Assembly (NCBI GenBank): GCA_001782075.1
Contig: MFNO01000014.1
Span: 1 to 33,012 of the forward strand
From: Candidatus Levybacteria bacterium RIFCSPHIGHO2_01_FULL_38_26
GTDB taxonomy: Bacteria; Patescibacteriota; Microgenomatia; Levybacterales; UBA12049
Direction: 5' to 3'
Length of the DNA: 33,012 nucleotides
Shown here in pieces: positions 1 to 33,012 of the stretch; the first letter of the stretch is position 1; each line of letters opens with the position of its first letter. The notes under the pieces were generated by a model that was not told the origin of the DNA, did no database searches, and saw only the letters and a list, made by a program, of their open reading frames with translations. The position numbers and the translations under genes were made by a program.

Positions 1-798
1 TTTGTTTTGATAGGAAACCCTGTTATTGTAGTTGTTCTTATGAACCTTTTGGGCTATAAGCGAAGAACTGGATTTATGGCGGGGCTCACAGTTGCTCAGA
101 TAAGCGAATTTTCTCTTATTTTGGCAGCATTGGGTTTTAGCGTAGGACATTTATCAAAAGAGATCTTGTCATTGGTTACCCTTGTCGGTCTTGTGACGAT
201 TGTCGGATCGACTTATTTTATTCTCTATGCGGAGAAAATATATCCTTATGTTGAGAATATTCTAAAATTCTTAGAGCTAAAGAAAAAAAGTAAAGAAACT
301 GGCGCAAATGCTGAAAAATATGAAATTGTTCTATTTGGATACGATAGGGTTGGAGTAGATTTTGTAAATGCATTTCGTAAACTTGAAAAACCGTTTCTTG
401 TTGTTGATTTTAACCCATCTTCTATAAAACTCCTTCAGGAGAAAAATATCCCAAATAGATTTGGAGACGCTGAGGACCTGGAATTTTTAGAAGAGCTTGG
501 GCTTGAGCAGGTCAAGCTTGCCGTCTCGACAATTCCTGATTTTAAGACAAATATCATTCTAACCAGAAAAATTAAAAAAGAAAAAAGAGACGCTATTGTT
601 ATCGCAATTTCTCAAAATGTGGTGGAGGCTCTGGAATTATACAAAGAAGGAGCAACTTATGTAATTATGCCCCACTATTTGGGAGCTAGATATGCATCAA
701 ATATGATCACCCGAATAGGCCTTGACGTTTCCGCATTTAAAGAGGAAAGAGACAAGCATTTGGAGTATCTTGAGAAAAGAAGTGTTATTCGATATTGA
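1..798 (+). CDS. Monovalent cation:proton antiporter, KefB/CPA2-like, C-terminal part (5' truncated)
   Basis: The reading frame is open to the left edge, so the gene starts outside the window. The first ~80 residues visible are hydrophobic and include the AQISEFSLILAALG stretch typical of the last membrane helices of CPA2 (KefB/KefC) exchangers. A charged linker follows, then a cytoplasmic RCK/TrkA-N Rossmann domain from about residue 103, beginning EIVLFGYDRVG, in which the glycine-rich nucleotide loop is only partly conserved. By family it would exchange K+ or Na+ for protons across the inner membrane under nucleotide control. Its 3' end overlaps the convergent FKBP gene by 14 bases. The stop is TGA, so UGA is not reassigned here. 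Confidence 0.85.
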   Translation, partial: FVLIGNPVIVVVLMNLLGYKRRTGFMAGLTVAQISEFSLILAALGFSVGHLSKEILSLVTLVGLVTIVGSTYFILYAEKIYPYVENILKFLELKKKSKETGANAEKYEIVLFGYDRVGVDFVNAFRKLEKPFLVVDFNPSSIKLLQEKNIPNRFGDAEDLEFLEELGLEQVKLAVSTIPDFKTNIILTRKIKKEKRDAIVIAISQNVVEALELYKEGATYVIMPHYLGARYASNMITRIGLDVSAFKEERDKHLEYLEKRSVIRY

Positions 799-1264
799 GG
801 AGTTCTACTTCAAATATTAATGTAGCGTTTGGGGGGATGATAGATCCTGCTCCCGTCATTCCATAGCCAAGCTCGGGGGCAATAGTCAATTTCCTTTTTC
901 CTCCAACCCGCATTCCCTCAACTCCATAGTCCCAACCTTTTATAACTTCTCCCGCCCCTAGACTAAAATCAAAAGGCGTGTCTCTGTCATATGAACTGTC
1001 AAACTTTGTTCCATCAGTGAGTGTTCCTAAATATTGCACCGTAACTTTTTTTCCGGCAGAAGCGGTAGCACCTGTACCCACTATGAGATCCTCAATTGTC
1101 AGTCCTTCTATCTGCATATCGTCTTTTATAATAACAGATTGAGTTGGTGTTGGCGATACAGTAGCTTGCTGGATAGGATTATTTTGGCTGTTTAATGTAA
1201 AAATTAAAAACCCAACAGCGAGAATGCCCGCCAATACAATAAGATATTTTTTCTCAAAACTCAT
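785..1264 (-). CDS. FKBP-type peptidyl-prolyl cis-trans isomerase, membrane anchored
   Basis: This 159-aa protein has one N-terminal transmembrane segment or signal anchor (about residues 7-25), a Ser/Thr/Pro-rich linker, and a C-terminal FKBP domain (about 60-158). The domain carries the usual landmarks: VTVQYLGTLTDGTKFDSS, the FxLGAGEVIKGWDYGVEGMRVGGKR core and the GYG...IPPNATLIFEVELL end. It should catalyse proline isomerisation in protein folding outside the cytoplasmic membrane. No lipobox cysteine is visible, so it is an anchor rather than a lipoprotein. It is convergent with the antiporter and stands alone. Confidence 0.92.
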   Translation of the reverse strand: MSFEKKYLIVLAGILAVGFLIFTLNSQNNPIQQATVSPTPTQSVIIKDDMQIEGLTIEDLIVGTGATASAGKKVTVQYLGTLTDGTKFDSSYDRDTPFDFSLGAGEVIKGWDYGVEGMRVGGKRKLTIAPELGYGMTGAGSIIPPNATLIFEVELLNIE

Positions 1265-1372
1265 GTGTGATTTTTATCTATTCAATAATATCACAAAATT
1301 TCATCAAGTCCCAAATTTATTTTACGTTACTACTCTTGTAAAAGTTGACAGGACCTAATTTTAGTATTAAAC

Positions 1373-1390
1373 TTAACCTAAAAGTTAACT
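1373..1390 (+). promoter_or_regulatory. Dyad upstream of ArsR-like gene, candidate operator
   Basis: TTAAC and GTTAA form an inverted repeat with a 6-base spacer just before the start codon of the ArsR-like gene, and AGTTAACT within it is a perfect palindrome. A TTGACA hexamer sits about 25 bases upstream, but no well-spaced -10 box is obvious. Self-regulation by the downstream winged-helix protein is the natural guess. Confidence 0.3.
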
Positions 1391-1393
1391 ATT

Positions 1394-1741
1394 ATGACTA
1401 AAATCAGTAACTCTAAAGAATTGGACAAGATTTTTGAAGCATTTGCAAATCGGCACAGACGGGAGATTGTCTATGCCTTGAGCCTTCAGCCTTGTTCTAT
1501 AAGCAGACTTGCAGAAATAAGAAACTTGACGCTTCCTGCAATATACAAACACATAAAAATACTCAAAAAAGCAAAGTTGGTATTGGAAAGAAAAATAGGC
1601 AGAATACATTTTTTATCCCTCAACAGAGATTCATTAATTGTCCTTCAGGATTGGCTCGCGCAATACCATCCCTTTTGGGGTAACAACAGTGAAACGCTAA
1701 AAAATTATGAAAAGTATTTGAAAGGAGGTGAGAATAAATGA
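1394..1741 (+). CDS. ArsR-family winged-helix transcriptional regulator
   Basis: This 115-aa protein has a winged helix at about residues 8-75. FEAFANRHRREIVYALSLQPCSISRLAEIRNLTLPAIYKHIKILKKAKLV is read as helix, helix-turn-helix and the start of the wing. It matches the ArsR-like family that often pairs with SRPBCC or YCII/DGPF proteins rather than the metal-sensing type; no CxC metal-binding motif is present in helix 3. The stop overlaps the start of the YCII-like gene by 4 bases, so the two are translationally coupled. It has no clear Shine-Dalgarno of its own. Confidence 0.85.
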   Translation: MTKISNSKELDKIFEAFANRHRREIVYALSLQPCSISRLAEIRNLTLPAIYKHIKILKKAKLVLERKIGRIHFLSLNRDSLIVLQDWLAQYHPFWGNNSETLKNYEKYLKGGENK

Positions 1742-2067
1742 AAAAGTTTGTTTTTTTGTATTACGGAAAAGTTAAGCCCGGAGATATTGCAGAGGCGGAT
1801 ATGAAAAAGGTGATGGATAATTGGATGACTTGGTTCGGGTCAATCAAAGACAAGTTGGTTGACGGCGGAAATCCGTTCGCAACGGGAGGCAAATCAGTGA
1901 CAAAAAAAGGTGTTGAAACAATTTCTCCCGATATGTGGCCCGCCAAAGGCTACACTATCATCAACGCAGAAGACATTGATGAGGCGGTAAAAATCGCCAA
2001 GAGATGTCCTGCGCTCGATGATGATCCGGAAGGAGCCGTTCGTGTATATGAGGCGTTGCCAATGTAA
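1738..2067 (+). CDS. YCII-related (DGPF-like) small protein
   Basis: This 109-aa protein starts MKKFVFLYYGK and ends with the ferredoxin-like pattern GYTIINAEDIDEAVKIAKRCPAL, which resembles YCII/DGPF-domain proteins, including the closing beta strand with VRVYEAL. The family's biochemical role is poorly known; some members are linked to sigma factors or to aromatic catabolism. A strong Shine-Dalgarno (AAAGGAGGTGA) lies 6 bases before the ATG, inside the end of the regulator gene. The pair is a two-gene operon closed by a terminator. Confidence 0.8.
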   Translation: MKKFVFLYYGKVKPGDIAEADMKKVMDNWMTWFGSIKDKLVDGGNPFATGGKSVTKKGVETISPDMWPAKGYTIINAEDIDEAVKIAKRCPALDDDPEGAVRVYEALPM

Positions 2068-2081
2068 TGTATATGAGAATG

Positions 2082-2117
2082 AAAAGAGGTATCTCCATCT
2101 CGGGGATACCTCTTTTT
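2082..2117 (+). terminator. Rho-independent terminator after the regulator/YCII operon
   Basis: AAAAGAGGTATC pairs with GATACCTCTTTT around a short loop, and the 3' arm ends in a T run. It lies about 15 bases after the YCII-like stop codon. Confidence 0.85.
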
Positions 2118-2165
2118 AGTTATATTGTCAGGATAACGTTCTTAAATATGTTATTTGTGGTATAA

Positions 2166-2750
2166 ATGCGTTGTATGAATTACAAGACAAAAACTTCCCT
2201 CAAACTTCCTTTTAAAGTAACCTTAGTTGTTGGGAATGGCGGAAGAGGTTCTAAAGTAAATAATCATTATTCCTCAAAGAGTCAAAGATATGCTTATGAT
2301 TTCATGTCTTTAAGGGTTAAAAATAAAGGAGAAGATTTAAAAGATTTTGAGATTTTTGGAATTGATGTGATAGCTCCAGGTGCCGGAGTTATAAGTCAAG
2401 TAATTAGAGATTGCGGGGACATGGAAATCGGAAAGCGGGATAAATCAGTATATACGGGAAATATGGTCGTGATTGACCATGGAAATGGAGAATGGAGTGT
2501 TTTGTGCCATTTCAAATACAATTCGATTAAAGTAAAAGAGAGAGACAGAGTCAGACAAGGCGATGTTTTGGGTCTTTGCGGAAACACAGGAAATTCAAGC
2601 GAACCGCATATACATTATCATTTGCAGGACAATGCATTAATGTTAAGGGCAAAAGGACTTCCTACGCAGTTTAGCAAAATTATGGTGGATGGATTAGTAA
2701 AAGAGAATGTTGAGCCAGTACGCTACCAAAAAGTATCAAATATAAAATGA
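2166..2750 (+). CDS. M23-family (LytM-like) metallopeptidase
   Basis: This 194-aa protein has the M23 fold of peptidoglycan endopeptidases. RYAYDFM supplies the metal-binding Asp, VIAPGAGVI and VVIDHGNGEWSVLCHF follow, then GDVLGLCGNTGNSSEPHIHYHLQD with the HxH motif. No signal peptide or membrane segment is visible, so how it is exported is unclear; it could act on another substrate. A TATAAA box ending at the first ATG suggests that translation may start at the fourth codon (2175), making the message leaderless. Confidence 0.88.
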   Translation: MRCMNYKTKTSLKLPFKVTLVVGNGGRGSKVNNHYSSKSQRYAYDFMSLRVKNKGEDLKDFEIFGIDVIAPGAGVISQVIRDCGDMEIGKRDKSVYTGNMVVIDHGNGEWSVLCHFKYNSIKVKERDRVRQGDVLGLCGNTGNSSEPHIHYHLQDNALMLRAKGLPTQFSKIMVDGLVKENVEPVRYQKVSNIK

Positions 2751-2892
2751 TCGCTTCGGCATCCAGAGCCCATGGGGGGGCAAGTAATATTGCTTGTTTA
2801 GACTGTTAAATCAATCCTTCTCAGGACCGTCCCCAAAAATTATGACGCTATCGAGCGTTACAAACTCTATTACGATAAGTTTTCTCATAAGT

Positions 2893-2967
2893 TTATTTTA
2901 CCAAATCTTCCATTGAAATGCCTAACGCTTTGGCGGCAAATTCCTCAAAACCTTTATTAGCCCTGTC
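2893..2967 (-). pseudogene. Possible gene remnant in the 290-base gap
   Basis: Between the peptidase and the DUF2975 gene I see no intact gene. On the minus strand a 24-codon open stretch reads FEEFAAKALGISMEDLVK before its stop, with protein-like composition but an in-frame stop immediately upstream. It may be the tail of a decayed gene. The rest of the gap contains a run of seven G residues and no clear motif until the DUF2975 promoter. Confidence 0.25.
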
Positions 2968-3003
2968 CTAGCCAGTATAATTGGGAATAACAATAATAAT
3001 ATA

Positions 3004-3032
3004 TTGACAAACGATAAATAATGAAGTAAAAT
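3004..3032 (+). promoter_or_regulatory. Strong sigma70-type promoter of the DUF2975 gene
   Basis: TTGACA and TAAAAT are separated by exactly 17 bases. The expected start of transcription falls within a base or two of the ATG at 3041, so the transcript is predicted to be leaderless. Confidence 0.75.
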
Positions 3033-3040
3033 ATTGTTAT

Positions 3041-3517
3041 ATGAAACGTGGCTTTACATTATTCCTAAAGGTAGTAATTTTGCTTATCGCAGTCGGAGCG
3101 TTTGCCGGTATGATTTGGTTTCCTCAAACTGAAGGAAGAGCCGCTAACTTAGACCTCATCAGTATTTATACAGATCCGTTTATTATCTATGGTTATATAG
3201 CTTCAATCCCATTTTTTGTTGGGTTATACCAGGCATTCAAATTATTAAACTTCATTGATGCAAATAAAGCCTTTTCCCAAGGCGCTGTTAATACACTAAG
3301 GAATATGAAATTTGCTTCTCTTAGTCTTATCGTTTTTATTACACTCGCAGTGTTTTATATCCGTTTCGCGGCTCACGGTGATGATCCAGCAGGTCCGACG
3401 GCGGTTGGAATTGTCGTATCTTTCACAGTCGCTATTGTTGCAACCGCTGCTGCTGTTTTTGAGAAACTTCTACAAAATGCTGTAGATATGAAATCAGAAA
3501 ATGACTTAACCGTATGA
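3041..3517 (+). CDS. DUF2975-family membrane protein
   Basis: This 158-aa protein has four predicted membrane segments, at about residues 7-27, 48-66, 91-108 and 120-140. The pattern with FxxGLYQAFKLLNFIDANKAFS before the third helix is characteristic of DUF2975. These proteins are nearly always encoded beside a small YozG-like Xre regulator, as here, where the next gene starts 9 bases downstream. The function of the pair is not established. No Shine-Dalgarno is visible and the promoter suggests leaderless translation. Confidence 0.85.
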   Translation: MKRGFTLFLKVVILLIAVGAFAGMIWFPQTEGRAANLDLISIYTDPFIIYGYIASIPFFVGLYQAFKLLNFIDANKAFSQGAVNTLRNMKFASLSLIVFITLAVFYIRFAAHGDDPAGPTAVGIVVSFTVAIVATAAAVFEKLLQNAVDMKSENDLTV

Positions 3518-3526
3518 GGTACGACT

Positions 3527-3742
3527 ATGGCAATAATAATCAACATTGATGTAATGCTGGCAAAGCGAAAAATGAGTGTTACTGAGCTTTCAGAGAAGGT
3601 TGGAATTACGATGGCTAATCTTTCTATATTGAAAAACGAAAAAGCAAAAGCGATTCGTTTATCTACTTTAGAGGCAATTTGTAAGGCTTTAGATTGTCAG
3701 CCTGGGGAGATTCTGGAATATAAAAGTGACGAAAACTCTTAA
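3527..3742 (+). CDS. Xre-family HTH regulator, YozG-like
   Basis: This 71-aa protein is a single Cro/C1-type helix-turn-helix domain: MLAKRKMSVTELSEKVGI, then TMANLSILKNEKAKAIR as turn and recognition helix, then LEAICKALDCQPGEILEY. This subfamily is the usual partner of DUF2975 proteins. It is the second gene of a two-gene operon and probably controls it. Confidence 0.9.
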   Translation: MAIIINIDVMLAKRKMSVTELSEKVGITMANLSILKNEKAKAIRLSTLEAICKALDCQPGEILEYKSDENS

Positions 3743-3861
3743 AGCTACATTAGTTACCGAAAAGGTTCTACAGATACAAGGATAAAATATCAATGTTGCA
3801 CCTCATGGATTCGTTCAGAACCTACAGAAATGATTCCTATGTTAATAACTCACCCCTTTGA

Positions 3862-3896
3862 TATAATTTCAGTGCTGCCAATGGCAGCATTTTTAT
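3862..3896 (+). promoter_or_regulatory. -10 box followed by a terminator-like hairpin directly before the start codon
   Basis: TATAAT (3862-3867) is followed by the hairpin TGCTGCC-AAT-GGCAGCA (3873-3889), five T residues and then, two bases later, the ATG of the 439-aa gene. With the expected start of transcription near 3874, the message would begin with this stem-loop. It could stabilise the 5' end, or attenuate transcription before the first codon. The same arrangement precedes the STAND ATPase gene at 23887. Confidence 0.6.
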
Positions 3897-5216
3897 ATGG
3901 ATAAACAAAAAGATGTAAAACCACCTGCTCCCACTGTCGGAGACCCAAAAAGAGACTTCTTTGTTGATATATGCCTAAAGGGAGCAAATGACCTCCGTCA
4001 AACATTAAAGATGGATGATAATGGGTACCTACGTGTTTTCTTTACTGCTCATCAAGACGCTAGGAAGTATTATATTTATGGTGTTCTAGATGAACTTGAA
4101 AAAGCCGGTGTTGCCTTGATGGGGTACAACGAAGTGCTAAAAGACACTTCAGGAGACACGCACGATCGGGTATCAAGAAACGTAACATCTTCCATTGTTG
4201 ATCAAGAAATGGTATGGGTTCGAAAGCTAACAGAAATTTTGGCTAACCTGATACTATTTATTACCATCAATACACAGGACTACTACAGACACCTCCTCCT
4301 AGTGAGTCATCTAGATGATTTAAAGAAAGTTCTCTCTGATACCAAAGAGTTTTTTTCTGTTGAAAATCAGAATCACAAGTATCAGAAAGATGAAACGATA
4401 AGAGACATTCAACAATTAGAAACCAAAATATCTTTAAACTCATGTTGGTATCTGGCAACAAAAAAAGGGGGGGGTAGACACATTGGAGAAAAGGGATTGC
4501 TGGCATCATTCAGAGAAAAGTTGCAACAGGCGTATTTGGTGGCAAAACCAGATCAGAAACTTGCATTAGGGATTACATATGGTAATACATATGGGCGATC
4601 GAGTCAGAGCTTACACCCTAATATTCTCCGCCCCGACCCTGACTTAGGAATAAAAGATATTGAAATTGGAATTGCTCAAATCGGAATTTTAGCTGCTCAT
4701 ATACTCATTGTGTGTAGAAAGTTACTCGGAGACAGAAGAAAGAAAGGCATGGTTGCTCAACTAGCAAGAGTTTTTAAAAAAAATGAATATCCAGATCAAC
4801 TATTAAAATCTAGAGTTAATCCATCAATAAAAAGGGGGGATTTTGTAATTGCCTACGGTGACATTGGCGAGGTTATCAAAATTTACAAGAGTAAATATGG
4901 ATATCGCTCATTTAAAGTAAAGTATCTTGGTACACCACCGCTAGCACATATCTTGTCAGATACATTTCCAGCAATGTTCGTTAAAAAATTTTACGACAGA
5001 AAAGCTATTGCAACTCAAGTCAAACAAAAAATAAAAGAAACAACTCCAGATTTAAAGGTTAGTAATCGAAATGTGGCAGATTCGTTACGAAAAACCATGT
5101 CAGATATGTGGGAAAAGTTTGGATTCAAAGAAAGATATTATGGGCGACCAGATCTTGCAAACAAGAAGATTGAGGTGTATTTAGAGGAACAGAAAAAGAA
5201 TAAACCAAAGCAATAA
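3897..5216 (+). CDS. Unknown protein, 439 aa, all-helical middle region
   Basis: I do not recognise this protein with confidence. Residues 20-90 look alpha/beta. Residues 95-180 are mainly helical and hydrophobic (LTEILANLILFITINTQDYY). The segment with YGNTYGRSSQSLHPNIL followed by an IGIAQIGILAAHILIVCRKLL helix recalls the layout of DUF5677-like helical proteins, where a conserved Ser/His stretch precedes a hydrophobic helix; this link is weak. The C-terminal third is basic and has SH3-like beta character (KRGDFVIAYGDIGEVIKIYKS). The gene is preceded by the hairpin leader and is convergent with the Mrr-like gene, which begins one base after its stop. Confidence 0.75.
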   Translation: MDKQKDVKPPAPTVGDPKRDFFVDICLKGANDLRQTLKMDDNGYLRVFFTAHQDARKYYIYGVLDELEKAGVALMGYNEVLKDTSGDTHDRVSRNVTSSIVDQEMVWVRKLTEILANLILFITINTQDYYRHLLLVSHLDDLKKVLSDTKEFFSVENQNHKYQKDETIRDIQQLETKISLNSCWYLATKKGGGRHIGEKGLLASFREKLQQAYLVAKPDQKLALGITYGNTYGRSSQSLHPNILRPDPDLGIKDIEIGIAQIGILAAHILIVCRKLLGDRRKKGMVAQLARVFKKNEYPDQLLKSRVNPSIKRGDFVIAYGDIGEVIKIYKSKYGYRSFKVKYLGTPPLAHILSDTFPAMFVKKFYDRKAIATQVKQKIKETTPDLKVSNRNVADSLRKTMSDMWEKFGFKERYYGRPDLANKKIEVYLEEQKKNKPKQ

Positions 5217-6347
5217 CTACTGTGTTGGTTGCGGATGCCACCTGTAGGCTCTTCTGAAACCTGCTTTCTCTGCCTCTGCAACAGTCATTGTGTAAAATTC
5301 TCCTTTATTGGGTTCAATAACCACCGTGTCATATTGTTGATCCATGGGTAGATGATAAATTTTTTCACCACCTTTACCTGAAATATTACATTTAATACAA
5401 GGGTATCTTTCAAGTTTGAAATTCTCCACCAATTCAATACCTAAATCTTTCGAAAATGATTTTGCAACATCCGATAATTTTGTGGAGGTGTAAAAAGCTG
5501 CTTTAACCTTGTGATTCGGATAATCGAGTTTATATCGGTATACAGTTCCAAAGAATTGGAAAATATGATTCTCATAAATGGTTTTAAATTGAGACCAATT
5601 TTTGCATTGTATAACTACAATTTCTTTCCCTTTTTTAGCAATAAGATCTCTACCTAAATCATCAAAACCTTTAAAAATTCCGTGAAATTCGACTTCATAA
5701 CCCTCTTTTTCGAACAAGTATCCTACATACCTTTCATACAAAAATCCAATCGCACCTTTACTCTTTCTTCGTTCCCAATATCTGTCTAAAGCTAGTTGAT
5801 TTCGCTCGACTGTAGGTAGCTTGCGATACTCTTCTTTAGATAAAAATTTTATTGTGGGATCTTGTAGTTGTTCCTGAGTATATTCCTGTAAAACTTCTCG
5901 AGCTTCCAGCTCATCCAACAGCTCACCTTTCGCATCAATCAGGAAAGGTGCTAAGGTTTCATAATATTTGTTAATAAACTCTGTGATCTTTGCCTGCTTT
6001 ACGGCTTCAGTTTTTTGTTTTGACAACTCTCTAACTAGATCTGCTGACTTCTGGGCTGGATGCGACTTTGTTTCCAAATATCTAGCATACCTGCCATCAT
6101 ATAAAGATAAGTATTCTGAATATGCTTCTGCAAGCAACGGGAATCCCATGGAATACTGCTTGCTGAGATCTTCCAAGTCTTGTTTTTGTTGGTTGACTAA
6201 CTCAATTCTTCTTTTTAACTCTTCATTTAATGCATCAAGCTCTTGTCCTCTGGAATTGTACTTTTTTTGAGTTTCACTAAAGTAAGAGTAGACTGCTCCT
6301 ACTGCATAAATTATTACACCAATGAATATTAAAACTGCGATTTCCAT
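5217..6347 (-). CDS. Membrane-anchored Mrr-like (PD-(D/E)XK) restriction endonuclease
   Basis: This 376-aa protein starts with one membrane helix (about 4-22) and a coiled coil (about 28-66), followed by a helical linker. The nuclease domain is at about 198-305. GFLYERYVGYLFEKEGYEVEFHG, GRDLIA (Asp234) and IVVIQCKNW (Gln247-x-Lys249) form the D...QxK core of Mrr-type restriction enzymes. The tail, with GEKIYHLP and FYTMTVAEAEKAGFRRAYR, resembles a small domain often fused to nucleases. By family it would cleave DNA, possibly modified DNA, near the inner membrane. It ends a two-gene operon begun by the zinc-finger protein 2 bases upstream, and has a GGAG Shine-Dalgarno. Confidence 0.85.
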   Translation of the reverse strand: MEIAVLIFIGVIIYAVGAVYSYFSETQKKYNSRGQELDALNEELKRRIELVNQQKQDLEDLSKQYSMGFPLLAEAYSEYLSLYDGRYARYLETKSHPAQKSADLVRELSKQKTEAVKQAKITEFINKYYETLAPFLIDAKGELLDELEAREVLQEYTQEQLQDPTIKFLSKEEYRKLPTVERNQLALDRYWERRKSKGAIGFLYERYVGYLFEKEGYEVEFHGIFKGFDDLGRDLIAKKGKEIVVIQCKNWSQFKTIYENHIFQFFGTVYRYKLDYPNHKVKAAFYTSTKLSDVAKSFSKDLGIELVENFKLERYPCIKCNISGKGGEKIYHLPMDQQYDTVVIEPNKGEFYTMTVAEAEKAGFRRAYRWHPQPTQ

Positions 6348-6349
6348 AT

Positions 6350-6697
6350 TTACTCCACGTTTTTAGTAAAATGACAATTTGGATACCCTGTACATCCTAG
6401 GAATTCCCCATATTTACCAGTTCTCCTAACAAGACCTTTCCCGCACTCTGGACACAGTGGAAAACGCATTACTCGTCCTCTAAACCTAAATTTGCTTTCT
6501 GGCACAGGGAATGGGGTAAAGCTAGGAAAAACGTATCCAATCTCCGGAGCAATTTGAGATAAAGGAGTTCCTTGAGGTATCACTTCATATGTACGTCTTA
6601 CTTGTTTGTCATAAGATCTGATCTTTGGATAAATAAACAGAGAAATTAAAAGCATGAAGCAAGCACCAAGAAATGTTAGAAATAATGCAAACTCCAT
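6350..6697 (-). CDS. Small membrane protein with topoisomerase-type zinc finger
   Basis: Counted from the ATG at 6697 this is a 115-aa protein. It has an N-terminal transmembrane helix (about 3-22), a linker, and a C-terminal four-cysteine zinc ribbon, CPECGKGLVRRTGKYGEFLGC...CHF, of the type found at the end of DNA topoisomerase I. Longer starts are possible, but the CATAAT box and palindrome upstream favour this one, which would be leaderless. With the Mrr-like nuclease just downstream it suggests a membrane-bound DNA-binding and DNA-cutting pair. Confidence 0.75.
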   Translation of the reverse strand: MEFALFLTFLGACFMLLISLFIYPKIRSYDKQVRRTYEVIPQGTPLSQIAPEIGYVFPSFTPFPVPESKFRFRGRVMRFPLCPECGKGLVRRTGKYGEFLGCTGYPNCHFTKNVE

Positions 6698-6719
6698 GTA
6701 TACATTATGGCACAAAGAT

Positions 6720-6735
6720 TGCGACATATGTCGCA
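6720..6735. promoter_or_regulatory. 16-bp perfect palindrome, candidate operator
   Basis: TGCGACATATGTCGCA is a perfect palindrome. It lies just upstream of the CATAAT box of the zinc-finger/Mrr-like operon and 13 bases beyond the stop of the truncated Xre gene. It is probably the operator that this Xre protein or a relative once used. Confidence 0.55.
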
Positions 6736-6748
6736 TATACTTCTAGGA

Positions 6749-6850
6749 TTAGAAAGGCAAAAGTTCGTCCGAAGAAACCTTGAGAGCCTTGGCAATTTTA
6801 TAAAGCGTTCTGATTGTTGGGTTACGTTCGCCTCTTTCAGTTTGTCCAAT
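6749..6850 (-). pseudogene. Truncated Xre-family HTH regulator
   Basis: The minus strand encodes IGQTERGERNPTIRTLYKIAKALKVSSDELLPF and a stop, cited here only by its landmarks: IGQTERGERNP is the recognition-helix end and KALKVSSDELLPF the last helix. It closely matches the second half of the intact Xre protein at 23612 (IGQIERGKRNP... and AKALKIDAGKLLPF). An in-frame TAG lies immediately before it and no start or N-terminal half is present, so it is a remnant. Confidence 0.8.
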
Positions 6851-6971
6851 CTAAGTAAAATTGGGTACCCATTTAGGGATGCTGTCAGTGTTGGGAAATT
6901 GGCAACAGTTGGTATGCGGGAAAATGGGCTGGATTTCTGCGGCATTTGATGATAGAATTGTCTGACATTCC

Positions 6972-7006
6972 GCCAAGTCAGACTTGGCTGGAACGTTTGA
7001 CGTTCC
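6972..7006. repeat. Two adjacent short hairpins
   Basis: GCCAAGTC-A-GACTTGGC (6972-6988) and GGAACGT-TTG-ACGTTCC (6990-7006) are perfect inverted repeats separated by one base. Their compact, paired form resembles REP-like or very small transposon-like palindromes. The second one runs into the broken tRNA-Asn copy. Confidence 0.65.
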
Positions 7007-7069
7007 GCGGTAGCTCAATGGCCCGCCTGCAGAAGCTATCGCTTCAGCGATTGCGGGCAGGTAGAGCAG
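7003..7069 (+). pseudogene. Broken 5' copy of tRNA-Asn
   Basis: TTCCGCGGTAGCTCAATGG at 7003-7021 is identical to 7337-7355, the start of the intact tRNA-Asn. After a 40-base hairpin insertion the homology resumes with TAGAGCAG, completing the D arm, and then ends. The anticodon, T and 3' acceptor parts are absent, so it cannot be a functional tRNA. Confidence 0.75.
7022..7061. repeat. GC-rich hairpin inserted in the D loop of the tRNA copy
   Basis: The insert begins CCCGCCTGC and ends TTGCGGGCAGG, so outer arms CCCGC and GCGGG pair. Inside, GAAGC/GCTTC and ATCGC/GCGAT give competing stems. The TTGCGG at 7051-7056 sits 18 bases before the TATAAT of the GIY-YIG gene and may supply its -35 box. 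Confidence 0.6.
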
Positions 7070-7074
7070 AAGGC

Positions 7075-7080
7075 TATAAT
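7075..7080 (+). promoter_or_regulatory. -10 box of the GIY-YIG gene
   Basis: TATAAT ends 7 bases before the GTG start codon at 7087, so transcription should begin at or very near the start codon and give a leaderless message. The candidate -35 (TTGCGG) lies in the neighbouring hairpin. Confidence 0.5.
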
Positions 7081-7086
7081 CAGGAC

Positions 7087-7347
7087 GTGGTAAAGTTTTA
7101 TTACACCTATGTCTTAAGAAGCCAGAAAGATAGAAAATTATATATTGGCTGGACAGATAACTTGATAAAACGAATAGAAAAACACAATAAAGGATTTGTT
7201 GCAGCAACGAAAAATAGATTACCTTTAGCATTAGTTTATTATGAAGCATGTAGATCGAAATCAAGTGCGATACTAAGAGAAAAGACTTTAAAAACTGGGT
7301 TTGGAAGAAAATATTTAGAGAATAGAATTAACAATATTCCGCGGTAG
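7087..7347 (+). CDS. GIY-YIG nuclease domain protein (UPF0213/UvrC N-terminal type)
   Basis: From the GTG at 7087 the protein is 86 aa. It has the GIY-YIG signature as YYTYVLRSQKDRKLYIGWT, then the catalytic Arg in NLIKRIEKHN, and ALVYYEACRSKSSAILREKTLKT with the conserved Glu. This is a complete single-domain nuclease of the small family common in mobile and CPR genomes; its substrate is unknown. The frame is open further upstream through the tRNA copy, but the -10 box placed 7 bases before the GTG supports this start. It lies between the broken and intact copies of tRNA-Asn and overlaps the tRNA by 10 bases. Confidence 0.85.
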   Translation: MVKFYYTYVLRSQKDRKLYIGWTDNLIKRIEKHNKGFVAATKNRLPLALVYYEACRSKSSAILREKTLKTGFGRKYLENRINNIPR

Positions 7348-7409
7348 CTCAATGGTAGAGCAGGTCGCTGTTAACGACAAGGTTCGAGGTTCGAGTCCTC
7401 GCCGCGGAG
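7338..7409 (+). tRNA. trnN: tRNA-Asn (GUU)
   Basis: The acceptor stem TCCGCGG pairs with CCGCGGA and the discriminator is G. The D arm is GCTC-AATGGTA-GAGC, the anticodon loop CTGTTAA gives anticodon GUU (Asn), and the T arm is CGAGG-TTCGAGT-CCTCG. The last anticodon stem pair is a G-A mismatch, and CCA is not encoded. It is the likely integration site of element 1: the recombinase gene on the other strand runs into its 3' half. Confidence 0.93.
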
Positions 7410-8897
7410 CATTTCGTTTCTTATTATAACTGCATGATTAGCTTGTAGTTTCAAGAAGATCGGTGTAGGTATAGTCTTCACAATCACCTTGTTTTTTACC
7501 TCGAATCTCTCGTAGAAAAATCTCATGTAATGCCTCTTTAAAAACTTTGGTGCTTCGATATACGTTTGATGGATATTTCGAGTAAATGCAAGCACTTCTT
7601 CAATTAAATTCATATCGATACTACAACTATCTTCAATCTCTTTCAAATTGGCATCCGCTACCTGAATCTTCAATTGAATCTCACTATGCTTACGCCGATA
7701 TGTTTCTCTATCGATCGTGCCATCAAGTAAGTTATCTTCTAGCTTATTTCTTCTCAATTCCAGCGAGGTCCTTAAATTCATGATTGCCTGTCTTTGAGAG
7801 GATGCTGACTGTCGGTTAAACTCTATTTTCTCTCTTGCTTTAGCAAGAACTAAGTTAACGAATTCCTCTGAAAACTGCATATTTTTAAATTGTTCTGCAA
7901 CTTGTTTCTCTAAGTTAGTCATTTCAATATAGGGAGAAGGGCAGTTATTCCGATCTCGCTTAGGACAGTGGTAATATGCGATTTTTCCGCCTCGACTTTT
8001 AAACTTTTTCTCGTTTTTATGCCATTCGGCGGTATATCTCTGACCGCACTCCGCACAGTTAATAAATCCTCTTAATAAAAAGTCATGTGTTCTCCTTCTA
8101 AGAAGGAAATCTCTATGTTTTGCTAGAACATATTGGCATGTATCAAAAAGATCCTTCTGGATGATAGGAACATGATTCCCTTTTTTTGATTCACCATGCC
8201 ATCGAATTTTTCCAAAGTAAAATGGATTTTTGAGTATATTGTTTATCACGCTATGCCCTAAACCAGTTCCAGTTCTTGATACAATATTCTTTTCAGCTAA
8301 CCAGTCTTGTATCTCAAGAATAGAATAGTTCCCTGTTGCATACAATTCAAATAACTCCTTAATTATAGAGGCTTCGTGAGGGTCTGGTTCGCATGTTTTA
8401 CGCTCTCTATCTCCTCCTACGCTCCTGTAGCCGATCGGCGGGGGTGATGGTTGCCATCCATCTCTAAACTTCTGCATTAACGCATCTTTTGTTCTTTTAC
8501 TATTTGCCTCCGACTCCCATTCTGCAACTGATGCAAATATATTCCCGATCAAACCCTCAGTTACATCTCCATTTTCGCAAACAGAGAGAAGTTTTACCTT
8601 CATTGCTTGAAATTGTTTTCTGATGTTAGAGAAATCACCTACATTTCGTGCAAACCGGTCTATTTTATAAACAATAATAGCTTCAACGGGATTTTCTTTT
8701 AGAGTGCTTAATAATTTTTGAAAAGCAGGTCTATCTATATTTCTTCCACTTCTTCCCTCGTCGGCAAATATATCCTTCGGATGATACGCATTCATATCAG
8801 CATAATCTTTACAAGCCCTTCTTTGATTTTCAATTGAGTATCCTTCAGTAGCTTGTTCATCAGTTGATACACGAATATATATGTAACAAGTTTTCAT
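7371..8897 (-). CDS. Large serine recombinase (integrase of element 1)
   Basis: This 508-aa protein has an N-terminal resolvase domain with the catalytic serine in YIRVSTDEQ (Ser11), plus VYKIDRFARN and FASVAEWESE. A recombinase domain follows (IKELFELYATGNYSILEI), then a zinc ribbon (CAECG...YYHC...CPSPYIE, about 277-325) and a coiled coil (about 360-415). It should catalyse site-specific integration and excision via a covalent serine-DNA link. The last 13 residues, MLRGEDSNLEPCR, are translated from the antisense of the tRNA-Asn 3' half, so the gene abuts the attachment site and borrows its stop from host DNA. A TATAGT box touching the ATG suggests a leaderless transcript. Confidence 0.95.
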   Translation of the reverse strand: MKTCYIYIRVSTDEQATEGYSIENQRRACKDYADMNAYHPKDIFADEGRSGRNIDRPAFQKLLSTLKENPVEAIIVYKIDRFARNVGDFSNIRKQFQAMKVKLLSVCENGDVTEGLIGNIFASVAEWESEANSKRTKDALMQKFRDGWQPSPPPIGYRSVGGDRERKTCEPDPHEASIIKELFELYATGNYSILEIQDWLAEKNIVSRTGTGLGHSVINNILKNPFYFGKIRWHGESKKGNHVPIIQKDLFDTCQYVLAKHRDFLLRRRTHDFLLRGFINCAECGQRYTAEWHKNEKKFKSRGGKIAYYHCPKRDRNNCPSPYIEMTNLEKQVAEQFKNMQFSEEFVNLVLAKAREKIEFNRQSASSQRQAIMNLRTSLELRRNKLEDNLLDGTIDRETYRRKHSEIQLKIQVADANLKEIEDSCSIDMNLIEEVLAFTRNIHQTYIEAPKFLKRHYMRFFYERFEVKNKVIVKTIPTPIFLKLQANHAVIIRNEMLRGEDSNLEPCR

Positions 8898-9076
8898 ACT
8901 ATAAAATTATCTCTAAATGATATCTCCCAGAAGAAAATTGCAAGAACTTGCAAATTTATGTGGTTTAACAGTTGATCGGAAGTAGAAACATAAAATTTTG
9001 ATGGAGTGTTATAAATTGTCATGTTTATTTTTATCCTATAATTATATATCCAGCCTCGGTTTTAGGCGACTTCTGG

Positions 9077-9313
9077 TTACGAGTAAATTATTTGTTTTAA
9101 ATCCTTCTGTGCGCTAGCAAATCTGTGAGGCTCTATTTTTGCCTTGTAAGCTAAAAATTCATCAGTCAGCTTTTTTCTTAGATCAGATTCTTCAAAAATG
9201 AATAGAACCCTTTTAGGATTGCTTTTATTAGTTTCGATCAGGTGAACAGATTCGCTAAGAAGGTACGATGCAAGTTGGAAAGAATCCGTAGAAAATATAT
9301 TTGTATTAGTCAT
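9077..9313 (-). CDS. DUF5659-like small protein
   Basis: Counted from the ATG at 9313 it is 78 aa. The pattern F-STDSFQLASYLLSE...KRVLFIFEE...F...RFASAQKDLKQIIYS matches the DUF5659-type proteins found beside recombinases in CPR mobile elements, and parallels the protein at 21916 in element 2. Function is unknown. The start follows the stop of the 42-codon upstream ORF by one base, so the two are coupled. Confidence 0.7.
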   Translation of the reverse strand: MTNTNIFSTDSFQLASYLLSESVHLIETNKSNPKRVLFIFEESDLRKKLTDEFLAYKAKIEPHRFASAQKDLKQIIYS

Positions 9314-9314
9314 A

Positions 9315-9443
9315 CTATTCTTCATTTTCATCTTCAATATTTATAATTTCTTGCTGTTTATTTGCTTCAATATGGGCAAACAATAGATTCACCCATTGCT
9401 CTGCGATCGCTTCAAGATTTGTATTTTTATCTTCATGATTCAT
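9315..9443 (-). CDS. Acidic 42-aa mini-protein upstream of the DUF5659-like gene
   Basis: The frame reads MNHEDKNTNLEAIAEQWVNLL and continues to a very acidic tail, IINIEDENEE. Its stop lies one base before the DUF5659-like ATG and a good promoter lies directly upstream, so it is the first gene of that operon. The LEAIAEQWVNLLFAHIEA helix may correspond to the AERLAMNLLRLFSAIYRPI helix of the mini-protein in the same place in element 2 (22136-22300). Function is unknown. Confidence 0.55.
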   Translation of the reverse strand: MNHEDKNTNLEAIAEQWVNLLFAHIEANKQQEIINIEDENEE

Positions 9444-9454
9444 AGTTGAACCCA

Positions 9455-9483
9455 AGTATATGGAATAGAAGATGGAGGGTAAA
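9455..9483 (-). promoter_or_regulatory. Promoter of the 42-aa/DUF5659 operon, duplicated in element 1
   Basis: On the minus strand TTTACC and TATACT are spaced by 17 bases. The sequence around it, about 55 bases ending in AATCTTC and AGCCTTA, is closely matched by the promoter of the HTH gene at 12547-12575. The two operons are therefore probably co-regulated. Confidence 0.6.
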
Positions 9484-9549
9484 ATTAAAAAAACGGAAGA
9501 TTAAGGCTGAATATTCGAGAAGTGAGTTTTGATCAGAGGAATATCTAGG

Positions 9550-10212
9550 CTAGATTTTAACAAGTTTTGTGTTGTGCTGATTAAATTTAAATGTGTATCC
9601 TTTTAGTCTTAAAAGTTTCCTGAGTGTTTTTAGACGATTTTCGATCAGATTATTAAATCTTAATTTTTTAACCCGATTATTTATATATTGGTTTTTGTTT
9701 AGTCTGCTATCAAAACAAACTGCAAGTTTATAATTTTCGACTTCATTGTTTACTCCCGCTTCAATTAATGATCTTGCCATTCTTAATAAATATTTGTACT
9801 TTTTTTCTCTTGGTATTACAGAAAGGAGAAATAGAGGAGATCCGACAAGAGAGGTTACCTTATTAAATTTTTCTTCGATGCCTACTGAGAAATAATTAAA
9901 CGGAAAAATCCAATATGGCCAATCATCATTATCTACGATTTCTCTTGCTCCCTTCGGTAATGGCGTAGGATTTCTGCTGGTTAATAAGTCTGAAGCCTTT
10001 GCATAATGATTTAATTCGATCAGGCCATCATGGCTCATGGAATCAATTATATCTTTAGCTTCCTGATAAGAAAGATGGCTTAATTTATTTTCCTTTGTAA
10101 GATATAGCCTTGTCCAAGTACCAGGATATTTAACATAACCTTTTTGCAAGGCTCTTACAACAAGAGCATAGTTGTTCTCATTATTATTTTTATATTTATT
10201 CACGCTCTGCAT
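9550..10212 (-). CDS. Unknown protein, 220 aa, with a possible N-terminal winged helix
   Basis: I do not recognise it. The first 70 residues (NNYALVVRALQKGYVKYPGTW...HLSYQEAKDIIDSMSHDGLIEL) look like a winged-helix domain. The middle contains aromatic-rich WPYWIFPFNYFSVG, and the C-terminal 60 residues are very basic, with a repeated RLK/RLNK pattern (IENRLKTLRKLLRLKGYTFK) suited to nucleic acid binding. It lies in the gene run headed by the tyrosine recombinase and may be an element maintenance or regulatory protein. Confidence 0.65.
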   Translation of the reverse strand: MQSVNKYKNNNENNYALVVRALQKGYVKYPGTWTRLYLTKENKLSHLSYQEAKDIIDSMSHDGLIELNHYAKASDLLTSRNPTPLPKGAREIVDNDDWPYWIFPFNYFSVGIEEKFNKVTSLVGSPLFLLSVIPREKKYKYLLRMARSLIEAGVNNEVENYKLAVCFDSRLNKNQYINNRVKKLRFNNLIENRLKTLRKLLRLKGYTFKFNQHNTKLVKI

Positions 10213-10240
10213 TATACAGCATATAGTCCGTTAGTTCGAC

Positions 10241-10459
10241 CTATTTCATCTTATTTTGTCGAAATAAATTAATAAAAAGTAATAGGATTTTTATCCCAAT
10301 AGTTAAAATAAAAAGAACAGCTCCGATCATCAGGAGAGGAAGTCCAATAAATGCAAAGATGATTGTGATTGTCAAAATTAGTCCGATCGTACAGATCGCT
10401 ATGCTCACGCCGAGCAAAGCTGTAAATCCACTAATATTCTGTTGATTTTGTAAATTCAT
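10241..10459 (-). CDS. Small two-helix membrane protein
   Basis: This 72-aa protein has two hydrophobic segments (about 10-35 and 38-65) rich in Ile, Leu and Gly, and a short basic tail RQNKMK. A strong Shine-Dalgarno (GGAGGTGA) about 10 bases before the ATG lies in the last codons of the tyrosine recombinase gene, so it is co-transcribed with it. Its role is unknown. Confidence 0.65.
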   Translation of the reverse strand: MNLQNQQNISGFTALLGVSIAICTIGLILTITIIFAFIGLPLLMIGAVLFILTIGIKILLLFINLFRQNKMK

Positions 10460-10465
10460 AGGTTA

Positions 10466-11347
10466 TTATTCACCTCCTTCAAACGTTATTTTGTTAAACG
10501 CTTCAATTAATTCATTATTCTGAAGATGAAGATATCTAGAAGTAGTCTGAGAGCTTCTATGACCCATTAATTGCTGTATGTACGGTAATGGGAGCCCTTC
10601 AGAGAGCAATGTCGTGGCAAATGTATGTCTTAACGAATGAACAGTTACTCTGCCATTGAAACCTGCTTTATGGGAATAGCTTTTTATTAAATGCCAAATA
10701 GAGGATGCTGATAATCTTTTACTCCTTTTACTTAGGAATAGAGGCTCATCTGTATTTCTGTTTATAACTTTTAGGTACTTTCTAAGGTCTTCGATCAGCT
10801 CGTCATGAAGAAATAGGTTTGTTTCACGATTTCCCTTCCGTTTTACTTTTAGAATATGTTTCGATAAATCAATGTCGCCAACATCCAAGCTTGCAATTTC
10901 AGCTCTACGCAATCCTGTTTTAAGTAGAAGCTTTGCAAGCATCAAATCTCTTTCCTTGTAATATGGAGTAGCAACCTTTTTAATTGTTTGTAGAAAAAGT
11001 ATTCGTTGATCTTGAGAAAGATATTCGGGGCTTTTTTCAGGCAACTTCATTGACTCTAGATTTATCGTTGGATTCTTTGCGATCAAGCTTTTACGAGATA
11101 AAAAGTTAAAGAATGATTTTATTGAGCTTCTTACTCTCGCTTTTGTAATGGTGGAGCATTGCAGATGAGAAAGGTATGTTTCGATATTCTTGTCTTCCAC
11201 CTGATCAGCATCGACTATTCCAAGTGAAAGAAGATAATTGATAAATTTCGTTAAATCATAATCATAAGCTTTCTTTGTGTTAAGACTACGACCTCGATAT
11301 TCGATCAAATAATTTAGAAATTGAATCTTAAATTCATTTATTCTCAT
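10466..11347 (-). CDS. Tyrosine recombinase (XerC/XerD-like integrase)
   Basis: This 293-aa protein has an N-terminal SAM-like core-binding domain (about 5-90) and a catalytic domain (about 108-290). All catalytic residues are visible: Arg147 in TGLRRAEI, Lys near 171 in KRKGNRET, His237-x-x-Arg240 in HSLRHTFA, His263 in MGHRSS and Tyr272 in SRYLHL. It overlaps the excisionase-like gene by 14 bases. Pairing with an excisionase argues for an element-borne integrase or resolvase rather than the chromosomal dimer-resolution enzyme. Element 1 thus carries both serine and tyrosine recombinases. Confidence 0.93.
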   Translation of the reverse strand: MRINEFKIQFLNYLIEYRGRSLNTKKAYDYDLTKFINYLLSLGIVDADQVEDKNIETYLSHLQCSTITKARVRSSIKSFFNFLSRKSLIAKNPTINLESMKLPEKSPEYLSQDQRILFLQTIKKVATPYYKERDLMLAKLLLKTGLRRAEIASLDVGDIDLSKHILKVKRKGNRETNLFLHDELIEDLRKYLKVINRNTDEPLFLSKRSKRLSASSIWHLIKSYSHKAGFNGRVTVHSLRHTFATTLLSEGLPLPYIQQLMGHRSSQTTSRYLHLQNNELIEAFNKITFEGGE

Positions 11348-11528
11348 ATTTATTCTTTTTTAACTCCTTTTGGAGTCGATCCAAATCTTTTCTTGAAATC
11401 AACCATCTTCGAGAGCCGGGAAGCTTGAATGCAGGTAATTGGCCACGCTTGCATCTGATCCAAATCGTTTGTCGAGATACTTTTAAAATCTCAGCAACTT
11501 GTTCAACTGTTAAATTTTCATCTTCCAT
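11334..11528 (-). CDS. Excisionase-like MerR-type HTH DNA-binding protein
   Basis: This 64-aa protein matches the excisionase family of helix-turn-helix domains: LTVEQVAEILKVSRQTIWIRCKRGQLPAFKLPGSRRWLISRKDLD. It would bind DNA near the attachment site and bias the tyrosine recombinase toward excision, or act as a regulator of it. Its 3' end overlaps the recombinase start, which indicates coupled expression. Confidence 0.88.
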   Translation of the reverse strand: MEDENLTVEQVAEILKVSRQTIWIRCKRGQLPAFKLPGSRRWLISRKDLDRLQKELKKNKYENK

Positions 11529-11589
11529 ACTTTTTAATAAATATTTAATCTAATAAAACCTATAGCTTCCTATCGTTGTTGATATTTCC

Positions 11590-11606
11590 TTATAGATAAC
11601 CTATAA
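11590..11606. promoter_or_regulatory. 17-bp dyad upstream of the excisionase gene
   Basis: TTATAG-ATAAC-CTATAA is a perfect inverted repeat in the 188-base AT-rich gap between the excisionase-like gene and the 87-aa gene. A related CTATAGG sequence lies about 25 bases closer to the gene. It could be an excisionase or regulator binding site. Confidence 0.35.
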
Positions 11607-11716
11607 TAGATATAGCTAAATACGATTTCATAAGTGATCAAAAATTTAGCTTTAAAAGCCTAATTTCCCTAAGATTTTATTGTTCATAATATTTATTTAA
11701 TTGCATTAAGCCACTT

Positions 11717-11980
11717 TTACTCCAAGTACTCTTTCACAAATGCCTGTAATCCATATCTCAATTCCTCTATGCAGTTGCAATCCATTTCATTTGAGGATTT
11801 TTGACTATTTCCATAGCAAACTTTCAGTACGATCGGGAAGCCATTATTAGATACCCATGCTTTACATTTTGCTGAAGCAGATTTGAACGACTTTTCTTTC
11901 GTTTGGGTTATGAGATGTATAATCCTTCGTTTTGAGGTATTTTTATTAATTAATGTAATTGTTCTTGGGTAGTTACTCAT
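11717..11980 (-). CDS. Unknown 87-aa protein
   Basis: I do not recognise it. It starts with a basic beta-rich stretch (MSNYPRTITLINKNTSKRRIIHLI), and has four cysteines (Cys39, Cys54, Cys68, Cys70) that could bind metal but do not form a standard zinc finger. The last 20 residues are helical (IEELRYGLQAFVKEYLE). It follows the HTH gene by 5 bases and belongs to that operon. Its start is preceded by AAATAAATATT and no Shine-Dalgarno. Confidence 0.55.
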   Translation of the reverse strand: MSNYPRTITLINKNTSKRRIIHLITQTKEKSFKSASAKCKAWVSNNGFPIVLKVCYGNSQKSSNEMDCNCIEELRYGLQAFVKEYLE

Positions 11981-11985
11981 AATAT

Positions 11986-12519
11986 TTATTTTTCAAATTC
12001 TTCCTTATCATCCAACCATAGAGAGTCCTTAGATGTATTACCCTTAGAAGAACCTTTAGAGTGAGAGGCTTTATATCCTTTTTGATCTCGCCTCTCTTGC
12101 AAATTTGCAATAGAAGATTCAATATCTGAAAAATCCTCTTGCGGAGTAAGATATAAATCCTCAGGACTTAAATATGGTACCTTTGCAATTTTCTTAACGC
12201 ATTCGAGTTCAAAGGTGCGAAAGTTTGTGATTTTAGTAAGTCCGTTTTCTTCAAACAGCAAACCTAGTGCAATTAATTCTTTTCTATATCTGAAAATTGT
12301 TGACGGGCTGATCCCAAACTCTTTTGCTAATTGTTTATCATCACGAAGCACGATCCGGTAGTTTCGATGTCGCGGATCAAAGTCAGCCTGCATCACGAAG
12401 CAAATATAGATCCCTAATTGGGACAATGTGAGGATATCAACCTTTACGAGGAGTAGAATTCGTCGTAGAAGCGGTATATAGCCAGAATAATTAATTGGAT
12501 AAGATACTTTTATGCTCAT
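11986..12519 (-). CDS. Helix-turn-helix protein, replication-initiator or regulator like
   Basis: This 177-aa protein has a winged-helix region at about residues 30-105: LTLSQLGIYICFVMQADFDPRH, then DDKQLAKEFGISPSTIFRYRKELIALGLLFEENG as helix-turn-helix and wing. Such domains occur in plasmid or phage replication proteins and in element regulators. The C-terminal 50 residues are charged, Ser/Lys-rich and probably disordered. It is first in its operon, behind a copy of the duplicated element promoter. The HTH protein at 21447 in element 2 may be its counterpart. Confidence 0.7.
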   Translation of the reverse strand: MSIKVSYPINYSGYIPLLRRILLLVKVDILTLSQLGIYICFVMQADFDPRHRNYRIVLRDDKQLAKEFGISPSTIFRYRKELIALGLLFEENGLTKITNFRTFELECVKKIAKVPYLSPEDLYLTPQEDFSDIESSIANLQERRDQKGYKASHSKGSSKGNTSKDSLWLDDKEEFEK

Positions 12520-12546
12520 TTTTATTGCTTGTGCTTATTGTTGAAG

Positions 12547-12575
12547 AGTATATGGAGAATGAAGGGCAAGATAAA
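12547..12575 (-). promoter_or_regulatory. Promoter of the HTH operon, second copy of the duplicated promoter
   Basis: On the minus strand TTTATC and TATACT are separated by exactly 17 bases, followed by an untranslated leader of about 20-25 bases. The -35, spacer and upstream block align with the copy at 9455-9483, sharing TTCTCCATATACT-like and CAATCTTCTGCTTT-like segments. Confidence 0.6.
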
Positions 12576-12676
12576 ATTGAGAAAGCAGAAGATTGAAGCT
12601 ATTTTAAAGAATTTTTATTGATTATTAAAGAATTATCTAGGGAAATATTAAAAGTTTTTTATATTAATATTTTCTA

Positions 12677-12771
12677 CTTTTTCAAAAAAAGTGAAAAAAG
12701 GGCAAAGTTCTCCCTAAACCTACCCACTTTTTGCATTTTTAGCCTCAAATCGATTGTTAATTTAGGGAGAA
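12677..12771. repeat. Inverted repeats in the 309-base gap between the HTH and restriction genes
   Basis: TTCTCCCTAAA (12708-12718) and TTTAGGGAGAA (12761-12771) are a perfect 11-bp inverted pair. Just left of it TTTTTCA and TGAAAAA form another dyad within an A/T-rich tract. The gap has no gene. Its position beside a possible initiator gene makes it a candidate origin or regulatory region, but nothing proves this. Confidence 0.45.
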
Positions 12772-12815
12772 ATTATTCAAATGCCATGCACTTACTTACG
12801 CTCAGCCAATTTTGG

Positions 12816-12828
12816 TATACTGTACACA
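12816..12828 (+). promoter_or_regulatory. Extended -10 promoter of the restriction endonuclease gene
   Basis: TGGTATACT is an extended -10 element ending 7 bases before the ATG at 12829, which places transcription initiation at the start codon. No good -35 is visible, as is usual for extended -10 promoters. Confidence 0.55.
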
Positions 12829-13440
12829 ATGAAAATTATACATCAACAGTACATTGTTAAAAAAGGAAAGCTTGCAGAGTCCGAAGAAATCAAAGAAATA
12901 CAGAGAGAAATAGCAGCTGCTGTAAAAGCTATCGTTTGGCCTGAAAATAGAGATGGATTTTATTTAAACCCAGGCTCAAAAGGCAAAGGGCGTGGTGAGG
13001 GAAATGGTGTAAAACCAATTAAAGATGCATGTATTACATATCTTAAAGGTAAAGGATGGAAAGAAGAATATAGGGTAAAAGAAAGAAAAATTGCAGGCAC
13101 AGGACCCTTAGACGCCGCTAAAGAAACTCCATATGGATTATTCGCTATTGAATGGGAAACGGGAAATATTTCATCAAGTCATAGAGCACTCAATAAAATA
13201 TGTTTGGGAGTATTGAATGGAGAGTTGGCCGGAGGCGTTTTGGTTCTCCCTTCTAAAGAGCTTTACCCATTTTTAACCGATCGGATCGGAAATTATCGTG
13301 AAATAACTCCTTATTTACCACTATGGGAGAGTATTCCATATAAGGAAGGGCTTATCTTTATACTAGTTGTTGAGCAGGATGGCTTTGATGTTAATGCCTC
13401 AAGAATACCTAAAGGGACAGATGGAAGAGCATTGTTATAG
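12829..13440 (+). CDS. BamHI-like type II restriction endonuclease
   Basis: From the ATG at 12829 it is 203 aa, close to BamHI (213 aa). From memory of the BamHI sequence, several blocks align: NGVKPIKDACITYL with BamHI NGVVPIKELC, GPLDAAKE with GPIDVYKE, IEWETGNISSSHRALNK with FETGNISSAHRSMNK, LTDRIGNYREITPY with LTDRVTNFEELEPY, and RIPKGTDG with IPKGSDG. The catalytic residues Asp94, Glu111 and Glu113 of BamHI correspond to Asp95, Glu108 and Glu110 here. It should cut DNA as a dimer; the exact site is not shown by sequence alone. It is convergent with its presumed methyltransferase, overlapping by 6 bases. Confidence 0.88.
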   Translation: MKIIHQQYIVKKGKLAESEEIKEIQREIAAAVKAIVWPENRDGFYLNPGSKGKGRGEGNGVKPIKDACITYLKGKGWKEEYRVKERKIAGTGPLDAAKETPYGLFAIEWETGNISSSHRALNKICLGVLNGELAGGVLVLPSKELYPFLTDRIGNYREITPYLPLWESIPYKEGLIFILVVEQDGFDVNASRIPKGTDGRALL

Positions 13441-14370
13441 ATCAAGCAACGGTTCCTGAGTGGGTTCGTGTTGATGCTCTATATTATATTTACCATTATG
13501 CTTTCCGTTTTTCTTTCTTAGTTTTAACGCCTCTTTTGTAAATAGAACATTTTTATTTTCTTGTAATGCATCATAATACTCTCGCTCAATGGCAATATTA
13601 CTGAAACGATTAACTATCTCATCTGTTGTTGATAATTCAATTCCAATCCATTTTCTTTTTTTCAATTCTGCGGCGATATATGTGGTCCCACTGCCTCCAA
13701 ACGGATCAAGAACAATATCGCCTTCCTTAGTTGAGATATCAAGTATTCTATCCATAAGCTTCAGGCTTAATGCGTTCGCTTCTCTATTCTTGTATTTCTT
13801 ATGTCTTACAGGAGGAATATCAGACCAAACATCAGATAAATTAATTCCTTTTGGATTTAATTTATTTTTATAACCACCATAGTCTTTGATTTCTCCACCA
13901 CAATGTCTACATATTTGCAAAGGTACTCGAGGAGGATTGAATGTATTTGGTTTTTTGCCTTTTACGTAATAGAGTAGTGAGTAATGAGAAGGATATAATC
14001 TTCCTTGAATAGGTAAAGAGAATTTTATTTCGATAGCAATCCAATTCTTAAATATTAGTTGTTTTGCAATATGGTTTGATAATGGAATATTCCATTTAGG
14101 CAAATTATAAAGAAAGAATGAGCCTCCCGGTTTAAGCAGCCTAATCCCTTCATCAATCCAGTCATAACACCATTGAAGATATTTTCCTTCAGCTAAATTA
14201 TCGTTTACACTTGATCCATACGATTTATTTAGATTAAAAGGAGGATCAGCAAAAAAACAATCAATAGACTCTGAAGGTAAAGTAGGCATGTTTTTTAAAC
14301 AATCACCCTTGTAGAGTTTTCCTTTATCTGTTTGAAAAATAGGACTAGGTAACATTATTTTATTGCTCAT
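13435..14370 (-). CDS. DNA methyltransferase, beta-class (DPPF motif), partner of the BamHI-like enzyme
   Basis: This 311-aa protein has motif IV first (CFFADPPFNLNKSYG, about 37-51) and the AdoMet-binding motif I near the end (DPFGGSGTT, about 222-230), which is the beta-class order of CcrM/HinfI-type enzymes. DPPF points to N6-adenine methylation, though beta-class enzymes with N4-cytosine specificity exist. A CxxC pair (CRHCGG, near 154) sits in the target-recognition part. It should protect host DNA from the neighbouring nuclease. The start context is AAATAAATATG without Shine-Dalgarno. Confidence 0.92.
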   Translation of the reverse strand: MSNKIMLPSPIFQTDKGKLYKGDCLKNMPTLPSESIDCFFADPPFNLNKSYGSSVNDNLAEGKYLQWCYDWIDEGIRLLKPGGSFFLYNLPKWNIPLSNHIAKQLIFKNWIAIEIKFSLPIQGRLYPSHYSLLYYVKGKKPNTFNPPRVPLQICRHCGGEIKDYGGYKNKLNPKGINLSDVWSDIPPVRHKKYKNREANALSLKLMDRILDISTKEGDIVLDPFGGSGTTYIAAELKKRKWIGIELSTTDEIVNRFSNIAIEREYYDALQENKNVLFTKEALKLRKKNGKHNGKYNIEHQHEPTQEPLLDL

Positions 14371-14389
14371 ATTTATTTGAAGCTTCTAT

Positions 14390-14395
14390 ATTATA
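14390..14395 (-). promoter_or_regulatory. -10 box of the methyltransferase gene
   Basis: TATAAT on the minus strand lies about 20 bases upstream of the methyltransferase ATG. The -35 is not convincing. It lies in the 90-base gap after qatD, so the methyltransferase need not depend on the Qat promoter. Confidence 0.4.
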
Positions 14396-14460
14396 TGTTT
14401 TTTTTGCTTATAAGGCACCATAATTTATCTACATTTTTAAAAAATAATCATGATTAAGAC

Positions 14461-15219
14461 CTAGATACTTTTTTCAATTAAATATCTCAGATTTAAATTT
14501 ACTGATTTCGAAACTTCTAACGGAGGAATTCCTAATATCTTGGCAAGCAGAAATATGGTATTTATTACATCTCCAGGCTTACTTGGTCTACCTTTCCATT
14601 CAATAAATGGACCATCTGTTTCTGTAAGTATTCTTTCAATGGGCAGATTTTTAAGCAATTCTTGACCTTTTTTAGTTTGCAGCATCGCTACATTGAATGA
14701 AAAATAGCAACCAAGATTAACCGCTCGTTGTGCCTCATTACTAGTTCCGGTGAACCAATGTAATACTACAGCACCTCGATCTATTGGTAGAAATTTTTCT
14801 ATGAACTCAAGGACTATGCCTGCTGATCGAACGCTATGCACTGTTAATATTTTACCCCCAACTTTTGAACAACATTTAAGGATATGTTCAAAAACTCTTT
14901 TTTGCTCACCAAAAGAATGGGAAAAATTAGGACTAGAATCAAGACCTACCTCCCCAATATACTTTGCTTCGGGAAGATAATTCTCCCATAGGAAAAGCTC
15001 CTTCGATGCATCTTTCCCGATCAATTGAGGATGAAGACCGAGTGCAGGTCGAACATACTTTGTGCCCTTGGTAAGATCGCGATTTCGTACCCATGCCCGA
15101 GGAGTTGTTGTGACAGCGAGGGTTCGAATAGCGTTTATCTCACAGAGCTCAATTAATTGGACATGATCTTCGTATAGATCAAGATGGCAATGGAAATCTA
15201 CAAGCGGTTTTATATCCAT
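14461..15219 (-). CDS. qatD: QatD, TatD-family metal-dependent DNase of the Qat system
   Basis: This 252-aa protein has the TatD fold signatures: DFHCHLD (8-14) with both metal-binding histidines, GEVGLDSSP with Glu90 bridging the metals, TVHSVRSA and VLHWFTG with later histidines, and ETDGPF in place of the more common ETDAP. TatD enzymes are metal-dependent nucleases. As the last gene of a qatA-qatB-qatC-qatD run, it is the QatD component of the known anti-phage system; alone it could pass for a housekeeping TatD. Its ATG lies 11 bases after the qatC stop. Confidence 0.9.
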   Translation of the reverse strand: MDIKPLVDFHCHLDLYEDHVQLIELCEINAIRTLAVTTTPRAWVRNRDLTKGTKYVRPALGLHPQLIGKDASKELFLWENYLPEAKYIGEVGLDSSPNFSHSFGEQKRVFEHILKCCSKVGGKILTVHSVRSAGIVLEFIEKFLPIDRGAVVLHWFTGTSNEAQRAVNLGCYFSFNVAMLQTKKGQELLKNLPIERILTETDGPFIEWKGRPSKPGDVINTIFLLAKILGIPPLEVSKSVNLNLRYLIEKSI

Positions 15220-15230
15220 AATTAATTTTA

Positions 15231-16595
15231 CTATTCCGGTTTGGTCTGCACATCGTTAAGAATATCTGCAACTTCGTCCATCCCTCTTTTGTATACCTCA
15301 GCAAGTGATTGTTGGCGTATTTGTGTCTCATCAGAAAGCGAACCAGAGCTTAGAATAATAATTTTTGCCAAATTTGGATTTATCTTGAGGCGTTGGATAG
15401 CAAACTGGAAAGAACGTATCTGTTGTCCTTCCGCCCGTAAAGTACTTAGAGCTTGCCCATTTAGGCTACTTACTGTGTAAGTTGTAGGATCAGCACTCAA
15501 TCCTTTTCTTATCGCGGCTCGACGAATTAAACAAGGAATACAATACCCACAATGTTGAACTCCGTAACCCCTATATCTTCCTTTGCTCGGTGAAGAGCAT
15601 GATAGCGAGCTGGGTAGAAGCTGTCGAAGAATAGGTTTATTAATGCATGAATCAATCATTTCTCCTTTGGTTTTATCCCAATATGGATTTTCAATATGAC
15701 CATCAATTTGTAGTAAATCAAGTATTTCATTCCATCGGGCTATATAAAATGGATGAGTTGTCCGCGTGCTATGTGAACCAAGCCTGAGCTGATCAAGCGG
15801 TATATTTAGAGCGATAAGCCCATTTTCAGGTACACGCAAGACAAAGTGCTTATTAAAGCCCGTGCCAGCGAGTACTCCTAAAGTGAAGAATAGGAATGAA
15901 CGACCACGAGTTGTCTTCTCATGTTCTTTGTTCCTAGCTCTGACTCCGGGAAAACTCATCCAAACACGTAAACGATCGAATTCATTTTGTGCGTAGTGAC
16001 TTTTGAGTGCATCAAAACACGTTTGTTGAGCATCACTCACCGAGCCCTCACTTGCGTGGCTAATAAGCAGAGGTATTTTCCCGTTTTGGAGTAGATCGAA
16101 AGCTCCGATAAGGCTATCAAGACCGCCTGAAAAAAGGGAGATGCAGTCAAATCGTACCCCGGTAAGCTGTAGGGTACCGGTAGGAGCAAGAATTGGAAGA
16201 TCAGTAGGGCGTGGTCGAAAATTAATTGTCCAAATATCTCCTGTTAGAAAGTTGAGCGTGCGGGTAAGTACAGAAGCTGCTTTATGCCACTTTGTAATAT
16301 CACTGACAGGCACAACTAGTCTGATCTCGCGTGTCCAACTATTTTGCGATTCGGTATCTCTTGGAATAAGAATGTCTGCGGCTTGGACATGAGCAGCGAA
16401 GATTAAAAGGTCAATCCCGGTTTCGGAAGAAAAGATTCCCATCCTTACAAGATCATCAAGAGCATGACCCATTCCATAATTCAATTTCCCATCTGGAGTG
16501 ACAAGGTTTAGCTTTGATAAAACCTCGTCAAGTGCTATTGGAATAGGAGTATTATCACTTGATCCGTATCTCCCGCAAATGACATGTCTTTTCAT
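15231..16595 (-). CDS. qatC: QatC, QueC-like PP-loop enzyme of the Qat system
   Basis: This 454-aa protein has an N-terminal extension of about 145 residues, then a PP-loop ATPase core with LFSGGLDSLIGAF (SGGxDS at 156-161). Near the C-terminus HCGYCIPC (Cys349, Cys352, Cys355, with Cys333 before) forms the zinc site of QueC, the enzyme that makes preQ0. It is much longer than QueC (about 230 aa), and no other preQ0 genes are nearby, which fits the defence protein QatC. Its chemistry in defence is thought to resemble nucleobase or peptide modification but is not shown here. It lies 8 bases after qatB. Confidence 0.93.
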   Translation of the reverse strand: MKRHVICGRYGSSDNTPIPIALDEVLSKLNLVTPDGKLNYGMGHALDDLVRMGIFSSETGIDLLIFAAHVQAADILIPRDTESQNSWTREIRLVVPVSDITKWHKAASVLTRTLNFLTGDIWTINFRPRPTDLPILAPTGTLQLTGVRFDCISLFSGGLDSLIGAFDLLQNGKIPLLISHASEGSVSDAQQTCFDALKSHYAQNEFDRLRVWMSFPGVRARNKEHEKTTRGRSFLFFTLGVLAGTGFNKHFVLRVPENGLIALNIPLDQLRLGSHSTRTTHPFYIARWNEILDLLQIDGHIENPYWDKTKGEMIDSCINKPILRQLLPSSLSCSSPSKGRYRGYGVQHCGYCIPCLIRRAAIRKGLSADPTTYTVSSLNGQALSTLRAEGQQIRSFQFAIQRLKINPNLAKIIILSSGSLSDETQIRQQSLAEVYKRGMDEVADILNDVQTKPE

Positions 16596-16603
16596 TGTTA
16601 TTT

Positions 16604-17476
16604 TTATCTATTTTCTGCATTAGCAAGTGCTAATAAAAGAGTAAATGATTGTTCATACACACCATCAACGAATTCGAGCATTTTATCAGGAGTGAGCTCT
16701 TCGAGTTTTTCGCGTGCTGAAGTTAGAGCGTCGGAAACGCCGTTGCTGATGAAATCACGCAGTTGATCCTGAACTTTTTCAACTTCTGAAGCATTTTCCG
16801 GTAGTGAGATTGTGTTTGTGCCAATCTCATTGTATAAACGTTCCTCTATGGTATGGGTCATATAGAGTTCAACCACCGTTTGAATTTGATCTGAATTTAA
16901 AGTATTAAAATCGGAAATACCCGCTTCCGCTAAGTCTGCGATTGTTCTAATGAATGAATCTATCGCTATTCCGGCATCTACAGTACCGCCTTCAGGACAA
17001 ATATAATCTCTTATGCCTGCAAAAATTTCTTCAACAGGACGTCCTGCCAAGGATTCTAATTTGAGTGAGCGTAAAACATTTTCTATACCTCGCTCTGAAA
17101 CATCGGAAAGGAACCCCAAAAGACTAGCGGCTGCCTTTCGGGATGATCCCATACTCCTTGCCGCATTACGCGATCCTCCAGATGTTTTGTTTATATAACC
17201 AGAGACTGCTCTTTTTAAGCTTGCATGATCAGTTCCGCCAGATCGTGCGAATCTGGAAAAGTTGGATCTCACAGTCCTAAATCTATTTGGATCAGCAGTA
17301 GGTGGAATCGGCGGATAGTTTGGAGGAGAGGGAGCTAGTCCTGGTTGAGGAGGAGTATTTTCGTCATTTGCACCGACCGATGGTTGAGATGGAGTCTCGA
17401 TTTCAGAGTACAACCAAGTCGGAATTAATGGAGTGTTTTTACCCCGAGTGCCTTTATTCGATGTAGATGTTCCCAT
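16604..17476 (-). CDS. qatB: QatB, conserved partner protein of the Qat system
   Basis: This 290-aa protein starts with a disordered Pro/Ser/Thr-rich stretch (1-65). A helical domain with a basic, Gly/Ala/Ser-rich signature follows (SLKRAVSGYINKTSGGSRNAAR and MGSSRKAAASLLGFL, about 84-120), then an alpha-helical C-terminal half (130-285). The signature and the position between a KAP ATPase and a QueC-like gene identify it as QatB. The family has no known enzymatic motif; in published work QatB is a substrate-like partner of QatC, which I recall but cannot verify here. Composition is visibly richer in G+C than the element's recombinase genes. Confidence 0.85.
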   Translation of the reverse strand: MGTSTSNKGTRGKNTPLIPTWLYSEIETPSQPSVGANDENTPPQPGLAPSPPNYPPIPPTADPNRFRTVRSNFSRFARSGGTDHASLKRAVSGYINKTSGGSRNAARSMGSSRKAAASLLGFLSDVSERGIENVLRSLKLESLAGRPVEEIFAGIRDYICPEGGTVDAGIAIDSFIRTIADLAEAGISDFNTLNSDQIQTVVELYMTHTIEERLYNEIGTNTISLPENASEVEKVQDQLRDFISNGVSDALTSAREKLEELTPDKMLEFVDGVYEQSFTLLLALANAENR

Positions 17477-17480
17477 ATCA

Positions 17481-19388
17481 TTATTTTTTCCTTCGGGTGC
17501 TTATTGCCGCTGCCGCTGCAGTTTTAAGCGGTTGGTTGTTTGAAGTTGATGCCCAACGATCTAATGATTGATCAAAACGGACATTATTTGCTGGATCTTT
17601 GATAACAGCATTCCATCCTTGCACTACCCATGGACCGAGATGGTCTAAAGGCAATGATTCAAGAAAACTCATAAGATTTGATTCTAACTCTGGATGTGCA
17701 GTAACCAGCACCCTCAATCCCTCTATACCCGGAGGCTGTGTATCAAATGAACCTTTACTCATAATACGGAGCCGGACTTCTTCAAATACTTGTGCTGTCT
17801 CGGGAGGGGCGAGTTCTCTAAGTTTAGAGTTCATTGCTTGGACGGTCATTTTAGGACCGAGCAGCTGTTCTGCTACCGCTACCAATTTTCCTAATGCCGA
17901 ATTACCACCGAAATAATCTTTTCGGTCTTTTGCTACAAAAAGATAGGGTCTCAAATCGATATCTCCTAATTGTGGTTGTACTGCTGCCCAAGACTGAATA
18001 TACTCCGATGAAATCCATCCTTGAGCTTCCGCACTAATAGATTCTTCTTTTGTTGATGTCTTCTTGTCCGTTTGCTTTTCAATATTTACTTCAAGCACTT
18101 TTAAATCCCGGCATTTACCATCGGCTGACGCTGCGGCCATTGCCGCTATAGAATCAAATAGCGGGGGAAAGAACCGTTCTGCCAACATGAGTTTGGCAAG
18201 GATGGGAAGCTTGATATCATCGCCAAACCCTCTAGCTTCTGCGATACGCTGACGCAATACGAGAGTGTTAAGGAAGCGTTTGATTTGACGAGGATTTCCC
18301 TTGGTTCCGGTAGCAAGAATAGTGCCTATCTGATCGCTAAGCGTGAGTGCGTCTAATACAGAAGCTGCTTTATCACCGAGCGTATCTCGTACGGTTGCCG
18401 CATCAATTGCAGCAACAGCCCATGGTTTCTTTAATCTCTGACGTGCAGCATCGATTAATTTTTGAAATTCAGGATCGTCTTCTCCAAGCTCCGCAGCGAT
18501 AAGGAGTAGAGTAACATAGGTTCGTGTTTCAGTTTCTCCAAGAGCTGGAATTCGAAACGGAACCTGGATAAGTTTTTCAAGATAATTACGAGCGTAATCA
18601 CGTGGACCGGTTGTATCGGGAAGTTCAGGGAAGTGTTTTCTTACCGCATATTCGATCATTGCCTCATCAGCCGCGACCACAAAAGCTGTGCGTTTTGTAA
18701 AGACAAACAGACGGACTGCTTCAAGTGTTTCAATCGCTACTTCCGGCAGACAACGATCAAGATCGTCTATAAGCACAACCAATTGATCAACAGAGGCTTC
18801 TTTTAAAAGATCGTCGAATGCTTTTTGAAACTCCTGTATTTCTTCCGGCAGATGTTTTGCCTCGGCAGATTTAAGAAGACCATCTAGTTGACCCATAGCA
18901 GATTCAATGTTTCCTTTAGTAGCAAGAGATGCTGGGTTACCAATAAGTCCTTTAACTGTACCGACGACAGCTTGTATTTGATCAGGTGTCGGTATGCCGG
19001 TAAATGCAGTCCAAGCCAGTCCTCCTCCTGTCTTTGCTGCCTTTAACCAGTCGATTCTTTTGAAGGTTTCTTTGAGTGCACCAGTTGCTTTCTTCAAAGC
19101 TGGTCTTTTTTCAACAAGACCGGTAACAATACCTTCAATCAGAGCGATTTTGGCGTCCTCGAAACCCTGAAAACGCCACCCATTAAATTTGACGCAAAGA
19201 ACATTTTCTTCCTTTTTAAGTCCTGACTCAATCATCTCAAGGATGCTTGATTTTCCTGCACCCCAATCTCCATGCACACCGATAGTAACGGGCTTATCCG
19301 GTCTCTCACGAAGAAGTTTCGTTATGGTGAGAGCAATAGCCTCATAGTTGAGAAGATCGACTTTTGTTTCATTATCGGTCAGAATCAT
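17481..19388 (-). CDS. qatA: QatA, KAP-family P-loop ATPase of the Qat system
   Basis: From the ATG at 19388 the protein is 635 aa; a TTG start 48 bases upstream is also possible. Walker A is GDWGAGKS (about 40-47) and Walker B is VVLIDDLDRCLP (about 204-215), with the large Gly/Ala-rich insertion between them that defines KAP NTPases. KGNPRQIKRFLN, a conserved KAP motif, follows near residue 360. KAP proteins are membrane-associated ATPases, and this one may sense or act at the membrane; no clear membrane helix pair is seen in the insertion except the hydrophobic TGGGLAWTAFTGI. First gene of the operon, 4 bases from qatB. Confidence 0.93.
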   Translation of the reverse strand: MILTDNETKVDLLNYEAIALTITKLLRERPDKPVTIGVHGDWGAGKSSILEMIESGLKKEENVLCVKFNGWRFQGFEDAKIALIEGIVTGLVEKRPALKKATGALKETFKRIDWLKAAKTGGGLAWTAFTGIPTPDQIQAVVGTVKGLIGNPASLATKGNIESAMGQLDGLLKSAEAKHLPEEIQEFQKAFDDLLKEASVDQLVVLIDDLDRCLPEVAIETLEAVRLFVFTKRTAFVVAADEAMIEYAVRKHFPELPDTTGPRDYARNYLEKLIQVPFRIPALGETETRTYVTLLLIAAELGEDDPEFQKLIDAARQRLKKPWAVAAIDAATVRDTLGDKAASVLDALTLSDQIGTILATGTKGNPRQIKRFLNTLVLRQRIAEARGFGDDIKLPILAKLMLAERFFPPLFDSIAAMAAASADGKCRDLKVLEVNIEKQTDKKTSTKEESISAEAQGWISSEYIQSWAAVQPQLGDIDLRPYLFVAKDRKDYFGGNSALGKLVAVAEQLLGPKMTVQAMNSKLRELAPPETAQVFEEVRLRIMSKGSFDTQPPGIEGLRVLVTAHPELESNLMSFLESLPLDHLGPWVVQGWNAVIKDPANNVRFDQSLDRWASTSNNQPLKTAAAAAISTRRKK

Positions 19389-19499
19389 AAAATTATCCCA
19401 ATTGGTAGCCCTAATTTTACTCTTTTCCGATAACAATTACTATAAGGATTGCTCGGGATTTTTTTGGGTTTGCAGAATCACAGCAGCTTGGGAAATTTA

Positions 19500-21344
19500 T
19501 TACGCGAAGGCAAGCGGGGTATTCATCTGCAGTTTCTTGATTTCGTTCCAACGTTGTCTGAGTTCACCGATATAGCGAAGGTCCTGAAAAGCATTTATAA
19601 TAGAGCTGAAATCTATTGTTATATTAATTCTAGGCTCGGGGAGCAAGGAAGGATTTTTAGAGTAGAAAGAGTCAATTTGGCCTGATTTGAAGCCCTCTTT
19701 TTCAGGTTCGAACATTGGTGAAATTTCCGCCACTTCGTTTTTTGCCATTTCTATAAACTGTAACGGTTTTTGCAAATCTACACGCACAATTCCGTCTTTT
19801 AATAAAAGGTTCGAACCGATTCCTAATAAGATTTGCTTCTTTGTGTCTCTGTCTCCATTGGTAAACCAGTGCCGTGCATAGCAGGCGAAGTTAAACGTTT
19901 TTTCTGTAAGCTCTACCCATTTATCAATCCGTCCGTCGGCATTTTGTAGTTTTTCAAACAAACTGGCCTTTTCTTTTAGTAAGGCTTCCTTTTGTATCCT
20001 AAATTCTTCGTCCGAAAGAAGCTCACCATTAGAGTTTTGCGATGATATTTTGAACCGTACCAAGTTATCAATACGCTTGACGCACTCGTCGTAGGCTGCC
20101 TGCTGGGACTGGATAATAGCGTTTCTGTCCTCGGTTTCTATATCAGCCAACTCGTTAAGATATTTGATAGCCCAGCTTTTGAAGTTTTCCGATATTTGAA
20201 CCCGTTCAAGTAAAGCGTCGAACTGTTTTTCGAACTTTTCGACTCTAATTCCTTTCTGGTTACACTCTTTCTTTTTCCGCTTGGTGCAGTGATAGTAAAT
20301 GTAGTGAAGCCGCGTCGGTTTATTCATAGCCGTTATCAAGATTTGACAACGGGGACAGGCAACTTTATTTAATGAAGCGAACTTATATTTGCATTCGGAA
20401 CAGATTATTTGATGTTTTTCTTCGGCGGTTATCATGGCGTTACATTCGCCACACCGTAGTAAGCCTGTATAAGTAAATTCGTGGGTTCTTGGTCTTGGCC
20501 GTCCTTTATTTCCTAGAAAAATTTGAACCTTCTCGTATTCTTCTTTCGAAATCATTGGTTTATGTTTGCCTTTGTACCAGTTTCCGCTACCAACTGGATA
20601 TTCAAAATCGCCGTAATAGAAGGGGTCAGTAAATGTTTTATAAATTTGGCTTCTACTCATAGGCTTACCGCCGATTCTTTTGTGCTTGGTGGTTCTGTAC
20701 CCCCATTCACCATTCATTTTTCTTAACACTTGAATAGGGCTATAAATTCCAGTCAACATCATGTCCCAGCCTTTACGCATTAAAATAAACCGTTCAGGGT
20801 CTTCAACAATTGTTTTATTACCACGCTCAGCGTATTTATCGTTCATGTATCCTGGTTTTGCACCACTGGGAAGCCAACCTCTCTCTGCTTTAGATTTTAA
20901 CCCCCGCTTTGTGTCCTTACTAAGGTCGCTAATAAACTGGTTAGCCATCCCGAACTCGACGTACATAAGAAGCAAGTCATTAGCGGTATAAATTTTTGCT
21001 GGGGTAATTATCTCTACTCCAAGTTCAGTAACAGCATAGATTACTTTTCCACCATCTATTGCGTTTCGGGCTAACCTGTTTAATTTCCAGCACAGAACCG
21101 CCTTGACCCCACCTTCTTCTATTTCGTTCATCATTTTGTTGAACTCTGGTCTTCCTGGGATTTTGGCTGAAAAAGATTCTGTGTAATAGGGTTTTCTAAC
21201 TTCAATTCGTCCGTTTTTTATTACGGTCGATTCAAGTTCTTTTATTTGTGAATCAATAGAAGCGGCTTGTCTGTCTTCTGCCTCGCTTGATTTTCTGGCA
21301 TAAAGTAAGTTTATAGCCATACGTTTAAGACTTATTGTCTTCAT
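19500..21344 (-). CDS. Large serine recombinase (integrase of element 2)
   Basis: This protein of up to 614 aa has the resolvase domain with YARKSSEAEDRQAASI (catalytic serine in ARKSS), WKLNRLARN and QFISDLSKDTKRG. A recombinase domain follows, then a double zinc ribbon (CGECNAMI, CSECKYKF, CPRCQ, and HCTKRKKKECNQKG, about 297-368) and a coiled coil (about 405-470). It is longer than and clearly different from the element 1 enzyme. The first ATG (21344) follows an AAAGGA Shine-Dalgarno at a long spacing; the ATG at 21320 is also plausible. The operator-like GACTTATTGTC overlaps its start. Confidence 0.94.
   Translation of the reverse strand: MKTISLKRMAINLLYARKSSEAEDRQAASIDSQIKELESTVIKNGRIEVRKPYYTESFSAKIPGRPEFNKMMNEIEEGGVKAVLCWKLNRLARNAIDGGKVIYAVTELGVEIITPAKIYTANDLLLMYVEFGMANQFISDLSKDTKRGLKSKAERGWLPSGAKPGYMNDKYAERGNKTIVEDPERFILMRKGWDMMLTGIYSPIQVLRKMNGEWGYRTTKHKRIGGKPMSRSQIYKTFTDPFYYGDFEYPVGSGNWYKGKHKPMISKEEYEKVQIFLGNKGRPRPRTHEFTYTGLLRCGECNAMITAEEKHQIICSECKYKFASLNKVACPRCQILITAMNKPTRLHYIYYHCTKRKKKECNQKGIRVEKFEKQFDALLERVQISENFKSWAIKYLNELADIETEDRNAIIQSQQAAYDECVKRIDNLVRFKISSQNSNGELLSDEEFRIQKEALLKEKASLFEKLQNADGRIDKWVELTEKTFNFACYARHWFTNGDRDTKKQILLGIGSNLLLKDGIVRVDLQKPLQFIEMAKNEVAEISPMFEPEKEGFKSGQIDSFYSKNPSLLPEPRINITIDFSSIINAFQDLRYIGELRQRWNEIKKLQMNTPLAFA
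21329..21339. promoter_or_regulatory. Operator-like motif at the element 2 integrase start
   Basis: GACTTATTGTC differs by one base from the two GACTTATCGTC copies between the PH-like gene and the Xre regulator. As at 23537, it is followed at the same distance by a TCATT(T/A)TATC block that reads TAAAAT or TATAAT on the minus strand. The integrase is therefore a likely target of the element's Xre regulator. Confidence 0.55.
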
Positions 21345-21446
21345 TTTATCATTTTTCCTTTCATTATTCTTTTAATTTTTCTTAAATACTTCATACTTCT
21401 TACTTAACAAGTAACCATATTGGGTTATTTGTGATAGGTAGCCTTA

Positions 21447-21893
21447 TTAACCATTACCAATTTTTGTTACTGGTTGCATTAAAAAGTTAGGGTCGCCAGA
21501 ACTTCTAATTAAATCTCTTTCCAGTATTTGATACTGCATATTTCCATATTTTCCATTAGGGTTATTAACCCTACCTATTTTTGCTAGCCACCCCTTATGA
21601 GTTAATCTTTTCAAAACGGATTGCACGGTATTTTTGCCTAAGCCTGTATCATCAGCAATTGTGTCCAAGGACGGGAAAGCAATCTTGTTTTTATCCATAT
21701 AACTGCATAGATAAATAAGTACTTTTAATTCATTTCCACTTATATTTTTAAGGTGTCCGTCTTTGGCCAACGAATGACTAATTCGAATCCAAAGGTTATA
21801 TCTGTTATAACCCTTATTTTGTTTAACGCGACTTCTTGCTCTTTCTAAAGCCGCAGGCAAGGATTCACCTATTTTTTTCATATCCATATCCAT
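21447..21893 (-). CDS. Helix-turn-helix protein, replication or regulatory type
   Basis: From the ATG at 21893 it is 148 aa. After a basic N-terminus, LSGNELKVLIYLCSYMD-like and FPSLDTIADDTGLGKNTVQSVLKRLTHKGWLAKIG form a winged-helix domain at about 55-125. This is the common domain of phage and plasmid replication proteins that bind origins, and also of element regulators. The start has three in-frame ATGs in the repeated unit ATGGATATGGATATG. It lies between the DUF5659-like gene and the integrase. Confidence 0.75.
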   Translation of the reverse strand: MDMDMKKIGESLPAALERARSRVKQNKGYNRYNLWIRISHSLAKDGHLKNISGNELKVLIYLCSYMDKNKIAFPSLDTIADDTGLGKNTVQSVLKRLTHKGWLAKIGRVNNPNGKYGNMQYQILERDLIRSSGDPNFLMQPVTKIGNG

Positions 21894-21915
21894 ATTTACG
21901 CCAGGTGGCACACTT

Positions 21916-22155
21916 TCAACTCGAATAAATCAAGTCTTTAAGTGTTCGTATGGCGTCTGTATAAGATTTAATTTTTGAAACGGCTTGGTTTTTCCAGTAG
22001 AGGTTAATAAGTTGCTCGCATTTGTTTTTATTCACGAAATTGAACCAACAAACTTTACCCACTTTTTCAACTTCACCAAGCTCTAAGCCCTCACAATAGA
22101 GGTAAGCGGCCAGGTATAAGTCTTTAACTCGATAGCTATTTAATTGCATATTCAT
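21916..22155 (-). CDS. DUF5659-like small protein
   Basis: This 79-aa protein fits the DUF5659-type pattern: YRVKDLYLAAYLYCEGLELGEVE, then VCWFNFVNKNKCEQLINLYW and DAIRTLKDLIYSS. It corresponds to the protein at 9077 in element 1. Function is unknown, but in both elements it sits close to the serine recombinase and behind a mini-ORF. It overlaps the upstream 54-aa ORF by 20 bases. Confidence 0.75.
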   Translation of the reverse strand: MNMQLNSYRVKDLYLAAYLYCEGLELGEVEKVGKVCWFNFVNKNKCEQLINLYWKNQAVSKIKSYTDAIRTLKDLIYSS

Positions 22156-22300
22156 ATTTCTTTATCGGTCGATAAATTGCAGAAAAGAGCCGAAGTAAAT
22201 TCATAGCGAGTCGCTCGGCTACTTCGTAAGAAATCTTTTGTTGGTTTTCTTTCTCGTAGATTTGCTGGAATTCTTCTACGGCTTGCTTTGAAAGCTTCAT
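22136..22300 (-). CDS. 54-aa mini-protein upstream of the DUF5659-like gene
   Basis: The frame begins MKLSKQAVEEFQQIYEKE and contains AERLAMNLLRLFSAIYRPIK. I recall this helical pattern, with an LSKxAVEEFxxIYxKE start and an LLxLFxAIYRPI end, as a small conserved protein of CPR mobile elements, though I cannot confirm it here. Its 3' end overlaps the DUF5659-like start. Function is unknown. Confidence 0.65.
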   Translation of the reverse strand: MKLSKQAVEEFQQIYEKENQQKISYEVAERLAMNLLRLFSAIYRPIKKYEYAIK

Positions 22301-22368
22301 TAAGACCCAGTCAAAAGTTCCTTTGTAGAGGAATCAAGATACCAGTTTAGCCTTAAATTTGAAGTAGG

Positions 22369-23118
22369 TCAGCGGAATTGTGGCGGAATCGGCTTAGAAG
22401 TGTATGGGGTTATCTCGAAAAAATATGAATTACTTTCACCTCTGAAAGCTATTGTAATATGCTTACCAATTTCTGGCTCTGTTAAGAGCTTTTTTTTAAG
22501 GTAGTTTTTGGCATCACCTAATTGTTTCTCGTTAAACTCACCTTGTCCACGTTTTCTCATTTGGGTAACAATCGATGCACGAGGAACTATGCAGCCGTAT
22601 ACACCAATGGATAAATAATTCTCTTTCCAGTAGCCAAATAAAATATCCATTAGGTCAGAAATCTGGGTGTTCCCTCTAACAGTGGAGAAATTTAGAGCGA
22701 GCGGATTTTGTGTCATGTCTCTATCAAGGTAAAAAATGCCGTCTTCAAAATGACAAAACATAGTCGTGCTTTTAGAATTTCTCTTTACTTGTTCTTCGGT
22801 AAGCAAGTTGCGGTATCGTCTTAATGGTTCTTCGTTGTTGTGGATAGTTATTACTTGACTATTCCCAAGTGCTTCGAGTTGAAAATTACTCACCACGCCC
22901 AACCTTTGAAACCTGTCGATTATTTCTAAAATCCGTTGCCACCAGTCGGAATGAGTTTTTTTGAAAATATCTTTAGAGATGTTTTTAACTTCAATTTCAA
23001 CCGTATTGCGATTTGCGTAGGAAATTTGGGCGAGGAAATAGTCAAGTAGTGCCAGTTCTTGTTCGATAAACTGGTCTGGTAAATTGTCGAGCCGTAGCGC
23101 GGTTTTTTTCATATCCAT
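22369..23118 (-). CDS. Unknown 249-aa protein, possible DNA-binding element regulator
   Basis: I do not recognise it. The start is MDMKKTALRLDNLPDQFIEQELALLDYFL, then an alpha/beta region (IEVKNISKDIFKK, SDWWQRILEIIDRFQRLGVV) that looks like a winged helix. The second half has FYLDRDMTQNPLALNFSTVRG and a C-terminal region with KQLGDAKNYLKKKLLTEPEIGK, again helix then strand. Two winged-helix-like halves would resemble a plasmid initiator, but this is a weak inference. Its promoter region contains two dyads, so it is probably regulated. Confidence 0.6.
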   Translation of the reverse strand: MDMKKTALRLDNLPDQFIEQELALLDYFLAQISYANRNTVEIEVKNISKDIFKKTHSDWWQRILEIIDRFQRLGVVSNFQLEALGNSQVITIHNNEEPLRRYRNLLTEEQVKRNSKSTTMFCHFEDGIFYLDRDMTQNPLALNFSTVRGNTQISDLMDILFGYWKENYLSIGVYGCIVPRASIVTQMRKRGQGEFNEKQLGDAKNYLKKKLLTEPEIGKHITIAFRGESNSYFFEITPYTSKPIPPQFR

Positions 23119-23139
23119 AACATCTTGCCAACTCTAGTA

Positions 23140-23190
23140 ATTATACCTAAAGCCGATTATCGGAAGCGTACCAAATTCACCCAGGGTGAA
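23140..23190 (-). promoter_or_regulatory. Promoter with two dyads upstream of the 249-aa gene
   Basis: TATAAT on the minus strand is at 23140-23145. Just upstream is the perfect palindrome CCGAT-T-ATCGG (23153-23163), inside the promoter spacer, and further up the palindrome TTCACCC-A-GGGTGAA (23176-23190). Two different repressor sites at one promoter are plausible. Confidence 0.5.
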
Positions 23191-23231
23191 GTCAAGGGAT
23201 ATTGTAAGTGAGAGGTGTAGAAAATGGAGAA

Positions 23232-23519
23232 TTATTGGAGCCTGGCGTTGATGAGTTCTTCTGCCTTTTTAGCGTCGTCGAGATTTACAAACGGTGCTTC
23301 AAGTTTCTGGTCGCCCTGACCGAAGATTTTTACAGTTGCTACACCTTTTGATAGTAACGGTATCTTAGCCATAGTTGTATTCACCTCGACCCCCGTAATG
23401 CGACTGTAGGGCATTGAATTAGTTTTGTGAGTACCAAATGCCTTTAATTCAATTGCCACCTTATCTTCGTAGATAACGAGGAAACCCTTCGTGCATCTAG
23501 TTTTAAGTAATATATCCAT
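23232..23519 (-). CDS. PH-like domain small protein
   Basis: From the ATG at 23519 it is 95 aa. The beta-rich sequence GFLVIYEDKVAIELKAFG, SMPYSRITGVEVNTT, KGVATVKIFGQG, LEAPFVNLDDAKKAEELIN follows the bacterial PH-like (bPH) pattern of seven strands and a final helix. A longer reading frame extends upstream, but the strong TATAAT promoter at 23551-23556 is downstream of its first codons, so this ATG is the start. Such domains bind peptides or lipids; its partner is unknown. It is divergent from the Xre regulator. Confidence 0.7.
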   Translation of the reverse strand: MDILLKTRCTKGFLVIYEDKVAIELKAFGTHKTNSMPYSRITGVEVNTTMAKIPLLSKGVATVKIFGQGDQKLEAPFVNLDDAKKAEELINARLQ

Positions 23520-23536
23520 ATTTGAATCTATATTTA

Positions 23537-23577
23537 GACTTATCGTCATCATTATATCACAAATAGGACTTATCGTC
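23537..23577. promoter_or_regulatory. Divergent promoter region with two GACTTATCGTC operators
   Basis: Identical 11-bp copies at 23537-23547 and 23567-23577 are 30 bp apart, about three helical turns, and flank the extended -10 TGATATAAT of the PH-like gene. A third near-identical copy marks the integrase start. The dyad halves GAC...GTC suit a dimeric Xre repressor. The divergent Xre gene begins 35 bases beyond the second copy. Confidence 0.65.
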
Positions 23578-23611
23578 TCTGGATACATAGTCTTCCCTTA
23601 GAGATCATATA

Positions 23612-23824
23612 ATGATGGAAGATGTTAGAGTCAGATTCGGGAAACAGCTTCGAAGTTTACGAGAAGCAAAAAAACTTACCCAAGAAGGACTGGCAGACTT
23701 AGCAGGTATGCACTTTACCTATATTGGCCAAATTGAAAGGGGCAAGCGTAACCCTTCTCTTATAAACTTAGAGCGATTGGCTAAAGCTCTTAAAATCGAC
23801 GCAGGCAAGCTTCTACCGTTCTAA
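23612..23824 (+). CDS. Xre-family HTH regulator of element 2
   Basis: This 70-aa protein is a single Cro/C1-type HTH domain: FGKQLRSLREAKKLTQEGLADLAGMHFTYIGQIERGKRNPSLINLERLAKALKI, then a short tail ending LLPF. It is closely related to the truncated regulator at 6749. Divergent to the PH-like gene and next to two copies of the operator motif, it is likely the element's repressor, possibly also controlling the integrase. The start has two ATGs in a row. Confidence 0.9.
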   Translation: MMEDVRVRFGKQLRSLREAKKLTQEGLADLAGMHFTYIGQIERGKRNPSLINLERLAKALKIDAGKLLPF

Positions 23825-23840
23825 AATCAATCAAAAGAGG

Positions 23841-23886
23841 TATAATTGGATTTAGACTGCCCCTTAATATAGGGGCTTTTTCGTAT
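23841..23886 (+). promoter_or_regulatory. -10 box and terminator-like hairpin directly before the STAND gene
   Basis: TATAAT (23841-23846) is followed by GCCCC-TTAATATA-GGGGC (23859-23876), five T residues and, five bases later, the ATG of the 1366-aa gene. The predicted transcript starts just before the stem. The layout copies that before the 439-aa gene at 3897. As the stem and T run would also end transcription of the Xre gene, it might serve both purposes. Confidence 0.6.
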
Positions 23887-26800
23887 ATGGATATGATGAT
23901 AGCTTCCAAAGATCACCAGTGGCAATCAGCGATTTATGAAAAAGCTAAGGATTTGGCTGGTAAACGCTACACGCCTGAATTAAATGTCGATTTGCCAATA
24001 AGTCAGACTTTCGATGGTTTGGCAAGAAATATAGGCTTCTACAATAGAATTAGGAAATTGTATGGAGAGCTACGGAAGAGTAGAAGAGATATTTTTCCCA
24101 GTAATAATGCTGAATTGTTAGGGATAGAACTAACTAACTTCGATTATTGCTTCGAAGAATTTTTGTCGCAGGTTTCACAGATTAAGGAATATACTACTGC
24201 CAAGATTCCTTGGCAGGAAATAAAAAACACAGTAAAAAAATTGGATGAATATAGCTGGAAACTCCAAGATAAAATCTATGAAGTCCAAAAAAGCCCTGCT
24301 AACGAGAAGAAAAACGAACATTCTGAAAAGATATTTAATTCAGAATCGTATCATTTAAGTAAATTTAGAAGTTCGATTCATCAGTTCCAAGAATTACATA
24401 ATTCTGACGCCGCGAAACTTTCAAATCACCCCTTTCTGTTACTAACGGGCGTTACAGGAATTGGAAAAACTCATCTACTTTGCGACTTAGTTAAAAAAAG
24501 GATTAACGAGGGTTCATTCAGCTTTATTACATTGGGTCAGGAAATCAACGGCACAGACGACATTTGGAAGCAAGTAGTAAAAATAAATAGTGACGGCAGA
24601 TTAAAGTCTAAAAAAGCTTTATTAAAAAAGTTTGATCGACTCGGAGAAAGGACTAAATCACGTTTTTTTATCATTATTGATGCCTTAAATGAATCAGAGA
24701 AAGCTTCCTACTGGAAAACAACCTTGCCAGTTTTGATAAAAGATATAAGACGCTATCCGAACGTTGCATTAATCGTTAGCGTACGAAGTGGCTTCGAAAA
24801 AGAAGTAACAACCACAAGCTTGCGAAAGAGATTTCATGAGGTAGAGCATGGTGGTTTTAGATTTAGAGAGTGGGAAGCAATTAAAGAGTTTTTTACACAG
24901 TTCGGATTGCCATTGCCAGAGATACCTTTAATCAATCCTGAATTTTCTGTCCCTCTATTTTTATTGCTATTTTGTAAGTCGAGACAAAGACGAGCAAAGA
25001 AAAAAGGCAATAAGCAATTATTTAGAGGGCATGAGGGGTCAACTTCAATTTTTGAAGATTTTATTAAGGGGGTTTCTGAAAATATAGGGAAAGAGTTTGG
25101 AATAGGGTCAGTAGATAAAGTCTGGAACAAATTAATAAAACCCCTAGCCGAAGGAATGGTAAATAATAGAGGTCATAAAGACAAAATTAGCGAAGATCAT
25201 TTTAAAAAGCTACTAGCAAAAGAACTTCCTGGGGTTGATTTTGGCCTTCTTACGTCAAGCTTAGAAAAAAACCATTTGCTTATTAGAGTTCCCCGATATG
25301 GTAAAAAGGGAAAGCGAACTGGTTTCGATTATAGGTTTACTTATCAGAGATTTAGCGATCATTTGATATCCAGGTACTTAATGAATAAATATGCGAGTAA
25401 GAAAGCTTACGGTACAAATGCTAAAAGTAATCTAAGAAAGAGGTTAAGGAAAAGCGGAACAATTGGCAAACATTTTTACGATTATTCATTTCAAGGGGTA
25501 ATGAATGCACTGTCAATTCAAGTTCCTGAATGGTTGGATGGTGAAGAATTGATTGATTTATGTCCTTGGGCGCAACAAATTCTCGAAGAATCTTTTTTAG
25601 AGAGCATTATCTGGCGTAAGCCGAATGCTTTCTACTTAAACAACAAAGGACGTCCTGAAAGAACAATAAATATAATCAATAGATTGGTTTTGTCTTTTGA
25701 TGAAGGACACTCTAAGTTTTTTGCCACTGTTTTAAACGTTTCAGGTGTTCCAGATCACCCATTTAATGCCTTAAGGCTTCATGGTTATTTGATGAGTTTG
25801 GGAATGGCTTCAAGAGATAAGCTGTGGTCTTCAACATTTCTTCATTATGCTTATGGTGAAAACAGTTCTGTTGACAGACTTTTACATTGGGTACTTTCTG
25901 CTAGTTTCAACAAATCAATTTCAAGTCAGTCGAAGCTTTTGATGGGGGTTATACTAACCTGGTTTCTTGCAACATCAAATCGGTCGATAAGAGACAAAGC
26001 AACGAAGGGCTTAGTCATTTTACTAGAAAATTCCCCAGGTGTACTGTTAGAGCTTAATCAGCTTTTTGCAAAGGTCGATGATCTTTACGTTATAGAAAGA
26101 TTGTACGCGGTAACTTACGGAGCAGCATTACGGTTAAATAACTATAAAGACCCGTCCTTAATGAATCTGGGTAAGTTGATTTATGAAAACATATTTTCAG
26201 CGAAAAAACCTGCCGCACATATCCTTGTTAGAGATTACGCAAAATGTACTCTCGATTTGCTTATAAAACAAAAAGCTTACTCTCCACCTGATCGTTCTAA
26301 AATTAGCGCGGTGCAAAATGCAAAATGGCCGAAAAAGTTACCCACGATGAAATCTTTAGAAGATAAGTTTGAACCAAAGGCCTTTAGCTGGGATAAAGCT
26401 TCTTATGAAGATCGTGGGGTAAGAGCAATTTGGAACTCTTTCGACGGAATAGCGGACTTTTTTAGATATATTGTAGAACCCTCGATAAATCATTGGTCGA
26501 ACACAAAGAAAAGCGATCCATTCCCAACGACTACTAAGGAATTAGAGACGAAATTTTTGGAAAGCCTAAATCGAGGACAAATTAAGACTTATAAACAAAT
26601 CAAGGGGTTTCACCCTTTTATTAGGATCTCTCACTATTTAAAGATTGGTAAAGAAACAATAAGTCCAGAAGAAAAAAAGAAAATCAGGGAAGAAAATCGA
26701 TTGGAAAGAGTGTTGAATTTGATTAAGAAGTCCTTCTGGAATTCATTATCAGACGATCAAAAAGTATTGTATAGGAAGATACTAAGACAGACACAGTATC

Positions 26801-27987
26801 GATATCCTCGAAAGACAGGGCATTTTAATTCGGAATTTGCTAAACGATGGATTATTAAACGAGTATTCGAGCTTTATAAGCCTAACCTGCATGGTTACTT
26901 TGACGGTATGCGTGCCACCCATTACGCTAACACTAGAGACGATCACCCAATTGAAAGAATCGGGAAAAAATACCAATGGATTGCCTTACATGAACTACTT
27001 GGTTACCTGGCTGATAATTTTAGATTTCTTGAAAAAGACTATCCACCTGAATCTGGCGAATATCAGGGAACATGGCAAATTGGAGTTCGTGATATTGACC
27101 CTACTTGTATAACACTCCAAAAACCAAACTTTAACAATTCTCCGTGGAAGCCAAAATATGACGCCTGGAAGTTAAAAGAGTCAAGTTCCAAATGGCTTAA
27201 AAGAAAATCTGATCTTCCTGAACCGAGCGAACTTATTATTTACAAAGACCCCGAAGATACTGAATGGTATATTTTGAATTCTTACTTTAAATGGGAGCAA
27301 GATGTACCGCCAGAAGAAGAGAGATATCACTATCCAAGTAGAGACATATTCTATATGTTGTATTCGTATCTAGTTAAAAATGATGAGGCAGAGAAGCTTT
27401 TCAAGTGGTTTAAGAACCAAAATTTTTATGGTAGGTGGATGCCAGAGGTACGCGCTGGGATACAGGAATGTTTCTTTAGAGAATATCCAGATTCGGCTAT
27501 TTATGAAGGAATTTATTCTAAGTATGATACTCCACCTAATGGATGGATTGATAAAGTGTGGGGGCGCAAAAGAATGCCAGGTAGCATTATGGAGGTATAT
27601 GACGAGTTTTCAATCACAAATAGAGGTAGAGATAAATCCGTTGAAGAGTCTTTTAATATAGCTCTACCGTCTAAGTGGCTAATTCAATACATGAAGATTA
27701 GACAGTCTGGGCAAGATGGTTTTTGGATAGATAAAAAAGGTCAAATAATTTGTGCTGATTTGTCATTGAAAGAAGGTGGCAATTCAATATTAGCAGTTGA
27801 AAAAACATCATTTGTCAAATTTCTTATTAAGAATAAGCTCTCGTTGATATGGATGTTAATGGGTGAAAAGGGTGTTTTTGGGGAAGAGCATGGAAAAATG
27901 CAAGGACTTTCTGGTGCGTATTTGTTGAAATCCGACGGTTCAATAACTGGTAAATTTAGAATGGTGAGTGAAAAAGATAAGCGTTAG
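23887..27987 (+). CDS. Large STAND-type P-loop ATPase, putative defence protein
   Basis: This 1366-aa protein has an N-terminal region (1-150) beginning with a KRYTPELNVDLPI motif and a coiled coil. A STAND/NACHT-like ATPase follows: Walker A GVTGIGKT (188-195), Walker B FFIIIDALNE (about 260-269) and a sensor-like ALIVSVRSGFE (about 300-310). A winged-helix-like region runs to about 520, and the remaining 800 residues are mostly helical without repeats I can name. This plan, an N-terminal module, a STAND ATPase and a large C-terminal sensor, is that of Avs-type and NLR-like anti-phage proteins. No effector domain such as nuclease, TIR or protease is recognisable at either end. Its promoter has the hairpin leader. 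Confidence 0.8.
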   Translation: MDMMIASKDHQWQSAIYEKAKDLAGKRYTPELNVDLPISQTFDGLARNIGFYNRIRKLYGELRKSRRDIFPSNNAELLGIELTNFDYCFEEFLSQVSQIKEYTTAKIPWQEIKNTVKKLDEYSWKLQDKIYEVQKSPANEKKNEHSEKIFNSESYHLSKFRSSIHQFQELHNSDAAKLSNHPFLLLTGVTGIGKTHLLCDLVKKRINEGSFSFITLGQEINGTDDIWKQVVKINSDGRLKSKKALLKKFDRLGERTKSRFFIIIDALNESEKASYWKTTLPVLIKDIRRYPNVALIVSVRSGFEKEVTTTSLRKRFHEVEHGGFRFREWEAIKEFFTQFGLPLPEIPLINPEFSVPLFLLLFCKSRQRRAKKKGNKQLFRGHEGSTSIFEDFIKGVSENIGKEFGIGSVDKVWNKLIKPLAEGMVNNRGHKDKISEDHFKKLLAKELPGVDFGLLTSSLEKNHLLIRVPRYGKKGKRTGFDYRFTYQRFSDHLISRYLMNKYASKKAYGTNAKSNLRKRLRKSGTIGKHFYDYSFQGVMNALSIQVPEWLDGEELIDLCPWAQQILEESFLESIIWRKPNAFYLNNKGRPERTINIINRLVLSFDEGHSKFFATVLNVSGVPDHPFNALRLHGYLMSLGMASRDKLWSSTFLHYAYGENSSVDRLLHWVLSASFNKSISSQSKLLMGVILTWFLATSNRSIRDKATKGLVILLENSPGVLLELNQLFAKVDDLYVIERLYAVTYGAALRLNNYKDPSLMNLGKLIYENIFSAKKPAAHILVRDYAKCTLDLLIKQKAYSPPDRSKISAVQNAKWPKKLPTMKSLEDKFEPKAFSWDKASYEDRGVRAIWNSFDGIADFFRYIVEPSINHWSNTKKSDPFPTTTKELETKFLESLNRGQIKTYKQIKGFHPFIRISHYLKIGKETISPEEKKKIREENRLERVLNLIKKSFWNSLSDDQKVLYRKILRQTQYRYPRKTGHFNSEFAKRWIIKRVFELYKPNLHGYFDGMRATHYANTRDDHPIERIGKKYQWIALHELLGYLADNFRFLEKDYPPESGEYQGTWQIGVRDIDPTCITLQKPNFNNSPWKPKYDAWKLKESSSKWLKRKSDLPEPSELIIYKDPEDTEWYILNSYFKWEQDVPPEEERYHYPSRDIFYMLYSYLVKNDEAEKLFKWFKNQNFYGRWMPEVRAGIQECFFREYPDSAIYEGIYSKYDTPPNGWIDKVWGRKRMPGSIMEVYDEFSITNRGRDKSVEESFNIALPSKWLIQYMKIRQSGQDGFWIDKKGQIICADLSLKEGGNSILAVEKTSFVKFLIKNKLSLIWMLMGEKGVFGEEHGKMQGLSGAYLLKSDGSITGKFRMVSEKDKR

Positions 27988-28028
27988 GTAGAGTCCTCGC
28001 TATCTTAATTTAACAATTTTTTTCGCTT

Positions 28029-28352
28029 CTAAAGCAAAGCTGTTCTTATTTTATGAACTGCTCTCATAAATACTTCTTGTCGTGAACGTCGATATCTCGT
28101 CAATTGATAGGTTAGGTTTTGACAATGTCGGCATAGGAACAGGATCTCTAGAGGTTTTCTATATAAGACACCAATTCTGCTATTGCAACCAGGACATTGA
28201 AACCAATACCGCCAACCCCCGTAGTTACACGCGCTCTTTATGAGATTTATGATTTGATTGTTTACTTCGATTGTTGTACTCGTTCCGTGGCATTGGCGGG
28301 CAATCTCTGAAATTGCGATTTTCTGGCATTCTTCGATGGTTAACTTACTCAT
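28029..28352 (-). CDS. Zinc-ribbon protein, 107 aa
   Basis: The N-terminal half is helical (LTIEECQKIAISEIARQ). A zinc ribbon follows: WFQCPGCNSRIGVLY and FLCRHCQNLTYQLTRYRRSR, with four cysteines as CxxC pairs. I recall that similar CPxC...CRxC...LTY ribbons occur in small proteins of mobile elements, which would fit the setting. DNA or RNA binding is likely but the target is unknown. An AGGA Shine-Dalgarno precedes the ATG. Confidence 0.7.
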   Translation of the reverse strand: MSKLTIEECQKIAISEIARQCHGTSTTIEVNNQIINLIKSACNYGGWRYWFQCPGCNSRIGVLYRKPLEILFLCRHCQNLTYQLTRYRRSRQEVFMRAVHKIRTALL

Positions 28353-28403
28353 ATTTTTTCCTAAATCATTAACAGCTTGCTGTTTTGCGTCGGCTTGTTG
28401 AAC

Positions 28404-29075
28404 CTATCCCTGGCCGTTGTTTCCGTATTGATTCACCTGTTGGTTGCCAGCTACATAGGCGTTTTTTGTCTGAATTTTTACTTTAATAGGCGGCTGCTTG
28501 AATTCTTTAAGAAGCGTTAGCGCGGTGGCGAATTGCTTATTTGCAAACTCGATTTGTCTTCCAAGTTCTTTATAAAAGTTTATTTGTTCCTGTGGCGCGT
28601 CTGACCTCATGCCATTGTTTAATAGCAACCCGTAAGCCCTATTTGTATTTAATGCGCGAAAGTATGAACTTATGGCTAAATCAACGAGCATGAGTTCCGC
28701 GATACCCGCCGCCTGAAACTGTGTAATCAATGATTTCCTCACCTCACGGACTGAATCTTTATCTACCTCTAAAACTGAACTTCTAAGTTTGTTTCCGCTA
28801 CGGACTGCTATCAAATTGGCGCATTTTTGTACTGTTTCGGCCATTTTGTTTCCTTTTTCAACGTTGGTAGGGTCACTAAGGAACTCTTTGACTGCCTTCT
28901 GGTGTTGCCACAAAACAATTTTTTCGTCGCTGTTGTTAAGGCCTGAAACTGATTGCTCGATTGCCGTTCTCAATTCTTCTTCGGTTTTAGCGTTTGCAAT
29001 GTTATGTAGTTGAAGGGGATACAGTGGGTTTTCCTTGTCTGTCTCACTAATCGTGCTTGGCGTTGAATTATCCAT
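28404..29075 (-). CDS. Unknown 223-aa helical protein, phage-like tail motif
   Basis: Predicted to be mostly alpha-helical (residues 20-180), with a C-terminal segment PPIKVKIQTKNAYVAGNQQVNQ followed by a Gly/Asn-rich end. I have seen that type of tail in phage-related small proteins of terminase-small-subunit type, but this is an impression and the enzyme-defining motifs are absent. It starts ATATGGATA, like other genes in element 2. It lies between the zinc-ribbon gene and a 227-base gap before Fic and may be at the right edge of element 2. Confidence 0.6.
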   Translation of the reverse strand: MDNSTPSTISETDKENPLYPLQLHNIANAKTEEELRTAIEQSVSGLNNSDEKIVLWQHQKAVKEFLSDPTNVEKGNKMAETVQKCANLIAVRSGNKLRSSVLEVDKDSVREVRKSLITQFQAAGIAELMLVDLAISSYFRALNTNRAYGLLLNNGMRSDAPQEQINFYKELGRQIEFANKQFATALTLLKEFKQPPIKVKIQTKNAYVAGNQQVNQYGNNGQG

Positions 29076-29234
29076 ATTAGGCAGGTAAATATAGGTGAAT
29101 GGGTTGCGTTTCAGTAAGGAAATACGTTCTCTCGCTTTCTATCAAGTGGAGCCAGGTTCAAATTTAGTATACGTGAGACGCCCTTATTATAACCACTTTT
29201 CTAACTTAGCCTCAAAATTAACCCTAACATGATA

Positions 29235-29293
29235 TTGACAGTTGTAAGGTTTTGATGCTATAATCCTAACAAGTCCAATTAAGATGTTAGGAG
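29235..29293 (+). promoter_or_regulatory. Promoter and leader dyad of the Fic gene
   Basis: TTGACA (29235-29240) and TATAAT (29259-29264, extended TGC) are spaced by 18 bases. Immediately after, CCTAACA (29265-29271) is complementary to TGTTAGG (29285-29291), and the 3' arm overlaps the Shine-Dalgarno AGGAG. The dyad could be an operator at the start of transcription, or a hairpin masking the ribosome site. Confidence 0.65.
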
Positions 29294-29302
29294 TCATAAA
29301 TA

Positions 29303-30436
29303 ATGAAAATTGGTAAATTAATCAAACAACCCACTGGATATACTGCGTTTATTCCTGATAAGTTTCCTCCAATTCAGGGCGTTAATCTAAACGCAAAAAC
29401 ACAACAGCTACACGCTAAAGCATCTCTTATGGTAGGAAAATTAGATGGTATAACGCAATTACTCCCCGATCTTGATTTCTTTATCTTTATGTATATAAGA
29501 AAGGAAGCATCGAGGTCGAGCGAAATAGAAGGTACAAGAGCAACAATGGTAGATGTTATTAAGACGGAGGCTGAAATAGATAATAAATTACCAGAAGATG
29601 TTGATAGAATTTTACACTATATAAAAGCGATGAATTATGGTTTAAAAAGAGTAGAAGAATTACCTCTCTCTTTAAGGTTCATAAGCGAAGTCCATAGAGT
29701 ACTTCTTGAAGGAACAATAGATGCACCAGGTAAAACTCCGGGAGAATTTCGCAAATCACAAAATTGGATAGGAGGAGGATCTCCAAATACCGCGAAGTTT
29801 GTTCCTCCACCTCCAGCAGGAATGGTAAGTGCTTTAGGTGATCTAGAAAAGTTTCTTTATTCAGAAGATGAATACCCACCGTTAATTAAAGCGGCCTTGG
29901 TACATGCTCAGTTTGAAACTATTCATCCTTTTCTTGATGGAAATGGAAGAACAGGAAGATTATTGACTACTTTTTATCTTTGTAAATTAGGTATTCTTGA
30001 GAGACCAGTTTTATACCTATCTGAATACTTTTTGAATAATCAACAAGCATATTATGATGCACTTAACACCTATCATAGTGAGAATGGTGAAATTGCAGTC
30101 TGGTTAGATTTTTTCCTTGATGGAATAGCAATTATTGCAGCAGAAGCAATTGAAGTATCAAAGAAGATTAATGACCTAACTAAAAAGGATACTATAAAAA
30201 TCCAGTCTCTTGGTAGGCGTGCAAAAACTGGAATGACAGTTCTAGAAAATCTTTACAAGTTACCAATTATAAGTGTTCGGAAAGTAGAAGGATGGACGGG
30301 ATTGTCTCGAACTCAATCAAACGAATTAGTTCAAAAGTTAATACAGCTTAACATACTAGAACAAAGAGATAAAGACGTAGAGTATGGGCGTGAGTTTCGA
30401 TACAAAGATTATTTAAGGTTATTTACAAACGAGTAA
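29303..30436 (+). CDS. Fic-domain protein with self-inhibition helix and winged-helix tail
   Basis: This 377-aa protein carries the Fic motif HPFLDGNGRTGR (208-219) intact, so it can transfer AMP or a related group to a target protein. The inhibitory helix motif [ST]xxxE[GN] is present as SSEIEG (72-77) on the N-terminal side, which makes it a class II Fic protein that holds itself inactive. Residues 300-377 form a winged helix (VRKVEGWTGLSRTQSNELVQKLIQLNIL). The family acts in protein modification, and bacterial targets are mostly unknown. It lies outside the two elements or at their right edge. Confidence 0.93.
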   Translation: MKIGKLIKQPTGYTAFIPDKFPPIQGVNLNAKTQQLHAKASLMVGKLDGITQLLPDLDFFIFMYIRKEASRSSEIEGTRATMVDVIKTEAEIDNKLPEDVDRILHYIKAMNYGLKRVEELPLSLRFISEVHRVLLEGTIDAPGKTPGEFRKSQNWIGGGSPNTAKFVPPPPAGMVSALGDLEKFLYSEDEYPPLIKAALVHAQFETIHPFLDGNGRTGRLLTTFYLCKLGILERPVLYLSEYFLNNQQAYYDALNTYHSENGEIAVWLDFFLDGIAIIAAEAIEVSKKINDLTKKDTIKIQSLGRRAKTGMTVLENLYKLPIISVRKVEGWTGLSRTQSNELVQKLIQLNILEQRDKDVEYGREFRYKDYLRLFTNE

Positions 30437-30439
30437 TAT

Positions 30440-30565
30440 CTACCTTTTGTGTAGCAGCTTGATTTCTTTACACCTTTCCTTCAGCTGTCCAATCCAGCCC
30501 GGGTTTTCAAAAGTCTCAATTATATTCACAATTTCGGGTATACTGTGACAAGGTGAGCGGAGCAA
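30440..30565 (-). pseudogene. Possible remnant or very small ORF between Fic and the DUF5684-like gene
   Basis: A minus-strand frame of 41 codons ends FENPGWIGQLKERCKEIKLLHKR, which looks protein-like in composition. It has only a TTG start and lies within the promoter region of the divergent membrane protein, so it may be the tail of a decayed gene. Confidence 0.25.
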
Positions 30566-30575
30566 GGTTATAGAT

Positions 30576-31142
30576 TTGACAACAACATCAAAATACTCTA
30601 GCTTAGAGATAGTGTCTCAAGAATATCCACCTTTAACTTTTTTAATGCCGTTTATTTATTTAATTTCCATTGTTGTCGTTGCTGTTTCAATGTGGAAAAT
30701 ATTTGTAAAAGCGGGAAAACCGGGCTGGGCAGCTCTAATCCCAATTTACAATCTCTATATGTTTTTGGTAATCGCAGGCCGTCCCGGCTGGTGGCTGATT
30801 CTTTATATTGTTCCAATTGTAAATATAATTATTACATTTATGGTGGCTGTATCTCTGGCAAAAATGTTTGGCAGAAGCACGATGTTTGGGATAGTAATGC
30901 TTGGAATTTTTAACTTTATCGGCTATCCGATTCTCGGATTTGGAAAATCACAATATATAGGAGAAGGCAATATGAATCCAAATCAGCAACCCCAACCTGT
31001 TCAAAATGTGCCTCCAATTCAAGCCACTCCGCCACCCCAGTCGAATATGCAACAGACTCCAAATCAACAACCGCAGATGCAGCAAAGCCCACCACCACAA
31101 CAACTCGTCAGCAATCCGCCCCCCGAAACAAAGCAGAGCTAA
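30576..31142 (+). CDS. DUF5684-like membrane protein
   Basis: This 188-aa protein has three to four membrane helices (about 21-43, 57-75, 77-99, 101-125). The pattern KAGKPGWAALIPIYNLYMFLVIAGRPGWW and YPILGFGKSQY is that of DUF5684 and related small membrane proteins. The tail (from about 135) is disordered, rich in Gln, Pro and Asn. The start is taken as TTG with an AAGG Shine-Dalgarno; a TATACT box lies about 30 bases upstream. The first ATG would remove part of the N-terminal helix. Function is unknown. Confidence 0.8.
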   Translation: MTTTSKYSSLEIVSQEYPPLTFLMPFIYLISIVVVAVSMWKIFVKAGKPGWAALIPIYNLYMFLVIAGRPGWWLILYIVPIVNIIITFMVAVSLAKMFGRSTMFGIVMLGIFNFIGYPILGFGKSQYIGEGNMNPNQQPQPVQNVPPIQATPPPQSNMQQTPNQQPQMQQSPPPQQLVSNPPPETKQS

Positions 31143-31190
31143 CGGATTCCAAAACAATCAACACCATTTCCCATTTATGCTCTGAATCCC

Positions 31191-31229
31191 TTGACAAACG
31201 GTACAAGTAATGTATACTTTAGTATATAC
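31191..31229 (+). promoter_or_regulatory. Promoter and dyad operator of brnTA
   Basis: TTGACA (31191-31196) and TATACT (31213-31218) are spaced by 16 bases, with a TG before the -10. The -10 lies in a dyad, ATACT-TT-AGTAT, flanked by TGTAT and ATACA. The ATG of brnT falls at the predicted transcription start. An AT-rich dyad over the -10 box is as expected for autorepression by the BrnTA complex. Confidence 0.7.
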
Positions 31230-31523
31230 ATGCGAATTGACAAGAGTGTTTTAGAATTTGAATGGGATAAAGGAAATATTAATAAGCCTAAAAAGCATGG
31301 ACTGACTATTGAAGAAACGGAAGAAGTTTTTTTTGACAATAGAAAAAAGACGTTTAAGGATAAGTTGCATTCTAAAGGAGAAGAAAGATTTCGAATCGTA
31401 GGAGAAACAAAAAAAGGTAAGTTACTATTTGTAGTTTTTACAAAACGTAAAGGAAAAATTAGAATTATATCTGCCAGGAAAATAAACAAAAAGGAGGTGT
31501 ATCTATATAAAAAAACCGCTTAA
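31230..31523 (+). CDS. brnT: BrnT-family toxin (ribonuclease)
   Basis: From the ATG at 31230 it is 97 aa. Landmarks are LEFEWDKGNINKPKKHGLTIEETEEVFFD, with the conserved WDxxKxxxNxxKHG-like start, then GEERFRIVGETKKGKLLFVVFT and RIISARKINKKE, the strand and helix of the RelE-like BrnT fold. BrnT toxins cleave RNA and are neutralised by BrnA. A strong Shine-Dalgarno for the antitoxin lies inside its last codons. A longer reading frame begins upstream but includes the promoter itself, so it is not used. Confidence 0.92.
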   Translation: MRIDKSVLEFEWDKGNINKPKKHGLTIEETEEVFFDNRKKTFKDKLHSKGEERFRIVGETKKGKLLFVVFTKRKGKIRIISARKINKKEVYLYKKTA

Positions 31524-31770
31524 ATTACCAAAGTTCAAAAATGAAGATGCTGAGGAAGAATTTTGGTACAATCTTGATTTGTCTGAATATTACGAACCCA
31601 GTGATATGGAGAGGATTAGTTTTCCTGATCTCAAACCAACAAGCCGCTCAATCTCAATACGCATTCCCGAATACCTTTTGAATCGGCTCAAAGAAAAAGC
31701 AAACGAGATTAATATTCCTTACCAATCGCTGATCAAGCAGTATATAAAAAAAGGAGTATTCTCTTCTTAA
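31507..31770 (+). CDS. brnA: BrnA-like antitoxin with a non-standard AUA start
   Basis: The C-terminal half is a ribbon-helix-helix-like antitoxin: LKPTSRSISIRIPEYLLNRLKEKAN and YQSLIKQYIKK. The expected N-terminus (KKPLKLPKFKNEDAEEEFW) is present in frame but its first codon is ATA, 7 bases after a perfect GGAGGTG Shine-Dalgarno, where ATG would be expected. The first ATG (31579) has no Shine-Dalgarno and would drop 24 residues. This gene overlaps brnT by 17 bases. Either AUA is used as a start, or the antitoxin start has mutated. Confidence 0.8.
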   Translation: MKKPLKLPKFKNEDAEEEFWYNLDLSEYYEPSDMERISFPDLKPTSRSISIRIPEYLLNRLKEKANEINIPYQSLIKQYIKKGVFSS

Positions 31771-31844
31771 AATATAAGTTATTTAGAATACTGGGGACAG
31801 TCACAGAGGATTGATTTAATAATCTAAAATCAACAGCATTCCCC

Positions 31845-32423
31845 CTAAACACTCTGATCGAGCTGTCTATTCTCAATCATCATCCTTGCAATTTCTATGT
31901 CGTTTTCCCATTTGTCAGAGGGTGTTTCAAACATCATGGTATATAAAGTTTGAGTGGAAGTATTCGCGCTAAATTCTATGTAATAGTTGGTTGGCCCCAT
32001 TTTTCTTCCCATAATTACAGGGACATCGGATCGAAAAAACCTTCTTAGTGTTGTTATCGCACTGTCTCTAACAAAAGAGACCCTACTTTCTGGAGTCAGT
32101 TCTTTTGGTGAATTATTCATAAATTCTCTTGCCACAGCAGCCGGACTCCTTCTCATTCTTCTATAAAAATCAGGGAATACATTTATCGATAGGCCGGTGG
32201 TGAAAAATCCTTCAGGACGATTAGTTTTATATCTCATCCCCGCCAAAGAGGCAGTGAAAGAGTCCCCTTGTATTGGCTCACGCGAAATAAAAAATGCTTT
32301 TGTTCCTGGAGCAACTGCCTCTTTGAAAAACCAGTTTTGCGGCATTGGAAACCTCGCTTTTATTGAATCTAGTTCTTTCCACGAATATTCATCAGGCAAT
32401 TCTATTCTTCTTTCAGCAGACAT
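31845..32423 (-). CDS. Unknown 192-aa protein
   Basis: I do not recognise it. From the ATG at 32423 it reads MSAERRIELPDEYSWKELDSI and continues with alternating beta and alpha stretches, ending NDIEIARMMIENRQLDQSV. FFKEAVAPGTKAFFISREPI and SINVFPDFYRRMRRSPAAVAREF suggest a compact alpha/beta fold, of a kind seen in small cytosolic proteins of unknown function. No signal or membrane segment is visible. A well-formed promoter 11 bases upstream of this ATG shows that a longer 211-aa frame is not the real start. Confidence 0.7.
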   Translation of the reverse strand: MSAERRIELPDEYSWKELDSIKARFPMPQNWFFKEAVAPGTKAFFISREPIQGDSFTASLAGMRYKTNRPEGFFTTGLSINVFPDFYRRMRRSPAAVAREFMNNSPKELTPESRVSFVRDSAITTLRRFFRSDVPVIMGRKMGPTNYYIEFSANTSTQTLYTMMFETPSDKWENDIEIARMMIENRQLDQSV

Positions 32424-32433
32424 ATTGCTGTGG

Positions 32434-32462
32434 ATTATATTCGCATTGCCAGTCAATTTCAA
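32434..32462 (-). promoter_or_regulatory. Promoter of the 192-aa gene
   Basis: On the minus strand TTGAAA and TATAAT are spaced by exactly 17 bases. The expected transcription start lies 3 to 5 bases before the ATG at 32423, so the message is nearly leaderless. Confidence 0.7.
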
Positions 32463-32583
32463 GTCAATAGAAAAAGACAACTTTCAGGGATTTTTTTGGA
32501 AGGGTTGAATTAACAATCCAAAAAACAAATCACAAGCCCACCCCGGAATCCCAGAAATGATTTAAGAAATAGAGGGTTTAGGA

Positions 32584-33012
32584 TTAACTTGAGATACCTT
32601 TTTTAACTTTCTTTACCAAAAAATAACCTATTAAAGTCAAAAAAATTCCTATAACAATTGCTGTAGCTATCCTGAAATCCACATTTGAGTTTTGTCTTAC
32701 CACTTCGTTTTTAGGAAACAACTCCTCGTCCTTTAGTTCAACAAAGCTGTCAGCAATAAATCCGTCAGCATTTGTAATTCGTAAAATCAGATATGCAGAG
32801 TAAGGGTTTGCCGGGTATTCGTATATAAAAGAGGCGTCTTTTCCTAAAACTTTGTTGCCCAAATCCCACGTGTATTCGGTAATTTCAGAAGAAGAAAATG
32901 ACTGTTTGGCATCAAAGAAAAACTCATCATCAAAATTTACAAATAAGCTTTCAGAAGACTCATAAGGTTGTCCATCAACAGTAATTACGGCTTTTGGCAG
33001 CTGGTACTCTGT
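32584..33012 (-). CDS. PKD-domain surface protein, C-terminal end (5' truncated)
   Basis: The frame is open to the right window edge. It reads VTVDG-like, then FDAKQSFSSSEITEYTWDLG and SFIYEYPANPYSAYLILRITNADG, the pattern of a PKD (immunoglobulin-like) domain with WDLG in place of the usual WDFGDG. After a charged linker comes a membrane helix (IATAIVIGIFLTLIGYFLV) and a basic end KKVKKGISS, so the protein is anchored by its C-terminus with the PKD domain outside the cell. It may be an adhesin or cell-surface protein. Confidence 0.8.
   Translation of the reverse strand, partial: TEYQLPKAVITVDGQPYESSESLFVNFDDEFFFDAKQSFSSSEITEYTWDLGNKVLGKDASFIYEYPANPYSAYLILRITNADGFIADSFVELKDEELFPKNEVVRQNSNVDFRIATAIVIGIFLTLIGYFLVKKVKKGISS

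Follow-up and report, generated by a model that had tools for sequence, protein, structure and literature searches.

The locus

The window is the whole of a 33-kb contig (33,012 nucleotides) of Candidatus Levybacteria bacterium RIFCSPHIGHO2_01_FULL_38_26, whose genome comprises 1.13 Mb in 38 contigs. Judged by its genes, the contig looks like a defence island, carrying QatABCD, a type II restriction-modification pair, Avs2, an Mrr-type nuclease, recombinases, and small XRE regulators. The QatABCD defence system is complete (14461-19436, minus strand), and a tRNA-Asn gene (7338-7410) and a serine recombinase gene on the opposite strand (7371-8897) overlap at the latter's 3′ end, which suggests insertion at the tRNA. 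The features that concern us here are the following.

3041-3517, plus strand: gene for a DUF2975 protein
3527-3741, plus strand: gene for an HTH_26 XRE regulator, its stop ca. 130 nt before the first hairpin
3793-3861, plus strand: possible small ORF of 22 codons
3862-3867, plus strand: TATAAT (-10), preceded by TGa (extended -10)
3873-3889, plus strand: stem-loop TGCTGCC-AAT-GGCAGCA, 7 bp (9 bp including flanking pairs), -11.1 to -13.1 kcal/mol
3890-3894, plus strand: T5 run, forming with the stem an intrinsic-terminator-like site
3897-5216, plus strand: gene for a 439-aa protein of a Patescibacteria-restricted family
23612-23824, plus strand: gene for an XRE "control protein"-like regulator, its end 34 nt before the second hairpin
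23841-23846, plus strand: TATAAT of the second copy
23859-23876, plus strand: hairpin GCCCCT-TAATAT-AGGGGC
23877-23881, plus strand: T5 run, followed by the ATG at 23887
23887-27987, plus strand: gene for Avs2 (STAND NTPase, 1366 aa; NF041813, 1036.6 bits versus a cut-off of 1000)

The 439-aa protein matched nothing in Pfam, NCBIfam, or PADLOC, and its structure model (pLDDT 71) had no significant match in the PDB. Homologues were found in Patescibacteria only, one of them (42%) being encoded in G094, which belongs to the same class, and the plasmid and viral searches returned no relatives. Across an alignment of five homologues the first Met does not vary, and we therefore take the ATG at 3897 as the true start; several homologues open with MDK...KPPxP, as does this protein. 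The gene is probably linked to defence. Among its neighbours in other genomes (L035, L095, L180, and L183) are genes for DUF3800 proteins and AAA_15/AAA_21 ATPases, as in defence loci.

Anatomy of the leader

A sequence-only reading of this DNA had placed a TATAAT, a GC hairpin, five T residues, and the start codon in immediate succession before the 439-aa gene, and direct reading finds all of them at 3862-3899. Five nucleotides (ttcag) separate the TATAAT from the stem, and the T5 ends 2 nt before the ATG (3897-3899); with its flanks, the element runs TGaTATAATttcag, TGCTGCC-AAT-GGCAGCA, TTTTTat, ATGGATAAAC. The predicted fold of the 32-nt leader has a free energy of -13.1 kcal/mol (z, -3.67), a value that none of 200 shuffles equaled. 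The impression of a terminator set before the first codon is likewise borne out: a GC-rich stem-loop with a U-run at once behind it occupies 3873-3894, and the position of the TATAAT fits a terminator lying between the predicted transcription start and the first codon. The U-tract is modest (U5, then AUAU). There is no recognizable -35 for this TATAAT, and for this reason the promoter scan missed it.

The absence of a Shine-Dalgarno sequence was correctly noted in that reading. However, this is ordinary here: SD-like motifs precede 50 of 311 genes in this genome and turn up at a control position in 31 of 311, and since the genome hardly uses such sites, a missing one is uninformative. Instead, -10-like hexamers peak 5 to 15 nt before ATGs, so that leaderless starts are common. 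The leader of the 439-aa gene departs from this common pattern, in that its -10 lies 30 to 35 nt upstream of the ATG (such hexamers peak genome-wide at -15 to -5) and a stem and U-run intervene. The 22-codon ORF, also read directly, stops 11 nt before the hairpin and has a TAAAAT (3783-3788) just upstream; it is unsupported and possibly of chance origin.

A second copy before Avs2

The same design was said to recur before the STAND gene, and it does: the Avs2 leader (23841-23889) reads TATAATtggatttagact, GCCCCT-TAATAT-AGGGGC, TTTTTcgtat, ATG. This hairpin has a fold z of -2.77, and like that of the 439-aa gene it is stable given its size. As claimed, the two copies share a start context (TAT-ATG-GAT), but such sharing is just mildly unusual (3 of 587 ORFs versus ca. 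1.1 expected). A 7-nt complement of one arm of the Avs2 hairpin lies inside the XRE gene (matched by 7 of 200 shuffles); we hold it to be chance, the stretch being a common XRE motif, and the signal was not reproduced when the full hairpin was set against the 100-nt upstream stretch (85 of 200 shuffles as good). The alignment of Avs2 itself to the best PADLOC Avs2 model begins no earlier than model position 173 of 1504, so that by this measure the protein seems short by ca. 170 N-terminal residues. Its plasmid relatives show 26 to 30% identity, and none was found among the other Patescibacteria sampled.

Two explanations arise directly from these neighbourhoods. First, each hairpin could be the ordinary terminator of the unit before it (DUF2975-XRE, or XRE before Avs2) that by chance abuts an ATG, with a fortuitous or minor TATAAT and a downstream gene expressed by read-through. 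This explanation, which on balance we consider somewhat unlikely, is nonetheless a strong rival, because both hairpins stand behind a regulator gene of the same orientation, at distances of 130 and 34 nt; moreover, there is precedent for a regulator gene expressed through an imperfect upstream intrinsic terminator (PMC10971746). Against it stands the exact extended -10 directly before the stem. Second, the palindrome might be a DNA operator at +1, bound by the putative XRE protein encoded just upstream. Each palindrome does have an XRE gene before it and coincides in part with the predicted start; however, both are followed by a T5 that an operator would not need, and we regard this explanation as very improbable.

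Tests for a sensing leader

The sequence-only reading had offered an attenuator as one possible function. In such a case, a leader begun further upstream, perhaps with translation of the 22-codon ORF (whose -10-like hexamer stands at near-leaderless spacing), would toggle between termination and read-through. We found no upstream segment competing for the hairpin (93 of 200 shuffles as good) and no alternative partner for its 5′ arm (142 of 200), in a test that the L066, L136, and own-genome rplC leaders, run as positive controls, all passed. If transcription starts at the TATAAT, there is practically no RNA with which to sense anything, only ca. 5 nt separating the -10 from the stem. Taken over all of its 158 nt, the region is not markedly structured, its fold being only a little better than expectation (z, -1.69), and an Rfam covariance-model search of the window returned one tRNA and no leader or riboswitch.

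Conservation of the stem in orthologous genes, on which the reading had staked its proposal, also failed to appear: the hairpin is absent before the ATG in all four homologous genes examined. Two of these leaders have a TATCAT 6 to 8 nt before the ATG, a leaderless-type promoter, and the remaining two are of other types. A conditional attenuator at this gene is accordingly improbable, even though several leaders elsewhere in the lineage look like one (see below). Given that there is neither a sensor nor conservation, the likeliest role of the hairpin is that of a simple brake or stop signal.

Recurrence in the genome and lineage

We surveyed 720 kb of the genome itself and five relatives at 400 kb apiece (six genomes, 2.72 Mb). 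The former contains 13 strict intergenic hairpin-plus-T4 sites, and at 8 of the 10 that lie between same-direction genes the T-run falls within 20 nt of the next ATG (clustering at 6 to 20 nt), for which uniform placement gives a P of ca. 2.5e-5. Some similar clustering is seen in the related genomes. With all six pooled, hairpins with a T-run are concentrated within 26 nt of an ATG, whereas hairpins without one occur there at about the background rate. The hairpin and T-run pressed against the AUG are thus a real, recurrent device of this lineage.

The dependence on the T-run favors termination over a protective stem as such. It therefore weighs against the notion that the hairpin shields the 5′ end while the U-run offers the ribosome an unstructured landing site. 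The predicted start, which puts the stem at the extreme 5′ end, and the low genome-wide use of Shine-Dalgarno sites would suit a stabilizer or translation enhancer of this kind, but we think it quite improbable. The plain upstream terminator is affected in both directions: all eight own-genome sites have same-direction genes upstream, as that explanation would have it, but placement within the gaps is nonrandom, pressed against the ATG, and 3 of the 17 ATG-adjacent hairpin-T entries of the six genomes lie in divergent gaps, as does the hairpin before a Mom-domain gene in the relative G043.

The exact-TATAAT version is much rarer. Across the 2.72 Mb, an ATG-ORF follows 4 of the 9 hairpin-T sites that an exact TATAAT closely precedes and 23 of the 311 others (Fisher P, 0.004), a count that takes in both prompting sites and one site that is intragenic. 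The proposed search of related genomes for promoter, stem, T5, and ATG yielded an independent example (in G043), but just the one in 2.72 Mb. Taken by itself, the pattern TATAAT-N-T5-N-ATG shows no enrichment, with 33 matches in the genome versus 42 in the reversed control, so the signal resides in the stem. What looked like a third copy (C13:78548) was rejected; it lies within a sugar-nucleotide epimerase/decarboxylase-type gene.

The sites are of two kinds, those in which an upstream segment competes with the hairpin and those in which the hairpin is bare. To the bare kind belong the 439-aa gene, Avs2, ATCase, dnaJ, and the G043 Mom-domain gene. The ATCase leader (L052:16541-16593) reads TTGACC-17-TAAAGT-6 nt-hairpin-T7-ATG, with the hairpin at the predicted start, a placement reminiscent of pyrBI attenuation. 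At dnaJ the gene's own -10 comes after the T-run. The G043 gene (L078, minus strand, ATG at 11220), whose 607-aa product carries a Mom-family domain (PF25680), reads TTGATT-17-TATAAT-6 nt-hairpin-T5-ATG in a divergent gap, and because its upstream neighbour diverges, this hairpin cannot be the terminator of an upstream gene.

Attenuator-like leaders

Competing upstream pairing was found in two L066 leaders and in those of L136, L171, L167, and, most clearly, rplC (L3). Judged by their sequences, several ATG-adjacent leaders are evident attenuators with predicted antiterminators, rplC being the best. In this family of Patescibacteria its leader lies between rpsJ and rplC (L044:17130-17301, in C22 of this genome; L080; L184-L213) and comprises, in order, TATAAT, GGAGGT-N-(G)GCUACAUAG, the hairpin AAGCGACUCUAUGUGGUCGCUU, U5-8, and rplC. 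The terminator hairpin and T5 are present in 25 of 26 readable leaders, and in many of them the upstream (G)GCUACAUAG is able to pair with CUAUGUGGUC of the hairpin. In register, 86% of cells pair, versus 13 to 51% when slid; double changes are nearly absent, so covariation is not established for this pairing. The rplC leader matched no Rfam family, and Rfam searches of the leader-bearing loci returned tRNAs only.

Leaders that end in AACCTCCC...GGGAGGTT-T7 or in CCCGCC...GGCGGG just 5′ of an ATG were seen at L168:9858, L171 (minus strand), L167:3194, L136:2821, and L066 (minus strand, two); in these an upstream GGGAGG or GGGCGGG could pair instead, and the genes include an M1 peptidase. The 14-mer ATGAGAAACCGAGC is common to the rplC leader (L044, ca. 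17100-17200) and the start of an unrelated 138-codon gene (L066, minus strand).

Discussion

With its GC-rich perfect stem, short loop, and T-run, the element before the 439-aa gene resembles an intrinsic (Rho-independent) terminator. However, its place is not past the end of a gene: a promoter-like -10 precedes it, and a start codon follows after 2 nt. In having a terminator-like hairpin between a predicted promoter and the first codon, it is akin to attenuators and 5′ premature terminators (PMC2965389), of which the survey by Naville and Gautheret (2010) lists 18 E. coli candidates less than 15 nt from a start codon (PMC2965389), but it differs from attenuators in lacking an alternative structure, a sensing region, and conservation in homologues. 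The rplC leader shares its TATAAT, terminator hairpin, T-run, ATG, and lack of an Rfam match; unlike it, the rplC leader has an antiterminator in many genomes and a nearly constant hairpin. At vtrB (PMC10971746), too, a terminator separates an upstream unit from a downstream gene that receives partial read-through, as we propose for the 439-aa gene, although the read-through at vtrB is a regulated one.

We tentatively favor, at a little short of even confidence, a constitutive, partial intrinsic terminator that heads the transcript of the 439-aa gene and acts as throttle and insulator without sensing. Transcription would most likely start 6 to 8 nt past the TATAAT at 3862-3867, which would place the 5′ end of the RNA at the left foot of the hairpin or within it. 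Some 20 nt on, at the U5 tract, a part of the polymerase complexes would terminate, releasing RNAs of ca. 20 to 25 nt, and the remainder would read into the AUG, which in this genome would be recognized without a Shine-Dalgarno sequence. The hairpin would also stop transcripts coming from the upstream XRE/DUF2975 unit. On balance, a gene that was acquired horizontally and is probably related to defence would be expressed constitutively at a low level and be insulated.

This proposal is consistent with the energetics of the hairpin and T-run, with the extended -10 at 5 nt from the stem, with the clustering before ATGs, and with the examples that have their own promoters (ATCase and the G043 gene). 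No upstream pairing competes with the hairpin here, which also speaks for the proposal, and its absence in homologues is what a local element without sensing should show. Against the proposal stand the missing -35, the modest U-tract, and the single independent exact-TATAAT example; furthermore, the hairpin is equally well placed to serve as the terminator of the upstream unit alone. The regulatory device suggested by the sequence-only reading thus survives as an architecture, recurrent in the lineage, with attenuators elsewhere and a divergent case in G043, but not as a switch at this copy, which has no antiterminator, sensing RNA, or conservation.

A broader and more speculative possibility, which we consider distinctly unlikely, is that a minimal, sensorless series of -10, hairpin at about +1, U5, and AUG forms a built-in throttle on acquired defence or DNA modification genes (the 439-aa, Avs2, and G043 Mom-domain genes) in Patescibacteria that make little use of Shine-Dalgarno sites. 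Whatever its fate, the survey reveals that terminator-like hairpins adjoin start codons in this group and that some of them, as at rplC, appear to be conserved attenuators missing from Rfam. If the element before the 439-aa gene works as we propose, it would be about the smallest expression throttle possible, with promoter, hairpin, U-run, and AUG in ca. 35 nt, workable largely without Shine-Dalgarno sites, and it would show how such bacteria hold potentially harmful defence genes quiet.
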